Of a DNA stretch of 64,000 bases, positions 1 to 64,000 are shown one piece after another; the first letter of the stretch is position 1, and each line of letters begins with the position of its first letter. Position numbers and translations under genes: made by a program. The stretch spans positions 472,830 to 536,829 of the forward strand of contig NZ_LMLE01000001.1 of the NCBI RefSeq assembly GCF_001422545.1, written 5' to 3'. Under the pieces are notes generated by a model. The model was not told the DNA's origin and made no database searches. It saw only the letters and a program-made list of their open reading frames with translations. Source of the stretch: Pedobacter sp. Leaf41 (GTDB lineage Bacteria > Bacteroidota > Bacteroidia > Sphingobacteriales > Sphingobacteriaceae).

Positions 1-80
1 CCAATTAAATTGGGAATGACGGAGCCGAGCTATTTTCGTTAACCCGTCATCCTCGCGTATGCGGGGATCTTAATACCGAA
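1..80. repeat. Interspersed repeat fragment at the window edge
   Basis: Non-coding DNA downstream of the leftward DUF4139 gene. It contains GGGAATGACGG near 11-21 and CCCGTCATCC near 44-53 as an imperfect inverted pair, followed by a GATCC-type run around 60-72. This resembles the GTCAT-ended intergenic repeats seen later in the window (8142, 49663). The left boundary lies outside the window, so its full extent is unknown. Confidence 0.4.
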
Positions 81-87
81 AATAAAT

Positions 88-1695
88 CTACAACCCTGCA
101 ATTATCCTATTTTTTGGTGCCTTAACCGAATAACTTAACTTAATGGTTTTGGTTTCATTCGGCGCAATTTTCAATTGCCATGAAAGCATTCCTGTTTCTT
201 TATTAACTTCTGCGCCGTTACTTTCCAATAATTCAATTTCAATATCACTTTCAGAAGATAACGGATATTGGTCTTTCAATGTTAGATCAATCGCTTCCTT
301 CTTCGTATTTCTAATCTTGATCAAATACGTGAAAAGTTGTTTCTTATTCGACCCAATGAATTTAGTGCTACTAAAATCTTCCTGTTTTTCTTTAGTGATG
401 ATAATCTTTTTATCCTTCCCCATACTTAAACTTAGCGTATCTAAAATATTTGCAGGGTTGATAAATGATTTTCCGGTATAGGTGCCTTCAAAAATAATAT
501 TGGCATTGCCCGCTTGAAGATTCAACTTCTCCCAATCAATAACATCAGCCAGTAAAAAAGCATCGGTACTTAATTTTGGTGCTGCGTAATATTTATATTT
601 AGCAGGCACCTCATACTCTTTAAATGAAACCGTATGTGGCTTGTTGTCGCTGTTTACATCATATGGAATATCAATATCAAAGGTAACTCCAAGTTGAGTT
701 TCGTTAACGGATGTGTAGTTATTGATAGTTGATACAGCTGCTTCTGACTTTTTTGCATTCAAATATCCAGTTACCACCACTTCATCAAGGCTTTTTTCCT
801 CTCTCATAATTGGGGAGGCCATACCTCTGATCCGTATTTGTGGTTGATTAGTAGATACAAACCACGGACTTAGATTTGGTGCAGTGATATTGTAATTCGG
901 ATTTCCTGTTGATAAGGAAAGTTTTACTTTCTTCCAGTCCAAACCTGTACTTTGCGTAATCGCAGCCTTATAGACTATGCCAAGTGGTTTTGCAGTGCTC
1001 ATCGACTTAATATCATAACTGGCTAACCAGCTTGCGGCCGGGCTTACATATGATACATTATAGTTGGCTTCGGCACTATCTTTAGACATTAACTGTAAAA
1101 CAAGTTGTCCCAATTGTTGATTTGGGCTGTTCCTTAATTCTGCAATTTGTTGTTGCAAAGCAGTAAGTTTTTGATTTTGTTTTTCTTCCGTCAATGCCAG
1201 CGCAGAAATAGCCGCTCTCACTTCAGCACTTTTAGTACGGTAATATTCGGCTAATTTAATCAGTTCTAATACGTTCGTGCCGTTGCTTGTACCGCCCGAT
1301 TTCCGGTTTTCATCCAATAAAACTAAAGTTTGTTCTTCTATAGTTTTTGCATTTTTAGTTTTAGTCAACTCTCCGGAAACGATTTTCAAACTATCATTCA
1401 ACTTTTTAATCTCTGGGTTAGCTGCATCAGTACTCAAAAAATCTTTGTTGAATTGCACCGCCAAAATCGTTACGCCTGCAGTTACCCCAACCTGAATAGA
1501 ATTTTCATTCACCCGCCCAGATATATTGTTGATTACAATTTCCGATGTTCCGGCTGGAAGACTCACTTTGCCTGAGTGCGTGAGTTGCGCACCGTTATTG
1601 TATACCGTTACACTTTGTAAAATGGCTTTGGTTTTAATTTGCTGTTGAGCAAAAGTGGCAAGAGGAAATAATAGTGCAATTAGGATTCGTTTCAT
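88..1695 (-). CDS. DUF4139/DUF4140 (mucoidy inhibitor MuiA-like) envelope protein
   Basis: The 535-residue protein begins with a Sec signal peptide (MKRILIALLFPLATFAQQ). An N-terminal DUF4140-type domain follows (about 28-125, with VTVYNNGAQLTHSG), then a coiled-coil stretch with many Lys/Gln/Leu (about 95-195), then a DUF4139 beta-rich domain to the end. This is the architecture of the MuiA-like family, whose molecular role is not established. One oddity: about residues 287-310 carry RIRG and then SLDEVVVTGY, strings typical of the start of SusC/TonB receptor plug domains, inserted in the DUF4139 region. It is transcribed divergently from the cryptochrome gene. The family call is good; the function is unknown. 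The start at the signal peptide is natural. Confidence 0.85.
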   Translation of the reverse strand: MKRILIALLFPLATFAQQQIKTKAILQSVTVYNNGAQLTHSGKVSLPAGTSEIVINNISGRVNENSIQVGVTAGVTILAVQFNKDFLSTDAANPEIKKLNDSLKIVSGELTKTKNAKTIEEQTLVLLDENRKSGGTSNGTNVLELIKLAEYYRTKSAEVRAAISALALTEEKQNQKLTALQQQIAELRNSPNQQLGQLVLQLMSKDSAEANYNVSYVSPAASWLASYDIKSMSTAKPLGIVYKAAITQSTGLDWKKVKLSLSTGNPNYNITAPNLSPWFVSTNQPQIRIRGMASPIMREEKSLDEVVVTGYLNAKKSEAAVSTINNYTSVNETQLGVTFDIDIPYDVNSDNKPHTVSFKEYEVPAKYKYYAAPKLSTDAFLLADVIDWEKLNLQAGNANIIFEGTYTGKSFINPANILDTLSLSMGKDKKIIITKEKQEDFSSTKFIGSNKKQLFTYLIKIRNTKKEAIDLTLKDQYPLSSESDIEIELLESNGAEVNKETGMLSWQLKIAPNETKTIKLSYSVKAPKNRIIAGL

Positions 1696-1803
1696 TTTTT
1701 TTTATTATGTATTAGAAATGGATAGCTGAATACAGGATGTGCGATTTTCTATTTTTCCATAACGGTAATTTTTGTTGAGTATTTGTAAAGAAAATTCGTG
1801 GTT

Positions 1804-1834
1804 TTTGATGCCGACAAAAAATAAGATAAATTTG
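1804..1834 (+). promoter_or_regulatory. Promoter of the cryptochrome gene
   Basis: TTTG at 1804-1807, a 19-nt spacer, then TAAATTTG at 1827-1834. This fits the Bacteroidota sigma-ABfr pattern (TTTG, about 19-21 nt, TAnnTTTG). The start codon at 1871 leaves a leader of about 30 nt. Confidence 0.7.
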
Positions 1835-1870
1835 TGATTACGTTCTTAACACCCTTTTCGAAATATTAAG

Positions 1871-3145
1871 ATGTCAAAAAAAATTTTAGTCTGGTTTAGA
1901 AATGATCTTCGTTTGCATGATAATGAAATGCTGGTGGAGGCTATTGCTAAGTCTGATTCGATTTTGCCAGTTTATATTTTGGATCACCGTCAATTTGGTC
2001 AAACTAAATACGACACCCTTAAAACTGGTAACATCCGGGCTCAATTTATTTTAGAAAGTGTTTTAGGACTTCGCTATTCACTAAAACAAATTGGTGGCAA
2101 CCTTTTAATTGCTGAAGGAAACCCTGAGGACATCATTCCTCAATTGGTTCAGGAATATGAAATTACCGAAGTGTATCATCATCGCGAAGTAGCCAGAGAA
2201 GAAACCCATGTTTCTACTTTAGTAGAAAATGCCCTTTGGAAATTACGTGTCAACTTGAAACATTTCATCGGCCATACTTTGTATAATAAAGAAGATCTTC
2301 CTTTTCCAATTAAAGATATTCCTGATGCTTTCAATCAGTTCAAAAAGAAAATTGAACGTGATTCGATTATCAAGCCGTGTATACCAGCGCCAGATCGTAT
2401 TAATGTTGCCGAAGTTATCGATTGGGGAACACTTTCATCATTAGAACAATTGAATTTGCTTCCGCAAGAGAAAGATCAACGTGCTGATTTTGAGTTTACC
2501 GGTGGCGAAGCTGAAGGATTAGCGCATCTTCAAAAAGTGACTGTGGCTATGCAACAAGCTGCTAATTCTAAAAATTTAATTCTTGCTTCAAAGCTTTCCG
2601 CATGGCTGGCCATGGGTTGTTTATCACCTAGAAAGGTATATTGGGAAATCAAAAAAATGGAAGGAATGCCTAATACAAAAGCCATGTTTAATCATGTTTT
2701 GTTAGGATTACTTTGGCGGGATTATTTCCGTTTTATGTTCAAAAAATACGGCAACACCTTCTTTAACCCGAATGGATTTGGTAGCCAGGGTTTAGTTGAT
2801 GTTGAATATGAGCAAGAGAATTTTACGAAATGGAAAAATGGCCAAACTGGCTTTGCCGTTGTTGATGCAGTGATGACAGAGCTTAACCAGACTGGATTCA
2901 TTTCAAATATTGCACGACAAACAGCCGCGCTTTATTTAATAAATAACTTGGAAGTGAGCTGGGTTTTTGGCGCTGCATATTTTGAGGAAAAACTAATCGA
3001 TTATAATCCTGCGAGTAATTGGGGCAATTGGGCAAATGTTGCCGGCGTTGGAAACGATCAAAAATCGAAAAGCGTTTTTGATCTCGATAAAAACATCAAA
3101 AATCTTGATCCGAAAGGGAATTACGCTTTAACCTGGGCCTCGTAG
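1871..3145 (+). CDS. Cryptochrome/photolyase, DASH type
   Basis: This is a 424-residue flavoprotein of the photolyase/cryptochrome superfamily. The N-terminal alpha/beta domain opens with ILVWFRNDLRLHDNE, the usual photolyase start, and spans about 1-130. The C-terminal FAD-binding helical domain includes LLWRDYFRFMFKKYG and NWANVAGVGNDQK, ending in a CRY-DASH-like LDPKGNYALTW tail. Members use blue light and FADH- to repair cyclobutane pyrimidine dimers, DASH types mainly in single-stranded DNA; some act as photoreceptors. It stands alone with its own promoter. DASH assignment is from overall resemblance; a class I CPD photolyase is less likely given the RDYFRFMF motif and length. Confidence 0.88.
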   Translation: MSKKILVWFRNDLRLHDNEMLVEAIAKSDSILPVYILDHRQFGQTKYDTLKTGNIRAQFILESVLGLRYSLKQIGGNLLIAEGNPEDIIPQLVQEYEITEVYHHREVAREETHVSTLVENALWKLRVNLKHFIGHTLYNKEDLPFPIKDIPDAFNQFKKKIERDSIIKPCIPAPDRINVAEVIDWGTLSSLEQLNLLPQEKDQRADFEFTGGEAEGLAHLQKVTVAMQQAANSKNLILASKLSAWLAMGCLSPRKVYWEIKKMEGMPNTKAMFNHVLLGLLWRDYFRFMFKKYGNTFFNPNGFGSQGLVDVEYEQENFTKWKNGQTGFAVVDAVMTELNQTGFISNIARQTAALYLINNLEVSWVFGAAYFEEKLIDYNPASNWGNWANVAGVGNDQKSKSVFDLDKNIKNLDPKGNYALTWAS

Positions 3146-3374
3146 CTAATTCTGCAGTTTGAAGCATTGTTTTCCAATTGAATTATTTTGTCATTCCTTC
3201 ATTTCGCTAATTCTCTCATTCACTAATTAATTATTGGCTTGCCTTTTGCTTAACCATGAGCAGTAATTATTTTAATTCCTTGCGATATAAATTCGCCTGA
3301 AAGTCAGAATGTTTCTAAATATATTTTTTTGTGCAATTAATCCAGTTTTTTACCATTTATATAAGGTAAAATTC

Positions 3375-3382
3375 TAATTTTG
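3375..3382 (+). promoter_or_regulatory. -7 box of the sucAB operon
   Basis: TAATTTTG matches TAnnTTTG and lies 25 nt before the sucA start codon. No good TTG -33 element is seen at the usual distance, so the call rests on the -7 box alone. Confidence 0.45.
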
Positions 3383-3407
3383 TAATGCTTATAGTAAACA
3401 GTAAATA

Positions 3408-6206
3408 ATGGGTAGTTTATCATATCTTAGCGGCGAAAACGCCGAATATATAGATTCTTTATATCAGTCGTATCAGCAAGATCCTGAATCAGTTGAGTTT
3501 GGTTGGCAAAAGTTTTTTGAGGGTTTTGATTTCGGAAGAGGTTCTGAAGTCCCAACGGTTACAGCCGAAACTCCGGAACAATTTTTAAAAGAAGTTAGTG
3601 TTTTAAATTTGATTGATGGTTACAGAACCCGCGGTCACTTGTTTACACATACCAATCCTGTTCGCGAAAGACGCAAACACCAACCTACATTAGATCTTGC
3701 AAATTTCGGTTTATCTGATGCAGATTTAGAAACGGTTTTTAACTCAGGTGTTGAAATTGGTATTGGTGCTTCCAAACTGAAAGATATTGTTGCTTTCTTA
3801 AAACAGACTTATACAAGCTCAATCGGAGCAGAATATAAATTTTTACGTACGCCTGAAGTGTTGAACTGGATTCAACAGAAAATGGAAAGCGCACGTAATA
3901 CGCCTAATTTTTCAATCGACGAAAAAAAACGCATTCTTAGAAAATTAAACGAAGCAGTAAGTTTCGAGAATTTTTTAGGTACAAAATTTTTAGGTCAGAA
4001 ACGTTTCTCTTTAGAAGGTGCGGAAGCTTTGATTCCAGCATTGGATTCGGTTATAGAAAAAGGTGCTGAATTAGGAATTGAGGAATTTGTAATCGGGATG
4101 GCGCACCGCGGTCGTTTGAATGTGTTGGCGAATATCATGCAAAAAACTTACAAAGATATTTTTGCTGAGTTTGAGGGTAAAAGCTATAATCCTGATACCC
4201 CTTTTGGTGGCGATGTTAAATATCACTTAGGGTATTCTACTGATGTAACTACTGTTGCAGGCAAAAGTGTTCACTTAAGTCTTTGCCCAAATCCATCGCA
4301 TTTAGAAACTGTTGATGGTGTGGTTGAAGGTATGAGCCGTTCGAAAATCGATTTCAAATACGGTGGCGATAACTCTCGTTTAGCACCGATTTTGATTCAT
4401 GGTGATGCTTCAGTTGCTGGGCAGGGTATTGTTTACGAAGTAATCCAAATGGCAGGCCTTGAAGGTTATAAAACCGGTGGAACCATTCACTTGGTGATTA
4501 ATAACCAAATAGGTTTTACCACAAATTATAAAGATGCCCGCACAAGTACTTATTGTACTGACATTGCAAAAGTTACTTTATCGCCGGTTTTTCACGTAAA
4601 TGGAGATGATCCTGAAGCTTTGGTTTATGCGATTAACCTGGCTATGGAATATCGTCAGAAATATAAAAACGACGTTTTTATTGATATTTTATGTTATCGT
4701 CGTTTCGGTCACAATGAATCTGATGAGCCGAAATTCACGCAGCCATTACTGTACAAAACAATTGAAAAACACCCTAATCCAAGGGAAATTTATATCGAGC
4801 AACTTACTAAAGAGGGCAAGTTAGAAGCGGGTTTAGCGAAAGAATTGGAAAAAGATTTCCGTGGTATTTTGCAGGAACGCTTAAACGAAGCGAAAGAATA
4901 TGTTGCTGGAAACGCTGAGATCAAATTTGGTGGTGCCTGGGCAGATTTACGTATGGCTACACCTAAAGATTTCTTAACATCGCCGGTTACGGCAGTTAAA
5001 AAATCTACATTGCTAGAAATTGGAAAACGCATCACTACTTTACCATCAAATAAAAAGTTCTTTAAAAAAATTGAAAAATTATTTTCTGAACGGACCAAAA
5101 TGGTTAACGAAACTAATATTTTCGATTGGGCAATGGGCGAGCAGTTGGCTTATGGTACTTTGTTATCAGAAGGTAAACGGGTTCGTTTAAGTGGTCAGGA
5201 TGTTGAGCGTGGTACTTTCTCACACCGTCATGCGGTTTTAACATTGGAAGATAGCGAGGAAGAATATGTACCATTAGCTAATATTTCAGATCAGCAGGCA
5301 ACATTTGATATTTACAATTCTCACTTATCAGAGTATGGTGTATTGGGATTTGAATATGGTTATGCTATGGCTAATCCGAATGCATTAACGATTTGGGAAG
5401 CGCAATTTGGAGATTTCTTTAACGGAGCACAAATTGTTGTCGATCAATATATCGCCAGTGCGGAAACAAAATGGCAACGCGAAAACGGTTTGGTAATGTT
5501 ATTGCCTCACGGTTATGAAGGTCAGGGACCAGAACACTCTTCGGCACGTATTGAGCGTTTTATGGAGCTTTGTGCAGATTATAATATGCAAGTAGCAAAT
5601 TGTACAACACCTGCAAACTTCTTCCACGTTTTACGCCGCCAGTTTAAACGCGATTTCCGTAAACCATTAGTTGTATTTACACCTAAGAGTTTATTACGTC
5701 ATCCTGCTTGTGTATCGAAACTTGAGGAATTTACAGAGGGCGGTTTTAAAGAAGTGATAGATGATGTAAACGTTAAAGTTGCTGAGGTAACCAGAATCGT
5801 TTTCTGTAGTGGAAAAATCTATTATGAATTATTAGAAAAACAACAGGCTGATCAAGTTAAACATGTGTCAATAGTTCGTGTAGAACAGTTATATCCTACA
5901 CCTATTGATCAAATGGAAGCCATTAAGAAAAAATATGAAAATGCCAATGAAGTTTTCTGGGTTCAGGAAGAACCAGAGAACATGGGTGCATGGCCATATT
6001 TATTCCGCAGGTTATATAAAACTGAATTGAAAGGTATTGATGTAATTTCTAGAAAAGAAAGCAGCAGTACTGCAACAGGGTTTGCTAAACAACATGCCAA
6101 CCAGCAAGCTTACATTTTAGCTAAAGCTTTAGAACTTCCGATTAAAAAAGAAGAAGTTAAAGAAGCGGCAAAAAAAGCGAGCAAAAAAATGGCAGAAGCA
6201 GATTAA
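3408..6206 (+). CDS. sucA: 2-oxoglutarate dehydrogenase E1 component
   Basis: This is the thiamine-diphosphate-dependent E1 subunit of the 2-oxoglutarate dehydrogenase complex. It decarboxylates 2-oxoglutarate and transfers the succinyl group to the lipoyl arm of E2 in the TCA cycle. The 932-residue length is normal. The N-terminal E1o segment is present (SLYQSYQQDPESVEFGWQKF). GMAHRGRLNVLANIMQK and GDASVAGQGIVYEV mark the TPP-binding region, and the transketolase-type pyrimidine domain covers about residues 570-780. The C-terminus is Lys/Ala-rich. sucB follows after 105 nt on the same strand, so the two very likely form an operon. E3 (lpd) is not in the window. Confidence 0.97.
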   Translation: MGSLSYLSGENAEYIDSLYQSYQQDPESVEFGWQKFFEGFDFGRGSEVPTVTAETPEQFLKEVSVLNLIDGYRTRGHLFTHTNPVRERRKHQPTLDLANFGLSDADLETVFNSGVEIGIGASKLKDIVAFLKQTYTSSIGAEYKFLRTPEVLNWIQQKMESARNTPNFSIDEKKRILRKLNEAVSFENFLGTKFLGQKRFSLEGAEALIPALDSVIEKGAELGIEEFVIGMAHRGRLNVLANIMQKTYKDIFAEFEGKSYNPDTPFGGDVKYHLGYSTDVTTVAGKSVHLSLCPNPSHLETVDGVVEGMSRSKIDFKYGGDNSRLAPILIHGDASVAGQGIVYEVIQMAGLEGYKTGGTIHLVINNQIGFTTNYKDARTSTYCTDIAKVTLSPVFHVNGDDPEALVYAINLAMEYRQKYKNDVFIDILCYRRFGHNESDEPKFTQPLLYKTIEKHPNPREIYIEQLTKEGKLEAGLAKELEKDFRGILQERLNEAKEYVAGNAEIKFGGAWADLRMATPKDFLTSPVTAVKKSTLLEIGKRITTLPSNKKFFKKIEKLFSERTKMVNETNIFDWAMGEQLAYGTLLSEGKRVRLSGQDVERGTFSHRHAVLTLEDSEEEYVPLANISDQQATFDIYNSHLSEYGVLGFEYGYAMANPNALTIWEAQFGDFFNGAQIVVDQYIASAETKWQRENGLVMLLPHGYEGQGPEHSSARIERFMELCADYNMQVANCTTPANFFHVLRRQFKRDFRKPLVVFTPKSLLRHPACVSKLEEFTEGGFKEVIDDVNVKVAEVTRIVFCSGKIYYELLEKQQADQVKHVSIVRVEQLYPTPIDQMEAIKKKYENANEVFWVQEEPENMGAWPYLFRRLYKTELKGIDVISRKESSSTATGFAKQHANQQAYILAKALELPIKKEEVKEAAKKASKKMAEAD

Positions 6207-6218
6207 TTTGAGGTAAAG

Positions 6219-6274
6219 GATTGCAGGGTTTAACGTAGAGGGTTTAGCATTCAAAACATTTCAACCTTGCAATC
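6219..6274. repeat. Imperfect inverted repeat in the sucA-sucB gap
   Basis: GATTGCAGGGTT (6219-6230) and AACCTTGCAATC (6263-6274) pair at 11 of 12 positions around a 32-nt loop. There is no T-run after it, so it is not a clear terminator. It could be a stabilising or attenuating hairpin between the two operon genes, or a repeat remnant. Confidence 0.45.
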
Positions 6275-6311
6275 TTAAACATATAACAAAAAAAATTACA
6301 ATTTTAAAAAT

Positions 6312-7541
6312 ATGAGTTTAGAGATAAAAGTTCCACCAGTTGGTGAGTCGATAACCGAAGTTGTTTTATCACGTTGGATAAAAAACGATGGCGATGTTGT
6401 TGAAATGGATGAAGTTATTGCTGAATTAGAATCAGACAAGGCTACTTTCGAATTAACCGCAGAACAAGCTGGAACTTTAAAAACCATAGCTGCTGAAGGC
6501 GATACTTTAGCTATTGGCGCAGTAGTTTGTAAAATTGAAGATGGTGGCGCAGCTCCTGCGAAGGCAGAGGCTCCAAAAGCAGAAGATAAAGCCGTTGTTG
6601 CTGAAGATAAAACGTCAGCACCTGTTGCTGAGAAAGCATCTGGAGAGAGCTATGCTACTGGAACCCCGTCTCCTGCAGCTGGAAAAATTCTTGCTGAAAA
6701 AGGTATTGATGCTGGTGCTGTTAAAGGTACAGGTGTTGATGGCCGCATTACCAAAGATGATGCTGTAAAAGCAGAAGCTGGTAAAAAACCAGAGGCTCCT
6801 AAAGCTAGTGCCCCTGTTGCAGCTGCAGCTCCGGCAGGCGCTCGTGACGAACGTCGTGAGAAAATGTCTCCACTGCGTAAAACAGTAGCGAAACGCTTGG
6901 TTTCGGTTAAAAATGAAACTGCAATGTTAACCACTTTCAACGAGGTTAATATGAAGCCGATTATGGATCTACGCGGAAAGTATAAAGATTCCTTTAAAGA
7001 AAAATATGGTGTAGGTTTAGGTTTCATGAGCTTTTTTACCAAAGCGGTTACTGAAGCATTGAAAGATTTCCCAGCAGTTAATGCTCGCATCGATGGCGAA
7101 GAAATTGTTTATAATAACTTCGCTGATGTTTCGATAGCAGTTTCAGCGCCGAAAGGTTTAGTTGTTCCTGTAATTCGTAATGCTGAAAGTATGAGCTTAG
7201 CAGAGATTGAAAAATCTGTTTTAGCTTTAGCACTCAAAGCCCGCGATGGTAAATTGACGATTGAAGAAATGACAGGTGGGACTTTCACCATCACTAACGG
7301 TGGTGTATTTGGTTCAATGATGTCTACACCAATTATCAATGCACCACAATCTGCAATTTTAGGTATGCACAACATTATTGAGCGCCCTATTGCCGAAAAA
7401 GGTGAAGTGGTTATTCGTCCGATGATGTACGTTGCTTTATCATACGATCACAGAATTATTGACGGACGTGAGTCTGTTGGGTTTTTAGTTCGTGTTAAAC
7501 AATTGTTAGAAGATCCGGCAAGATTGTTATTAGGCGTTTAA
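6312..7541 (+). CDS. sucB: Dihydrolipoyllysine succinyltransferase (2-oxoglutarate dehydrogenase E2)
   Basis: The 409-residue E2 core transfers succinyl from lipoate to CoA, making succinyl-CoA. Three parts are visible. The N-terminal lipoyl domain has the modified lysine in [11 protein letters not shown] (Lys43). An Ala/Pro/Lys-rich linker holds a peripheral-subunit-binding domain ([23 protein letters not shown], split by linkers). The C-terminal catalytic acyltransferase domain has SYDHRIIDG, whose His and Asp are catalytic. There is one lipoyl domain, as usual for this enzyme. It is the last gene of the sucAB operon and is followed by a terminator hairpin. Confidence 0.96.
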
Positions 7542-7566
7542 ATCGCTAATTTTATCCTTAAAATAT

Positions 7567-7595
7567 AAAGCCTTGACATTTGTTGAGGCTTTTTT
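7567..7595 (+). terminator. Terminator after sucB
   Basis: AAAGCCT (7567-7573) and AGGCTTT (7586-7592) form a hairpin with a 12-nt loop, followed by a T-run. It lies 26 nt after the sucB stop. Confidence 0.75.
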
Positions 7596-7758
7596 GATTT
7601 CCAACAAATTCGTCATTGAAATCACTTTTTCATCCTCTTCACCGCAACGCTTTTTGATTGTCTTCTCGACCGGGTGCAACGGAGCGGTGAGATCTCTAAC
7701 TTCGCGTCCATCTTTCAAAGATTTTTGAGCTTCGCATGAAATGAAAATATTTCTATTA

Positions 7759-7766
7759 TATATTTG
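7759..7766 (+). promoter_or_regulatory. -7 box immediately before the DUF2809 start
   Basis: TATATTTG matches TAnnTTTG and ends 3 nt before the ATG at 7770. If used, transcription would begin at or within a few bases of the start codon, giving a leaderless mRNA. No convincing -33 box is seen. Confidence 0.45.
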
Positions 7767-7769
7767 AGG

Positions 7770-8129
7770 ATGAAATTAACGTTCAATCTGAAATTCCTGC
7801 TTATTTTCATCGCAATATTTATCGTCGAAATTTTAATTGCAAAATACCTGCACGATACTTACATACGGCCTTTCGGTGGTGATGTATTGGTGGTAGTTTT
7901 GATCTATGCTTTCTTGAGGATATTTCTCAAAACAAACTATAAGAAGCTTGCTTTAGGTGTCTTAGTTTTCTCTTTCGTTGTCGAATTCTTGCAACTCTTG
8001 CATTATGTAAATTGGTTGGGCTTACAGAATAACAAGTTTTGGAGTATTGTGCTAGGAACTTATTTTAGCGTGTATGATTTGTTCGCCTACTTTGTTGGTT
8101 ATTTGATTTGTTTGTTGTTTGGGGATTGA
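7770..8129 (+). CDS. DUF2809 family membrane protein
   Basis: This small integral membrane protein of about 119 residues has four predicted helices (FLLIFIAIFIVEILIA; VLVVVLIYAFLRIF; LALGVLVFSFVVEFLQLLHY; VYDLFAYFVGYLICLLFG). The order, with FVVEFLQ and the YDLFAYFVGY end, fits DUF2809, a family of unknown function. I start it at the ATG at 7770 and not at the in-frame TTG at 7764, because that TTG lies inside the putative -7 box. It has no co-directional partner and sits between the sucB terminator and a repeat element. Confidence 0.75.
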   Translation: MKLTFNLKFLLIFIAIFIVEILIAKYLHDTYIRPFGGDVLVVVLIYAFLRIFLKTNYKKLALGVLVFSFVVEFLQLLHYVNWLGLQNNKFWSIVLGTYFSVYDLFAYFVGYLICLLFGD

Positions 8130-8141
8130 GGTATTAGAAAG

Positions 8142-8265
8142 TTGTCATTCTCAGGATTTATTTATCTCATAAAAATCAATATAAATGACGGAAAACAAAA
8201 ACGTCAACGGTAGGGACGAAGAATCTGTTTCATAGCTGCAGATACTTCGTTCCTCAGTATGACAA
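8142..8265. repeat. MITE-like repeat with GTCAT terminal inverted repeats
   Basis: The ends TTGTCATTCTCAGG (8142-8155) and CCTCAGTATGACAA (8252-8265) are inverted copies matching at 12 of 14 positions. The inside contains ACGAAGAATCTG and CAGATACTTCGT, a second imperfect inverted pair. No coding potential is seen. This looks like the small GTCATTCTGAG-type repeats common between genes in Bacteroidota. It fills most of the 8130-8328 gap. Confidence 0.65.
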
Positions 8266-8328
8266 ACCATTCATGGTTGCTGCATACTACAATATCACTC
8301 CTAAACGGTATCGAGCAATAACAAAACT

Positions 8329-8847
8329 TTATATTTCCAACTTCAGAAGTGCCTCATAAGCATCGCCTTTTAGTGCTAACAATTTAGCAAAAGCAGGTTC
8401 TGTTTTGTAACCCTGCCTTTTTAAATCTATGATCTGTTTCCTGAAATCCTCATTATTTTCTAGCAGAATTTTATGCTCAACGAGCATATGGCGATAAGCA
8501 TTTTGTAGTTCGGTAGGGATATTTTGACCAAAAATTTCAATTTCAAAACCATTAATAAAGAAGTTTGCTTTCATTGACTGTAGCTTCTGATTTTCAGAGA
8601 TGATGAAGCCTTTCATGCTATGAAAATGATGCACTAACTCCTTCCTGAATTCTTCTCTATCCTGAGCATAACAAATGATATCTAGATCGCTTTTCTCTAT
8701 GTCGATGTCGATAGGAATCGTGCCAACTAAAATCGGATTGTATTGAGCAAGCTTTTCTAAAATAGCATGATCAGTTATAACCTGATACGCTTTTTGCTGC
8801 TTGTCGTTTCCAAGTTTCAGGTAAGATATATTGAGAAAGTTTATCAT
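8329..8847 (-). CDS. DUF4269 nucleotidyltransferase-like protein
   Basis: The 172-residue soluble protein resembles DUF4269, which is related to the nucleotidyltransferase fold. GTIPIDIDIEKSDLDIICY has the G-T...S-D-L-D pattern of a metal-binding nucleotidyltransferase strand. FFINGFEIEIFGQ may supply the third acidic residue. The substrate is unknown. There is no signal peptide. It is a single gene in reverse orientation between a repeat and a hairpin. The family call is fairly secure; enzymatic activity is inference. Confidence 0.75.
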   Translation of the reverse strand: MINFLNISYLKLGNDKQQKAYQVITDHAILEKLAQYNPILVGTIPIDIDIEKSDLDIICYAQDREEFRKELVHHFHSMKGFIISENQKLQSMKANFFINGFEIEIFGQNIPTELQNAYRHMLVEHKILLENNEDFRKQIIDLKRQGYKTEPAFAKLLALKGDAYEALLKLEI

Positions 8848-8880
8848 TTTTAATCAGCGCTACTCATAACGGGGCATTGG

Positions 8881-8916
8881 ACAAGAAAGCCCATCTCAAT
8901 TAAGAAATGGGCTTGT
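8881..8916 (-). terminator. Hairpin downstream of lspA
   Basis: AAGCCCAT (8887-8894) and ATGGGCTT (8907-8914) form an 8-bp stem with a 12-nt loop. In the lspA direction it is followed by TTCTTGT, a weak T-rich tail. It is probably the end of the ileS-traR-lspA operon. Confidence 0.5.
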
Positions 8917-8977
8917 AAATATTTAATGTTCTCAACTTTAATAGCGCTATTGCTAAAAAGTTGACAACTTTGAAATG

Positions 8978-9652
8978 CTAGTCTTCAACAATCTCACTAT
9001 TAATCCCCACTTCATCCTTAACATCTTCTTTAAAATAGTTTTTCTGGAAGATGAGGATCAGTATTACGCCAACTGAAATCGCAGCATCAGCAAGGTTAAA
9101 AACGGGCCTGAAAAATACAAATTCATCACCTCCCCAAATAGGTATCCAGCTTGGAAAATGACCTGTGAGTAGAGGAAAGTAAAACATATCTACAACATTT
9201 CCGTGAAGAAATGACGAATACCCATCGGATGAAAATTTAGCGAGACCTTCGTATCTGGCGTAATCATTAAATGAAGCATTGTAAACCATTCCTTTATCGA
9301 AGATTGCGCCATAAAATACACAATCGATAATGTTGCCCAATGCGCCAACGAAAATCAAGGAAACGTTTAATATCAATCCTCTATGATACTTTTTCTTGAT
9401 CAGATAATGTAAGCCGTAACCAATTCCGCCAACGGCAATAATTCTAAAGATTGATAAAGCTAATTTCCCAAATTCGCCACCAAACTCCATTCCGAATGCC
9501 ATTCCGGGATTTTCAGTAAAATGCAAGCCAGATTTTCCAAAAAATATAATCTCCTGGCCAATCTCCATATTGGTTTTTACCCAAATTTTAAGCGCTTGGT
9601 CAGCAAGTAAAACTAAAAAGATAACTAATAAAGGTTTTGTATAGCCTTTCAT
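8978..9652 (-). CDS. lspA: Signal peptidase II (lipoprotein signal peptidase)
   Basis: This inner-membrane aspartyl protease cuts the signal peptide from diacylglyceryl-modified prolipoproteins. At 224 residues it is longer than the E. coli type (about 160), as is common in Bacteroidota. Four membrane segments are visible. The catalytic aspartates lie in VGALGNIIDCVFYGAIFDKG and FNLADAAISVGVI, and the conserved N-terminal Asp in LLADQALKIWVK. The extra length is a loop around residues 120-165. Its start overlaps the traR stop by one base (TAATG), so translation is probably coupled. It serves the many lipoproteins of this genome. Confidence 0.95.
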   Translation of the reverse strand: MKGYTKPLLVIFLVLLADQALKIWVKTNMEIGQEIIFFGKSGLHFTENPGMAFGMEFGGEFGKLALSIFRIIAVGGIGYGLHYLIKKKYHRGLILNVSLIFVGALGNIIDCVFYGAIFDKGMVYNASFNDYARYEGLAKFSSDGYSSFLHGNVVDMFYFPLLTGHFPSWIPIWGGDEFVFFRPVFNLADAAISVGVILILIFQKNYFKEDVKDEVGINSEIVED

Positions 9653-10035
9653 TAACTCTGCTTTAATTTAGCTTCCATGCTTAAAGTAGCATGTGGAACC
9701 GCACGTAAACGTTCTTTTTGAATTAATTTACCAGTTTCGCGACAAATGCCATAAGTTTTGTTTTCGATACGCACCAATGCATTCTCCAAATTGTCGATAA
9801 ATTTTTTCTGGCGGGCAGCTAATTGATTGATTTGCTCTTTTTCCATGGTTGCGGAACCATCTTCTAAAGTTTTGTAAGCTCCTGAAGTATCTTCCGTTCC
9901 ATTAGCGTTAGGGTTACTTAATGATGATGTTAATGCATTAAGTTCTTCTTTCGCAATGCGTAATTTATCTTGAATCAGTTCTTTAAATTCTTGAAGTTCA
10001 CTGTCTGAGTAGCGTGTTTTGTTACTGTTTTCCAT
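9652..10035 (-). CDS. TraR/DksA-family regulator with degenerate zinc finger
   Basis: The 127-residue protein has an N-terminal coiled coil (about 10-85) and a C-terminal DksA/TraR-type finger region, YGICRETGKLIQKERLRAVPHATLSMEAK. Only one cysteine of the usual four remains, so zinc binding is doubtful; such degenerate fingers are common in DksA relatives. DksA-like proteins bind the RNA polymerase secondary channel. There is no recognisable DNA-binding domain. It sits between ileS (30 nt upstream) and lspA (1-nt overlap), a conserved arrangement in Bacteroidota. The role in this operon is not known. Confidence 0.85.
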   Translation of the reverse strand: MENSNKTRYSDSELQEFKELIQDKLRIAKEELNALTSSLSNPNANGTEDTSGAYKTLEDGSATMEKEQINQLAARQKKFIDNLENALVRIENKTYGICRETGKLIQKERLRAVPHATLSMEAKLKQS

Positions 10036-10065
10036 TTTTTTAATTTAGTTTTCTAAGATATGGAT

Positions 10066-13000
10066 TTATATTTTAGTTACTGAAATGCTTAATTCAACAT
10101 CGTCTATAGTGATTTTGTTTGAGCTAAACGCTTCACCTGTTAATTCTAATTCGTCGGCTAAAATTTCTGCGCAAATGTAGCCCTTGTTTTTAGCAACTGC
10201 TGCTTTAACAAGGTTATCATTTTGTAAAGCCACCTTAATCCTATCAGTCACTTCAAAATTTAATTCTTTACGTAAATTTTGAATTCTGTTCACAAGCTCG
10301 CGAGCAATTCCTTCTTGTTTCAATTCTTCGGAAATGGTTACATCCAAAGCAACCGTTAAGCTACCTAAATTGGTCACCTGCCATCCTGGAATATCTTCTG
10401 CAATGATTTCAACATCTAAAAGTTGTACATCGTATGAAATACTGTCGCCGAGTTTGGGGTCAGTTGAGATATTTATTTGTCCTTCTTTTTCTAAAGTAAA
10501 AATATCTTCCTGACTGAAATTGTTAATTGCATCTGCAACAGCTTTCATGCTCTTACCTACTTTCGCACCTAAAACCTTAAAGTTCGGTTTAACTTTTTTC
10601 TTTACAATGCCATGCGTATCAGTGATGAATTCGATATGTTTAACATTGGTTTCTGAAAGGATATAATCGGCGACTTTCGAAATTTTTTGCTCAAAATCAC
10701 TACTTAAAGAAGGGATCAAGATTTTCTCTAAAGGCTGACGAACATTGATGCTCGACTTTTTACGCAACGATAAAACCATCGAAGAAATATTCTGAGCATA
10801 AACCATGCGCTCATTTAAATCTGTATCGATTAAGCTTTCGTCTGCTGGTGTCCATAATGTTAAGTGAACAGATTGTTCAGCATTTTTATCGTTGATACTT
10901 AAGTTTCTGTACAACCAATCGGCAAAGAAAGGCGCTACCGGACTCATCAGCTGTGCTAAAGTTTCTAAACACGTGTAAAGTGTTTCATAAGCAGCACGTT
11001 TATCATCAGTCATTTCACCCTTCCAAAAGCGGCGGCGACTTAATCTGATGTACCAGTTACTTAGGTGTTCATCAACGAAAGCCTGAATAGCACGAGTAGC
11101 TTTAGTAGGTTCGTAGGCATTGTAAGCCTCATCCACTTCATTGATTAAGGTTTGCAGCAACGATAAAATCCATCGGTCTAACTCCGTTCTATCTGCCACA
11201 TTGCTTAAATTATTTTTGTCGATTTCGAACTTATCGATATTAGCGTATAAAGCGAAAAAAGCGTAAGTGTTATAAAGCGTTCCGAAGAATTTACGGCGAA
11301 CTTCTGCAATTCCTTCGATATCAAATTTTAAATTATCCCAGGGGTTTGCGTTCGAAATCATGTACCAACGCGTCGCATCAGCACCATATTCATTAATGGT
11401 TTGGAAAGGATCAGCAGCATTGCCCAAACGTTTAGACATTTTCTGCCCGTTTTTATCTAATACCAAGCCATTTGAAACTACATTTTTGTAGGCTACCTTA
11501 TCAAAAACCAATGTAGAAATGGCATGTAAAGTATAAAACCAACCACGGGTTTGGTCTACACCTTCGGCGATGAAATCTGCCGGGAAATCTTCGTTTCCAT
11601 CAATGCTTTCTTTGTTTTCGAAAGGGTAGTGCCACTGTGCATAAGGCATAGCACCAGAATCGAACCAAACATCAATCAAATCACTTTCTCGAGTCATTGG
11701 TTTGCCTGATGGAGATACCAAAGTAATTTGATCCACTACATTTTTATGCAAGTCGATCAGGTCGTAGTTCTCTTCAGACATGTTGCCAACCTCAAACCCT
11801 TTAAACGGATTTTCTTTTTGAAAACCTGCTGCGATAGATTTTTCGATGGCGTTATAAAGTTCTTCAATAGAACCTATTAAAACTTCTTCTTTCTTGTCTT
11901 CAGTCCTCCATATAGGCAAAGGAATTCCCCAATATCTCGAACGCGATAAATTCCAATCGTTGGCATTTTTTAACCAATTGCCAAAACGACCTTCACCTGT
12001 AGATTTTGGTTTCCAGTTAATGGTTTCATTAAGATCGAACATTCTGTCTTTAACATCAGTTACCTTGATAAACCAAGAGTCTAGAGGATAATATAAAAGT
12101 GGTTCATCAGTTCTCCAGCTATGTGGGTAGCTGTGGACATATTTTTCTACTTTGAAGGCCTTATTTTCTTCCTTTAATAAAATTGCAATTTCTACATCAA
12201 CAGATTTTTCAGGTGCTGTGCCAGCATCATAATATTCATTCTTTACATATTTGCCACCGAAAGGGCCAACATGCTTAGTGAATTTTCCTTGTAAATCCAC
12301 CAACGGAACAAGGATATCATGATCATCCATCACCAACATTGGTGGAATTTCTGGAAGGGCTTCTTTGGCAACTTTAGCATCATCAGCACCGAACGTTGGT
12401 GCGGTGTGTACAATACCAGTACCGTCTTCGGTAGTTACAAAATCGCCAGAAATTACTCGGAAAGCATTTTCAGGATTGTTGTATGGTAAAGCGTAAGTTA
12501 AAAGTTGTTCATATTTTATGCCAACCAATTCAGTTCCCTTGCATTCGGCAAGGATTTGGTAAGGAATTTTTCCTGCCTTGCCGGCAGGCAGGTTATCAGC
12601 AGCTTTGAAATTAGCAAAATCTTCAGCTTCGTTACTTTCAAAAAAACCTTTACCAAATTGTTTCCCAACCAGGCTTTTCGCCAAAATTACATTTGTTGGC
12701 AAGAAAGTATACTGGTTAAAAGTTTTAACTAAAACATAGTCAATTTTCGGTCCTACAGTTAGCGCCGTGTTCGATGGTAAAGTCCACGGAGTTGTGGTCC
12801 AGGCCAACAAATAAATATCTCCAGCTTCTTTCAAAAAGGAAGGTAAAGTATCAGGTAAAGCCTTGAATTGCGCAACAATTGTGGTATCAGTTACATCGCG
12901 GTAAGCACCGGGTTGGTTTACCTCGTGCGAACTTAAGCCTGTTCCTGCTTTCGGAGAATACGGTTGGATGGTGTAGCCTTTGTAAATTAATCCTTTATCG

Positions 13001-13500
13001 TAAATCTGCTTTAAAAGCCACCAAACCGATTCCATGTATTTCGATTTGTAGGTAATGTATGGATCGTCCATATCTACCCAATAGCCCATTTTTTCAGTCA
13101 AGTCGTTCCACACATCAGTGTAACGCATCACTGTTTTTTTACAGGCTTCATTATAATCTTCGATAGAAATCGTTTTGCCGATATCTTCTTTAGTAATGCC
13201 TAATTCTTTTTCGGTGCCAAGCTCAACGGGTAAGCCGTGTGTATCCCAACCCGCTTTTCTTTTAACCTGATAGCCTTTAATTGTTTTGTAGCGGCAAAAA
13301 ATATCCTTAATAGCACGAGCCATTACGTGGTGAATGCCCGGCATGCCATTAGCAGACGGCGGTCCCTCGTAAAAAGTAAACGGATTAGACTTCGGACGAG
13401 ACGAAATGCTCTTTTCAAAGATGTTTTCTTCTTTCCAAAAATCCAGTATTTCTTGCCCTATTTTGGCAAGGTCCAATTGTTTAAATTCGCTATACATCAA
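10066..13500 (-). CDS. ileS: Isoleucyl-tRNA synthetase
   Basis: The 1144-residue class I synthetase attaches isoleucine to tRNA-Ile. The HIGH-type signature is PSANGMPGIHH (about residues 48-58), and the KMSKS loop is QKMSKRLGN. The CP1 editing domain lies about 200-420. An alpha-helical anticodon domain and a long C-terminal region follow, with HEC-type WFYTLHAIST near the catalytic core. A GC-rich palindrome (12572-12592) is read in frame as LPAGKAG at about residues 303-309 in the editing domain. It is the first gene of a leftward operon with traR and lspA. Upstream, TAACTTTG at 13527-13534 on the minus strand is a plausible -7 box. Confidence 0.96.
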   Translation of the reverse strand: MMYSEFKQLDLAKIGQEILDFWKEENIFEKSISSRPKSNPFTFYEGPPSANGMPGIHHVMARAIKDIFCRYKTIKGYQVKRKAGWDTHGLPVELGTEKELGITKEDIGKTISIEDYNEACKKTVMRYTDVWNDLTEKMGYWVDMDDPYITYKSKYMESVWWLLKQIYDKGLIYKGYTIQPYSPKAGTGLSSHEVNQPGAYRDVTDTTIVAQFKALPDTLPSFLKEAGDIYLLAWTTTPWTLPSNTALTVGPKIDYVLVKTFNQYTFLPTNVILAKSLVGKQFGKGFFESNEAEDFANFKAADNLPAGKAGKIPYQILAECKGTELVGIKYEQLLTYALPYNNPENAFRVISGDFVTTEDGTGIVHTAPTFGADDAKVAKEALPEIPPMLVMDDHDILVPLVDLQGKFTKHVGPFGGKYVKNEYYDAGTAPEKSVDVEIAILLKEENKAFKVEKYVHSYPHSWRTDEPLLYYPLDSWFIKVTDVKDRMFDLNETINWKPKSTGEGRFGNWLKNANDWNLSRSRYWGIPLPIWRTEDKKEEVLIGSIEELYNAIEKSIAAGFQKENPFKGFEVGNMSEENYDLIDLHKNVVDQITLVSPSGKPMTRESDLIDVWFDSGAMPYAQWHYPFENKESIDGNEDFPADFIAEGVDQTRGWFYTLHAISTLVFDKVAYKNVVSNGLVLDKNGQKMSKRLGNAADPFQTINEYGADATRWYMISNANPWDNLKFDIEGIAEVRRKFFGTLYNTYAFFALYANIDKFEIDKNNLSNVADRTELDRWILSLLQTLINEVDEAYNAYEPTKATRAIQAFVDEHLSNWYIRLSRRRFWKGEMTDDKRAAYETLYTCLETLAQLMSPVAPFFADWLYRNLSINDKNAEQSVHLTLWTPADESLIDTDLNERMVYAQNISSMVLSLRKKSSINVRQPLEKILIPSLSSDFEQKISKVADYILSETNVKHIEFITDTHGIVKKKVKPNFKVLGAKVGKSMKAVADAINNFSQEDIFTLEKEGQINISTDPKLGDSISYDVQLLDVEIIAEDIPGWQVTNLGSLTVALDVTISEELKQEGIARELVNRIQNLRKELNFEVTDRIKVALQNDNLVKAAVAKNKGYICAEILADELELTGEAFSSNKITIDDVELSISVTKI
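12572..12592. repeat. GC-rich palindrome inserted in ileS
   Basis: CCTGCC (12572-12577) and GGCAGG (12587-12592) flank the perfect palindrome TGCCGGCA (12579-12586), with one unpaired T at 12578. It is far more GC-rich than its surroundings and is exactly 21 bases, keeping the ileS frame. It encodes LPAGKAG on the minus strand. Confidence 0.8.
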
Positions 13501-13570
13501 TTAAGTACCTCAAAAAATTAAGGATGCAAAGTTAAAAAAATTGGCTGAATTTTGGTAGTTTTGATGTAAA

Positions 13571-13578
13571 TACTTTTG
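13571..13578 (+). promoter_or_regulatory. -7 box before the small membrane gene pair
   Basis: TACTTTTG matches TAnnTTTG and ends two bases before the GTG start at 13581. TTTG at 13551-13554, 16 nt upstream, could be the -33 element, although the spacing is short. Confidence 0.4.
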
Positions 13579-13580
13579 AC

Positions 13581-13769
13581 GTGAAATTATTTAATTTTGG
13601 GCTTTCTTTGATGATTATCGCTGTAATTGCACTGCCTATTGTTGCTGTCATCAGTCCTGCCAGCCGCAATTTTATGTTGTTCGCATTTTATTTCTTTGGC
13701 CTGCTCGAACTTATTGGACTCATCTTTGTTTTAGTCCATATTATTCAAAACAAAAGAAACTCTCCATGA
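13581..13769 (+). CDS. Small two-helix membrane protein
   Basis: The 62-residue protein has two hydrophobic segments (LSLMIIAVIALPIVAVI and FMLFAFYFFGLLELIGLIFVLVHII) and a short basic tail (QNKRNSP). The start is a GTG directly behind a -7 box. Its stop overlaps the start of the next gene (ATGA), which supports that both are translated and coupled. I do not recognise a family; no function can be given. Confidence 0.6.
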   Translation: MKLFNFGLSLMIIAVIALPIVAVISPASRNFMLFAFYFFGLLELIGLIFVLVHIIQNKRNSP

Positions 13770-14038
13770 TCAAGCTCCTGAAATTACAAAAAGCCGTTTT
13801 AGTTCTTATTCTTGGTGTATTGTCATTTGTCGCTTACCGAATTTTGAGTGCGAATGAAGTGAGCTGGGCTCGCTATTTACAAATCCTGGCCGGCATACTG
13901 GTAATGGTTGGTGCATTATGGATGTTATATCCCGTGTTGTTTGCAAAGCAGGACAAAGATGGGAACGCAGAAATTATTACCGACCCGACAGTTGAGGTCC
14001 CGGTAGATGATGAAGAGGAAAGACCTGTAAAGGAATAA
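13766..14038 (+). CDS. Small membrane protein with acidic tail
   Basis: The 90-residue protein has two membrane helices (VLVLILGVLSFVAYRIL and YLQILAGILVMVGALWMLYPVLF). Its soluble C-terminus is strongly acidic (about 65-90, ending in DDEEERPVKE). It overlaps the upstream small membrane gene by four bases (ATGA), a sign of translational coupling. The family is unknown. The two could form a membrane complex, but that is inference from overlap alone. Confidence 0.6.
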   Translation: MIKLLKLQKAVLVLILGVLSFVAYRILSANEVSWARYLQILAGILVMVGALWMLYPVLFAKQDKDGNAEIITDPTVEVPVDDEEERPVKE

Positions 14039-14348
14039 GCTGATTTACGATAAGAAGTTTCTGAGTTTTTTAGTGGGTTGTTAATATGAACTACATTTTG
14101 TCAACTATCTTATTTAATTTCAAAATAACTATTAAAAAAGCAATCCAGTGTTTTATTTTTAATGTTCGTCCTGCTGTACGCTTTACTCGTTCAATGAAGA
14201 ATTTCACTCGTGCCCGCTACCATCAGGTTTAGATCACTTAATTCTGAGTAAGAAATAAATTTTTCTGGCCAATAACCTACATAAACTCAACTTCTGATTC
14301 TTGCACTAACTGAAACCTGTTAACCGAAAATATTCAACTGAAAACTGT
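14039..14348. other. Intergenic region without a convincing gene
   Basis: About 310 bases between convergent genes. It holds a copy of the AGCGGGCACGA repeat (14168-14227, listed separately). A 48-codon open stretch from 14086 has no family resemblance and runs through the repeat, so I do not call it. No T-rich terminator is obvious. Confidence 0.5.
14168..14227 (-). repeat. AGCGGGCACGA-type interspersed repeat, copy 1
   Basis: On the minus strand this reads CCTGATGGTAGCGGGCACGA, then a variable centre, then ACGAGTAAAGCG and ACAGCAGGAC. The same block order is found at 53639-53702 and, more diverged, at 49771-49831. The shared edges and differing centres mark a dispersed repeat family. Confidence 0.65.
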
Positions 14349-16700
14349 TTAGTGATCAAACTCACCAGCATTTTTCGCCGATTCTTCGTCAGAAATTACT
14401 TTTCTAACTTTCTTTTTATCCAGCCACAACACCAAAGCAGGTAATAAGGTTAAGTTAAAAATCAAGGCTACAAATAATGTTATGGAAAGCAGCAGGCCCA
14501 AAATTACTGTACCGCCAAAGGTGGAGGCCGTAAAAATTCCGAAACCGAAGAACAGAATCAACGCAATGTGTGTCATGCTTACCCCAGTTTCAGTAATTGT
14601 ATCGGTAATTACTTTCGGAACAGAATAGTTAGTCAAGTTTAGTTCTTGCTGGTAACGGGTTAGGAAATATATGGTTTGATCTGATGCCAATCCAAAAGCA
14701 ATTGTGAAAATTAAAATGGTTGAGGGTTTAAGGGAAATCCCAAAATAGCCCATAATTCCAGCGGTAATAATCAATGGAACGATATTCGGTAGCAGCGAGA
14801 TAAACATAATGCCCACGCTTTTGAATTGAGCCAGACGTAAGAGCGAGATTAATACAATTGCCAGGCCAATGCTTTCAAATAAATGTTTCAACATGTAATC
14901 CGTTCCTTTAGAAAAGATAATGCTCGAACCCGTTAATTCCACATCAAACTTATCGGGAGGTAAAATGCTATCAATACGTGGTTTTAGTTCAGCCATTATT
15001 GCATCTAAACGTTTGGACCCCACATCTGCCATCTGAAAACTAATCCTGGTACTTTGATTGCCTTTGCTTACGAAGTTGGTTAATAAGCTTGCGTTTCCTT
15101 TTCCGCCGCTGGCAATGTATGCGAGAATAAAGTTTTTTTCCATATTATCCGGCAAACGGAAAAATGCAGTATCGTTGTTGTAAAAAGCCTGTGTAGCATA
15201 TTTTAGCCCCATATTAACTGAAATCGAACGCGAAAATTCTGGATAGGCAGCAATCATTTTCTCCATTTTTTCCATCCTTTTCAAATTCGTCAGGTTGAAA
15301 ACACCATTCTTTTTCTTGGTGTCTACGCTCACTTCAAGTGGCAAAATCCCTTCAAAATTTTTCTCAAAGAATTTTAAATCCCTTAAAATTGTTGAACTTT
15401 TTGGTAAGTCATCTACAACATATCCATTCACATTAATTTTCATCACTCCTATAATAGCAATGATGGAGATTACAATCGTGCCGATATAAATTAAGCTGCT
15501 TTTATGTTGAACAACCTGATCTGTTTTAACCAGTAATTTATGTAGAAAACCTTCTTCAACATGGTTTTGGGCTTTCAGTTTTGGCGCAGGCAAATAGCTG
15601 AAAATAATCGGAATTAGGCATAGACACATCAACCAGGTGATCATTACATTTATCGATGCAACGCTACCAAACTGCACCAGTAATTCGCTTCCTGTAAAGT
15701 ATAAAACTCCAAAACCAATGGCCGCAGTAATATTGGCAATCAATGTGGTAACCGCTATCCTTTCAATGGTAACGCTTAATGCCTGTTCTTTCGAAACACC
15801 TTTTCTTAATTCATTTTGATACTTGTTAAGCAGCAAGATGCTGTTTGGTATACCGATAATTACAATCAGCGGCGGAATTAATCCTGTTAAAATTGTTAAC
15901 TCGAAGCCGAATAATACCAAAGTACCAATGCTCCAAATTACGCCCATTACTACCACCAGAATCGGGAAGAAAACAGCGTAGAATTTCCTGAAAAAAATCA
16001 GTAGAATAATGGCAGATACTAAAATCGATAGACCCAAAAACAAAACAAACTCATTACTAACCAATTTGCTAACGGCGGTACGGATGTAAGGTAAGCCCGA
16101 AATATGTACCTGAATTTTAGTTTTTGATTCAAAAGCTTTAGCTTTTTCTTCAATCTGTTTTAAAATGGGGTTTCGTTCAGCAGAGTTTAATATTTTAGTA
16201 TCAAAAGTAATTGCCATTAAGGTGGCATTCTGTTTATTGTAAACCAATCCTTCAAAAAATGGCGTATTAAACAAGGCCTTTTTTATCGAGTCCATTTCAG
16301 AATCGGTTTTTACCGCCCCATTTGGAAGAGCTTTTAAAACAAACTTTTGCGCAACGGTATCTTTCTCTAATTGGAAAATCCGTCCGGAAGATAAAACTGC
16401 TTTTATACCTTTTAATTTCTGGATTTCATTAGAGAGTTGAACCCAGTGATTGTAAACATCTTTTTTAAAGATATTGGGCGATTGGATCCCAACCACCATT
16501 ACGCTTCCGTCTTCTCCGAAGGTTTTTTTGAAGTTATTGTATTTTATAAATGCGCTATCAGTAACAGGCAAAATTTTGCTTCCCGTGTAGGAAAGTTTTA
16601 CATTTTTGGCTTGATAGGCCATAAAAACTGTACCCAATACGAAAAATATTATGATTGCGATACGGTTCTGAAGAATAAACCTTGATAGCTTAACCCACAT
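14349..16700 (-). CDS. RND-superfamily (MMPL-type) exporter
   Basis: The 783-residue inner-membrane protein follows the RND/MMPL plan. One N-terminal helix (IIIFFVLGTVFMAYQA) is followed by a large extracytoplasmic loop (about 35-205) and a five- or six-helix bundle (about 205-375). A second helix, loop and bundle repeat this, ending near 765. Charged residues lie in the second bundle (TIAFGLASDQTIYFLTRYQQEL and GVSMTHIALILFF). Such proteins export lipids, hopanoids or small molecules using the proton gradient. No membrane-fusion or outer-membrane partner is adjacent, so it may belong to the stand-alone HAE2/HAE3-like group; the substrate is unknown. TAGTTTTG at 16732-16739 on the minus strand could be its -7 box. 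Confidence 0.85.
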   Translation of the reverse strand: MWVKLSRFILQNRIAIIIFFVLGTVFMAYQAKNVKLSYTGSKILPVTDSAFIKYNNFKKTFGEDGSVMVVGIQSPNIFKKDVYNHWVQLSNEIQKLKGIKAVLSSGRIFQLEKDTVAQKFVLKALPNGAVKTDSEMDSIKKALFNTPFFEGLVYNKQNATLMAITFDTKILNSAERNPILKQIEEKAKAFESKTKIQVHISGLPYIRTAVSKLVSNEFVLFLGLSILVSAIILLIFFRKFYAVFFPILVVVMGVIWSIGTLVLFGFELTILTGLIPPLIVIIGIPNSILLLNKYQNELRKGVSKEQALSVTIERIAVTTLIANITAAIGFGVLYFTGSELLVQFGSVASINVMITWLMCLCLIPIIFSYLPAPKLKAQNHVEEGFLHKLLVKTDQVVQHKSSLIYIGTIVISIIAIIGVMKINVNGYVVDDLPKSSTILRDLKFFEKNFEGILPLEVSVDTKKKNGVFNLTNLKRMEKMEKMIAAYPEFSRSISVNMGLKYATQAFYNNDTAFFRLPDNMEKNFILAYIASGGKGNASLLTNFVSKGNQSTRISFQMADVGSKRLDAIMAELKPRIDSILPPDKFDVELTGSSIIFSKGTDYMLKHLFESIGLAIVLISLLRLAQFKSVGIMFISLLPNIVPLIITAGIMGYFGISLKPSTILIFTIAFGLASDQTIYFLTRYQQELNLTNYSVPKVITDTITETGVSMTHIALILFFGFGIFTASTFGGTVILGLLLSITLFVALIFNLTLLPALVLWLDKKKVRKVISDEESAKNAGEFDH

Positions 16701-16793
16701 GTGTTATCTAGTTTAATTTTAATGATAAGGGCAAAACTAATCTTATTTACAAATTGGAGTGTTTTTTTGCTCAATTTATTTTGCACAATAACA

Positions 16794-16801
16794 TACTTTT
16801 G
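16794..16801 (+). promoter_or_regulatory. -7 box of recO
   Basis: TACTTTTG matches TAnnTTTG and ends 19 nt before the ATG of recO at 16821. Candidate TTTG elements upstream have poor spacing (10 or 24 nt). Confidence 0.4.
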
Positions 16802-16820
16802 AAAAAAATGTTTGAGCAGC

Positions 16821-17546
16821 ATGTTGCATAAAGTGAGGGGTATAGTTTTAAAGACGACCAATTACAGCGAAAGCAGTGTAATTGTACAAGTGCTAACCGA
16901 TAAATTTGGTATGCAATCTTACCTTATAAACGGTGTTAAAAAGCCTAAAGCTAAGGTTAAAATAAATATGTTGCAGTCCCTTCATTTGCTTGACATGGTT
17001 GTCTATCATAAGGCAAACACCAATATTCAACGGGTTTCGGAAGTGAGGCAGACACCCGTTTTTAAAAGTATTCCTTATGATATCATTAAAACCAGCATTG
17101 TTATTTTTCTTAATGAAGTGCTTTACAAGAGTATCCGACAGCAATCGGCTGATGAAAATTTGTTTGATTATATTTTTAACGCTATAGCCTGGTTTGATGA
17201 AGCTGAAGAAATAAATCCAAATTTTCACTTGTCATTTCTTTTAAAATTAACCCGGTTTTTAGGCTTTTCACCAAATGCAAAGCGAAGAAATGATCAGCTT
17301 TATTTTGATTTACAGGAAGGGGAGTTCGTTTCTAGGGTGCCCATTCACGCAAATTATCTTCAGTTAGAAGACGCATTAGGGTTTGTTTTATTATTTGAAA
17401 CCTCGCTAGAAAAAATTTCAGAGATCAAGATGAGTAACAATCAGCGGCGGTTTCTACTGGATAAGATATTGGTTTTCTATACCTTACATACTTCTTCTTT
17501 TGGTGAAGTACAATCGCATAAAATATTGGAAGCTTTGTTGAGCTGA
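16821..17546 (+). CDS. recO: DNA repair protein RecO
   Basis: RecO helps load RecA on SSB-coated single-stranded DNA in the RecFOR gap-repair pathway. The 241-residue protein starts with the typical LHKVRGIVLKTTNYSESSVIVQVLT of the N-terminal OB fold (about 1-80). A helical C-terminal domain follows. It contains no cysteine at all, so the four-cysteine zinc site of some RecO proteins is absent. I start at the ATG at 16821; an in-frame TTG nine bases upstream is less natural. Two tRNA genes follow downstream. Confidence 0.92.
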   Translation: MLHKVRGIVLKTTNYSESSVIVQVLTDKFGMQSYLINGVKKPKAKVKINMLQSLHLLDMVVYHKANTNIQRVSEVRQTPVFKSIPYDIIKTSIVIFLNEVLYKSIRQQSADENLFDYIFNAIAWFDEAEEINPNFHLSFLLKLTRFLGFSPNAKRRNDQLYFDLQEGEFVSRVPIHANYLQLEDALGFVLLFETSLEKISEIKMSNNQRRFLLDKILVFYTLHTSSFGEVQSHKILEALLS

Positions 17547-17562
17547 AAAAAAATAAAAAAGA

Positions 17563-17593
17563 TTTGCGAAACAATATTATAGCACTATATTTG
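17563..17593 (+). promoter_or_regulatory. Promoter of the tRNA-Val genes
   Basis: TTTG at 17563-17566, a 19-nt spacer, then TATATTTG at 17586-17593. This is a near-ideal Bacteroidota promoter and lies 16 nt before the first tRNA. Confidence 0.75.
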
Positions 17594-17609
17594 CATTCCC
17601 AAAAGGAAA

Positions 17610-17684
17610 GGGAAATTAGCTCAGCTGGTTCAGAGCACCTCGTTTACACCGAGGGGGTCGGGGGTTCGAACCCCTCATTTCCCA
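17610..17684 (+). tRNA. tRNA-Val (anticodon UAC), copy 1
   Basis: The 75-nt cloverleaf has acceptor arms GGGAAAT and ATTTCCC plus discriminator A. The anticodon stem CCTCG/CGAGG encloses the loop TTTACAC with anticodon TAC. The T arm is GGGGGTTCGAACCCCT. The CCA end is not encoded. It is identical to the second copy. Confidence 0.95.
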
Positions 17685-17735
17685 CACATGCTTTCAAGGA
17701 TTTGAAAGATTAATAAATAAAGCCTTTTTTCAAAA

Positions 17736-17810
17736 GGGAAATTAGCTCAGCTGGTTCAGAGCACCTCGTTTACACCGAGGGGGTCGGGGGTTCGAACCCC
17801 TCATTTCCCA
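17736..17810 (+). tRNA. tRNA-Val (anticodon UAC), copy 2
   Basis: Same 75-nt sequence as the copy 51 bases upstream, including stem and loop bases. Probably co-transcribed from the single promoter before copy 1. It is followed within 5 nt by a terminator hairpin. Confidence 0.95.
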
Positions 17811-17814
17811 CACT

Positions 17815-17845
17815 AAGCCTTTCAGGAAACTGAGAGGCTTTTTTT
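17815..17845 (+). terminator. Terminator of the tRNA-Val transcript
   Basis: AAGCCTTTCAG (17815-17825) pairs with CTGAGAGGCTT (17830-17840) with one mismatch around the loop GAAA, followed by a T-run. A classic intrinsic terminator. Confidence 0.85.
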
Positions 17846-17907
17846 ATGGATTTTTATATTTTAAGTCAATATTATATCCGAAATTGCCACATGCAAAATG
17901 AAAGTTG

Positions 17908-18819
17908 ATGTCAACTAAAATAATCCGCTTTATCTTTTTCGGAAACTATTTCGTCGGCATCCTTGCTGTAGCGCTAACATTGGAAGCCAGTTTTCAATTG
18001 AGGCTGCCCTTTAATTCATTAAATTATTACCTGCTATTATTTTTAGCTCCAACTATTTATTATACATATGCTTATAATAAAGTTTCCACTCAACCATCAA
18101 CTACAAACTTAAGAACGCAGTGGTATTTTGAACACAAAAAGCTAATCAATATCAGTCAGTTATTGCTTTTTGTGCTCTGCGTTATTTTGGCGGTAAATTT
18201 ACTTTATCAAAACTTACATCATTTTTTAACACTTCCGGCAATCTATTGGGCCGCTATTATAACTGTTGTGGTGGCTGCGGCACTCTATTATGGCCTATTG
18301 CCAAAGTCTTTTTTGAAATTTAATCTTCGAAACACTGGTTGGTTAAAAGCATTTGTTATTGGCTTTGTTTGGGCGTGTTGTGCGAATGTTCTCCCGCTGA
18401 TTATGCTCAAAATAGAAACTGGTATTGATTATCATGATTCTGTGCTATGGACTTGGCTTTTCGTTAAAAACTGGATGTTTTGTACTGTTAACGCCATTAT
18501 ATTTGATATCAAAGATTATCCTACGGATGCCAACAAGCATTTAAGAACTTTTGTGGTTCGTTACGGCTTGCGTAAAACGATTTTTAGTATTTTAATTCCC
18601 CTATTGTTGGTGGGCTTAATTTCTCTTGGAGTCTTTGCCAGTTACAAAGATTTTGGTCTTCCTCAGGTGCTTTGCAACATTTTTCCATTTTTACTAACCA
18701 TTTACGTGGCATATTCTATGCACAGGCGTAAAAATATTCTTTACTATTTAATGGTGATAGATGGATTAATTTTAATCAAAGCACTTTGCGGCATACTGGG
18801 GATGCAATTTGTGCATTAA
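17908..18819 (+). CDS. UbiA-like membrane protein with half of the prenyltransferase motif pair
   Basis: The roughly 303-residue membrane protein has about eight or nine helices. NAIIFDIKDYPTDANKHLRT contains a clean DxxDxxxD, the second metal-diphosphate motif of UbiA prenyltransferases, followed by TFVVRYG, also UbiA-like. The first motif (NDxxDxxxD), expected after helix 2, is not visible; that place reads LAPTIYYTYAYNK. UbiA enzymes join a prenyl chain to an aromatic or sugar acceptor. Loss of one Asp-rich motif suggests altered or absent chemistry. A methyltransferase gene starts 13 nt later, so the two likely form an operon, which is reminiscent of quinone or lipid pathways. The start is ATG 17908, although TTG 17905 is possible. 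Confidence 0.65.
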   Translation: MSTKIIRFIFFGNYFVGILAVALTLEASFQLRLPFNSLNYYLLLFLAPTIYYTYAYNKVSTQPSTTNLRTQWYFEHKKLINISQLLLFVLCVILAVNLLYQNLHHFLTLPAIYWAAIITVVVAAALYYGLLPKSFLKFNLRNTGWLKAFVIGFVWACCANVLPLIMLKIETGIDYHDSVLWTWLFVKNWMFCTVNAIIFDIKDYPTDANKHLRTFVVRYGLRKTIFSILIPLLLVGLISLGVFASYKDFGLPQVLCNIFPFLLTIYVAYSMHRRKNILYYLMVIDGLILIKALCGILGMQFVH

Positions 18820-18831
18820 CTATTTTTAGCA

Positions 18832-19458
18832 ATGATCAATAACTACGATAGAATTGCAAAATATTACGATTTCTTAAGCCGGCTGGTATTTGGAAAATCA
18901 CAGGTCAAGGCACAAATAAATCAGCTCAAATATATTACTCCAAATAGTAGGCTTTTAATTGTTGGCGGTGGCACTGGATGGATTTTAGAAGAAATAGCAA
19001 AACGCCATCAATCAAGTTTGAAAATTACTTATGTCGAGATATCTTCGAAAATGATTGCACTTTCCAAAGCCCGCAATTGCGGCGATAACGATGTGGTATT
19101 TGTTCATTCCGGAGTTGAAGAGTTTAGCGCCGATGGATATTTCGATGTCATCATGACCCCATTTTTATTCGATAATTTTTCGGCAGAAAGATGCAGTAAA
19201 GTTTTTAGAAAACTGAATTCAGCTATTAAGGATAACGGCTTATGGTTAATGGTCGATTTTGTAACACATTCCACTAATGGCAAATGGTGGCATAAGTTTT
19301 TTCTGAAAGCTATGTACACTTTTTTTAGTCTAATTAGCAATGTGGAGGCAAAGAAACTAGTAGATATTAATCCCTATTTTGAAAACCACAAATATGAGAT
19401 AATCGAACAACGCTTTTATTACGGCCATTTTATTACAGCTATGGTCTATAAAAAATGA
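18832..19458 (+). CDS. Class I SAM-dependent methyltransferase
   Basis: The 208-residue protein has a Rossmann-type SAM-binding domain. Motif I is LLIVGGGTGWILEEIAKRH (about 44-62), the acidic end of strand 2 is YVEISSKMI, and a post-motif strand is FDVIMTPFLFDNF. The substrate cannot be told from sequence. DYDFLSRLVFGKS-like N-terminal helices resemble UbiE/small-molecule methyltransferases. It follows the UbiA-like gene by 13 nt. The operon context hints at a prenylated or membrane-lipid substrate (inference). Confidence 0.82.
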   Translation: MINNYDRIAKYYDFLSRLVFGKSQVKAQINQLKYITPNSRLLIVGGGTGWILEEIAKRHQSSLKITYVEISSKMIALSKARNCGDNDVVFVHSGVEEFSADGYFDVIMTPFLFDNFSAERCSKVFRKLNSAIKDNGLWLMVDFVTHSTNGKWWHKFFLKAMYTFFSLISNVEAKKLVDINPYFENHKYEIIEQRFYYGHFITAMVYKK

Positions 19459-19525
19459 CAAATATTTAATGCAACAATATTGCATTTATGTTTATTTATT
19501 TTCATTTTTGGTCAAAATAAAAGAT

Positions 19526-20422
19526 ATGGATTATGATGTAATTATTATTGGAGGTAGTTATGCAGGCTTGTCGGCTGCACTTACTTTAGGAAGGGCAACA
19601 AGAAAAATTTTGGTAGTTGATGGTGGCAAACCTTGCAATAAACTGACGCCACATTCACATAATTTTCTTACCCACGATGCGCAAACTCCTGCTCAGATCA
19701 GTTCGATAGCTAAGGCTGAAATCCTTAAATATCCAACCGTAGAATTTTTAGATGGGGAGGTGTTGGTAGCTAAAAAAATTGAGAATGTGTTTCAGATTGA
19801 ACTTAAGAACGGTAATCGTTTTACTGCCCGGAAGTTACTTTTGGCAACCGGTTTAAAAGATAACTTACCGAATATTACAGGTTTAAAAGAATGCTGGGCA
19901 ATCTCGGTTATTCATTGCCCATATTGCCATGGTTTCGAAGTTAAAGATGAAAAGATAGGCTTATTCATGAATGGAGATCAGGCTTTTGAAATGGCAAAAA
20001 ATTTAAATCTCTGGAATAAAGACCTTACAATCTTAACCAATGGAAAATCAGCGTTGACTCCTGAGCAAATCGATAAGCTACTGTCAAAATCAATTAAAAT
20101 TGTTGAAAATGAAATTGAAGAATTGGAACATGCTGACGGAAGCTTAGAAACTGTAAAGTTTAAAAATGGGAATGAGCTGAAATTGAAAGCCATCTATATG
20201 AGGCCAGAGGTGGATCAGCATATAAATTTTGATCAACAATTGGGCTTTGAGCTAACAGAACTGAAAACAGTAAAAATTGATGAGCAACAGCAAACAACTG
20301 TTAAGGGTGTTTATGCCGCAGGAGATTGTGCAACCTTGTTTAGGTCGCTTTCTGTGATAACAGCAAGTGGAACTTTGGCTGCTGTCATGATAAATAAGGA
20401 ATTGATTGATGAAGATTTTTAA
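19526..20422 (+). CDS. Thioredoxin-reductase-like FAD/NAD(P)H oxidoreductase
   Basis: The 298-residue flavoprotein starts with MDYDVIIIGGSYAGLSAAL (FAD-binding GxGxxG-like fold). It has HCPYCHGFEV, with the CxxC of thioredoxin-reductase-like enzymes, and ends with GVYAAGDCATLF, the second FAD motif. Length and motif order fit the TrxB-like pyridine nucleotide-disulfide family, but CPYC differs from the classical CATC, as in a subgroup of uncertain substrate. I start it at the ATG at 19526; the longer frame from 19469 adds a hydrophobic stretch with no counterpart in the family. It lies 67 nt after the methyltransferase on the same strand and may share its transcript. Confidence 0.85.
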   Translation: MDYDVIIIGGSYAGLSAALTLGRATRKILVVDGGKPCNKLTPHSHNFLTHDAQTPAQISSIAKAEILKYPTVEFLDGEVLVAKKIENVFQIELKNGNRFTARKLLLATGLKDNLPNITGLKECWAISVIHCPYCHGFEVKDEKIGLFMNGDQAFEMAKNLNLWNKDLTILTNGKSALTPEQIDKLLSKSIKIVENEIEELEHADGSLETVKFKNGNELKLKAIYMRPEVDQHINFDQQLGFELTELKTVKIDEQQQTTVKGVYAAGDCATLFRSLSVITASGTLAAVMINKELIDEDF

Positions 20423-20435
20423 GGATCATCAGAAA

Positions 20436-20600
20436 CTAGAATAAAATAGCACCAAGAGCTGTAAAAATAAACATAGCAGCCATTACTATTCTGTCTGCAG
20501 TAACCCACTGTTGTTTTGTTAGCGGAGTTGCCGCTTTTTCAATGGTTTCAGCTTTATGTCTACTGAGTTTAAAAACGGAAGTGTCTAATTTAAGTATCAT
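20436..20600 (-). CDS. Possible 54-residue single-helix membrane protein
   Basis: An open frame on the minus strand reads MILKLDTSVFKLSRHK at its start, then TLTK-like polar residues, then ADRIVMAAMFIFTALGAILF at the end: a C-terminal membrane helix after a basic, polar segment. It fills the gap between convergent genes and begins with ATG. No family is recognised. Support is only the sensible tail-anchored composition and lack of any other gene in this 370-base gap. Confidence 0.45.
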   Translation of the reverse strand: MILKLDTSVFKLSRHKAETIEKAATPLTKQQWVTADRIVMAAMFIFTALGAILF

Positions 20601-20792
20601 AGGAAAATATTTTAAATAGGTATTTTTTCTATTTCAAATCCTAAGCCACGATTTATATATTTCAATAAATTGTGGATAACTTCTTATTATTTGTTAGCTA
20701 CTTCCGAATTTTACCTTCAAATTGTCAAGATATTGTTTTACAATCAATTACAATTGTAGATAAAAAGCAACAAACCATAATTAGGCTGTATT

Positions 20793-22226
20793 TTATTTTG
20801 CCCGTATTTTGCTATGCTTTTTTCCGTAAAAGAAATAAATAGCTAAACCAATTCCTAACCAAACGATAAGCCGAATCCAGGTGTCGGCGGGTAAAAATAT
20901 CATCATCGCTACGCATGTTAAAATCCCCAAAATAGGAATTAGCGGGACCAAAGGAACTCTAAAAGGGCGTTTCGCTTCTGGATCAGTTTTTCGTAAGATT
21001 AGAATACCAACACAAACCATCAAAAATGCAAGCAATGTTCCGATACTTGTCATTTCGCCCACCACATTCATCGGTACAAATGCAGCGAAAAGGGATATGA
21101 AAATACATAGAATGATGTTTGATTTCCACGGGGTTTTAAATTTCGAGTGAACATCAGAAAACATTTTGGGTAATAAGCCATCTTTACTTATAGAATAAAA
21201 CATTCGCGATTGTGCCATTAAATCAATTAGAATAACCGAAGTGTAACCGATTAAAATCGCCAATATTATTGCCTGACTTAACCAGCCATAAGGCGTTTTT
21301 TCGATAGCAATGGCCACTGGCGCGCCACTGTTGGCAAATTCCTTGTAGTTGGCTAAGCCTGTCATTACATGGCCGAATAAACCAAATAAAACTGTACAGA
21401 CTAACAGTGAACCAATAATGCCTATTGGTAAATCTCTTCCCGGGTTTTTAGTTTCTTGGGCCGAAGCTGCTACTGCATCAAAGCCAATAAAAACGAAGAA
21501 AACCAATCCGGCTCCTCGTAAAATTCCGCTCCAGCCAAATTGCCCAAAGGTGCCGGTATTTTCAGGGATGTATGGATGATAGTTTGCGGGATCGATATAT
21601 TGCCAGCCTAACGCGATGAAAACCAAAACAACGCCCACCTTTAAAAAAACGATGATTCCATTTACAATTGCCGATCCTTTGGTGCCTCTGATTAAAATTG
21701 CAGTCATTAGAACCACCACTAGTGCAGCAGGGATATTTATAATTCCGTTAACTGTAGATCCATCGGCAAGTTTAGCCGTCTCGAAAGGGGAGAGGGTAAG
21801 CTGTGGCGGCAAATAAATTCCTAAACTGCCCAAAAAGCGTGTTAAATATTGCGACCAGCTAATGGCTACCGTTGCACAACCAACTGAATATTCGAGCACT
21901 AAATCCCAGCCAATAATCCAGGCAAAAAGCTCGCCCATCGTAGCATAAGAGTAGGTGTAGGCACTGCCCGCAACGGGTATCATAGACGCAAACTCTGCAT
22001 AACACAAAGCTGCAAAACCACAACCTAAAGCTGCAATTACAAAAGAAAGGGTAACCGCCGGACCAGAATGATTGGCTGCTGCCAAACCTGTAATAGAAAA
22101 TAGCCCGGCACCAAGTGTTAAACCTACGCCTATAAGTATTAAGTTAATCGGACCTAAGGTTCTTTTAAGTGAGCCCTCTCCACTTTCGTTTGCCTCTGCA
22201 ACAATGCTGGCAATAGATTTTTTCAT
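20793..22226 (-). CDS. APC-family amino acid permease
   Basis: The 477-residue inner-membrane transporter has about twelve or more helices. The family signature near helix 1 is LILIGVGLTLGAGLFSITG, and the helix 6-8 region reads GLVFFVFIGFDAVAASAQETKNPGRDLP. This places it with the cationic amino acid transporter/YfnA-like group of the APC superfamily. It has a long helix-rich C-terminus (FRVPLVPLIPILGILTC). The exact substrate is unknown. I start at the ATG at 22226 (MKKSIAS); the frame could extend two codons to a TTG, but that overlaps a TAACTTTG -7 box. It is a single gene. Confidence 0.9.
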   Translation of the reverse strand: MKKSIASIVAEANESGEGSLKRTLGPINLILIGVGLTLGAGLFSITGLAAANHSGPAVTLSFVIAALGCGFAALCYAEFASMIPVAGSAYTYSYATMGELFAWIIGWDLVLEYSVGCATVAISWSQYLTRFLGSLGIYLPPQLTLSPFETAKLADGSTVNGIINIPAALVVVLMTAILIRGTKGSAIVNGIIVFLKVGVVLVFIALGWQYIDPANYHPYIPENTGTFGQFGWSGILRGAGLVFFVFIGFDAVAASAQETKNPGRDLPIGIIGSLLVCTVLFGLFGHVMTGLANYKEFANSGAPVAIAIEKTPYGWLSQAIILAILIGYTSVILIDLMAQSRMFYSISKDGLLPKMFSDVHSKFKTPWKSNIILCIFISLFAAFVPMNVVGEMTSIGTLLAFLMVCVGILILRKTDPEAKRPFRVPLVPLIPILGILTCVAMMIFLPADTWIRLIVWLGIGLAIYFFYGKKHSKIRAK

Positions 22227-22229
22227 GAA

Positions 22230-22237
22230 CAAAGTTA
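22230..22237 (-). promoter_or_regulatory. -7 box immediately before the permease start
   Basis: On the minus strand TAACTTTG matches TAnnTTTG and ends three bases before the ATG at 22226, again suggesting a leaderless transcript. No good -33 box is seen. Confidence 0.4.
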
Positions 22238-22420
22238 ATATGCCACAAAATTATTAAAATATATTAAATCTACCTTGTTTGTAGTGATTTGTTTGTCTTT
22301 ATTTTTTGATTCAAAACACAGCCTTGGTTTAGTTGTAAATGACTTAGCGTAGAAACAGCAATCGATTTAAGATTTCTGCATGGAATGTCGACTTATTATT
22401 TTTGACAAGAGTTTTTAATG

Positions 22421-22579
22421 CTAGGTTTTTTTGATGAAGTTGTATCGGCTTTTCTTGCACCAACCTAACCAAACTAAACCCGATAGAGCCAAATAGCTCC
22501 CAATTTTTCTTACAAAATTGGAACTATAAGGCGATAGCGGGACTGCTAAAACCGAAGAATTACTGTCATTGCTTTCCAT
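22421..22579 (-). CDS. Possible 52-residue small protein
   Basis: The minus-strand ATG frame starts MESNDSNSSVLAVPLS, passes a mildly hydrophobic stretch (KIGSYLALSGLVWLGWC) and ends in a basic tail (KKSRYNFIKKT). It lies between the permease and padR. No family is recognised and no perfect -7 box precedes it (TAAATTTT, one mismatch, lies 2 nt upstream). It could be chance. Confidence 0.3.
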   Translation of the reverse strand: MESNDSNSSVLAVPLSPYSSNFVRKIGSYLALSGLVWLGWCKKSRYNFIKKT

Positions 22580-22681
22580 AAAATTTAGTGATTTCAAATT
22601 AAAATTAAATACTTAGAAATAATTAAACAAAATTAAATCGCTTTAAATCAGTTATTTAATTCATAATTTTAATTTATTTTA

Positions 22682-22723
22682 GTACTATGTATTGCATAGT
22701 ACAATATAAAACATATATCTTTG
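22682..22723 (+). promoter_or_regulatory. padR operator and promoter
   Basis: GTACTATG (22682-22689) and CATAGTAC (22695-22702) form a perfect 8-bp inverted repeat with a 5-nt spacer. TTG at 22692-22694 lies inside it, and TATCTTTG at 22716-22723 is a perfect TAnnTTTG box 21 nt further on. The operator therefore covers the -33 element, the layout expected for autorepression by the dimeric PadR encoded next. Confidence 0.6.
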
Positions 22724-22727
22724 TATT

Positions 22728-23063
22728 ATGATAGCAGAAAATACGCAAACACAAATGCGGAAGGGAATTCTGGAATACTGTGTTTTATCAATCATCTCAC
22801 GTGGCGAAATTTACGCTTCGGATATTATTGCCGAATTAAGGACGGCAAAATTATTGGTGGTTGAGGGCACATTATATCCATTATTAACCAGGCTTAAAAA
22901 CAATGGTTTGTTAAGCTACAACTGGGTAGAATCTACCTCAGGCCCGCCCCGTAAATATTATACCTTAACCCAAGTTGGTAAGGATATTTTATCACAATTA
23001 GATCAAACCTGGCAAGAATTGGCTTATGCTGTAGGTGTTTCACAAAAAGGAGCCAATTCATAA
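22728..23063 (+). CDS. PadR-family transcriptional regulator
   Basis: The 111-residue winged-helix repressor has the PadR domain over nearly its whole length: TQTQMRKGILEYCVLSIISRGEIYASDII, then LLVVEGTLYPLLTRLKNNGLLSYNWVES, then GPPRKYYTLTQVGKDIL (wing). It is a small subfamily-2-type PadR lacking the large C-terminal domain. Such proteins bind inverted repeats as dimers and often repress their own operon. The inverted repeat at 22682-22702 is a natural target. A PspC-domain gene follows after 14 nt, so it probably controls that envelope gene. The start lies four bases after a -7 box; Met10 is an alternative start. Confidence 0.9.
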   Translation: MIAENTQTQMRKGILEYCVLSIISRGEIYASDIIAELRTAKLLVVEGTLYPLLTRLKNNGLLSYNWVESTSGPPRKYYTLTQVGKDILSQLDQTWQELAYAVGVSQKGANS

Positions 23064-23077
23064 ATAGTAAAAAAGAA

Positions 23078-24814
23078 ATGGAAAAGACCATCATCATAAA
23101 TATTGGGAATACGATTATTCATATTGAAGAAAGTGCCTACGAACTCTTAAAGGCTTATTTAAACGAAGTGAAGCAACATTTCGTTAACCACGCTGACGAT
23201 TTAGAAATTGTAACGGATATCGAAAATCGAATTGCAGAATTATTAACAGAGCAATTGGAAGAACAGAAAAAACAAGTGGTTGCCTCGGTTGATGTTAATG
23301 CAGTGATTGCCCAAATGGGGCGGGTGCAGGATTTTGATACGGTAGAAGAAAACGACGAAGAGCCGGTTTCCAATACCAATTATCAGTTCCAGGCTGAAAA
23401 AAAACTATACCGCGATATGGATGAACGGGTGATTGCGGGGGTGTGTGCGGGGATTGCGCACTATGTTAATACCGACGCAAAATGGATTCGTGTGGCGGCT
23501 TTGTTTACACTGTTTTTAGGTGGTGCAGGCTTTTTGATTTATGCAATCCTTTGGATTATTATGCCAAAAGCAAAATCGCGTATCGAGCGTATGGAAATGA
23601 AAGGCGAACCGGCCAACTTGCAGGGTTTCCAAAAGAATTTGGATGAGGAGTTATTAGCTGTTAAACAAGGTTTAGCCATTGCCGGTAAACACACCGGGTC
23701 GATATTTGGGCAAATTGGCATTTTTATCGGTGAATTTTTCGATTGGCTTGGGCAATTTATTTCTGGAACAGGAAAAATCATTTTTAAGGTTGTAGCAGGT
23801 TTTATTGTACTATTTGGAGTCGTATTTTTGCTATCGTTAATTGTAGGTTTTGCCGCATTTCAAGGATTTTGGGATTCGAGTGTATATGAGTATTTCCCAT
23901 TCTCTATTGTAGATGAAAGTAATAGAGGCGTAATCTTATTCAGTGCATTTATAGTATTTTTTGTACCCATTTTAGCTTTGGTGCTGTTTTCTATCCGTGT
24001 GGCTTTTAATAAACAAGCTATTAATAAAACACTTTCTTTCGCTTTGTTAATTGTTTGGCTGGTTGGTGTTGCTATGGCTGGTTATCATGCAGCTAAAATT
24101 TCTTCGGAGTTCAAACAACATGCAGAATTGGCGCAAACTGCCGATCTAAAATCTTATAAAACTTATATTATTGATATTGATAGAAGCAAATACTTTAGTA
24201 AGGAAGATAGCGTGACTTACCGTATTGATGCAAACCAGAGGAGACAAATTGTTACGGAAGATTTTGAGAACGGACCTTTTGTAATGCCAAATAACATCCG
24301 TATTGATATTGAAAAAAGTGCAACATTGGCTACCCGCTTAACGCAGAAATATGAATCGCAGGGGAAAACTTTTCAAAGTGCTTTACAAAATGCGCAGAAC
24401 ATCGATTATAAATATGTTTTAAAAGACTCTAATCTTGTTTTCAATCCGCGTTTTCAACTGAGAAAAGGAACCATTTGGAGAAACCAGGAGGTTAGACTAA
24501 AACTAGAAATTCCGGTGGGTACAAAGGTGATTCTAAAAGAAGATACTTACCGATACTTAAACAATTATGGAACCTGGGATTGTGGCGAAATTGAAAATGA
24601 TAAAAACGATTACAGCACATGGATGATGACCGAAGATGGTTTAAAATGTGTTGCACAATTGAAAGAGGAAGCCATAAAAAATAAAAAGTTGAAAAAGGAA
24701 CTGATCGACCTGGAATTTGCGCAGAAAGATAGAACTGCAGATAGCCTCTATCAAGATTCGATATCGAACAGGATTAATGAAGTTAAAGAAGAGCTTGGCA
24801 TAAATAATAATTAA
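23078..24814 (+). CDS. PspC-domain membrane protein
   Basis: The 578-residue protein has several parts. The N-terminal cytoplasmic domain (about 1-90) starts EKTIIINIGNTIIHIEESAY and contains an acidic ELLTEQLEEQ stretch. The PspC domain (about 107-165) reads KLYRDMDERVIAGVCAGIAHYV and FLIYAILWIIMPK. Three further membrane helices span about 228-345. A soluble C-terminal part (about 350-578) has a beta-rich segment and ends in a charged coiled coil. PspC domains are linked to envelope stress sensing (phage-shock-type). The PadR gene 14 nt upstream and the beta-barrel gene 45 nt downstream suggest one envelope-related operon. Confidence 0.88.
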   Translation: MEKTIIINIGNTIIHIEESAYELLKAYLNEVKQHFVNHADDLEIVTDIENRIAELLTEQLEEQKKQVVASVDVNAVIAQMGRVQDFDTVEENDEEPVSNTNYQFQAEKKLYRDMDERVIAGVCAGIAHYVNTDAKWIRVAALFTLFLGGAGFLIYAILWIIMPKAKSRIERMEMKGEPANLQGFQKNLDEELLAVKQGLAIAGKHTGSIFGQIGIFIGEFFDWLGQFISGTGKIIFKVVAGFIVLFGVVFLLSLIVGFAAFQGFWDSSVYEYFPFSIVDESNRGVILFSAFIVFFVPILALVLFSIRVAFNKQAINKTLSFALLIVWLVGVAMAGYHAAKISSEFKQHAELAQTADLKSYKTYIIDIDRSKYFSKEDSVTYRIDANQRRQIVTEDFENGPFVMPNNIRIDIEKSATLATRLTQKYESQGKTFQSALQNAQNIDYKYVLKDSNLVFNPRFQLRKGTIWRNQEVRLKLEIPVGTKVILKEDTYRYLNNYGTWDCGEIENDKNDYSTWMMTEDGLKCVAQLKEEAIKNKKLKKELIDLEFAQKDRTADSLYQDSISNRINEVKEELGINNN

Positions 24815-24859
24815 ACCATCACCGTTTCAATTCGCCTCAAAAGGCATTAAAAAAATATC

Positions 24860-27307
24860 ATGAAGAAGTTACTAGTGCTAATGGCATGCCTAATGGTGTG
24901 TGGGGTTTCCTTTGCCCAAAATTTCTATAAAATAACAGGGAAAATTGTTGATGAAAAAGAGGCAGCTTTACCTTTTGCCATCATTAGAGTAATGAACTTT
25001 GCAGATACAAGTGTGGTAAAAAGCTTTTCCAGCAATCAAGATGGGGTTTACGAAATTACTCAGTTAAAAAGCGGAAGTTATCTATTATCAGTTTCTATTG
25101 TAGGCTATAAAAGTTTAAAAACGGATCGAATTTTATTAACAGCTGATCTAAAAATGCCCAATATAAAATTGGAAGGTTTAACTAAGCAATTGAAAGAAGT
25201 GAGTATTTCAGGTAAAAAACCTTTTATTGAGCACCAAATAGATAAAACAGTTTTAAACGTAGAAAATAGTATCACCGCAACTGGCGGAACAGCCTTGGAC
25301 GTTTTGGAGAAAGCACCAGGCGTGCAGATTGACAGGCAAAGTGAACAAATTAAGCTCAACAACAAATCGGGAGTTTTAATTATGATCGATGGGAAAACCA
25401 ATTTTTTATCAGGGGCAGATGTGACCGCATTATTAAGCAATATGAGTGCGGAACAAATCTCGACCATAGAATTGATAACCAATCCTTCATCAAAGTATGA
25501 TGCTGCAGGAAATGCAGGAATTATTAACATCAAACTAAAGAGAAACAAAGCATATGGTACAAACGGAACCATTTCTTTTAATGGTGGACAAGGATTAATG
25601 CCCAATTCGCCAACTGATTTATACCGTGCCGGAGTAAATTTGAATTTAAACCATAGGCAAGGAAAATGGAATGTTTTTGGCAACGGCGCCATGGCTAGAA
25701 AATCCAACTTTAATAATACATTCTTAAATCGTACCACTTTAGCCAATGGTTTGGCCAGTTCACTCACTCAAAATTTCGATCGCAAGAATAAGGGTTTAGG
25801 TTTCCAAGGCAAATTGGGTACAGATTATTATGCCTCAGAGAAAACTGTTTTCGGAGTAATGCTGGATGCCAATACGGTTAAAACCAAGCTTACCAATTTT
25901 AGTAACACAAATATCAATGCAATGCAAAATGGAATATCCACTTTAAGTACTATTCTGCAAGATGCTTATTCCACTTCGCCAGCCAGCAACTTGACAGCGA
26001 ATTTTAATATTAAGCACGATTTTGATAAAAATGGGAAGAGCTTAACTTTCGATGCAGATTACTCAGGCTTTAGCAATGAAAAGGAAGAGAATTTTTTGGC
26101 TAACTATTTAAATGCCAATGGAAACTCGGACAATAAAACAACTTTGCGTAATACTACCAATGCAAAAATTAATGTTTATGCCGCTAAAACTGACTTAACG
26201 CTTCCACTTTCTAAAACAATGAAAATTGAAACTGGCTTGAAAAGCAGTTATGTGGTAACCAATAATGATTTTTTATCTGAACAATTTTCATCAGGCGTTT
26301 GGCAAAATGATTTAGGGAAATCGAACAATTTCGTTTACAAAGAAAACATCAATGCAGCTTATGCCAATTTCTCTAAAGAATGGAAGGTATGGCAAATTCA
26401 GCTTGGTTTAAGAGCAGAACATACACACTCTAACGGAAATTCGATTACGGATAATAAAGAGGTTGAAAGAAATTACCTTTCCTTGTTTCCTACTGCATTT
26501 GTTAACCAAAAAATCAGCGAAAAGCATAATATTCGTTATTCCTATAGCAGGAGAGTAGATCGTCCTAACTATCAACAGCTCAACCCATTTGTTTTTTATA
26601 TGGATCCATTGGCTTTGGATCAAGGAAATCCATATTTGAAACCACAGTTTACCAATAGCTTCGAAATTAATTATAGCTATAAGGAAACTTCATTAACATT
26701 GGGTTACTCAGATACACGAGATATGATTACCCAAATTAGTCAGCAAAATGATGAAACCAGGGTGATCAGTGTGATCAGGCAAAACTTAGGTCGTTTCCAG
26801 AATTTTTCTGCTGGTGTGTATGTACCGATTAAGATTGCTAAATGGTGGAACATGCAAAATAACGCCAGCGTTTATTATAGCAAATTTGAAGATGGCAATT
26901 TAGAAGGCGGAGCATACAGCGCAGGCCAGGCAGCAGTAAATTTATACAGCTCCAGTTCTTTTACATTACCCCAAAACTTCAGCCTAGAAATTAATTTTTG
27001 GTTAAATACGCCGCGTGTTTCTGGTGTAGAGCGAACCACAGTTACGCAATATGCCTTTAACGCAGGAATTCAAAAAAGCATGCTCAATAAAAAGCTTAAG
27101 CTGCGTTTAAATATGGACGATATATTTTTGACGAATTACTGGGCAGGAAGTTTGATTTATCAGAATGTAAACATGACAGTTACCAATCGTTACACCAGCA
27201 GAAGAGCGAATTTTAGCATTAGCTATGGTTTCGGAAACCAAAATGTGAAGTCGGCTAGATCGAGAAATACGGCTACGGAGGATATTAAAAACAGAGCTGG
27301 TTCTTAG
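24860..27307 (+). CDS. Outer-membrane beta-barrel receptor (TonB-dependent-like, OMP_b-brl_3 type)
   Basis: The 815-residue outer-membrane protein has a signal peptide (LLVLMACLMVCGVSFAQ). A carboxypeptidase-regulatory-like beta domain (about 25-100) is followed by a plug-like domain (about 115-230, with GTALDVLEKAPGVQI and GVLIMIDGKTNFL) and a long barrel rich in aromatic/Asn strands. YSRRVDRPNYQQLNPFVFY is typical of the OMP_b-brl_3 barrel group. Substrate or partner is unknown. It starts 45 nt after the PspC gene, on the same strand, so it may belong to the PadR-controlled operon. Unlike SusC-type receptors it has no SusD partner. Confidence 0.85.
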   Translation: MKKLLVLMACLMVCGVSFAQNFYKITGKIVDEKEAALPFAIIRVMNFADTSVVKSFSSNQDGVYEITQLKSGSYLLSVSIVGYKSLKTDRILLTADLKMPNIKLEGLTKQLKEVSISGKKPFIEHQIDKTVLNVENSITATGGTALDVLEKAPGVQIDRQSEQIKLNNKSGVLIMIDGKTNFLSGADVTALLSNMSAEQISTIELITNPSSKYDAAGNAGIINIKLKRNKAYGTNGTISFNGGQGLMPNSPTDLYRAGVNLNLNHRQGKWNVFGNGAMARKSNFNNTFLNRTTLANGLASSLTQNFDRKNKGLGFQGKLGTDYYASEKTVFGVMLDANTVKTKLTNFSNTNINAMQNGISTLSTILQDAYSTSPASNLTANFNIKHDFDKNGKSLTFDADYSGFSNEKEENFLANYLNANGNSDNKTTLRNTTNAKINVYAAKTDLTLPLSKTMKIETGLKSSYVVTNNDFLSEQFSSGVWQNDLGKSNNFVYKENINAAYANFSKEWKVWQIQLGLRAEHTHSNGNSITDNKEVERNYLSLFPTAFVNQKISEKHNIRYSYSRRVDRPNYQQLNPFVFYMDPLALDQGNPYLKPQFTNSFEINYSYKETSLTLGYSDTRDMITQISQQNDETRVISVIRQNLGRFQNFSAGVYVPIKIAKWWNMQNNASVYYSKFEDGNLEGGAYSAGQAAVNLYSSSSFTLPQNFSLEINFWLNTPRVSGVERTTVTQYAFNAGIQKSMLNKKLKLRLNMDDIFLTNYWAGSLIYQNVNMTVTNRYTSRRANFSISYGFGNQNVKSARSRNTATEDIKNRAGS

Positions 27308-27350
27308 TTTGGAGTTTGGAGTCCAAAGCCCACAGTCTGGAGTCTTGCCT
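27305..27350. repeat. Degenerate GGAGTTT/AGTCT tandem repeat
   Basis: Overlapping the end of the receptor gene and following it are TTTGGAGTTTGGAGTCC and CAGTCTGGAGTC, a short heptamer-like degenerate repeat. Similar tracts occur at 41161-41202 and, with another unit, at 39166-39236. Confidence 0.5.
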
Positions 27351-27397
27351 GAATTAGCAATTGAACAATTATTAATCAATAATTAAAACAAATCAAC

Positions 27398-27763
27398 ATG
27401 AAAATATTATTATACATTACTTCAATTTTATTGGCATCTTTTAGCTTTGGCTGCAACACAAAGGGCGGAAATTTATCCCTGAAAATTGTAGATAGCAATA
27501 CAGCATTTAAGTTTACAGCAAAATTTGACGAAGGTAAAACCCGCCAATTAAACGAATATTTAGACAGTGCGTTGAACAATAAACTACCACTTAAGCAAAA
27601 TATCGATTTGTTAGTGAATTTAAATGGAGAGGATAAAGTCAATTTAAAAGCTAACTCTGGATGGCTCGAAATTAACTTCGATAAAAGAAATACATCTATG
27701 GCTGGGTATATAAAAGTTAAAAAGCTGACAGAAGGAATTCAGGAAATAATGACCAGGAAATAG
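27398..27763 (+). CDS. Small predicted lipoprotein
   Basis: The 121-residue protein has a lipoprotein signal (LLYITSILLASFSFGC, lipobox SFGC). The mature part is about 100 residues, beta-rich and charged, with alternating Asn/Lys/Glu strands such as KANSGWLEINFDKRN. No family is recognised. It follows the beta-barrel receptor by 90 nt on the same strand. It may be the last gene of the padR-pspC-receptor cluster, but a repeat lies between, so co-transcription is uncertain. Confidence 0.6.
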   Translation: MKILLYITSILLASFSFGCNTKGGNLSLKIVDSNTAFKFTAKFDEGKTRQLNEYLDSALNNKLPLKQNIDLLVNLNGEDKVNLKANSGWLEINFDKRNTSMAGYIKVKKLTEGIQEIMTRK

Positions 27764-27843
27764 CTAACTAATCACGCGGCAAGTCAGTCACAGTCTTTTT
27801 ATATAAATTTCATTTGATGATTGTTATCTTGTGCAATTGAACA

Positions 27844-28518
27844 ATGATGATTGATATGAAAAAAATATTTTTTACACTACTGCTCTCACAACTGGTTTTA
27901 CTTACTGCGTTCAGCCAATCGAAGCCTCCATTTTGGGATGATGTACAAACGATTAAAAAGTACGATAAAATGTTTCAACCGCCGGTTAACCCGGTTTTGT
28001 TTGTAGGCAGTTCATCAATTAGAAAATGGGATGATTTAACCCAGGTTTTTGCAAAATACAATGCTTTGAACCGTGGTATTGGCGGAGCAGTAACCAACGA
28101 CATTACTTACTATTTAAATGATATCGTTTTCCCTTATCACCCACGCCAAATTGTATTGTATGTTGGTGAAAATGATCTTCCAGAACCAAAAACTACTGCA
28201 GATAGCGTACTCAACAGAACCATAAGATTATTTAACTCCATCAGAGCAAAATTGCCAGATGTGCCTATCCTTTATATTTCGATAAAACCAAGTCCGAGTA
28301 GGGATAAATTTAGAGAAAAGGCCGTTGCTTCCAATGCATTGATCAAAAAATTTATAAACGAACAGCTTGATGCGAAATATGTAGATATCTATCCCTTAAT
28401 GCTTACCAGGGATGGGCAAAACCGTCCTGAATTGTTTGTGGAAGATATGTTACATATGAATGCTGCGGGTTACGCCATTTGGAAAAAGGCTGTTGAAAAG
28501 CATTTGATAAAAAGATAG
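27844..28518 (+). CDS. SGNH/GDSL-type secreted hydrolase
   Basis: The 224-residue protein has a signal peptide (IFFTLLLSQLVLLTAFSQ). The SGNH catalytic blocks are visible: VLFVGSSSIRKW (Ser nucleophile), GIGGAVTND (Gly), YVGENDLPEP (Asn) and EDMLHMNAAGY (Asp-x-x-His). This is the short-chain esterase/acetylhydrolase fold acting on O-acyl groups of carbohydrates or lipids; the real substrate is unknown. The first codon could be any of three in-frame ATGs (27844, 27847, 27856), the last giving a typical MKK signal start. It is monocistronic in appearance. Confidence 0.87.
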   Translation: MMIDMKKIFFTLLLSQLVLLTAFSQSKPPFWDDVQTIKKYDKMFQPPVNPVLFVGSSSIRKWDDLTQVFAKYNALNRGIGGAVTNDITYYLNDIVFPYHPRQIVLYVGENDLPEPKTTADSVLNRTIRLFNSIRAKLPDVPILYISIKPSPSRDKFREKAVASNALIKKFINEQLDAKYVDIYPLMLTRDGQNRPELFVEDMLHMNAAGYAIWKKAVEKHLIKR

Positions 28519-28532
28519 ACGGTTCAAATTCG

Positions 28533-28540
28533 TACATTTG
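28533..28540 (+). promoter_or_regulatory. -7 box of the TonB receptor-DUF4249 operon
   Basis: TACATTTG matches TAnnTTTG and lies 30 nt before the ATG at 28571. TTTG at 28503-28506 has a longer than usual spacer (26 nt). Confidence 0.4.
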
Positions 28541-28570
28541 AAAACATCCTAAAAATCAGATCCGTTAAAC

Positions 28571-30895
28571 ATGCCGTTAAAACCGTATTTGCTCATTTTC
28601 TTTCTCAGTTTTTTTAGTTTAACCCTTTTTGCACAAAATAAATTTACCTTAAGTGGCACTATCCGCGATGCAAGTTCTGGCGAAACACTTATCGGAGCTA
28701 CAGTTAAAATTACTGGTGCAACTTCTGCAGGTACGCTAACCAATAACTACGGTTATTTCGCCCTTACTCAGCCTGAAGGAACTTATACCGTAACAATAAG
28801 CTACACGGGGTTCGCAAGTGTTATAAAAACTATCAATCTGAATAAGGATACAAAACTGAACGAAGAATTAAAGGATGCAAATGACTTAGCCGAAGTTACG
28901 GTGAGCGCCAATAACCGTAAAAATGAAAACGTAAAAAGCGCTCAAATGGGTTTGGAGCGTATTGATATGAAATCGTTAAACTCTATTCCGGTTTTATTGG
29001 GCGAAAAAGATGTTTTGAAAACCATTCAGCTTTTGCCAGGTGTAAAATCCGGAGGCGAAGGCAATACGGGTTTTTATGTTCGCGGAGGTGCTGCCGATCA
29101 AAATTTAATTATTTTAGATGAGGCTGTGGTTTACAATTCTTCGCACTTATTGGGCTTCTTTTCCACCTTTAACGCCGATGCTATTAAAGATGTAAGTTTA
29201 TACAAAGGCGGTATGCCAGCGCAATATGGGGGTCGGTTATCGTCGGTTTTAGATGTTAAAATGGACGATGGAAATAATAAGGAATTTAAGTTTCAAGGTG
29301 GAATTGGGTTGATTGCTTCGCGATTGAAAGCAGAAGGGCCGATTGTAAAAGATAAGGGTTCGTTTATGGTGAGTTTTCGGCGAACTTATATCGATTTGTT
29401 TTTAAGAGCTTCGCCAGATTCATCGATAAATGGCAGCACTTTGAATTTCTACGATATCAATGCCAAAGCCAATTACAAAATCAACGATAAAAACACCATT
29501 TATATTTCAGGTTATTTTGGTAAAGATAATATTGGCGTTAAGGATCTTTTTGAGAATAATTGGGGAAATGTAACGACAACGATCCGTTTAAATCACATTT
29601 TTAATGATCGTTTGTTTTCCAATACCTCATTAATTTACAATAACTACAATTATACGGTGAGGTTGTTAAATGATGTAACCAATTTCAAGGCGACCTCATT
29701 AGTGCGGGATTTCAACTTTAAAGAAGATTTTCAATATTTTAGCAACAAGCACACTTTGCGTTTTGGATTAAATGCCACGCATCACCGCATTTCTCCAATT
29801 GACATTACCACCAGTCAGGAATCGCAGGTTAATCCGCTTACGCAAGAAAAACGATATGGTTTAGAAAGTGCGGCATATGTTTCTGATGAATGGGCGGTAA
29901 CCGAAAAACTGAATTTATTATATGGATTAAGATTGGCTGCATTTTCATTATTAGGGCCGGGTAATTTCGGTAGTTACGATCCTGATGGCAATATTTTATC
30001 ATCAGATAAGGTAGAAAGCGGTAAGTTTTATAAGAATTACTTAAACCTGGAGCCGCGTTTTTCGTTGAGCTATTTGTTTAATGAAGAGAATTCAGTTAAA
30101 GCTTCTTATAACAGAAATACGCAGAATATACACATTTTAACCAATGCTACATCAAGCTCGCCAACTGATCAATATGTATTGAGTAGCAATAACATTAAAC
30201 CAGAAATTGCAGATCAGGTTGCTGTTGGTTATTTCAGAAATTTTGCTGAAAATAGCTATGAATTTTCTGGCGAAGTGTATTACAAATGGATGCAAAACCA
30301 AATTGATTACAGAGATGCTGCTGAACTGTTAGGCAATTCAAACGTAGAATCAGAACTTTTATATGGAACGGGTAGGGCTTATGGGTTGGAATTGTTCTTT
30401 AAAAAGAAGTTCGGAAAGTTGAATGGTTGGGTGGGCTACACATTATCAAGAACAGAAAGAAAGTTTGCAGAATTGAACAATGGTAATTATTTCCCATCCA
30501 GGCAAGATCGTACACACGATGTATCGTTTGTGGGGATTTATAATTTAAATAAACGCTGGACTTTTTCTTCGAGTTTAATTTACAGCACAGGAAATGCGGT
30601 GACTTATCCGGCAGGGAAATATAATGTCGGAGGCCAAACGGTATATTATTACACGCAAAGAAATGCCGGTAGAATGCCCTACAACATGCGGCTAGATTTA
30701 AGTGCAACACTTGAAGGGAGAAATAAAGGGAAATTTCAATCGAGCTGGAATTTTGGCGTGTATAATGCTTTGGGTAGAAAAAATCCATATTCTGTCGAAT
30801 TTATTAACGATCCGACCGATCCAAGTAAAACAGTGGCCGAGCAAACATCATTATTCGGTATTATTCCATCGGTAACCTGGAACTTTAAATTTTAA
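28571..30895 (+). CDS. TonB-dependent receptor
   Basis: The 774-residue outer-membrane receptor has a signal peptide (LLIFFLSFFSLTLFAQ). The N-terminal carboxypeptidase-regulatory-like domain is about 25-105 (SGTIRDASSGETLIGATVKI). The plug domain is about 120-230 (GVKSGGEGNTGFYVRGGAADQNLIILDEA, the typical YVRGG and LDE motifs), and a 22-strand-type barrel reaches the C-terminal Phe (SVTWNFKF). It pairs with the DUF4249 lipoprotein gene 4 nt downstream, a recurrent Bacteroidota arrangement different from SusC/SusD. The substrate is unknown. Confidence 0.92.
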   Translation: MPLKPYLLIFFLSFFSLTLFAQNKFTLSGTIRDASSGETLIGATVKITGATSAGTLTNNYGYFALTQPEGTYTVTISYTGFASVIKTINLNKDTKLNEELKDANDLAEVTVSANNRKNENVKSAQMGLERIDMKSLNSIPVLLGEKDVLKTIQLLPGVKSGGEGNTGFYVRGGAADQNLIILDEAVVYNSSHLLGFFSTFNADAIKDVSLYKGGMPAQYGGRLSSVLDVKMDDGNNKEFKFQGGIGLIASRLKAEGPIVKDKGSFMVSFRRTYIDLFLRASPDSSINGSTLNFYDINAKANYKINDKNTIYISGYFGKDNIGVKDLFENNWGNVTTTIRLNHIFNDRLFSNTSLIYNNYNYTVRLLNDVTNFKATSLVRDFNFKEDFQYFSNKHTLRFGLNATHHRISPIDITTSQESQVNPLTQEKRYGLESAAYVSDEWAVTEKLNLLYGLRLAAFSLLGPGNFGSYDPDGNILSSDKVESGKFYKNYLNLEPRFSLSYLFNEENSVKASYNRNTQNIHILTNATSSSPTDQYVLSSNNIKPEIADQVAVGYFRNFAENSYEFSGEVYYKWMQNQIDYRDAAELLGNSNVESELLYGTGRAYGLELFFKKKFGKLNGWVGYTLSRTERKFAELNNGNYFPSRQDRTHDVSFVGIYNLNKRWTFSSSLIYSTGNAVTYPAGKYNVGGQTVYYYTQRNAGRMPYNMRLDLSATLEGRNKGKFQSSWNFGVYNALGRKNPYSVEFINDPTDPSKTVAEQTSLFGIIPSVTWNFKF

Positions 30896-30899
30896 AACC

Positions 30900-31700
30900 A
30901 TGAAGAAATTTATTCAATATATCGCTGTTTTGACTTTATGCTTTACTTCCTGTAAAAAAATTATCGAAGTGGATACCAATAATGCAGCAGCGCAAATTGT
31001 AATCGAAGGCAATATTACCGATCAGCTCATTGATCAGCAGATCGTGATTAGTAAAACTGTCGGCTATGATGAGAAGGGCATTTATCCGAAAGTATCTGGC
31101 GCCACTGTTATCGTAACTGACGACAAAGGAAGCAGATATATGTTTATGGAAAAAACACCAGGCGTTTATGTGCAGGCAATGCGTGGCATTTCTGGTAATA
31201 CCTATAGCTTAAATGTAAGTGTAGAAGGCAAAACGTATACCGCGAGTTCTAAAATGCCAAACCGCGTAAAATTGGATTCGATAGGTGTGGTTACCAATTC
31301 TTTTTTTGGCAACGAACGTAAAACTGCAGCCGCTTATTTAGTTGATCCTGAGAACGAAACCAATTTTTATCACTTCAATTTATATGTAAATAATCTATTT
31401 TCACGAAGAGTATATGTGAATAATGATCGCTTGACTAACGGAAATAAATTGCGTATTCAGCTTTATTATGAATCTGATGATGATGACGATGATGGATTAA
31501 AATCTGGAGATAAAATTAGCGTAGAGGCCGAAAGCATCGATTCCAATATTTTTGATTATTGGTATACGTTAAGTCAGCAATCTGGCCGTGGGCCAAATCA
31601 AGGCACTACACCTGCTAACCCGCCATCAAATATTTCGAACAATGCTTTAGGATATTTCAGCGCACACACCTATCAAAAGCTGAGCACTGAGGTTAAGTAA
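30900..31700 (+). CDS. DUF4249 lipoprotein
   Basis: The 266-residue surface lipoprotein has a lipoprotein signal (YIAVLTLCFTSCKK). The N-terminal DUF4249 pattern is IVIEGNITDQLIDQQIVISKT with KVSGATVIVTDDKGSRYMF. An acidic loop of consecutive Asp residues (YESDDDDDDG, about 195-204) may bind cations. It starts only 4 nt after the TonB receptor stop and so is co-transcribed and probably its partner, like SusD for SusC but unrelated in sequence. It is at the short end of the family. Confidence 0.9.
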   Translation: MKKFIQYIAVLTLCFTSCKKIIEVDTNNAAAQIVIEGNITDQLIDQQIVISKTVGYDEKGIYPKVSGATVIVTDDKGSRYMFMEKTPGVYVQAMRGISGNTYSLNVSVEGKTYTASSKMPNRVKLDSIGVVTNSFFGNERKTAAAYLVDPENETNFYHFNLYVNNLFSRRVYVNNDRLTNGNKLRIQLYYESDDDDDDGLKSGDKISVEAESIDSNIFDYWYTLSQQSGRGPNQGTTPANPPSNISNNALGYFSAHTYQKLSTEVK

Positions 31701-31752
31701 TGGCTAATATTTTTTTGCTAAAACACCCATATTTATTTGCTGTTTCAAGAGT

Positions 31753-32712
31753 ATGAAAGTATTTATAAGTGGAAACATTGCGCCCGTTGCTTTGCAGCAA
31801 TTGGAAGATCATCATATACAAATTACCCAGTGGAAAGAAACACGACAAATTACACCTGAAGAGCTGATAGAAGCCTGCAAGGATCAAGATGGCTTTATAA
31901 GTGTTGGCCCGAATAAAATTAATGCCGATTTTTTAAATGCTAGTAAACATTTAAAAGTAATAGCACTTCATTCGGTTGGTTTTGATCAGGTTGATGTAGA
32001 AACTGCCAAGAAATTAAATATCGCTATCGGAAACACGCCTGGTGTTTTAAGTGCCGCAACAGCCGAAACTGCTTTTTTATTGATGATAGCGGTATCGAGA
32101 AAAGCTTTCTTTTCATACAGGAAAATTATTGATGGCAAGTGGGAAAAATACGAGCCTGCAACGGAACTAGGTATTGAAATCAATGGTAAAACGCTTGGTG
32201 TTTTTGGTTTAGGTAAAATTGGTTTGGAAATGGCGAAGAAATGCAAAGCCGCATACGGCATGCAGATAATTTACCATAACCGATCTAGAAATGAGGATGC
32301 CGAAAAAGAGCTTGATGCCAAATATGTTTCATTCGATGAGCTTTTGGAACAGAGTGATGTATTGACGGTTCACACTGCTTTGACGGACGAAACCAAAGGT
32401 AAATTTTCGATTGATGTATTCAAGAAAATGAAGCCGAATGCTATCTTTATCAATACAGCTCGGGGCGGTATCCATAATGAAAAAGACTTAACGCAAGCTT
32501 TGGAAGAAAGGATTATTTGGGGTGCAGGTTTGGATGTTACCAATCCGGAGCCAATGGATAAAAATAATCCGTTATTATTTATGGAGAGTGTTGCCGTTTT
32601 ACCCCATATTGGCTCTGCTACCGAAGAAACCAGAGTGGCCATGGCCGAGTTAATTGTGGAGAATATTCTGGCTGGTTTAAGGGGAGAGCAAATTCCTTAT
32701 CCAATTTATTAA
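31753..32712 (+). CDS. D-isomer-specific 2-hydroxyacid dehydrogenase
   Basis: This 319-residue NAD(P)H-dependent enzyme reduces a 2-oxo acid (glyoxylate, hydroxypyruvate or similar) to the D-2-hydroxy acid. The NAD-binding fold has VFGLGKIGLEMAKKC (about 150-165). Catalytic residues are visible: Arg in NTARGGI, Glu in NPEPMDKNNPL, and His in PHIGSATEETR. The N-terminal half is the smaller catalytic domain (SVGFDQVDVETAKKLNI). The exact substrate cannot be chosen between glyoxylate/hydroxypyruvate reductase types. It is followed by a strong bidirectional terminator shared with the convergent gene. Confidence 0.92.
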   Translation: MKVFISGNIAPVALQQLEDHHIQITQWKETRQITPEELIEACKDQDGFISVGPNKINADFLNASKHLKVIALHSVGFDQVDVETAKKLNIAIGNTPGVLSAATAETAFLLMIAVSRKAFFSYRKIIDGKWEKYEPATELGIEINGKTLGVFGLGKIGLEMAKKCKAAYGMQIIYHNRSRNEDAEKELDAKYVSFDELLEQSDVLTVHTALTDETKGKFSIDVFKKMKPNAIFINTARGGIHNEKDLTQALEERIIWGAGLDVTNPEPMDKNNPLLFMESVAVLPHIGSATEETRVAMAELIVENILAGLRGEQIPYPIY

Positions 32713-32720
32713 TCACATAA

Positions 32721-32756
32721 AAAAGGGCGTTAGATTTTCAAATCTAACGCCCTTTT
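32721..32756. terminator. Bidirectional terminator
   Basis: Left arm AAAAGGGCGTTAGATTT and right arm AAATCTAACGCCCTTTT (17 bp, perfect) with a 2-nt loop. The A-run on one side and T-run on the other serve both convergent genes. Confidence 0.9.
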
Positions 32757-32772
32757 AGCTTTGGTTTCGTTT

Positions 32773-35499
32773 CTACTTCACCAAATATTTCATTACCGAT
32801 CGACCAATATTTCCATTGGCATCAATACCTTCAATAATCACTTTATATTGCCCTTTACCATCGGCGTTGTAAAACTCTACCGAAGAATTTCCGGTGGCAT
32901 CCGTTACAATTTTTGGATTCCAATAAATAGTGGTGCGCAGATCATTTCTGTTCATGTTTGCCGGCACATCATAACGTGGCGAGTAGAATTGTTTTTCCTT
33001 GTTATATCCCTGCGGAGAGAACGTGAGCTCGTAGTTTTTAGGTAGCATATCCAAAAGTTGTGCTTTCGATATCTTTTGTCCTTTCGGTGCTTTTTTCTGA
33101 TTGATTACGATTACCCCGTTCACATTGTTTGCCCTGTTTACCAAGCCAAGCTCATCTCTTAAAAAGATTTCTATAGATTCTATTTCAGATGCATTTAAAG
33201 TATTAATCTGATTTACATCCACATTCATTCCATTGATGAAAATGCCCATTGGCGTTCTGTTTCCTTGGTTATAATCTCTGCTCACATAAAAATTATTATC
33301 CATATAAGTTACACCAGCCATCATCGTTTGCAAACAGTTAATCAGTAAATTACAACCTTGTAATCTATCACCCGTTATCTCATGGTCGGCAATTTGACTT
33401 AAACCACTTAAAGCAGGATAATCTTTGTGGCTTACCTTCGGTATTGTAGCCGCTTTAATGGTCACATCTTTTAAAGTGTGCAAATATGCATACTGCTTTT
33501 TACTATTATCTAAGTAAGTAGTTAATGCGCTATCGATATTTAAAACCTCTTCTGCAGCACTAAAATTTCTGGTTAAGGCAGGCGTTGGCGATCCATTTAA
33601 ACTAATCGTCATGGCTTTATAGTTCACATTATATTTGGCCGAGATGGTCACTTTTGATGAATCATTTAATACCAGATTTTGTATCTTAAAATTACCTACC
33701 GGATCCGTAGTCACCTGCGAATTGAAACGCTTGTCTGGAATGGTTACCAATATCGTACCCTTTCTCACAGGAATACCGTTATTCATTCTTAAAACACCCG
33801 TAAGGTCGATACCCTGCTCGGGCAAGAAGCTGATTTTAGGTAATTTGCCACTTAAAATGTCGGTGTATTTAAAAGATCGATATCCTTGGGTAAGCAACAA
33901 AACATCCAGGTCGGCATTTTTCTTTGCATCGGGTGCGTTGAAGTAATAATTTGGCTTTTCAATGTATCCCTTCAGGTCGCTGCTTAAAAGTAAGCCGGTT
34001 AAAATGGTTGTAGCACCGTCTTCACTAGAGGGAACTTTGCTCTCATCAACTACCGCAATAGAAAATGTACCTTCTACCGGAGCGCCATCTTTTTTGGCGG
34101 CGATATTCACTTTAACCTTTTTCTTAACTCCGGATGTTGGTGTAGGCGTTGATAGCGCTACATTTAATGCATTTTTATTTTGAACGAAAACCAATCTCTC
34201 GCTTAAAGGTTTTCCAGCATCTGTAAATAGTGTAAACTGGGCAATTCCCATTGGGAATTTAGATTTCAAAATAGTGGTGCTATATTCTTTGGAAGAAAGT
34301 GCAGTTTGGGCACCGTAACAAATAACCCCTTTGCTTTGCGCAACCAGGTAAAATTTCTTGCCCTGGTTCTGCTGGAAAAAAGTATCATTTGAAATAATTT
34401 TAACCGCAACGTTTTCCGGGTTGCTGTTATCGACACTCACCAAAATGCCCGATTCGTTAACTGCTGGCAACGAATAACTTTGTGTGGTTCCATCGGCAAA
34501 GATTACATTGGCTTTGTAAGTTTTTCCGCTTTCGGCAAGCAAATTAAAGCTTCCCATTCCTAATCTTTGGGCCGTAAATGTGGCAACCTGTTTGCCATTA
34601 TTATCGGTTACGGTACCTTTTGAATTAATCCCCAAACCATCACTTTTAATGGCTTTAAAGGCAACTTTATTGGTTAGGCCAGCAATCAGGCTTCCTCCTT
34701 CAGGAAAAAGTTGAAAATCTTTAGTAACGATGGCATTTTCCAGTTGAAAACTATTGCTCACCAGATCTTTCTCGGTAGTATTAATGGAGGTAACCAGTTC
34801 ACCTTTTTTAAGCTGATATTCGGCTTTTTGATTGGCAGTCATGGCGATGGTCAGGTAGCCGTTCGCATCGGTAGTTCCTCTGCCTTTTGCAATCACTGTA
34901 AAACTTGTTACCACCTGCCAGCTTACGTTTCTATTTGCATAAGGCTTATTGTTTGCATCTTTGAACTGGATACGGGCATCAATTTTCTCCAGCTTGTCTG
35001 TCGAAGTATTCTTGTAAGTGATATGCGTTTTGACCTCCTTGTCTATCGCCTCACCCACGTAAAATGTCTTGTTGAAATAACTCGGATCGTCGAAATTTAA
35101 CATCCACATGGTGTAAGCCCGAATATGGTAGTTTCCTTGTTTATAGTTTACCTGATCTAATGGAAAGCTTCCGTTTGCCACGCCACCTACAATAGGCAAC
35201 TTCAAAGTTTGGATAAGCGAATCCTTTTGGTTGATCACATCAACATAAACGATTTTGCTTATGCCCGATAAGAAATTTTGATTTTCCGTTACATAAGCCT
35301 TAAACCACACGGTATCTGCAATGGCATAATAAGGCTTATCGAAATGAAGATAAATTTTTTCGGCAGGATAATCGTTTAGAGCTTTGCTGGTTTTCGCTAT
35401 TAAAGTATTGATGCTAACGGTATCAGTTTGTGCCGAAGAAGATAAATTTAGGAGTGATAAGATTGAAAATATTAAAAACGGTAATCTAAAAATCTTCAT
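32773..35499 (-). CDS. Large secreted MG2/plug-domain protein
   Basis: The 908-residue protein has a signal peptide (LPFLIFSILSLLNLSSSAQ). The N-terminal part holds macroglobulin-type beta domains (KIYLHFDKPYYAIADTVWFKAYV is the MG2-like motif of Bacteroidota proteins). Repeated Ig-like domains fill about 160-600 and a TonB plug-like domain about 690-800 (PMGIFINGMNV, NASEIESIEIFLRDE, NNVNGVIVINQK). It lacks an outer-membrane barrel, so it is not itself a receptor. Such proteins are frequent in Bacteroidota and of unknown role; surface adhesion or envelope maintenance are guesses. Single gene, convergent with the dehydrogenase. Confidence 0.8.
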   Translation of the reverse strand: MKIFRLPFLIFSILSLLNLSSSAQTDTVSINTLIAKTSKALNDYPAEKIYLHFDKPYYAIADTVWFKAYVTENQNFLSGISKIVYVDVINQKDSLIQTLKLPIVGGVANGSFPLDQVNYKQGNYHIRAYTMWMLNFDDPSYFNKTFYVGEAIDKEVKTHITYKNTSTDKLEKIDARIQFKDANNKPYANRNVSWQVVTSFTVIAKGRGTTDANGYLTIAMTANQKAEYQLKKGELVTSINTTEKDLVSNSFQLENAIVTKDFQLFPEGGSLIAGLTNKVAFKAIKSDGLGINSKGTVTDNNGKQVATFTAQRLGMGSFNLLAESGKTYKANVIFADGTTQSYSLPAVNESGILVSVDNSNPENVAVKIISNDTFFQQNQGKKFYLVAQSKGVICYGAQTALSSKEYSTTILKSKFPMGIAQFTLFTDAGKPLSERLVFVQNKNALNVALSTPTPTSGVKKKVKVNIAAKKDGAPVEGTFSIAVVDESKVPSSEDGATTILTGLLLSSDLKGYIEKPNYYFNAPDAKKNADLDVLLLTQGYRSFKYTDILSGKLPKISFLPEQGIDLTGVLRMNNGIPVRKGTILVTIPDKRFNSQVTTDPVGNFKIQNLVLNDSSKVTISAKYNVNYKAMTISLNGSPTPALTRNFSAAEEVLNIDSALTTYLDNSKKQYAYLHTLKDVTIKAATIPKVSHKDYPALSGLSQIADHEITGDRLQGCNLLINCLQTMMAGVTYMDNNFYVSRDYNQGNRTPMGIFINGMNVDVNQINTLNASEIESIEIFLRDELGLVNRANNVNGVIVINQKKAPKGQKISKAQLLDMLPKNYELTFSPQGYNKEKQFYSPRYDVPANMNRNDLRTTIYWNPKIVTDATGNSSVEFYNADGKGQYKVIIEGIDANGNIGRSVMKYLVK

Positions 35500-35614
35500 G
35501 AATTGGAAATTAAATACTAAAAGGTAAATATATCCAATTAAAAATAGAGCACCTAAATTGTATGCATCTTTAACATTTTTTTACATAAAAAAAGTTAGGT
35601 CAAAAAAAAGGGCA

Positions 35615-35645
35615 TGAAAAAACAAGCTACTTTTAATAGCTTGTT
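35615..35645 (-). terminator. Terminator of the nitroreductase gene
   Basis: AACAAGCTA (35621-35629) and TAGCTTGTT (35637-35645) form a 9-bp stem; in the minus direction it runs into TTTTTT. It lies 27 nt downstream of the nitroreductase stop. Confidence 0.8.
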
Positions 35646-35671
35646 CTGTTATACCTTTGGATGTGAATTTC

Positions 35672-36304
35672 TTATTTGTATTCGATTACAAATTCGTTTA
35701 AAGGTGTGCGTACTTTTTTCATGTTCACCAACCAGTCTCCAGCTTCGTCTCTATGGCCCAATGGCAATAAAGTTACACTTTTTAATTGTTTTTTATCCAA
35801 GCCTAATAACTCATCTAATTCTGCAGCATTAAAGCCTTCCATTGGAGTAGAATCTACTTTTAAAAGGGCAGCTTGAGCAAGTGCGATACCAAAGGCGATG
35901 TAAGCTTGTTTAGCAGCGTGGTGAAAGTTTTCTTCTGCTGGTTTCGACAAGATCATCCCTTTTAACTGGTTTTTATAAGCATCAGTTGTATCTAAAGGTA
36001 AGCCACGTTCCGTATTCATTCTGTCGAACACTTTATCGATACCTTCGTCAGTATAATTTTCTTGCGCCGCAAAAACCAATAGATGTGATGAATCAATAAT
36101 CTGCGATTGGTTATAAGCAATAGGAGCAATTTTTTCTTTTAATTCTTGATTGGTAATTACGATAACTTTAAACGGCTGCAAGCCCGAAGACGTTGGTGCC
36201 AATAAAGCTGCTTGTATAATTTGATCAACTTTATCTTGTTCTACAGGCTGACCATTCATTTTTTTAACTGCGTAACGCCAGTTTAGTGCATCTATTAAGC
36301 TCAT
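35672..36304 (-). CDS. Nitroreductase-family NAD(P)H oxidoreductase
   Basis: The roughly 210-residue FMN enzyme of the NfsB/NfnB-like nitroreductase family reduces nitroaromatics, quinones or similar using NAD(P)H. It starts with SLIDALNWRYAVKKMNGQPV (the basic motif that holds FMN phosphate). It has LLAPTSSGLQPFKVIVI, HHAAKQAYIAFGIALAQAALL and LLPLGHRDEAGDWL, the family's conserved stretches. The start is ATG 36304; the frame extends to a TTG at 36319, which lies 15 bases upstream and adds KENI-type residues. Single gene. Confidence 0.9.
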   Translation of the reverse strand: MSLIDALNWRYAVKKMNGQPVEQDKVDQIIQAALLAPTSSGLQPFKVIVITNQELKEKIAPIAYNQSQIIDSSHLLVFAAQENYTDEGIDKVFDRMNTERGLPLDTTDAYKNQLKGMILSKPAEENFHHAAKQAYIAFGIALAQAALLKVDSTPMEGFNAAELDELLGLDKKQLKSVTLLPLGHRDEAGDWLVNMKKVRTPLNEFVIEYK

Positions 36305-36417
36305 GATATTTTCTTTCAATTTTGTGCGTCAAATATCACCATTACAAATTCCTGTTTTGTTGATGTATGGTAAGAAAGCAATCGGTAATAGAAAAGGTGA
36401 TAAACAAATTTGAGCGG

Positions 36418-37524
36418 TTAGTCGGCAAACTTTAAGTCACTTCTTACTGGGAAATGATCCGATAGTTTCGCCTCCGTGATGTTATAGTTTAACACTTCGA
36501 GATGTTTTGAGGTTAAAATATAATCGATTTGAAAGTTGGGAAACTTACCATTGTAAGTTTTGCCCATACCCGAGCCTTTTTTAACGAAAGCATTGTTTAA
36601 GCCCTCAGTAATTTGAGTAACCACATACGATGCTGGAGTATCGTTAAAATCTCCGGCGATTAAATAGGGGGTTTTACAAGATGCCATTTCCTTTTTCATC
36701 AAATCTACCTGGCCGCTGCGTTTTAAAAACGCACTTTTAAGCATACGCAAAATTCGTTTTGAAGGTTGAAGCTGGGTATTCATTTCTTTAACCTTGTCCA
36801 AATATTCGTAATCCTGTTTTTCAAACGAAATAGATTGGAAGTGAACATTGTACACCCGAAGTGTTTTGCCCGAAATATTTAAATCTGCATAGATGCTCAT
36901 GTTGCCACTGTAACCATCTACAAAAGGGATTTTGCCGCTACCTACTATCGGATATTTGGTGAAAATAGCCAGTCCGTAAGCCTCGAAGTCGTTCTTATTG
37001 GTCGGTACGAAATAGAAGTGTTTTAATTTTAAAACCGTTTTTAAGCTATCGATAATATCAAAGTTGCCTTTAAAGCGGGTATAAAACTCCTGGAAACAGA
37101 TAATATCAGGGTTCTCATCTTTCACAACTTTAAGCATCTTTTCTTTTACCGATTCGTCATTTTCGCCTCCATAAAGTTTAAAAGTATGCACATTGTAAGT
37201 CATCATTCTGATGCTATTCTCTACTTTTTCCGGGCCACCTTTATCGCCGCCAAATGAAAAAGTTGCTTTCAATGTTTTAAAACCAAAAGCAATAACAATG
37301 ATGCTTAGAATAGCGAAAACCCATTTTTTACTAATGCACCACCAGGCCAAAAAAATGATATGAAAAAATAATACGTAAGGATAAGCCAGGCCAAAAAATG
37401 CAATTAATGCATGTTTACGTGGATCCATATTGCCGGCAACAGTACCAAGTATTAAAGCGATTGCCAGTAGTACTGCAACAGGTAGTAAAAGTTTATCGAA
37501 GAAATTGTATTTCTTTTTCGCCAT
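36418..37524 (-). CDS. Membrane-anchored endonuclease/exonuclease/phosphatase (EEP) family protein
   Basis: The 368-residue protein has two or three N-terminal membrane helices (about 10-85) and a C-terminal EEP-fold domain. Catalytic motifs visible are MMTYNVHTF (Asn), CFQEFYT (Glu, metal), LIAGDFNDTPASYV (Asp/Asn pair) and KLSDHFPVRSDL (Asp-His). These are the residues of a metal-dependent phosphodiesterase, so it is probably active on nucleic acid, inositol phosphate or lipid headgroup; the substrate is unknown. Its start overlaps the stop of the upstream rhomboid gene by one base. Confidence 0.88.
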   Translation of the reverse strand: MAKKKYNFFDKLLLPVAVLLAIALILGTVAGNMDPRKHALIAFFGLAYPYVLFFHIIFLAWWCISKKWVFAILSIIVIAFGFKTLKATFSFGGDKGGPEKVENSIRMMTYNVHTFKLYGGENDESVKEKMLKVVKDENPDIICFQEFYTRFKGNFDIIDSLKTVLKLKHFYFVPTNKNDFEAYGLAIFTKYPIVGSGKIPFVDGYSGNMSIYADLNISGKTLRVYNVHFQSISFEKQDYEYLDKVKEMNTQLQPSKRILRMLKSAFLKRSGQVDLMKKEMASCKTPYLIAGDFNDTPASYVVTQITEGLNNAFVKKGSGMGKTYNGKFPNFQIDYILTSKHLEVLNYNITEAKLSDHFPVRSDLKFAD

Positions 37525-38378
37525 TAATCTTTGCTTGCTTTAAAAAGTTTTTCTTTCTCTGTAGCAGATAGTTTATCGTAACCTGATGAAGATATTTTAT
37601 CTAAAATGGCATCAATTTCCTGTTGAGAAACCTCATTAAAAACCGGTTTTCTTGGCGTAGGTTGTTCATTGCGCACAACCTTTAACTTAGGTTTGCGTTC
37701 GAAGATCTTGCTCCAGTCGGCCCCTTTTTGCAAACTTTTAATAAAGATGAAACCCAGAAGTGCGCCGCCAATATGCGCCAAATTCCCGCCCGCATTAGCA
37801 GACGATAACCCTAAAAATGACAATAGGAAATATACAATGGCCACCCATTTTATTTTTACTTCTCCAAAAAGTAAGAGCATAATGCTGTAGTTTGGTACCA
37901 GTGTAGCCGTGGCAACAATAATAGCCATTACTGCAGCCGAAGAACCAACAACAGTTCTGTTTATTAATCCATCGGCAAAGGCAGGGATGATATTCAACCC
38001 TGCGATATAAATCAAAGCACCAACCAAACCGCCTGCGAGATACACAAAATGAAATTGACGGGGCTTTAAAAAGTTCATAAAGATATTACCAAACCAGAAT
38101 AAACCAAGCATGTTAAACAGCAGGTGCAGAAAGCCATCATGAACAAACATGTAAGTAAAAATGGTATAGAATCGGGTTGGCAAAGCGGTAATTTGAGCCG
38201 GTACACCAAAATACTCTCTAATCCAATCTCCAATGATGAAATCGGTTCTGCCTAAAAATAAGAATACAGCAATAATGGCGGTAACCAAAAAGATAATCAC
38301 GTTTATTCCTATATATAGAAATAGCGGATTGCCCGATTGAAAAATCTTAAACTTTAAATCTTTAACCGTATTATTCAT
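37524..38378 (-). CDS. Rhomboid-family intramembrane protease (284 aa)
   Basis: The multi-pass protease has Ser in TVVGSSAAVMAIIVA (GSSA, where the family usually has GxSG/GxSA) and His in NLAHIGGALLGF, the two catalytic residues. Asn/His of YMFVHDGFLHLLFNMLGLFWFG (the HxxxN region of helix 2) are also present. A soluble C-terminal tail of about 75 residues carries basic and then helical segments (QEIDAILDKISSSGYDKL). It overlaps the second rhomboid gene by eight bases upstream and the EEP gene by one base downstream, so the three form an operon. The substrate is unknown. Confidence 0.9.
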   Translation of the reverse strand: MNNTVKDLKFKIFQSGNPLFLYIGINVIIFLVTAIIAVFLFLGRTDFIIGDWIREYFGVPAQITALPTRFYTIFTYMFVHDGFLHLLFNMLGLFWFGNIFMNFLKPRQFHFVYLAGGLVGALIYIAGLNIIPAFADGLINRTVVGSSAAVMAIIVATATLVPNYSIMLLLFGEVKIKWVAIVYFLLSFLGLSSANAGGNLAHIGGALLGFIFIKSLQKGADWSKIFERKPKLKVVRNEQPTPRKPVFNEVSQQEIDAILDKISSSGYDKLSATEKEKLFKASKD

Positions 38379-39075
38379 AGTAAGTATAAAAGTTTGTGTT
38401 CTTATCCTTCCAAATTTTAACCAGGATGAAGCCGATTAAAGCACCCCCCAAGTGGGCGTAATGTGCAATTGAATCGCCTTCAAAACGACTAACGCCTAAA
38501 AATAATTCAACTAAAATATAAAATGGGATGATATATTTCGCTTTAACCGGTACTGGGATAAACATAATATAAAGTTCAGCATTTGGATATAACATTCCAA
38601 AAGCTACCAACAAACCAAATACTGCCCCTGAGGCACCTAACATGCCTCCACCGTAAATTTGCCCTATGGTTTGGTAATCTGCCTGACTTTTTATTTGATT
38701 TTGCCAGCCTTCGTACAGCGTAAAATGGCCAATAATTTGGTTAACCTCTATGGCTTGAACTGCCCATTGGAGTAATAAAGCGCCCAGGCCAGTTATCAAA
38801 TAAAATATCAGGAATTTTTTGCCTCCCCAACGCGTTTCCAATAAACTTCCGAAGGAGTAAAGTGCAAACATATTGAAGAAAATGTGAGCAATACCACCAT
38901 GCATAAACATATAAGTGATTACTTGCCAGCCGCCAAATTTTGGAGAGTCAAAATAATAAACCGCTAACATATCTTCCAAATTAATGGTAGAACTTAAAAA
39001 ATAAGTTCCTACAAAAAAGAGAATGTTAATGATTAGCAGGTTTTTAACTATTGGGGGGATATATAGGTTGTTCAT
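38371..39075 (-). CDS. Rhomboid-family intramembrane protease (234 aa)
   Basis: The protein has about six helices. Motifs are YMFMHGGIAHIFFNMFALYSFG (helix 2 HxxxxHxxxN), MLGASGAVFGLLVAFG (catalytic Ser in GASG) and AHYAHLGGALIGF (catalytic His). It is shorter than the neighbour and has no cytoplasmic tail. The stop codon lies inside the start of the next rhomboid gene (overlap of eight bases), so the two are co-translated. Paired rhomboids in tandem are a known Bacteroidota arrangement; whether they work together is not known. Confidence 0.92.
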   Translation of the reverse strand: MNNLYIPPIVKNLLIINILFFVGTYFLSSTINLEDMLAVYYFDSPKFGGWQVITYMFMHGGIAHIFFNMFALYSFGSLLETRWGGKKFLIFYLITGLGALLLQWAVQAIEVNQIIGHFTLYEGWQNQIKSQADYQTIGQIYGGGMLGASGAVFGLLVAFGMLYPNAELYIMFIPVPVKAKYIIPFYILVELFLGVSRFEGDSIAHYAHLGGALIGFILVKIWKDKNTNFYTYYE

Positions 39076-39087
39076 TTATGTTTTATT

Positions 39088-39120
39088 AGCCCCACCCAAC
39101 CTCCCCAGAAGGGAGGAGTT
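39088..39120. repeat. CCTCCCC-type hairpin repeat, copy 1
   Basis: AGCCCCACCCAACCTCCCC followed by AGAAGGGAGGAG: the CCTCCC/GGGAGG arms form a hairpin. A reverse-oriented copy is at 47808-47841. Such GC-rich repeats are typical of intergenic regions in this group. Confidence 0.55.
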
Positions 39121-39165
39121 TAAAGCGTTGTTGTTATGTTTTCTATTTACTTTATTCAGGAATCT

Positions 39166-39236
39166 TTTTCTTTGCTCTTTACTCCTGGCTCTTTGTTCCT
39201 TGCTCCTTGCTCCTTATTCCTTACTCTTCGCCCTTA
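39166..39236. repeat. Degenerate CTTTGCTC/CTCCTTG tandem repeat
   Basis: A pyrimidine-rich tract with about eight units similar to CTTTGCTCC (TTTGCTC, TTTACTC, TGGCTC, TTTGTTC, TTGCTC, TTGCTC, TTATTC, TTACTC), ending at the mutL stop. It lies between the rhomboid genes and mutL. Confidence 0.6.
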
Positions 39237-41069
39237 CTTTTCAAACTTTTTATCTAATTCTTCCAAGGTTATGGTTTGAATTACTGGTTTTCCGCTCACG
39301 CTAAAATTAGGAGTTTTACAGGCAAAAAGTTCATCAATCAGCGTATTCATTTCTTCCTGGCTTAATGCGGTTCCGGCTTTTATCGCACTGTTTTTTGCCA
39401 GCGTTCGGGCCAGGCTATCTCTTTTAGTTAACTTCAGTTCCTGCTGAGAGTTTTTAAAACCTTCAATTAGTTGCTCAAATAGTTGTGTTTCGTTGATATT
39501 GCTGCTTCCTAAATCAACCGGAACTCCTTCTACAACCAACGTATTTTTTCCGAATTCACGTACATCAAAGCCTAAACTTTTTATATCGTCCAATAAACTT
39601 TTGGCCAGTTCGAAATCGTTGGCGTTAAGGGTAATGGTTTGCGGAAATAAACTTTGTTGCGATGCGCCTTTTCTATCGTCTAAATGTACTAGAAATCGCT
39701 CGTAAAGAATACGCTCGTGTGCCATTTGTTGATCGATAACCATTAAACCCGATTTAATTTGTGAAACAATGTAACGGTTATGCAACTGCATATATTGCTT
39801 TTGCTTCGTTTCAAAAATCGGCTCGTCTGTGTAAAACGATGTCTGTTCGTTCACCGGCTGCTCCACCACTTCATAAAGCGAGCCCCAGTTTTTAGCACTC
39901 GGTTTTGCTTCATAGTTTCTTGATGATGTGGCGTATCCCGAAGTAGAACTGCTGTCGCTGGCAAAAGGATTAAAATCGGGATTGAAATTAATACTAGGCG
40001 GAACAATATCTTCCACTGCTTTTTGCGTAATCATGTTACTGAAACCCGTTTCCTGATCAAAATCTAAAGTAGGAGAGATGTTATATCTCCCAATAGAACG
40101 TTTTACAGCAGATTTCATAATCGCATAAATAGATTTTTCATCTAAATACTTAATCTCCGTTTTGGTAGGGTGAACGTTCACATCTATTTTTGAAGGATCA
40201 ATTTCGATGAATAAGACGTATAACGGGTAGCTATCATCTGGCAAAAGATCTTCAAAAGCCGAACTTACGGCGTGATTTAAATACGGATCTTTAATAAATC
40301 GATTGTTTACAAAAAAGAATTGCTCGCCACGGGTTTTCTTGGCGAAAGCCGGTTTTCCGATGTAGCCTTTTAAATTTATTATGGTTGTTTCCTCTTCAAC
40401 AGGAACCAATCGCTCGTTGTAATTATTGCCAAAAATGTGGACGATACGTTGTTTTAAGTTCCCTTTTGGGAGGTTAAAAATTTCTGTTCCGTCATGATGT
40501 AAGCTGAAAAATACGGTCGGGTGTGCCAGAGCCACCCTTGTAAATTCATCAATAATATGACGCATTTCTACCGGATTGCTCTTTAAAAAATTACGACGGG
40601 CAGGGGTATTGTAAAACAAATTCTTAATGGCAATCTGTGTTCCCGCAGGTGTTGCCACGGGCTCTTGTGCGGTTACTACAGCGCCTTCAATAGAAATGCA
40701 GGTACCAATTTCGTCTTCATGGCGGCGGGTTTTCATTTCTACCTGAGAAATGGCGGCTATGGAAGCCATCGCTTCGCCACGAAAACCCATTGTACGAATA
40801 GCAAATAAATCTTCTGCCTTTTTTACTTTTGAGGTGGCGTGGCGCTCGAAACACATTCTGGCATCGGTAACGCTCATTCCGCAACCATTGTCAACGATCT
40901 GAATGAGAGCTTTTCCAGCATCTTTTATCACCAATTGAATTTTATCTGCGCCAGCATCAATCGAATTTTCAAGTAATTCTTTTACAGCAGAAGCAGGTCG
41001 TTGAACAACTTCTCCGGCAGCAATTTGATTGGCAACAGCATCAGGCAATAAGTGAATAATATCAGTCAT
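39234..41069 (-). CDS. mutL: DNA mismatch repair protein MutL
   Basis: The 611-residue protein has an N-terminal GHKL ATPase (ELLENSIDAGA, IVDNGCGM, TMGFRGEAMAS), a transducer domain to about 330, a variable linker, and a C-terminal dimerisation/endonuclease domain. The motif corresponding to DQHA(x)2E(x)4E reads DQQMAHERILYE (about residue 438), with Gln and Met where His and Ala are usual. The metal-binding glutamates remain. The C-terminus reads SGKPVIQTITLEEL. MutL couples MutS recognition to strand removal. It lies upstream of the two rhomboid genes, separated by repeats. Confidence 0.95.
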   Translation of the reverse strand: MTDIIHLLPDAVANQIAAGEVVQRPASAVKELLENSIDAGADKIQLVIKDAGKALIQIVDNGCGMSVTDARMCFERHATSKVKKAEDLFAIRTMGFRGEAMASIAAISQVEMKTRRHEDEIGTCISIEGAVVTAQEPVATPAGTQIAIKNLFYNTPARRNFLKSNPVEMRHIIDEFTRVALAHPTVFFSLHHDGTEIFNLPKGNLKQRIVHIFGNNYNERLVPVEEETTIINLKGYIGKPAFAKKTRGEQFFFVNNRFIKDPYLNHAVSSAFEDLLPDDSYPLYVLFIEIDPSKIDVNVHPTKTEIKYLDEKSIYAIMKSAVKRSIGRYNISPTLDFDQETGFSNMITQKAVEDIVPPSINFNPDFNPFASDSSSTSGYATSSRNYEAKPSAKNWGSLYEVVEQPVNEQTSFYTDEPIFETKQKQYMQLHNRYIVSQIKSGLMVIDQQMAHERILYERFLVHLDDRKGASQQSLFPQTITLNANDFELAKSLLDDIKSLGFDVREFGKNTLVVEGVPVDLGSSNINETQLFEQLIEGFKNSQQELKLTKRDSLARTLAKNSAIKAGTALSQEEMNTLIDELFACKTPNFSVSGKPVIQTITLEELDKKFEK

Positions 41070-41160
41070 GTATTAGGGCAAAGTGAATTTGCTAAATTAT
41101 GCAAAATAAGCTTAAGGATTTGGCTTTGTTTAAAACTCAACATGTAAATGACGGTTCGAA

Positions 41161-41202
41161 AAAGTCTAAAGTCAGCAGTCTGAAGTCTTAAGTCTTTTGT
41201 CT
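41161..41202. repeat. Degenerate AGTCTAA tandem repeat
   Basis: Units similar to AGTCTNA recur: AAGTCTAAAGTCAGCAGTC, TGAAGTCTTAAGTC and TTTTGTCTTGA. The period is about seven bases and it lies between divergent genes (mutL and the amidohydrolase). Confidence 0.5.
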
Positions 41203-41344
41203 TGAACATCACCTATCAATTGTGCATCTCCTTTTAATCTTGATAAGAAAATACTAATGATCGATAGCCGAATTTAAGAGCTAACCAATTTCGTAATCGG
41301 CATTTTACAAAGCCAATTCATTTCAATTTTCTATCTTTAACAAC

Positions 41345-42979
41345 ATGAAATCATTTCTCTTCTTCCTTTCTTTGGCATTGTTTTTTTCTTCCTGTGGGAA
41401 AAAAGAGCAAGCTGACCTGATCATTTATAATGCCACTATTTATACTGTTAATGATCAATTCGAAAAAGTTGAAGCTTTTGCCGTTAAAGATGGAAAAATT
41501 CTAGGTTTAGGTTCTTCAAAAGATATTCAATCAAAATACGAGGCTAAAGAAGAAGTTAATGCCGATGGAAAATCTGTTTACCCAGGTTTTATCGATGCGC
41601 ATGCTCATTTTTTCGGTTACGGACAAAGCTTGCAAACAGCAGATTTAAGGGATACCAAATCCTGGGAGGAGATTCTAGAAAGATTGAAAGCGTTCGCTAA
41701 AACCCATCCGGATGGCTGGTTAATTGGCAATGGCTGGGATCAGAACGACTGGGAAAATAAAGCTTTTCCTACAAATGAAAAATTAACGGAGTTATTTCCA
41801 AACCGACCAGTATTGTTAAATCGCGTAGATGGACATGCTGCTGTGGTTAATCAAAAAGCCTTCGATGAAGCTGGGATAAAAGGCGAACAGAAATTAGTGG
41901 GTGGTGATATGCTTACCGCAAACGGAAAATTGACGGGAGTTCTAATTGATAATGCCGTTGGCCTTGTGGATAGCAAAATCCCTTCGCCAGATGAAAAACT
42001 GGCAACCAAAATTTTAACTGATGCGCAAACAAATTGTTTTGCTGCAGGCTTAACGACAATTGATGATTGTGGCTTACCCTTTCAAGCGGTAGATTTTATC
42101 GAAAAAATGCAAGAGGACGGAAAGTTGAAAATGCGTTTGTACGTGATGTTAGCTGATGCTGAACAAAATTATGATTACCTGTTTAAACGCGGAGCGATAA
42201 AAACCGATCGACTAAATGTTCGCTCATTTAAAGTTTATGCTGATGGCGCTTTGGGATCAAGAGGAGCTTGTTTATTGCATCCTTACAGCGATATGCCAGC
42301 GAAAAGCGGTTTCTTGTTGAGCAATCGGAAGCATTTTGAGGAGGTAGCTGAAAAAATTGCAGCGCATAATTTTCAAATGTGCACCCATGCCATTGGCGAC
42401 TCGGCCAATCGGGTAATGCTCAACATTTATAATAAAGTGCTAAAAGGCAAAAACGATAAACGCTGGAGAATTGAACATGCTCAGGTGGTAAACTCAAATG
42501 ATTTCGCCCTTTTTGGAAAAGCCAATATTATTCCTTCCGTTCAGCCAACACACGCTACTTCAGATATGTATTGGGCGGAAGAAAGATTGGGGCCAAAGCG
42601 GGTTAAAGATGCTTATGCCTATAAACAACTCCTTAAACAAAATGGCTGGATACCCCTTGGAACTGATTTTCCGGTGGAAAACATTAATCCATTATTAACG
42701 TTTTATGCTGCAACAGTGAGAGAAGATGCAAAGGGTTTTCCGAAAGGCGGTTTTCAAATGGAAAATGCGCTTACACCAGAAGAAGCTTTACGGGGGATGA
42801 CCATTTGGGCCGCAAAAGCGAATTTTGAAGAAAAGGAGAAAGGCAGTTTAGAAACAGATAAGTTCGCTGATTTTGTTATTCTTGATCATGATATATTAAA
42901 ATCAACCCCACAAAACATATTAAAAACCAAAGTTTTAAAAACCTATTTAAACGGAGAAAAAGTATATGAAGCGAAATAG
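41345..42979 (+). CDS. Amidohydrolase (YtcJ-like, metal-dependent TIM-barrel)
   Basis: The 544-residue lipoprotein has a lipoprotein signal (FLSLALFFSSCGKK). The amidohydrolase barrel has HxH in GFIDAHAHFFGYG (about 83-95), a His in MCTHAIGDSANRVM, another in WRIEHAQVV, and Asp in LGTDFPVENINPL. This is the YtcJ/predicted N-acyl-amide or imidazolonepropionase-like group; the substrate is unknown. It overlaps the next gene by 14 bases, so the two are co-transcribed and probably coupled. The N-terminal lipid anchor suggests action in the periplasm or at the membrane surface. Confidence 0.85.
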   Translation: MKSFLFFLSLALFFSSCGKKEQADLIIYNATIYTVNDQFEKVEAFAVKDGKILGLGSSKDIQSKYEAKEEVNADGKSVYPGFIDAHAHFFGYGQSLQTADLRDTKSWEEILERLKAFAKTHPDGWLIGNGWDQNDWENKAFPTNEKLTELFPNRPVLLNRVDGHAAVVNQKAFDEAGIKGEQKLVGGDMLTANGKLTGVLIDNAVGLVDSKIPSPDEKLATKILTDAQTNCFAAGLTTIDDCGLPFQAVDFIEKMQEDGKLKMRLYVMLADAEQNYDYLFKRGAIKTDRLNVRSFKVYADGALGSRGACLLHPYSDMPAKSGFLLSNRKHFEEVAEKIAAHNFQMCTHAIGDSANRVMLNIYNKVLKGKNDKRWRIEHAQVVNSNDFALFGKANIIPSVQPTHATSDMYWAEERLGPKRVKDAYAYKQLLKQNGWIPLGTDFPVENINPLLTFYAATVREDAKGFPKGGFQMENALTPEEALRGMTIWAAKANFEEKEKGSLETDKFADFVILDHDILKSTPQNILKTKVLKTYLNGEKVYEAK

Positions 42980-44783
42980 ATTAGTCATTCTGGGCGTAGC
43001 AAGTTTCTTTAATGTTTTATGTTTAATGGCTTGTGCCCAAGACCATGCTACAAACGAAAAAAAGCTTTCTGTTGCCAATAATATTACCAGTTCAACCATT
43101 TTGCTGAACAATAAAGATGCTGTTATACCCTTAAAATCTCTCGATAAAATAAACATTGCCTCAGTAAGTCTGGGGTTTTCTTATAGCTTAGTTTTTGATA
43201 GTTTAGCGAACAAATACGATAAAATTACATCGTTTTCTGCAGATAAATATAGGGATAGCGTAAACCTGAATGACCTGGAAGACGATCTTAAATATTTCAA
43301 CGTTGTGCTGATTGCCATTGATGATCAGCAAACCAACAATGCCAAATACATCAATTTTATTAACAGTTTAAGCAAAACAAAAAAGGTGATCATTTCCCTA
43401 TTTGGAAATGGAACCGCATTAAAATCGTTTGATTTACTTCAGTCGCCCATTATTTGGACGGGAGAGAACAGTGCAGACGCGGCGGCCATTGTGCCGCAAT
43501 ATATTTTTGGCGGCATTGCAGCGGTAAATAAATTAACCAAAGCCTATTCTGCAAAATATACCATAGGCTCTGGCTTTACAACTGACAAAACCCGCTTGAA
43601 ATATACTGTGCCAGAAGATGCCGGTATAAATTCCAATAACCTAAAAGAAATTGATGCGATTGCCGAGGAGACCATTAGACAAAAGGCAGCCCCAGGTTTG
43701 GTGGTTTTGGTGGCGAAGGATGGAAAAGTGATTTTTAATAAAGCTTACGGAACGCATACTTACGATACGAATTTACCCGATAAAGTAACTGATGTTTTCG
43801 ATTTGGCTTCAGTAACGAAAGTTACAGCCACCACACCCTCGGTAATGCGTTTGTTCGAGGAGGGAAAGTTGAAATTGGATACCAATATCGGCGCCTATAT
43901 ACCGAAAGCCCGAACTACACCCATGAATAACATTCAGGTTCGTGAAGTGATGCTACACCAGGCGGGTTTTATCCCATATATTCCATTTCATAATTACGTA
44001 AAAACAGGCGATTATAGTGTAGATTCTTCTGCTGCTTTCCCAACTAAGGTTGCCGATGGTTACTACATCAAAAAAGATTTCTTTAAAGATTTTATGTGGC
44101 CTAAAATGCTCAACTCACCAATCAAAACACGTGGTCAATATGTTTATAGCGATATCAGTATGTATGTAATGAAAGATATTGTGGAGCATATCAGTGAGGA
44201 ACCATTAAATCAATATACCTACGAGAATTTTTATAAGCCTCTTGGGATGCAAACTGCTGGGTTTTTACCTCGAAATCGCTTTGGCAGAGATCAGATTATA
44301 CCCACAGAACAAGATACCTATTTTAGAAAAACGCTTTTAGTAGGTTATGTTCACGATCAGGGTGCAGCACTTGCGGGTGGTGTTTCTGGTCATGCCGGTT
44401 TGTTTTCTAGTGCAAATGATTTGGCCATCATTTATCAGATGCTCTTAAACCGTGGAACTTATGGTGGTACGCAATATTTTAAACCAGAAACGGTTGATAT
44501 GTTTACATCAAAGCAATCGAATGTGAGTCGTCGTGGTTTGGGATTCGATCGTTGGGATCCAGATAGTACAAAACACTATCCATCAAACCTGGCTTCACCG
44601 CAAACTTATGGGCATACCGGGTACACCGGTACTTGCGTTTGGGTAGATCCATCGAGAGGTTTGGTATATGTTTTCCTTTCCAATAGGGTTAATCCAAGCG
44701 TGAGCGATAAGCTTGGGAACTTAAGAATCAGAGGGCGGATTCAAGATGTAATTAACAAAGCGATTGACGAATCGAAGAAGTAG
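42966..44783 (+). CDS. Serine hydrolase (beta-lactamase fold) with N-terminal GH3-C-like remnant
   Basis: The 605-residue protein has a signal sequence, probably a lipoprotein type (NVLCLMACAQ), and two regions. Residues about 30-195 look like the C-terminal domain of GH3 enzymes (SSTILLNNKDAVIPLKS is the GH3-C start). The GH3 catalytic TIM barrel normally before it is absent. Residues about 215-600 are a class C beta-lactamase/DD-peptidase-like domain with SVTK (SxxK), YSDIS (Tyr) and HTGYTGT (KTG-like box). Full NagZ-beta-lactamase fusions of about 1000 residues are common in Bacteroidota. It overlaps the amidohydrolase by 14 bases. Cell-wall-related action is inference. Confidence 0.83.
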   Translation: MKRNRLVILGVASFFNVLCLMACAQDHATNEKKLSVANNITSSTILLNNKDAVIPLKSLDKINIASVSLGFSYSLVFDSLANKYDKITSFSADKYRDSVNLNDLEDDLKYFNVVLIAIDDQQTNNAKYINFINSLSKTKKVIISLFGNGTALKSFDLLQSPIIWTGENSADAAAIVPQYIFGGIAAVNKLTKAYSAKYTIGSGFTTDKTRLKYTVPEDAGINSNNLKEIDAIAEETIRQKAAPGLVVLVAKDGKVIFNKAYGTHTYDTNLPDKVTDVFDLASVTKVTATTPSVMRLFEEGKLKLDTNIGAYIPKARTTPMNNIQVREVMLHQAGFIPYIPFHNYVKTGDYSVDSSAAFPTKVADGYYIKKDFFKDFMWPKMLNSPIKTRGQYVYSDISMYVMKDIVEHISEEPLNQYTYENFYKPLGMQTAGFLPRNRFGRDQIIPTEQDTYFRKTLLVGYVHDQGAALAGGVSGHAGLFSSANDLAIIYQMLLNRGTYGGTQYFKPETVDMFTSKQSNVSRRGLGFDRWDPDSTKHYPSNLASPQTYGHTGYTGTCVWVDPSRGLVYVFLSNRVNPSVSDKLGNLRIRGRIQDVINKAIDESKK

Positions 44784-44791
44784 GATATAAT

Positions 44792-44832
44792 AACTTACGA
44801 AGTTTTGCAATAGGAACTTCGTAAGTTTTTTT
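44792..44832 (+). terminator. Terminator after the serine hydrolase
   Basis: AACTTACGAAGTT (44792-44804) and AACTTCGTAAGTT (44815-44827) form a perfect 13-bp stem with a 10-nt loop, followed by TTTTT. Confidence 0.9.
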
Positions 44833-44837
44833 GGATT

Positions 44838-45443
44838 TTAATATTCATCATCCAGTAGACTAATACAATCAGCTTGTTTTTTCTTTAATCTTTCATCAAG
44901 AGATAAAATGGAGGCATTATCTTTTAAGCTTTTGTACAAATTCAATATGATGGCCTTAGTTTCTTCATCTGGATCACAAGCCTGCGATTTTTCAAGATTT
45001 GGTAGTGCTTTTAATGCGATTACCTTATATTGTTCATAGAGTTCAGCTGATAGTTTAGCGTCTTTGGCTTTGGCCGCCTCATTCATTTTACTTCCAATTG
45101 CATTGGCTTTTTTGATAAAAATGAAGCCTAAAGCCCGATAAGGAACGTAATAACCCGGTGTAATTTTTATTGCTTGTTCATAGTAAGGAATTGCCTTTTC
45201 AGGATGATCTGTTTCTTCATAAAGCCTGGCTAAATGATAACTCACATTGCCAAGTTGGGTTTTAGTTAATTCTGGAGATCTTTTAATTAACGCTTCAGCT
45301 AAATTAATTGCTTGCGTTTTTTCAGTATCCTCCATTCTAATCTGCGAATAATCCCAATAAAGATCTTTAATGCTTTTGGTTTGTGAGAAAGCGAACTGAG
45401 TAGCGGATAAAAGAAGTAAAAGTGTTAAAAAGCGTTTTTTCAT
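44838..45443 (-). CDS. Secreted tetratricopeptide repeat (TPR) protein
   Basis: The 201-residue protein has a signal peptide (KKRFLTLLLLLSATQFAFSQ). TPR-like helices include LGNVSYHLARLYEETDHPEKAIPYYEQAIKITPGYYVPYRALGFIF, a canonical TPR pair (A20, P32-type spacing). Two or three repeats are visible, the rest being helical with Lys/Ala. Function is unknown; TPRs mediate protein contacts. A duplicated 14-base sequence lies directly upstream (45457-45486). Confidence 0.75.
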   Translation of the reverse strand: MKKRFLTLLLLLSATQFAFSQTKSIKDLYWDYSQIRMEDTEKTQAINLAEALIKRSPELTKTQLGNVSYHLARLYEETDHPEKAIPYYEQAIKITPGYYVPYRALGFIFIKKANAIGSKMNEAAKAKDAKLSAELYEQYKVIALKALPNLEKSQACDPDEETKAIILNLYKSLKDNASILSLDERLKKKQADCISLLDDEY

Positions 45444-45456
45444 GATTTTAAATTTG

Positions 45457-45486
45457 GATGAAGATACTACTTGATGAAGATACTAC
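45457..45486. repeat. Tandem duplication upstream of the TPR gene
   Basis: GATGAAGATACTAC occurs at 45457-45470 and again at 45473-45486 with a TT spacer. It sits 14 bases upstream of the TPR protein start on the minus strand. In that direction each copy contains TATCTTCA, a partial match to TAnnTTTG. Confidence 0.7.
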
Positions 45487-45506
45487 CTATTGTAAGCGAA
45501 AATAAT

Positions 45507-46226
45507 TTAATGTTCATGAACATCTTTAAATTTGATCATATCCAATAATCTTTGTTCCTTTTCATTGTCAAATCCACAGGTGCTTTTAAATTCCTTTGGG
45601 TTTTCATAGGTGCCAAATAGCATATCCCACCATACAATGTCGCCGTAGTTATTGCTGTGCTTTTCATATTGATGATGAATGCGGTGCATTTCTGGTCGCT
45701 GAAAAATGTACCCAATCCATTGTGGTGTTTTCACGTTTGTATGATAAAAAAATTCTCCAAGTGCTGTGCATAAAGTATAAATGGCTCCAGCTTCAGGATT
45801 TAGACCAAGTAAAGTATAAACCAAAAGACTTCCGATAATCGAATTTACTGTCATTTCTAATGGATGTTTGTAGAATGAAGTAATCACTTCTAAGCGTTGT
45901 GGACTGTGGTGAATTTGATGAAAACCCAGCCATAAGAAATCAACAGTATGCCTCCAGCGATGCCACCAATAAAAAATAAACGTGGCAATAAAATAGGCGA
46001 TAATACCGCCGAGCCAATTGGGAACAAAATTAGAAAGTTGAAAAACGGAGATGGATGAGAGCCATTTTTCCCAGGTAAAACCAGCTAAGACAACTATACT
46101 TAACTGAATGAAATTAACTCCTAAAACCCTGATGGTCCATGTGGAAACGTTTGGCAGTTTCCAGCCTGGTTTAATTCTTTCGATGAGAAAGCAAAAACCA
46201 AATACGATAAAAATGATGATTAACAT
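45507..46226 (-). CDS. Sterol desaturase/fatty acid hydroxylase family membrane enzyme
   Basis: The 239-residue integral membrane protein has four or more helices and the histidine boxes of the non-heme diiron family: HRWRHTVDFLWLGFHQIHHSP (HxxxH and HxxHH) and HRIHHQYEKHSNNYG (HxxHH). It probably hydroxylates or desaturates a lipid in the membrane; the exact substrate is unknown. It lies 67 nt downstream of a Crp/Fnr-type regulator gene on the same strand, so it may be that regulator's target. Confidence 0.9.
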   Translation of the reverse strand: MLIIIFIVFGFCFLIERIKPGWKLPNVSTWTIRVLGVNFIQLSIVVLAGFTWEKWLSSISVFQLSNFVPNWLGGIIAYFIATFIFYWWHRWRHTVDFLWLGFHQIHHSPQRLEVITSFYKHPLEMTVNSIIGSLLVYTLLGLNPEAGAIYTLCTALGEFFYHTNVKTPQWIGYIFQRPEMHRIHHQYEKHSNNYGDIVWWDMLFGTYENPKEFKSTCGFDNEKEQRLLDMIKFKDVHEH

Positions 46227-46293
46227 AGATTTAAAATTTATTGATCAAATCTATGATGTGCTAGTCTGCTGGCTTTTGACAAAAGTCAAAAAA

Positions 46294-46887
46294 CTATTTT
46301 TGCTTTCTAATTCTGCTTAAGGTTTCTTGAGAGATCCCCAAATATGAAGCAATGTGTCCTAAAGATACCCTTTGAAAGAGTTGAGGATTTCTTTCCAGTA
46401 AATTTTGATACCGTTCCTTTGCGCTCAACATACGCAGTTCGTTTGCTTGTATCTCGTTCCGCATGTGGTAAAATTCGGTTAACTTCCTGCCTGAAAAATT
46501 AAATTCCATGAAGTTTAAGTATAGTTCATCGAGTTTTTCTCTTTTTACAGCAATTAGTTGGCAGTGTTCTAAAGTTTCAATGTATTCAAAACTCGGGTTG
46601 CCAGTATAAAAGCTGTAAACAGAAATGAGAAGTTGATTTTCGAATAAAATCCAGGTATTTGTTTCTTTGCCTTCTTTATCGAGATAGAATATTCTGGCAG
46701 CTCCTTTTATAATAAAGTAAATGGTATTGCTTCGCTCGTCAACACTTAAAAGTTTTGTTTTTTTTGCAACTTCAATAACCTCACTGTTGGCAATGATGGC
46801 CGATTTTATTTCATCCTTTAGGGGATAAATATTATCAAAAAGGTTGAAGAGATTTTGATAATCTCCTAGAAATAACTGTTCAGCCAT
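46294..46887 (-). CDS. Crp/Fnr-family transcriptional regulator
   Basis: The 197-residue regulator has an N-terminal cyclic-nucleotide-binding-like beta-barrel (about 25-115, with TIYFIIKGAARIFYLDKEGKETNTWILF). A dimerisation helix (KLTEFYHMRNEIQANELRML) and a C-terminal winged helix (VSLGHIASYLGISQETLSRIRKQK) follow. It has no iron-sulfur cysteines and the ligand is unknown. The start is ATG 46887; an in-frame TTG three codons upstream is possible. It sits between the beta-propeller-like gene (13 nt upstream) and the desaturase gene (67 nt downstream), all in one direction. Confidence 0.9.
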   Translation of the reverse strand: MAEQLFLGDYQNLFNLFDNIYPLKDEIKSAIIANSEVIEVAKKTKLLSVDERSNTIYFIIKGAARIFYLDKEGKETNTWILFENQLLISVYSFYTGNPSFEYIETLEHCQLIAVKREKLDELYLNFMEFNFSGRKLTEFYHMRNEIQANELRMLSAKERYQNLLERNPQLFQRVSLGHIASYLGISQETLSRIRKQK

Positions 46888-46900
46888 AAAAATCAATCAA

Positions 46901-47743
46901 TTATACGGATAATCGTAATTTATAAACGGCGGTTTTCAGTTCATCCGTATCTCTATCTTCACAGAGTAAAAATTCAAGTGTACTTGCCGTTTTCCTGAAT
47001 AATGAAATCCCTTCAAACTTATGTAAGCCAGGGATCCTGTAGGTAAAGTTAAGTTTCAAGGTTTCTGGATTTATACTGCCAATAAAACTGCCCAGAATTT
47101 CTCCATCGGCATAAGTTGATTTGGTATCTTCGGCCGTCGAGATGAAATAGACATCGTTATTAACAAGTACTGCGTCGGTAAACGAAGATTCTACATGGTT
47201 AATGTTCGCGAGCTTCAAACTGGTAAAAGCTATTTTTTCAGCTTTTACTAAATCTTTTTCAAGGATCCGGAATACGCCATTTTTGCCATCGTTGCCATTT
47301 CCCCTGTTAAAAAGCAACCAGAACTGGCCGTTAAAAACTGCTCCTTCGATGTTGAAATTTTCGTCGTTAATATTTGCAATGACCTTCATTTTTTGATAGA
47401 CATTGGTCAGATCTTTTGTTCCGATTTGTTGTGATTTTGTATCAAATTCTACCATCAAATTTCTTTTCGAGGTAGATCCTGATCCTAAAATATAAAACCG
47501 GTCAGCATACTGACAAAGTACTTCGAAATCTGGCTTTTGTGGTTTAGGAATGTTTTCCAGGCCAGTTTGTTCACTATCAGATAAGACTTGGATTTTTCGT
47601 AATTTTTCACTTTTGATATTGAACTCTTTCAGGTAACCACTGTTATCTCCAATAATGTAAAGCAAATCTGCTTTGGAGATGATACCCGAAGCAGAACCAA
47701 TTCCGTGTATTTCTTTAAAAATTTCTAAATTGATTGAATACAT
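46901..47743 (-). CDS. Beta-propeller-like protein (DUF6929-type)
   Basis: The 280-residue cytoplasmic-looking protein has no signal peptide and repeating strand patterns (GIISKADLLYIIGDNSGYLKEF, DRFYILGSGSTSKRN, GQFWLLFNRGNGND, NNDVYFISTAEDTKS) like a small beta-propeller. I believe this matches the DUF6929 family, but I cannot verify it. Function unknown. It ends 13 nt before the Crp/Fnr regulator, so the two are probably co-transcribed. Confidence 0.65.
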   Translation of the reverse strand: MYSINLEIFKEIHGIGSASGIISKADLLYIIGDNSGYLKEFNIKSEKLRKIQVLSDSEQTGLENIPKPQKPDFEVLCQYADRFYILGSGSTSKRNLMVEFDTKSQQIGTKDLTNVYQKMKVIANINDENFNIEGAVFNGQFWLLFNRGNGNDGKNGVFRILEKDLVKAEKIAFTSLKLANINHVESSFTDAVLVNNDVYFISTAEDTKSTYADGEILGSFIGSINPETLKLNFTYRIPGLHKFEGISLFRKTASTLEFLLCEDRDTDELKTAVYKLRLSV

Positions 47744-47757
47744 ATTTTTAAAGTAAC

Positions 47758-47790
47758 AAAAAAAGCACCGAATTAATCGGTGCTTTTTTT
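47758..47790. terminator. Bidirectional-looking terminator hairpin
   Basis: AAAAAAAGCACCGA (47758-47771) and TCGGTGCTTTTTTT (47777-47790) form a 14-bp stem around ATTAA. It ends the oxygenase transcript in the minus direction. Confidence 0.9.
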
Positions 47791-47807
47791 CAAATTTGAG
47801 CCGGTCA

Positions 47808-47841
47808 AAGTCCTTCCCTCCGGGGAGGATTTAGGTGAGGC
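47808..47841. repeat. CCTCCCC-type hairpin repeat, copy 2 (reverse)
   Basis: On the minus strand: CCTCACCTAAATCCTCCCC then GGAGGGAAGGAC, with CCTCCC/GGGAGG-like arms. It corresponds to the copy at 39088-39120. It abuts the stop codon of the oxygenase gene. Confidence 0.55.
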
Positions 47842-47842
47842 T

Positions 47843-48805
47843 TTATTTCTTCAGCCCAATTTCTCTTAATCTTTCATCCAAATATTCGCCAGCTGTCATA
47901 TCGCTATAGGCTTTCGGATGTTCGGCATCAATGGTTGAAGGCAGACTTGTCAAATCCATGTCACTGCGGGGATGTAAGAAAAATGGAACCGAAAAACGAG
48001 AAGTTTTCATCAATTCGCGAGGTGGATTTACCACTCTATGTGTGGTTGATTTTAATTTGTTATTGGTTAAACGTTGCAGCATGTCGCCTACATTTACAAC
48101 GATATCGGTGTGGTGTGCTTTAATTGGCAACCATTCATTGCTGCGGGTTAAAACCTCCAAGCCGTCTGCACTGGCTCCAATTAAAAGGGTAATTAAATTG
48201 ATGTCTTCATGTGCGCCGGCACGAACTGCATCATCAGCAATTAACTCTGGGTTTTCAATAGGGAAGTAGTGAATACCTCTTAAAATTGAGTTTCCGTTGT
48301 GTACATCTTTATCAAAATAATCAACTGGCAATTCCAGGTAAGTAGCAATGGCACGTAATAAGTGTGTGCCATTTTCCTGGAGTTTTTTGTAGATATCGCC
48401 AGTAACTTTGTTAAATTCTGGAAGCTCTTCTAACACTTCGTTGTCCGGATATTCATCTTTCACCGGGTCGCCATCGGTAACTTCCTGCCCAATTTGCCAA
48501 AACTCTTTCAAATCTGGTGTTTTAGCACCCTTTGCTGTTTCTTTACCGGCACTGGTATAGCCGCGTTGCCCGGCCAATTCTGGCTTCTCGTATTTCCTTT
48601 TGGTTTCTACAGGAAGTTGAAATGCAGCTTTAATATTGTCATAAAGCTTATCAATCAATTCCTGACTTAAACCATGGTTTGTGATGGTTACAAACCCCGA
48701 ATCGTTGAAGGCTCTGCCCAACTCATCAGAAAATTTTTTACGTTCTTCTTCAGTTCCGTTGATATAAGAACCTAAATCCAAACAAGGAATATACGGTGTA
48801 GACAT
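47843..48805 (-). CDS. Isopenicillin N synthase-like 2OG-Fe(II) oxygenase
   Basis: The 320-residue non-heme iron dioxygenase has an N-terminal DIOX_N part (about 8-125, with FVTITNHGLSQELIDKLYD). The catalytic jelly roll holds His-x-Asp in RAGAHEDINLITLLIG (about 217-232), the distal His in KSTTHRVVNP (about 273) and the 2OG-binding Arg-x-Ser in RFSVPFF. Substrates of bacterial members are mostly unknown (small molecules, oligopeptides). It is a single leftward gene ending in a hairpin repeat and terminator. Confidence 0.93.
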   Translation of the reverse strand: MSTPYIPCLDLGSYINGTEEERKKFSDELGRAFNDSGFVTITNHGLSQELIDKLYDNIKAAFQLPVETKRKYEKPELAGQRGYTSAGKETAKGAKTPDLKEFWQIGQEVTDGDPVKDEYPDNEVLEELPEFNKVTGDIYKKLQENGTHLLRAIATYLELPVDYFDKDVHNGNSILRGIHYFPIENPELIADDAVRAGAHEDINLITLLIGASADGLEVLTRSNEWLPIKAHHTDIVVNVGDMLQRLTNNKLKSTTHRVVNPPRELMKTSRFSVPFFLHPRSDMDLTSLPSTIDAEHPKAYSDMTAGEYLDERLREIGLKK

Positions 48806-49051
48806 AAATTTATTTTTAATGTGATACGAATTTAAAAAAGAATTGTTAATAAGTGCGAGCGCGGCTAATATTGCGGCTATAAAAATTTAAGTAACAGTAA
48901 TTTAAGTTATTAACATTAACAGATGAGTTAACAATTTGTTGCGATTGTCATTCAAAATCCATTATTGTATCCACACAAACTAGTTGCGCTTTATTTTCGT
49001 AATATTATTAACGAATGCAAATGAAAGCTGCTTCAATAATTAACACACAAA

Positions 49052-49651
49052 ATGAAAAAAATAATTTTAATTCTATTATCAATCCTGACATTGAACCAAG
49101 TTCAGGCGCAGGGGAAAAAGACTGAGAAGGCCACATTTGGAATGGGTTGTTTTTGGTGTACAGAAGCCATATTTCAAAGACTTAAAGGTGTTACCGCTGT
49201 AAAATCTGGATATGAAGGAGGGCGCTTAGCAAACCCAACTTATGAAGAGGTTTGTACAGGTGCAACAGGACACGCAGAGGTTTTAGAGATTACTTATAAC
49301 CCAATGGTGATTACTTACGATGAGTTGTTGGAAGTTTTTTGGAAAAGCCATGATCCAACTACACTAAACCGCCAGGGTGCAGATTCCGGTACACAGTATC
49401 GATCGGTAGTTTTTTATCATAACGCTGAACAAAAAGATTTAGCTTCTAAGTATAAAGCAGAATTGAACAAGAAAAACGCTTTTGGCAAACCTGTGGTCAC
49501 TGCTATCGAGGCTGCGAAACCTTTTTATGTAGCCGAAAATTATCATCAAAATTACTATTTGAAAAATGGTAGTGAGCCGTATTGCAGAGCGGTAATTTTG
49601 CCCAAAATGCAAAAACTGGAGAAAATATTTAAAGATAAGTTGAAGAATTAA
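49052..49651 (+). CDS. msrA: Peptide methionine-S-sulfoxide reductase, exported
   Basis: The 199-residue enzyme reduces S-methionine sulfoxide in proteins. The catalytic Cys is in FGMGCFWCTEAIFQRLKGV (Cys33); QGADSGTQYRSVVFY and YHQNYYLKN are conserved. A signal peptide (IILILLSILTLNQVQAQ) precedes it, so it probably acts in the periplasm. No MsrB domain is fused. It is followed after 11 nt by a GTCAT hairpin that may end its transcript. Confidence 0.95.
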   Translation: MKKIILILLSILTLNQVQAQGKKTEKATFGMGCFWCTEAIFQRLKGVTAVKSGYEGGRLANPTYEEVCTGATGHAEVLEITYNPMVITYDELLEVFWKSHDPTTLNRQGADSGTQYRSVVFYHNAEQKDLASKYKAELNKKNAFGKPVVTAIEAAKPFYVAENYHQNYYLKNGSEPYCRAVILPKMQKLEKIFKDKLKN

Positions 49652-49662
49652 TCATTAGAACG

Positions 49663-49694
49663 ATCGTCATTCCTGACTTCATGGGAATGACGAT
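49663..49694. repeat. ATCGTCATTCC hairpin
   Basis: ATCGTCATTCC (49663-49673) and GGAATGACGAT (49684-49694) form a perfect 11-bp stem with a 10-nt loop. It could serve as a terminator for msrA, although no T-run follows; its ends resemble the GTCAT-type repeats at 1-80 and 8142-8265. Confidence 0.6.
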
Positions 49695-49770
49695 TGACTA
49701 AAAAATTGAGATAGCCACAGCAATTGTACTTAGTAGACTAAGTAAAGGCTCGAAACTTGGTTTCTAAACC

Positions 49771-49831
49771 GCATTGAAGCGGTATCCCCCGATTCTTTCT
49801 TCATCGGGGATTTAGCAAAAAGGCGGACTGC
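49771..49831 (+). repeat. AGCGG-type interspersed repeat, copy 2
   Basis: GCATTGAAGCGGTATC, then hairpin CCCCGAT/ATCGGGG (49787-49793, 49803-49809), then TTTAGCAAAAAGGCGGAC. Same block order as 53639-53702 and 14168-14227. Confidence 0.6.
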
Positions 49832-49952
49832 ATTACCCGAATAGCACTACAGTACCTTTCCAAAAAATGCTTCTTTTGATTTAAGAATTGTCAATTATCT
49901 GATTGGTCAGTTAAACAATGCAGCATTCCTAAAACTTTACGCTGGTAAATAT

Positions 49953-49960
49953 TACATTTG
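49953..49960 (+). promoter_or_regulatory. -7 box immediately before cysS
   Basis: TACATTTG matches TAnnTTTG and ends four bases before the ATG at 49965. No strong TTG -33 element is seen. The position implies a leaderless mRNA. Confidence 0.5.
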
Positions 49961-49964
49961 CAGT

Positions 49965-51425
49965 ATGAATACTGGCTTACAGCTTTACAATACACTTTCG
50001 CGTAAAAAAGAACTTTTTCAACCGTTAAACGCTGCTCATGTGGGCATGTATGTTTGCGGACCTACCGTATATAGCGATGTGCATTTGGGCAATTGCCGTA
50101 CATTTATTTCTTTCGATTTGATTTTCAGATACCTGAAATATTTAGGTTTTAAGGTTCGTTATGTGCGTAATATAACCGATGCAGGGCACCTTGAGGGAGA
50201 TAGGGATGAAGGAGATGATAAGTTTGCAAAACGTGCAAAACTCGAACAGTTAGAGCCTATGGAAATTGTACAAAAGTACACTCTGGGTTTTCATGATGTG
50301 TTACGGATGTTTAATACCTTGCCACCGAGCATCGAACCAACAGCAACTGGCCACATTATCGAACAAATTGAGATGATCAAAGTAATTATTGCCAATGGCT
50401 ATGGTTATGAGGTGGGTGGAAATGTTTATTTTGATGTAGAAAAATACAGTAAAGAATATAATTATACTATCCTTACCAATCGCAATTTAGAGGATATGTT
50501 GAATAATACCCGCGAGTTAGGCGGACAAGATGAGAAACGCGGGCGTTTGGATTTTGCCTTATGGATTAAAGCGAAGCCTGAAACTTTAATGCAATGGCAA
50601 TCTCCTTGGGGATTAGGTTTTCCGGGGTGGCATATCGAATGTTCTGCCATGAGCGCAAAGTACCTGGGCGATGAATTTGATATTCACGGTGGAGGGATGG
50701 ATCTAGCTGCTACGCACCACACCAATGAAATTGCTCAATCTGAAGCTTGCAGTCACAAACAGCCTGCCCGTTATTGGATGCACACCAACATGCTTACCGT
50801 AAATGGAACGCGAATGTCTAAATCGGCAGGCAATGGTTTTCTTCCGCTCGAATTATTTACCGGTGCCCATCCGCTTTTGCGGAAAGGTTATAGCCCAATG
50901 ACGGTTAAGTTTTTCATGCTTCAGGCACACTATCGCAGCACTTTAGATTTTTCTAACGATGCGCTCGATGCTTCTGAAAAAGGTTTCCGCAGGTTGATGG
51001 CTGCAGTGAGTTTGTTGGATAAATTAGCCGTTTCTGATCAAAATGATTTTGATATTGTTGCCCTTAAAGAGAAGTGCATTGCCGCAATGAATGATGATTT
51101 TAATAGTCCGATTTTAATTGCAGAGCTGTTTGAGGCGGTAAGAATTATTAATACAGTTTATGACGGAAAGGCGAAGATTTCAGCTAAATCTCTTGAGCAA
51201 CTGAAAGCATTAGTGAACGATTTTGTTTTCGATATTTTAGGTTTGAAAGACGAAGATGCAGGGAGCAACGATTTAAATGGTGTTTTGGAAATGGTGGTCG
51301 ATCTTCGTACCGAAGCGAAAGCCAATAAAGATTATGCTACTTCAGATAAAATTAGAATTGGACTACAGGAGTTGGGGATTCAACTAAAGGATAGCAAAGA
51401 AGGAACGACCTGGAGTAAGGTTTAG
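49965..51425 (+). CDS. cysS: Cysteinyl-tRNA synthetase
   Basis: The 486-residue class I synthetase has a HIGH-type motif in [20 protein letters not shown] (HLGN) and a KMSKS loop in [10 protein letters not shown]. The zinc ligands are Cys in MYVCGPTVY, Cys in GWHIECSAM and the following His ([21 protein letters not shown]). It charges tRNA-Cys. A typical helical C-terminal anticodon region ends in KEGTTWS. It has its own promoter and stands alone. Confidence 0.96.
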
Positions 51426-51467
51426 TTTTAGTGAGGATCCTGTGGTTTAATAATTAGAAGCATCAAT

Positions 51468-51605
51468 GAGATTGCCACGTCCACATGAAAAATCCGGCCT
51501 CGCAATGACGAACCCATTTATGGACTTGATTTTTTTGATGCGCCGCTTTTCCGTTCTTGCGAGAATATTCTCCGATTTTTCATCGGTAATATTCGTGGCA
51601 ATCTC
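51468..51605. repeat. Repeat with 12-bp perfect terminal inverted repeats (family C, copy 1)
   Basis: GAGATTGCCACG (51468-51479) and CGTGGCAATCTC (51594-51605) are perfect inverted ends of a 138-bp element. Inside are CTCGCAATGACG, TTCTTGCGAG and a nested hairpin of GAATATT/AATATTC with CGAT/ATCG. No coding capacity is seen. A second member with shared inner blocks is at 59600-59762. Confidence 0.75.
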
Positions 51606-51626
51606 CTTCATAATTTAACATTAACA

Positions 51627-52607
51627 ATGAATAAAAAACTTTTATTTTGGCCTCTAATCGCTTTACTGAGCTTTCAGGCCTGCAAAAATAAATCAGATAA
51701 GGCTAGCGATACAGAGACAAATGCAGCTATAACTTTAGTTTCGCCCGAATTTGATGCAGATAGTGCTTATGCTTATGTGAAAGCACAGGTTAATTTTGGA
51801 CCAAGAATTCCGGGTACTTTGGCGCACCAACAATGTGCTGAATATTTGGTTGATAAATTGAAGTCATTTGGCGCAGAGGTTAAAATTCAAGGAGAGAAAA
51901 CGCAAACTTACGATGGCAAGGCTTTTCAACTGAAAAACATTTTGGCCAGTTTTAATCCGGAAAATAAAACAAGGGTCTTGATTACGGCCCATTGGGATGC
52001 ACGTCCGTTTTCTGATCAGGATTCGAACCCTGCAAATCACAATAAGCCTTTTGACGCGGCAAATGATGGGGGCAGTGGTGTTGGTGTGATCCTTGAAATG
52101 GCAAGGCAAATTCAGAAAAAGTCGCCAAACGTAGGTATTGATTTTGTATTATGGGATTTGGAAGACTACGGGAAGGCAAATGATGAAACACCTGACGAGG
52201 TTACCTGGTGTTTGGGCTCGCAATTTTGGGCGAAAAATGCAACTGCTGCCGGCTATAAAGCTGGTTACGGGATTAATCTCGACATGGTTGGTGGTGGGAA
52301 TGCCCAGTTTACCCAAGATGAAATTTCGAGGCAGGCAGCGCCTGATGTTGTGAATAGGGTTTGGGATATTGGTAACGAAATTGGTTATTCATCTTACTTT
52401 GTTCGCATTCCGAGCGGTAAAATTGTTGATGATCATTTCTGGATGAATAAAGCTGGAGTGCCATCCATTGATATTATTCACTATAACGATAACAGTGGTT
52501 TCTATATCAATTGGCACACACAACTGGATAACCTTGCAAATATTGACAAAAATACCCTTAAAGCAACCGGGCAAACGGTTCTGGAAACGATTTATCGTGA
52601 AAAATAA
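51627..52607 (+). CDS. M28-family metallopeptidase (glutaminyl-cyclase-like)
   Basis: The 326-residue lipoprotein has a lipoprotein signal (LFWPLIALLSFQACKNK). The M28 fold shows metal ligands in ITAHWDARPFSD (His-Asp), ANDGGSGVGVILEMAR (Asp), WDLEDYGK (Glu/Asp) and VDDHFWMNKAGVPSIDIIHY (Asp/His). The HWDARPFSDQD/ANDGGSG/LEDYG series resembles glutaminyl-peptide cyclotransferases more than aminopeptidases, but both are possible. It lies after repeat copy 1 and is a single gene. Confidence 0.87.
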   Translation: MNKKLLFWPLIALLSFQACKNKSDKASDTETNAAITLVSPEFDADSAYAYVKAQVNFGPRIPGTLAHQQCAEYLVDKLKSFGAEVKIQGEKTQTYDGKAFQLKNILASFNPENKTRVLITAHWDARPFSDQDSNPANHNKPFDAANDGGSGVGVILEMARQIQKKSPNVGIDFVLWDLEDYGKANDETPDEVTWCLGSQFWAKNATAAGYKAGYGINLDMVGGGNAQFTQDEISRQAAPDVVNRVWDIGNEIGYSSYFVRIPSGKIVDDHFWMNKAGVPSIDIIHYNDNSGFYINWHTQLDNLANIDKNTLKATGQTVLETIYREK

Positions 52608-52688
52608 AATGTGTAATTGTTAATTACTTTTGAAAAGACAGCATCTAAAAAATTCTATATTCGCCAAACATATATCTAAAATTTTATA

Positions 52689-53546
52689 ATGAAACAATTA
52701 TTTTCAACTGCAATATTATCACTTTTGGCAATTGGTGCATGGGCACAAAAAAATGATGGAACCACGAAGTCATTAGTAAGTGCAGAAAAAGATTTCGCAA
52801 AATCTATTGCAAAAAATGGAGATAAAGACGCTTATCTGGAGTATTCATTATCAAGTGCGTTGGTTTTCAGGCCGAATCCGGTAAATGTTAGAACGTTTTA
52901 TAATGCACAGAAAGCAGATGAAAATAACGTTACCTGGGAACCAAATTTAGCAAAGGTTTCCCGTAGTGGCGACTTGGGTTTCACTACTGGTCCTTACGCG
53001 GTGAGTGGTTCGGAGAAAAAATATGGTCAGTATCTATCCATTTGGAAATCGGAGAATGGCAAGTGGAAATTAGCCATTGATTTAGGCACATCGAGCAATA
53101 AACCTTTAGATAAATCTGCTCCTAAATTTATTGAACCAAAAGACCATGTTGCCCCAAAATTTTTGAATGAGAAACAATTAAAGGCTGGAAAGGATATCAT
53201 TTCTACGACTGAAAAAACTTTGAACACGCTTTTGAAAACACATGGTATTGCCGCCTTTGGTGGCTTTTTAACAGAAGATGCCCGTCTGTTATTTCCGGGT
53301 AACGAAGCCATTAACGGAAAAGGCAAAATCATTTCTTTTTATAACGGAATGATTAGTAAAATTAACTTAAAAACAACTGGTGTTGATAAGGCAATTGGAA
53401 GTGATTTGGCTTATACCTATGGCGTGGCCACAATAGATTATAAAGCCGATTTACGCGAAAGTTTTAACTACGTTTTTGTTTATGAAAAAGCTGCAGATGC
53501 CAGTTGGAACTTAATTGTTCAGGCTTTTGTACCTGCAGAAAGATAA
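52689..53546 (+). CDS. Secreted DUF4440/SnoaL-like protein with two domains
   Basis: The 285-residue protein has a signal peptide (LFSTAILSLLAIGAWAQ) and two repeated NTF2-like halves. The first is about 28-140, with SLVSAEKDFAKSIAKNGDKDAYLEYSL and YLSIWKSENGKWKLAIDLGT. The second is about 165-283, with TTEKTLNTLLKTHGIAAFGGFLTEDARLLFPGNEAINGK and AASW. The family is DUF4440-like; the function is unknown (probably ligand-binding or catalytic). It has a terminator downstream. Confidence 0.8.
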   Translation: MKQLFSTAILSLLAIGAWAQKNDGTTKSLVSAEKDFAKSIAKNGDKDAYLEYSLSSALVFRPNPVNVRTFYNAQKADENNVTWEPNLAKVSRSGDLGFTTGPYAVSGSEKKYGQYLSIWKSENGKWKLAIDLGTSSNKPLDKSAPKFIEPKDHVAPKFLNEKQLKAGKDIISTTEKTLNTLLKTHGIAAFGGFLTEDARLLFPGNEAINGKGKIISFYNGMISKINLKTTGVDKAIGSDLAYTYGVATIDYKADLRESFNYVFVYEKAADASWNLIVQAFVPAER

Positions 53547-53565
53547 ATTTACAACGTGAATTACA

Positions 53566-53597
53566 GGGGCTCTCATAAAAAGATAGCCCTTTTTTTA
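53566..53597 (+). terminator. Terminator after the DUF4440-like gene
   Basis: GGGCT (53567-53571) pairs with AGCCC (53585-53589), followed by a run of seven T. The stem is short but the T-run is strong. Confidence 0.7.
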
Positions 53598-53638
53598 TGT
53601 GCTATTGAAGCTGTTTTTTGCACTTTCGTTTCCTTCTA

Positions 53639-53702
53639 GCCCCGATTGAAGCGGGCACGAATCCCGGTTTTCTCGGGAGAGTAAAGTGAAAAGCGGGAAC
53701 AA
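53639..53702 (+). repeat. AGCGGGCACGA-type interspersed repeat, copy 3
   Basis: GCCCCGATTGAAGCGGGCACGA is followed by the hairpin TCCCG/CGGGA (53662-53666, 53674-53678) and GAGTAAAGTG with AAAGCGGGAAC. It matches the reverse copy at 14168-14227 block by block. Confidence 0.65.
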
Positions 53703-53769
53703 CATTAAAAATAGTACTGTTTATGTGCTTCAGAAAATATAATAACAAATCATTTTACGTTTTAAGTTA

Positions 53770-54654
53770 ATGAATAAAAGATTACAGATCATACTTCTGC
53801 TCTCGCTTACATTTTTACAGGTTTCGGCTCAAAAGCAAAAATTTGATTTACAGGGTAAAGCTGGTGCACGTGGAATAATGCCCGAAAATACAGTTGAAGG
53901 TATGCTCAAAGCTCTTGATTTGGGGGTAACGACCCTAGAGATGGATGCCGTTATTTCGAAAGATAAAAAAGTTGTGCTATCTCAGGAGCCCTATTTTAAC
54001 AATGAAATTTCTTTAATGCCAAATGGTAAACCGATTTCTTTGAAAGATCAAAAGAAATACAACATTTACAAAATGGATTACGAGGACGTGAAGAAGTTTG
54101 ATGTTGGAAGTAAAGTTCATGCTCGTTTTCCCGGTCAGGTGAAGTTTAAAGCCTACAAGCCTTTGCTTAGTGAGACGATTGACGCGGTAGAAACTTATGT
54201 GAAAGAAAAAAGGTTAAAAAAGCCTGTTTATAGTATTGAAACGAAAACGATTAAAAATGGAGATAACGATTTTCATCCTGAGCCTGCTGAGTTTGTAGAG
54301 TTGATTATGGAAGTTATCAACGCAAAAAAGATTTCGAAACGGGTAATTATTCAATCTTTTGATATGCGAACGCTCCAGTATTTGCATGAGAAATATCCTA
54401 AGATACAAACTTCGCTTTTGATTGATGAAAAAGAGCCATTCGAAGATTATATTGAAAAATTAGGTTTCAAGCCTACCATTTACAGTCCATATTCGGTTTT
54501 AGTAGGTAAAGGATTGGTAGATCGCTGCCATGCCATGGGCATCAAAATTATTCCGTGGACGGTGAATAGTTTAAAGGAAATTAAATATTTTATGAGCTTG
54601 GGAGTTGATGGTGTAATTACCGATTTCCCGAACTTAATGGGGCAGCTGAAATAA
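53770..54654 (+). CDS. Glycerophosphodiesterase-like protein lacking both catalytic histidines
   Basis: The 294-residue protein has a signal peptide (LQIILLLSLTFLQVSAQ) and the GDPD fold: GARGIMPENTVEGMLKALDLG, TTLEMDAVISKDKKVV, YSIETKTI, IIQSFDMRTLQYLHEKYP, IIPWTVNSL and GVDGVITDFPNLM. In active relatives the HR pair precedes GARG and the second catalytic His is in the SHEP position. Here the first place is Lys30-Ala31 and the second is Gln72 (SQEP). The metal-binding Glu57 and Asp59 (LEMD) remain. It is therefore probably a pseudoenzyme or has other chemistry. A terminator follows. Confidence 0.9.
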   Translation: MNKRLQIILLLSLTFLQVSAQKQKFDLQGKAGARGIMPENTVEGMLKALDLGVTTLEMDAVISKDKKVVLSQEPYFNNEISLMPNGKPISLKDQKKYNIYKMDYEDVKKFDVGSKVHARFPGQVKFKAYKPLLSETIDAVETYVKEKRLKKPVYSIETKTIKNGDNDFHPEPAEFVELIMEVINAKKISKRVIIQSFDMRTLQYLHEKYPKIQTSLLIDEKEPFEDYIEKLGFKPTIYSPYSVLVGKGLVDRCHAMGIKIIPWTVNSLKEIKYFMSLGVDGVITDFPNLMGQLK

Positions 54655-54666
54655 AATTTGAGCTAC

Positions 54667-54705
54667 AAAAAAAGCGTCTCGATTTTAACCTCGGGACGCT
54701 TTTTC
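54667..54705. terminator. Bidirectional terminator
   Basis: AAAAAAAGCGTCTCGA pairs with TCGGGACGCTTTTT (one G-T pair) between the GDPD-like gene and the convergent small gene; an A-run on one side and a T-run on the other. Confidence 0.85.
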
Positions 54706-54754
54706 TATCGCTATCTAAACTAGCTAGTATAAACTTCTAACCTTCAAGTTAATA

Positions 54755-54955
54755 CTAGTGATGAGATGATTCAGCCTCTTCTGCTTTTGAATGCGGTTTC
54801 TCTGTTTCATGGTGACCAGATCCTTCTGGTGCGTGAACGAAAATTGGTCTGGTAAAGGCTACAAGAAGGATTAAAACAATAATCCAAGCTGTTAATGGCA
54901 ATGCCCAAATGCCTTTTGTTTGATGAACTGGTGCGTGTGAATCGTGAGCTGACAT
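54755..54955 (-). CDS. Small His-rich single-helix membrane protein
   Basis: The 66-residue protein begins MSAHDSHAPVHQTKG, has one membrane helix (ALPLTAWIIVLILLVAF), then a His/Glu/Ser-rich tail (VHAPEGSGHHETEKPHSKAEEAESSHH). Histidines on both sides of the helix suggest metal binding, but no family is recognised. It is encoded opposite to the GDPD-like gene and has the same direction as the MoxR gene 275 bases upstream of it. Confidence 0.65.
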   Translation of the reverse strand: MSAHDSHAPVHQTKGIWALPLTAWIIVLILLVAFTRPIFVHAPEGSGHHETEKPHSKAEEAESSHH

Positions 54956-55229
54956 GTTAAATATTTTTGATTTGAAAAATTTTGCTTTCTAATTGGCATA
55001 AAGATAAGAACAATTATCCTAAATTGTAAAGTAACCATGCGATGTAGGTTAAATTATTTGATTGCTTTTCCAATCTATCTTTCTCAGATAAAATCGTGAT
55101 AGGAGGAGTTGATGATTCATTTACAATCACACTAGCAGCTCTTTTATCTTATTTTGGAAAGACGATCCCCTACGTTTTAACGAACGGCAAAATAATGATT
55201 GCTACGGTTTCTAAGTTGTATTGAATTTT

Positions 55230-56192
55230 TTATAACAAATCTTTAATTATCTTTTCTATTGATAATCCTTCTGCTTCAGCACGATAATTTCTAACAATAC
55301 GGTGGCGTAAAATAGGTTCTGCTACCGCCTGAACATCTTCAATGTCTGGAGCATATTTTCCAGAAATAGCCGCATGACATTTTGCTCCTAAAACCAAAAA
55401 CTGTGATGCTCTTGGCCCGGCACCCCAGCTTATATATTTGTTTACCGCTTCTGTTGCAAACTCACTATTCGGTCGGGTTTTAGAAGCCAGCTTTACCGCA
55501 TATTCCAAAACATTATCTGTTACAGGAATATCGCGAATCAGCTTTTGGAAAAACAGAATATCATCAGCATGAATAATTTTCTCGAGCGCTATGGTTTTAT
55601 TGCTTGTAGTATTTTTAACAATATTCAGCTCATCGGCAAATGCCGGATAATTTAATTGAATATTGAACATGAAACGATCGAGTTGCGCTTCTGGTAGGGG
55701 ATAAGTCCCTTCTTGTTCAATTGGGTTTTGCGTAGCCAACACAAAGAACGGCTTTGGTAAAGTATGGGTTAATCCAGCTGCTGTAACCGATTTTTCCTGC
55801 ATGGCCTCTAGTAAAGCGGCCTGCGTTTTTGGCGGAGTACGGTTAATCTCATCAGCCAAAATAATATTTGAAAAAACAGGACCTTTAATAAACTTAAAGT
55901 GCCTGTCTTCTCCTAATATCTCTGCGCCAATGATATCACTTGGCATTAAATCGGGTGTAAATTGAATTCTATTGAAATCCAGATCTAAAACCGAGGCAAC
56001 AGTTTGAACGAGTAAAGTTTTAGCCAATCCAGGTACGCCAACCAACAAACAATGTCCGTTACTAAAAATGGCGATTAAAACTGATTTAATGATATCATCT
56101 TGTCCAACAACAACCTTACTAATTTCGGTTTTAATTTTGTTGAAAGTGTGATGAAGTGCGTCAACGGCTTCTACTTCGTTTTTGTACTGCAT
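55230..56192 (-). CDS. MoxR-family AAA+ ATPase
   Basis: The 320-residue ATPase has Walker A in LLVGVPGLAKTLLVQT, Walker B in IILADEINRTPPKTQAALLEAM, sensor-type VLATQNPIEQEGTYPLPEAQLDRFMF (sensor 1 and Arg finger region) and GAGPRASQFLVLGAK. MoxR proteins act as chaperones, often with VWA or DUF58 partners; none is adjacent here. It starts 5 bases after the SurA-like gene stop on the same strand, so the two are probably co-transcribed. Confidence 0.94.
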   Translation of the reverse strand: MQYKNEVEAVDALHHTFNKIKTEISKVVVGQDDIIKSVLIAIFSNGHCLLVGVPGLAKTLLVQTVASVLDLDFNRIQFTPDLMPSDIIGAEILGEDRHFKFIKGPVFSNIILADEINRTPPKTQAALLEAMQEKSVTAAGLTHTLPKPFFVLATQNPIEQEGTYPLPEAQLDRFMFNIQLNYPAFADELNIVKNTTSNKTIALEKIIHADDILFFQKLIRDIPVTDNVLEYAVKLASKTRPNSEFATEAVNKYISWGAGPRASQFLVLGAKCHAAISGKYAPDIEDVQAVAEPILRHRIVRNYRAEAEGLSIEKIIKDLL

Positions 56193-56197
56193 TCGTG

Positions 56198-57565
56198 TTA
56201 TTTTGCGGCTGTAGTGGTCTTAGTCCAAATTTTTAGTTCATCGCAGGTATTAAACTCGTCGTCGATTTTAATGTAAGTACTTTCACGACGTTTTTCAAAC
56301 CATTCGCTTAAAGTACGATTTATTTTATCACTTTGAGCGGCGTCTCTAATTTTTGGAAAATCTTGTGCCATGTTCGCTTTGTGAGGCGGAATTTTAGATT
56401 TCAAATAAAGTAAGCGATATCCTTGTTTGCCATCAGCTGCAGTATATAAATCAGGTTTAGAGATGCCACCAATTTTCATGGTATCGATTACCAAAAATAC
56501 GGATGGATCTAATTTATCGATAGGGATAAAAGTAGTTCTGGCTTGAACATTTTCTGCGTTCAGCATCATACCGCCATTGTATTTCGATTCTTTATTGTCT
56601 GAATATAAGTTTGCTGCGGCTGCGAATGATAGTTTGTTAGCGATGATTTTGTTGTAAACACTATCGGCATGAAGTTTCAAACGGGTTAAACTTTCTGGTG
56701 TTGTTGCGGGTCTTACCAGGATGTGACGGGCGTGAACCTGCTCACCACGACGCTCAATTACCTGAAGGATGTGGAACCCAAATTCAGTTTCAAATACCGG
56801 AGAAATTTCTCCTGCTTTAAGTTTAAAAGCCCAGGCTGTAAACTCTTTTGCCATCATACTTCTATCAAAGAAACCTAAATCTCCACCATCTGCAGATGAT
56901 CCCGGGTCTTCAGAATATGTTTTAGCCAAAACTCCGAAATCGTCGCCACCTTTAATTCTTAAACGTAAAGCTTCAATTTTATCCCTAAATCTTTGCTTTT
57001 CAGCTCTTGATAATTTTGGATCTAGAATGATCTCCCCAACTTCAACTTCCGTGTTGAATTCTGGAATACTATCACCCAACGATTTGAAGTATTTTTCAAC
57101 CTCCATTGGCGTAACATTAATATTTTCGGTGATTTTACCTTGCATTTTTTGAGCGATTAAACCATCCTTAATCGTTGGTCTCATCTCGTCCTTATATTGC
57201 AATACCGATTTATTTAAGAATTGCTCTAAACGCTCCTGCCCACCGGCACGTTGCATCATCGAACGCATCCGTTTATCAACCTCATCGTCTACCTGGCCAT
57301 CTTCTACCATAACCGAATCGATTTCTGCCTGTTGTTTCAGCAGTTTTTGAGTTAAGGTGTTTTGTAAAATTTTACACTTTATGCTCTCATTTGGAGGATT
57401 TCCCTGATATAAATATTGTGTATACTCCTGATTCAAATCTGATAGTAAAATAATATTATTACCTACCACAGCAGCAACTTTATCGATGTTATGTTTCCCT
57501 GGTTGGGCATAACTGTTTAACAATGTGCAAATTAATGCTGTTGCTACTAAAAAAAACTTCTTCAT
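56198..57565 (-). CDS. SurA-like peptidyl-prolyl isomerase with two parvulin domains
   Basis: The periplasmic protein has about 455 residues, with a signal peptide (FFLVATALICTLLNSYAQ). The SurA N-terminal chaperone domain is about 22-165 (KVAAVVGNNIILLSDLNQEY). The first parvulin domain is about 175-275 (VEVGEIILDPKLSRAEKQRFRDKIEAL, FAKTYSEDPGSSADGGDLGFFDRSMM), and a second parvulin-like domain follows (HARHILVRPATTPESLTRL, YSDNKESKYNGGMM). It folds outer-membrane proteins. The start is ATG 57565. TAAATTTG (57584-57591, minus) is a likely -7 box. It is in one operon with moxR downstream and a half-length SurA-like gene upstream. Confidence 0.92.
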   Translation of the reverse strand: MKKFFLVATALICTLLNSYAQPGKHNIDKVAAVVGNNIILLSDLNQEYTQYLYQGNPPNESIKCKILQNTLTQKLLKQQAEIDSVMVEDGQVDDEVDKRMRSMMQRAGGQERLEQFLNKSVLQYKDEMRPTIKDGLIAQKMQGKITENINVTPMEVEKYFKSLGDSIPEFNTEVEVGEIILDPKLSRAEKQRFRDKIEALRLRIKGGDDFGVLAKTYSEDPGSSADGGDLGFFDRSMMAKEFTAWAFKLKAGEISPVFETEFGFHILQVIERRGEQVHARHILVRPATTPESLTRLKLHADSVYNKIIANKLSFAAAANLYSDNKESKYNGGMMLNAENVQARTTFIPIDKLDPSVFLVIDTMKIGGISKPDLYTAADGKQGYRLLYLKSKIPPHKANMAQDFPKIRDAAQSDKINRTLSEWFEKRRESTYIKIDDEFNTCDELKIWTKTTTAAK

Positions 57566-57583
57566 TCTTTGTGTTATATTTTG

Positions 57584-57591
57584 CAAATTTA
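57584..57591 (-). promoter_or_regulatory. -7 box of the SurA-moxR operon
   Basis: On the minus strand TAAATTTG matches TAnnTTTG and lies 18 nt before the ATG at 57565. It falls in the gap after the small SurA-like gene and could give an independent transcript. Confidence 0.45.
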
Positions 57592-57616
57592 ATACTAATC
57601 TTTTACGAAAGTAGAG

Positions 57617-58213
57617 TTACTGTTTTGCGAGTCTTCTTAACTCTTGTTCATTAATCTTAACCTGGTGTTTTTGTCTGAGCCCTTTCAGCCAGTTTTCCTC
57701 CAGGCTTTGCTGGTAATCGGCTATTACCTGGCCTCTCAAGTCACTTAATGGCTTATTGTAATTCTGTTGATTTTTATTATAAAACTCCTGTAATGCTTGC
57801 TCATCGTCTTGCGCTTTGTTCCATATTTTTTTTTCGGAGATGTTGAACATCAAAACGCCTTCTTTATATTCATTGAGCAAAAAATCCTGATCCTTATGTC
57901 TTGCATCAGTCTTTTTATGTGCTACTAGTGCAGTTTCGTAAGTTCTAATCTCTTCCTGATAAATTGAATTTTTATCCAAGCCCATTTCTCTGGCATCCAA
58001 AACTTTCAATTTAAAATTTATATACAAGTTCAAATAGTTTTCCAAAGTGGCATAATCCGTGCTAGAAATACCATTATGACTCTTTTTATAAGCCCATAAA
58101 AACTCTTTGCTACTTATTGATTTGCCATTGATTGCAGCCACGTTTTGTGCAAACGAATAACCGAAAATAATACTAAAAATAAATAAGCAACAAGCCTTTT
58201 TTAAGCAGAGCAC
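57617..58213 (-). CDS. SurA-N-like periplasmic chaperone without isomerase domain
   Basis: The roughly 198-residue protein has a signal peptide (LFIFSIIFGYSFAQ). An N-terminal SurA/PpiC-type chaperone segment reads NVAAINGKSISSKEFLWAYKK and YLNLYINFKLKVLDAREMGLD. After it, where a parvulin domain is expected, the sequence runs directly into a helical end with FNISEKKIWNKAQDDEQALQEFYNKNQ, which in longer relatives follows the isomerase domain. It lies 51 bases upstream of the full SurA-like gene, so both are probably in one operon. I start at GTG 58213; the frame continues upstream to a TTG. Confidence 0.72.
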   Translation of the reverse strand: MLCLKKACCLFIFSIIFGYSFAQNVAAINGKSISSKEFLWAYKKSHNGISSTDYATLENYLNLYINFKLKVLDAREMGLDKNSIYQEEIRTYETALVAHKKTDARHKDQDFLLNEYKEGVLMFNISEKKIWNKAQDDEQALQEFYNKNQQNYNKPLSDLRGQVIADYQQSLEENWLKGLRQKHQVKINEQELRRLAKQ

Positions 58214-58308
58214 TCTATAAATTTTAAGGGATAAAAGTAACAATTAGCGGCGCTATTATAAGATATTTAACTAATTTTAACAGAAATTATTATCCTACAA
58301 AAATACGA

Positions 58309-58965
58309 ATGGAAAACCAGCTTACCAACAATGCGAATGCTTTACGCTTATTTTTTACTGAAGATATTTTTTTAGTGAAGGATCAGTATGTTCAAATCGC
58401 ACTTGTTGATAACGAAAAGCCTGTTAGTAACCCGATTGAATCTCAAACTGATTTAATTGAAGAAAAAGTTTTACAGCCTAAAAGTGAGTCAATTTCAGTA
58501 GAAACAAATGAAGAATCTGCTAAAAGCTACACCCCTCAAGTAGAAATTCCTCGTGTTTTGGCTGAACCAAAATCGCCAAAATCCTTTAAATTTTTGGGCG
58601 GAAACAAAAAGTCGGTTTTGATTTTAGTAAATGATAAACTGAATGATGTAAGCACTACCGAGGGAAGAGAATTACTGCGAAAAATTGTTAAGGCAGTTGA
58701 TTTGAGTACACCGGACTTTGCGGTAGTGAATTATGCACAATATATAGGAACCGAATATGTTGATTTCCATGAGTTTTTTAAACCGGCAATTATGCTTTCA
58801 TTTGGGGTAGAAATTTCTGATCTAAAACTGAATCTGGTTTGGCAGAATGAAATTATTCAGCATGGAGGTACAAAAATCATCTTCGCACCCAACCTTCATC
58901 AATTGGATAGCGATTTAACCGCTAAAAAATTACTTTGGGGAAATTTGCAGAAAATTAAGTTATAG
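58309..58965 (+). CDS. Unassigned 218-residue protein, possibly HolD (psi)-like
   Basis: No signal peptide. The first about 30 residues carry a conserved-looking start (LRLFFTEDIFLVKDQ). A Ser/Pro/Glu/Lys-rich linker (about 40-95) is followed by a compact alpha/beta domain: KKSVLILVNDKLNDVSTTEGRELLRKIVKAVDLS, FAVVNYAQYIGTEYVD, IMLSFGVEI and IIFAPNLHQLDSDL. It ends in KKLLWGNLQKIKL. The strand-helix pattern and the terminal K-LLWxxL resemble the DNA polymerase III psi subunit (HolD) group, but I cannot confirm it. It is divergent from the SurA-like genes and 59 nt upstream of rdgB. Confidence 0.5.
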   Translation: MENQLTNNANALRLFFTEDIFLVKDQYVQIALVDNEKPVSNPIESQTDLIEEKVLQPKSESISVETNEESAKSYTPQVEIPRVLAEPKSPKSFKFLGGNKKSVLILVNDKLNDVSTTEGRELLRKIVKAVDLSTPDFAVVNYAQYIGTEYVDFHEFFKPAIMLSFGVEISDLKLNLVWQNEIIQHGGTKIIFAPNLHQLDSDLTAKKLLWGNLQKIKL

Positions 58966-59024
58966 ATTTTAAATATCGGAATCTGTTTATCCCATTACCT
59001 ATTTACTATTTTCCATCTAACATC

Positions 59025-59600
59025 ATGAAGAAGCTTGTTTTTGCCACCAACAATCAACATAAAACAGAAGAAATTCGCCTGGCTTTGGTTGGAGAATATG
59101 AGGTTTTAAATCTGAATGATATTGGCTGTAATGCGGATATACCCGAAACTGCTAACACATTTGAAGGGAATGCAAGTTTAAAGAGTAAATATGTGGTAGA
59201 AAATTTTAATTTAGATTGCTTTGCTGATGACAGTGGTTTAGAGGTAGCAGCGCTAAATAATGAGCCTGGCGTTTTTTCTGCCAGATACGGTGGGAGTAGG
59301 GATAGCTTAGAAAATATGCAACTGGTTTTGCAAAAACTTGAAGGACAACATAATCGTAAAGCAAGGTTTAAAACCGTTATCTCCCTAATGCTGAATGATG
59401 TTAATCATATTTTCGAAGGAACGATTGAAGGTACGATAACCCAAAACTTAGCTGGATCAAATGGATTTGGTTACGACCCAATCTTTCAACCTGATGGTTA
59501 TGATGTTACTTTTGCTGAAATGGATATGGCTGAAAAAAACAAGATTAGCCATAGAGCCATTGCGCTAAAAAAAATGATTGAGTTTTTGAAGGCCAGCTAA
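59025..59600 (+). CDS. rdgB: Non-canonical purine NTP pyrophosphatase (RdgB/HAM1)
   Basis: The 191-residue enzyme hydrolyses dITP, XTP and ITP to monophosphates and keeps damaged bases out of DNA. Motifs are MKKLVFATNNQHKTEEIRLAL (start), ADDSGLEVAALNNEPGVFSARYGG (substrate/metal), GSNGFGYDPIFQPDG and SHRAIALKKM. The length is normal. It is preceded by the possible HolD-like gene and followed directly by a repeat whose first base is the stop codon. Confidence 0.95.
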   Translation: MKKLVFATNNQHKTEEIRLALVGEYEVLNLNDIGCNADIPETANTFEGNASLKSKYVVENFNLDCFADDSGLEVAALNNEPGVFSARYGGSRDSLENMQLVLQKLEGQHNRKARFKTVISLMLNDVNHIFEGTIEGTITQNLAGSNGFGYDPIFQPDGYDVTFAEMDMAEKNKISHRAIALKKMIEFLKAS

Positions 59601-59762
59601 ACGTCCTTGCGAGTCCCGATTTTTCATCGGGCGTGGCAATCTCATTGGGGTTAACCACAACTAAAAAAGAGAACTACAATGGCGATTGGAAGGTTACGCT
59701 ATGTTAGAGATTGCTACAAAAATCACCGATGAAGAATTGGAGAAAATTTTCGCAAGGACGTT
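59600..59762. repeat. Repeat with 13-bp perfect terminal inverted repeats (family C, copy 2)
   Basis: AACGTCCTTGCGA (59600-59612) and TCGCAAGGACGTT (59750-59762) are perfect inverted ends of a 163-bp element. It includes CGATTTTTCATCGG and CGTGGCAATCTC, both present in the copy at 51468-51605, and GAGATTGCT near 59707, the inverse of GGCAATCTC. Its left end starts on the last base of the rdgB stop codon. Confidence 0.75.
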
Positions 59763-59794
59763 CCAGGTGCTTGTAAAACGCCGTTTGCAGTAAT

Positions 59795-62101
59795 TTACAA
59801 CTTCTTTATCGTTTTCTTTAAAGTATCTACTTTTGGCAAAATAGGTTTAATCCCGAAATTAACTGTATCTAAAGAGTTAGCCAAAGGCACATTCTTGTTC
59901 AAGTTGAAGTTTACTTTTCCATTGGGTAGTGTTACCTTTTTAGCAGGAAGCTTGTTTACATTTTTTTGAGCTGGAACCTTATTATTGTTTGCCAAAATAG
60001 TTTTAGCTGAAGGAGTTTTAGTTCTTGATTTCGTTTTGCCCGAAGAGCCAACGGCATCTTTCTTAGCTTTCGGTCTTTCTTTAGGTTTCCATGAAAAGCC
60101 TTTTAATACGTTATCTTTAGCAACCTTATTTTCTGGGTTTAGCGCACCTTCAACACCTTTAATGTAAACAATGTCTTCAATATCATTTTCATTATCCTGA
60201 AAAATAAATTTTATCCTACTGCTCAAAGTCTGATTCATTTCTTTGTAAACCTTCGTGCTATCATCCTGCGTGTAGTAAATACTTTCTGCATTACCATCAA
60301 CGTACATAGTTTTGAGCTTGCCATTTCTAAAAAAGCCAGTCATTAATCTGCCTTTTATCTGGTTAAAACGCAAAGAATCTTTTGGTGTATTCACTAAGAA
60401 AGCATTTTTGATGGCTTGCAGGTTGTTTAACTTCTTGTTTTTAAACTGAACATAAATCGTATCTGCAATTTGCTGTGATCCTTCTGACCAAATAATCGGA
60501 TTTAGAAAACAACGAAGGGTAGAGTCGGCACTGGTATAAAATAAACTATCGGTTTTAGCCTGAATATTTGTTTTGAAAATTTTCACGCCATGATAAGCCT
60601 TAATTATACGGGCCTGAACGGTATCTGCAGGATTGAATTTAGCGGTATCGTTTTTTAGGGCACCTTTTAAACTGGCTAAGTTTTTAGTTAAACCATCTTT
60701 GGTTACTGCCTTCGAGGCAGGGTTCAATAAACTATCCACCTTTAATGGATTAATGTTTTTTATCTCGCCAGTCTTTGCAGTAAGTTTTTTTGTTAAGCTA
60801 TCCTGCTTTAATTTCGGCAGGTTTTTAACAATAGAATCTGCCTTCGCTTTAAGCAGATTTATTGTACTATCCCCCTTTATTTTAGGTGGAATTTTACTTA
60901 AAGAATCTATATTTAAACTGTCTGTAGATTTACTGAGTGATAAACTCTTTTCATCATTTGGACTAGCCTCATTCTTCGATTTGTTTTTGGCTTTTTTATC
61001 GTTTTCTCCAATTACTTTATCAGCACCTCTTGTTGGTGTCGGCTGATCAGGACTTTCTTTCTTTTCTTTAGTGCCGCCATCCTCTTCATCATCTTCTCCA
61101 ACTTCGTTATCTGCTTTGATAGAAATTTTTGGAATCAACTTCAAGGTTTTCTGCAACACCATTTGGGTTTCCAGGGTATCGGCACCCATCCATAAACTAT
61201 CCGGGCGCTTTTTACCCTTTACCAGAACAGAATCTTCAGTGCCAATACCTAAATATGCATTTCTGGTTACCAGTGTCCGCTGATCAATTTTGTAGTAGTA
61301 GCCTAAATCGCCGAACATTTTCATTTTGTCCTTGGTATCAGAGAATACGATATTTTTAACGGCTTTACCAATTCCTTTCTTCCCAAAATAATATAAGCTG
61401 TCTCCCTTTAATGATCTTGTTCCTTGAGTATATAAATTTTTCTTTCCAAAAAATGCATCTTCAGTTGTAGTATTGTATTGACCATTTTCAGTATATAAGT
61501 TATCGTCCTTCCCTTTGATATTCGTTGGGCCATAAAAATAAGTCCATTTCGACTGGGTATCATAACTCATCGTGTCTGATTTGATTGTAGTTTGTGGCGT
61601 TACTACTACCACATTATACTTGAAGTAAGCATAATTTCTGCTACTAAAATAATAGCCGTTTTTACTGGTTAATGTAACATCCTGGTTTACGATCTTCCCA
61701 CCGCTCGTGTAAGTGCCGATTTTACTTAAGGTGTTGTAATCTAATATGTTAGTAGTTAAAACAGATGTTGGATCCTTCATAACCACGTTTCCGGTTAAGT
61801 GCGCCTGTTTTTTATTTCCGTCATATTCCAATTGATCGGAATAGATATCAGTGGCCAACTGATTGATGTGAACGTTTTTAAAGGCTTCGAAATAATTTCG
61901 CTCGCTGTAAAATACAGCACTATCGCAGGTTAGTGTTGCGTTATCTTGCTGAAAAATGGGAAAGCGTAAGTAGCTGATTTTATTTTTTGTATCACCGCTT
62001 ATTTTCGCAAACGAAACAATTTTGATCTTCGTTGCCTTTTGTTGGCTAAAAAGATATACCGGAAAGATTATTAAAAATAAAAAGACAAATAGTTTTTGCA
62101 C
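59795..62101 (-). CDS. OstA-like LPS-transport protein with a long charged linker
   Basis: The 768-residue protein has a signal peptide (LFVFLFLIIFPVYLFSQ). The N-terminal LptA/OstA-like beta-jellyroll region (about 22-310) shows repeated strands such as TCDSAVFYSERNYFEAFKNVHINQLATDIYSDQLEYDGNKKQAHLTGNV. A long low-complexity part rich in Lys, Asp, Ser and Leu (about 335-490) has DSL/ADSI-type repeats. A second beta region follows (about 490-650; FKTNIQAKTDSLFYTSADSTL). The C-terminus is basic. OstA-family proteins bind LPS in transport; this one is the Bacteroidota long version. It is divergent from tilS across a 65-base gap with a palindrome. Confidence 0.85.
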   Translation of the reverse strand: MQKLFVFLFLIIFPVYLFSQQKATKIKIVSFAKISGDTKNKISYLRFPIFQQDNATLTCDSAVFYSERNYFEAFKNVHINQLATDIYSDQLEYDGNKKQAHLTGNVVMKDPTSVLTTNILDYNTLSKIGTYTSGGKIVNQDVTLTSKNGYYFSSRNYAYFKYNVVVVTPQTTIKSDTMSYDTQSKWTYFYGPTNIKGKDDNLYTENGQYNTTTEDAFFGKKNLYTQGTRSLKGDSLYYFGKKGIGKAVKNIVFSDTKDKMKMFGDLGYYYKIDQRTLVTRNAYLGIGTEDSVLVKGKKRPDSLWMGADTLETQMVLQKTLKLIPKISIKADNEVGEDDEEDGGTKEKKESPDQPTPTRGADKVIGENDKKAKNKSKNEASPNDEKSLSLSKSTDSLNIDSLSKIPPKIKGDSTINLLKAKADSIVKNLPKLKQDSLTKKLTAKTGEIKNINPLKVDSLLNPASKAVTKDGLTKNLASLKGALKNDTAKFNPADTVQARIIKAYHGVKIFKTNIQAKTDSLFYTSADSTLRCFLNPIIWSEGSQQIADTIYVQFKNKKLNNLQAIKNAFLVNTPKDSLRFNQIKGRLMTGFFRNGKLKTMYVDGNAESIYYTQDDSTKVYKEMNQTLSSRIKFIFQDNENDIEDIVYIKGVEGALNPENKVAKDNVLKGFSWKPKERPKAKKDAVGSSGKTKSRTKTPSAKTILANNNKVPAQKNVNKLPAKKVTLPNGKVNFNLNKNVPLANSLDTVNFGIKPILPKVDTLKKTIKKL

Positions 62102-62121
62102 TTTACAAAGTTAGTTTTTTG

Positions 62122-62162
62122 TTCCGAACGTTCGGAATACCAGTTAAAATTAAATATTTTTG
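62122..62162 (+). promoter_or_regulatory. Palindrome and tilS promoter
   Basis: TTCCGAACGTTCGGAA (62122-62137) is a perfect 16-bp palindrome. TATTTTTG (62155-62162) is a TAnnTTTG box ending four bases before the tilS ATG (62167). The palindrome occupies the place of the -33 element. Such GAACGTTC palindromes are the kind bound by TetR-type dimers; no such regulator is encoded in the window. Confidence 0.6.
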
Positions 62163-62166
62163 GTGG

Positions 62167-63498
62167 ATGTTACCCTTAAAACAATTTCAGGATTTTATTA
62201 ATCAGCATGAGCTGTTTGCTAGGGATAATAGGATTCTTTTAGCCATAAGCGGCGGGAAAGATTCGGTTTTAATGTTGCATTTGTTTAAGGCAATAGGCGT
62301 TAATATAGGTGTGGCGCATTGTAATTTTAACTTAAGAGGTGATGAAGCGCAACGTGATGAAAATTTTGTTAAAATGCTCTCTGCAAGTCTTGATGTTCCT
62401 TTTTATCTAACGCATTTTGACACCAAAAAATATGCCGCAGAAAATAAAATTTCTACCCAGATGGCTGCCCGAGATTTACGTTACCCGTGGTTCGAAGAAA
62501 TTAGGGTAAAATACGGTTACGATTTGGTTGCTTCGGCACACCATCAAAACGATACCTTAGAAACCATGCTGATTAACCTTACTCGTGGGACAGGAATAAG
62601 TGGTTTGCACGGTATTTTACCAAAGAGACAACATTTAATCAGGCCATTATTGTTTTTAAATCGAAATGAGATTGATGAAATAATCGACAAAAATCATTTA
62701 GATTTCGTTGAAGACAGTTCGAATCAAAGTACACAATATACCAGGAATAAAATTAGGTTAGGCGTAATTCCGAAACTTAAAGAGATCAATCCAGATTTGG
62801 AGAAAACCTTTACAGAAAATGCCGTTCGATTTGCCGAAGTGGAGGCGTTTCTAAATACAGCGGTGAAGAAATTAGCTGCAAAAATTCTTCAAAAGAAAGA
62901 TGACGGCGTTTACATCGCGATAGATGAAATAGTAAAGCTTAACCCTCAGCGGCTGCTGTTTTTTGAATTGCTAAAACCTTATGGATTTACAGAATCGGTT
63001 GTTCAGGAAATTTTAAGTCATTTAAATTCATTGAGTGGTACGCATTTTTTCAGCTCAACTCATCAGGCTATTATCAATAGAGATTATCTGGTAATCGCCG
63101 AAAAGAATGTCGACTCAGTCTTTAATCAGTTTATTCACCCATCAACATATAATATCCTATTTGGAAAGGATGACATAACACTTTCGTTTTCTTCTGAAAT
63201 CAAATTCGAAGTTGGCCATTACAAAGCCTTCGTTAATGCGGATAAATTAATTTTTCCGCTGATAGTAAGAAATTGGCAGAATGGCGATAAATTTATCCCC
63301 TTGGGTATGCGACAGCTCAAAAAGGTGAGCGATTATTTTATTGATGAAAAGGTGCCAATACATTTAAAAGCCACCACACCGATTTTAGTAAATGGGAATG
63401 GCGATATCGTTTGGATTGTGGGTATGCGTCAGGATAATCGATACAAATTAACTGCAGCAACAAAAAAAGTTGCTATATTCGAACTCAAAAAAAAATAA
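62167..63498 (+). CDS. tilS: tRNA(Ile)-lysidine synthetase
   Basis: The enzyme (about 443 residues) converts C34 of tRNA-Ile(CAU) to lysidine, which changes both the codon read and the amino acid. The PP-loop is LLAISGGKDSVLMLHLF (about 26-42). VASAHHQNDTLETMLINLTRGTGISGL and TRNKIRLGVIPKL follow, and a C-terminal TilS domain ends the protein (LPLIVRNWQNGDKFIPLGM, KKVSDYFIDEKVP). I start at ATG 62167 because the longer frame from 62119 covers the promoter and palindrome. The PH-like gene starts directly after its stop (GTG at 63499). Confidence 0.95.
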   Translation: MLPLKQFQDFINQHELFARDNRILLAISGGKDSVLMLHLFKAIGVNIGVAHCNFNLRGDEAQRDENFVKMLSASLDVPFYLTHFDTKKYAAENKISTQMAARDLRYPWFEEIRVKYGYDLVASAHHQNDTLETMLINLTRGTGISGLHGILPKRQHLIRPLLFLNRNEIDEIIDKNHLDFVEDSSNQSTQYTRNKIRLGVIPKLKEINPDLEKTFTENAVRFAEVEAFLNTAVKKLAAKILQKKDDGVYIAIDEIVKLNPQRLLFFELLKPYGFTESVVQEILSHLNSLSGTHFFSSTHQAIINRDYLVIAEKNVDSVFNQFIHPSTYNILFGKDDITLSFSSEIKFEVGHYKAFVNADKLIFPLIVRNWQNGDKFIPLGMRQLKKVSDYFIDEKVPIHLKATTPILVNGNGDIVWIVGMRQDNRYKLTAATKKVAIFELKKK

Positions 63499-63987
63499 GT
63501 GGAAAGCAAATACGCCTACATCGAAAAACAATACATCGGTCGTGATTATGTTCGCATTTTCATCAGGTTAATAATGGCCGCTTTCTGTTTTGCAGCTTAT
63601 GTTTACGAACGCGATCGCGACAATACTCAAGACTTATTTTTGGTGGTTGGCTTCGGCATTATCGGTGTTTCTATGTTACTGCTGTTCTTAATCCAGTATA
63701 AAATTGTAGTTGATAATGGAAGTATGATCTTAGATGGCCTTTGGACTACAAAACGTGTTAAAATTGACTTAAATAGTATTGTTGATGTTCGTAAAGCAAC
63801 TTACAGTCGCTATTTTTTTAATAACCCAGTTTATAATCTTCATACAAAAGGTACTATACGCTTTTATTCTTCAGGTAAAGATGCCGTTGTTTTAACGGAT
63901 CGCGATGGCCTGGAATATTTCATCGGCACACAAAGACCAAACGAACTTTTCCTTGTGATTAAAGAGGAAATGAGAAACCTGAAATAA
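63499..63987 (+). CDS. Membrane protein with PH-like domain
   Basis: The 162-residue protein has two helices near the N-terminus (IFIRLIMAAFCFAAYVYE and FLVVGFGIIGVSMLLLFLIQYK). Then there is a beta-rich segment (KIVVDNGSMILDGLWTTKRVKIDLNSIVDVRKATYSRYFF, GTIRFYSSGKDAVVLTDRDG) resembling bacterial PH-like domains, and a C-terminal helix. Start GTG at 63499 immediately follows the tilS stop, so translation is probably coupled. Function unknown. Confidence 0.7.
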   Translation: MESKYAYIEKQYIGRDYVRIFIRLIMAAFCFAAYVYERDRDNTQDLFLVVGFGIIGVSMLLLFLIQYKIVVDNGSMILDGLWTTKRVKIDLNSIVDVRKATYSRYFFNNPVYNLHTKGTIRFYSSGKDAVVLTDRDGLEYFIGTQRPNELFLVIKEEMRNLK

Positions 63988-64000
63988 TTTCCGGGTAAAA

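Follow-up and report, generated by a model that had tools for sequence, protein, structure and literature searches.

A candidate genus-wide pseudoenzyme of the GDPD family in Pedobacter

Glycerophosphodiester phosphodiesterases (GDPDs), which cut phospholipid headgroups, are characterized by the motif HR...EN...ExD...H(D/E), in which two histidines provide general acid-base catalysis and the metal is held by three acidic ligands; metal-ligand alanine mutants of the GDPD from T. tengcongensis were reported to be inactive (PMC4926365). GDPD-like proteins are likewise present in plants, and the mode of action of the SHV3/SVL group has been described as unclear (PMC9412048). A pseudo-GDPD from the soil bacterium Pedobacter or related bacteria was not described in the literature that we searched, which does not prove its absence. 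The comparison presented here supports the classification of one orthologous group as a genus-wide pseudoenzyme of the GDPD family.

The window, that is, the entire stretch of 64,000 nucleotides analysed here, is from the 4.78 Mb genome of Pedobacter sp. Leaf41 and encodes the pseudo-GDPD as an intact open reading frame of 294 residues on the forward strand (positions 53770..54654). The protein matches the GDPD profile PF03009 over positions 3-243 of 244 with 102.4 bits (E 5.6e-29; the curated cut-off is 23.6 bits), and an AlphaFold2 model computed with 39 sequences of the clade (pLDDT 93.7, pTM 0.87) exhibits the TIM-barrel fold of the family. The nearest solved structure is the GDPD 3ch0 (Z 41.1; 45% identity; rmsd 1.6 Å over 269 residues), and GDPDs lead the list of PDB matches, so that the intact fold surmised in the preliminary description is borne out. 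Its assumption that the protein is secreted is likewise probable, since a recognisable putative Sec signal peptide (residues 1 to ~21, with the VSAQ region and devoid of a lipobox Cys) is apparent at the N-terminus by inspection. Judging from its sequence, the window protein is probably a periplasmic or secreted GDPD-fold pseudoenzyme. One domain of a multidomain beta-1,3(4)-glucanase (PDB 7wwc/7ww4) shares the fold of the pseudo-GDPD. Separately, locus L004 (G000:C8:235937-236590) encodes a secreted paralogue whose GDPD motif is apparently intact and which is joined to an apparent GH16-type glucanase domain.

The motif of active GDPDs with its two catalytic histidines is not present in the window protein. 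In a nearly end-to-end alignment with 3ch0, the HRG of the latter is found opposite Lys30-Ala31-Gly, and its second histidine opposite Gln72 of an SQEP motif (CAG, 53983..53985, forward strand); the alignment with 30 further homologues agrees. Lys30 and Ala31 are encoded by AAA GCT at 53857..53862 of the same strand, inside the intact frame, just as had been read from the DNA at the outset, and it is not only the first histidine but also the arginine of the HR pair that is replaced. All three acidic metal ligands are present by sequence: Glu57 and Asp59 in the motif Glu57-Met-Asp59 (53938..53946, forward strand), and Glu157 in Glu157-Thr-Lys159 (54238..54246, forward strand), which also provides the phosphate-site lysine and has been kept better than any other part of the former site. 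The preliminary description had asked whether related strains keep Lys and Gln, and many of them do: the same signature is found in a 98% identical neighbour species and in 57 sequences in all. Since the signature is common to 57 sequences, a sequencing error, chance or a peculiarity of the strain can be ruled out. A relocation of the catalytic histidines was considered as well and is ruled out by the lack of any clade-specific conserved histidine among the columns of the orthologues.

Orthologues of the window protein are present in 142 of 145 sampled Pedobacter genomes, including all 132 near-complete ones, and the three genomes without an orthologue are only 79-84% complete. The 142 loci correspond to 141 distinct sequences, which exhibit 57-98% identity with the window protein, have in nearly all cases an intact frame of about 290-300 residues, and form one clade (SH-aLRT 99 in a quick tree); in other genera of the family, the identity of even the top matches does not exceed 55%. 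For comparison, we used 30 homologues from outside the clade, that is, paralogues within Pedobacter and genes of other genera. When the full catalytic set is defined as the seven residues H30, R31, E57, D59, H72, E157 and K159, it is found in all 30 of these homologues versus none of the 141 distinct orthologues, most of which retain three or four of the seven. Position 30 is His in 30/30 homologues versus Lys, Asn, His, Gln, Asp or Ser in the orthologues, and position 72 is His in 30/30 versus Gln (107), His (32) or Ala (2). The metal-ligand motif LEMD had been described as intact, which holds for the window protein but not across the family: Glu57 is kept in only 69 and Asp59 in only 74 of the 141 orthologues. 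Glu157 (140/141) and, for the most part, Lys159 (124/141) are retained, which is also compatible with a reaction that is weak or altered.

The ways in which the catalytic set is incomplete are diverse. The combination of the window protein (KA at 30-31, E.D at 57-59, Q at 72 and E.K at 157-159) accounts for 57 sequences, and NR/K.E/Q, QR/G.N/H, NR/N.N/Q, HQ/N.G/H and more than 20 further combinations are found in other orthologues; sister lineages of the window's group have Asn, Gln, Asp or Ser at position 30 and Lys, Gly, Val, Asn or Ile at position 57. Seven orthologues depart from the full set solely by H72Q. Because no single catalytic-site substitution is common to all orthologues, the losses must have occurred by at least two routes, namely H72Q with Glu57 kept, and replacement of Glu57 with His72 kept. 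On the tree, position 57 requires at least 15 letter changes, and position 30 switches between His and non-His at least 6 times. A separate observation concerns six orthologues (L078, L137, L152, L160, L163 and L164) in which both histidines and three carboxylates are present, but in which E57D is found and the phosphate-site Arg and Lys are lost (R31Q and K159A/S); within the clade, these six would be the prime candidates for residual activity.

Outside the catalytic site, the gene is under strong purifying selection: over 196 close pairs the median dN/dS is 0.025 and the maximum 0.086, and at 95 positions conservation across the clade reaches at least 97%. Within the clade, columns 30, 57 and 59, which are invariant in the other homologues, reach the 90th, 99th and 86th percentile of variability, respectively. 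Constraint was lost at columns 30, 31, 57, 59, 155, 195, 217 and 283, the first four of which are catalytic or metal-site positions. Hence, the orthologues combine missing catalytic residues with a gene kept by purifying selection, as expected for a conserved pseudoenzyme. Among the columns with at least 97% conservation, loops of the catalytic face are over-represented (35/94 vs 70/270, p 0.003), and clade-specific residues exhibit a weak tendency towards the same face (10/24, p 0.09); the loops were defined from the DSSP assignment of the model and drawn after the conservation list had been viewed, so that these p-values are indicative. Conservation outside the catalytic site could also, in part, reflect structure alone.

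The reading of the window protein as a pseudoenzyme, first put forward on account of the two lost histidines, is thus strongly supported at the sequence level by full catalytic sets in 0/141 orthologues vs 30/30 homologues, by catalytic columns free of constraint, and by a fold under purifying selection. Since the orthologues freely replace catalytic residues, the function which they share cannot depend on the GDPD reaction. We consider it probable that the protein is a Pedobacter-wide, non-cutting GDPD-fold pseudoenzyme, which most likely would bind at the old catalytic face. The orthologue would have split from active GDPDs before Pedobacter radiated, and hydrolysis may have become dispensable in the ancestor of the genus because a non-catalytic job was already present; the catalytic residues would then have decayed separately, lineage by lineage. 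As the rest of the protein, including the loops of the catalytic face, is held tightly, we infer a binding role: the likeliest job, and the weakest step of this scenario, would be to bind, without cutting it, a ligand that is a phosphodiester or resembles a headgroup, or else to bind a protein, presumably via the still conserved loops SxEPYFN, IDEK and VGK together with W263.

One may ask instead whether Lys30 and Gln72, along with the metal site Glu57/Asp59/Glu157, constitute a new active site in the lineage of the window protein, with a different chemistry or substrate. Throughout the Lys-Ala group (60 sequences, with pairwise identities down to 63%), Glu57, Asp59 and Gln72 are indeed kept, and Lys30-Ala31 is found in 58 of the 58 sequences covered there, the two others being cut by a late start codon in the gene model. 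However, a diverse subset of this group is invariant at about 49% of all columns, which weakens the case for new chemistry, so that invariance at the five sites is only mildly surprising (~3% if the sites are independent); moreover, one member of the group lacks Glu157 and Lys159, and variation at positions 30 and 57 in the sister lineages implies that the shared function of the orthologue cannot need such chemistry. Repurposed catalysis is hence unlikely. Slightly less likely still would be its layered form, in which a new active or sensor site made of the metal site, Lys30 and Gln72, with a chemistry unknown for GDPD folds, has been added in the Lys-Ala/Gln lineage to the genus-wide non-catalytic function.

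The protein might also be a regulatory subunit that pairs with, or titrates, an active paralogue from its own GDPD subfamily. Pseudoenzymes commonly work in this mode (PMC10211241), and the genome of the window does encode two catalytically intact paralogues of that subfamily (42-44% identity). Nevertheless, the pseudoenzyme is found without any other close paralogue (at E 1e-20) in 12 genomes of at least 95% completeness, so that an active close paralogue is unlikely to be an obligatory partner; a looser version is accommodated by the more distant GDPDs which all 12 of these genomes contain, and we regard a regulatory subunit as improbable overall. That catalytic residues were lost in several ways would also be expected if a duplicate GDPD were simply turning into a pseudogene, but the frames are intact, all near-complete genomes retain the gene, synteny is kept, and the dN/dS of 0.025 is far below 1. 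Selection and genus-wide retention refute such decay, to which we assign next to no probability. A non-cutting pseudoenzyme thus continues to be the preferred explanation.

The gene directly upstream encodes a secreted, single-copy DUF4440 protein with two NTF2-like stretches (52689..53546, forward strand; PF14534), and of the 141 pseudo-GDPD loci, 135 have a DUF4440 gene at this place in the same orientation. Three of the six non-syntenic loci are located at contig ends or breaks, and in two genomes the genes are about 10 and 26 kb apart. The adjacency at first argued strongly for an operon or module partner, a proposal that was rejected in view of a conserved terminator and the wider distribution of the DUF4440 gene. 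Specifically, a hairpin followed by a T-run and resembling an intrinsic terminator (53566..53597, forward strand; -9.8 kcal/mol) is located between the two genes, and such an element is found in 119 of 121 intergenic gaps vs 10-12 of 121 in shuffled sequences (at -8 kcal/mol), which suggests that the two genes may be transcribed separately; a simple consensus terminator scan did not list the hairpin. Across the family, 375 of 399 genomes contain DUF4440 homologues, most of them outside Pedobacter, and also where the pseudo-GDPD clade was not found. Neither the co-transcription nor the co-occurrence that would define a two-gene module was found, and the adjacency probably represents conserved synteny rather than functional partnership. 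The same intergenic region contains a GC-rich, palindrome-like element at 53639-53698 (GCCCCGATTGAAGCGGGC, then CCCGGTTTTCTCGGG). Its interpretation as a dispersed repeat was rejected, with near-copies of the core at only two places genome-wide.

The pseudo-GDPD offers a natural experiment of unusual clarity: every near-complete genome of a large genus retains the orthologue, its active site has been lost in various ways, and its fold is tightly held. The differently inactivated orthologues hence provide direct material on non-cutting roles of the GDPD fold. Because family profiles still match the pseudoenzyme as a glycerophosphodiester phosphodiesterase, GDPD activity is probably misassigned across Pedobacter. 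When compared with described systems, the window protein shares with the GDPD 3ch0 from Cytophaga hutchinsonii (i) the TIM-barrel, (ii) the PENT motif, (iii) E157 and W263, and (iv) most of the pocket walls; unlike 3ch0 and the GDPD family, every orthologue lacks the complete HR...ExD...H catalytic motif. The plant SHV3/SVL proteins are likewise extracytoplasmic and GDPD-like, a likeness at the level of the family, but they are GPI-anchored and linked to a cell-wall and cellulose phenotype. The fungal RNase II pseudonucleases (Ssd1) differ in fold, ligand and organisms, yet, according to the reports (PMC8097288, PMC8934651), they represent what is proposed here for the pseudo-GDPD, that is, a binding protein which has lost its active site and kept its fold.
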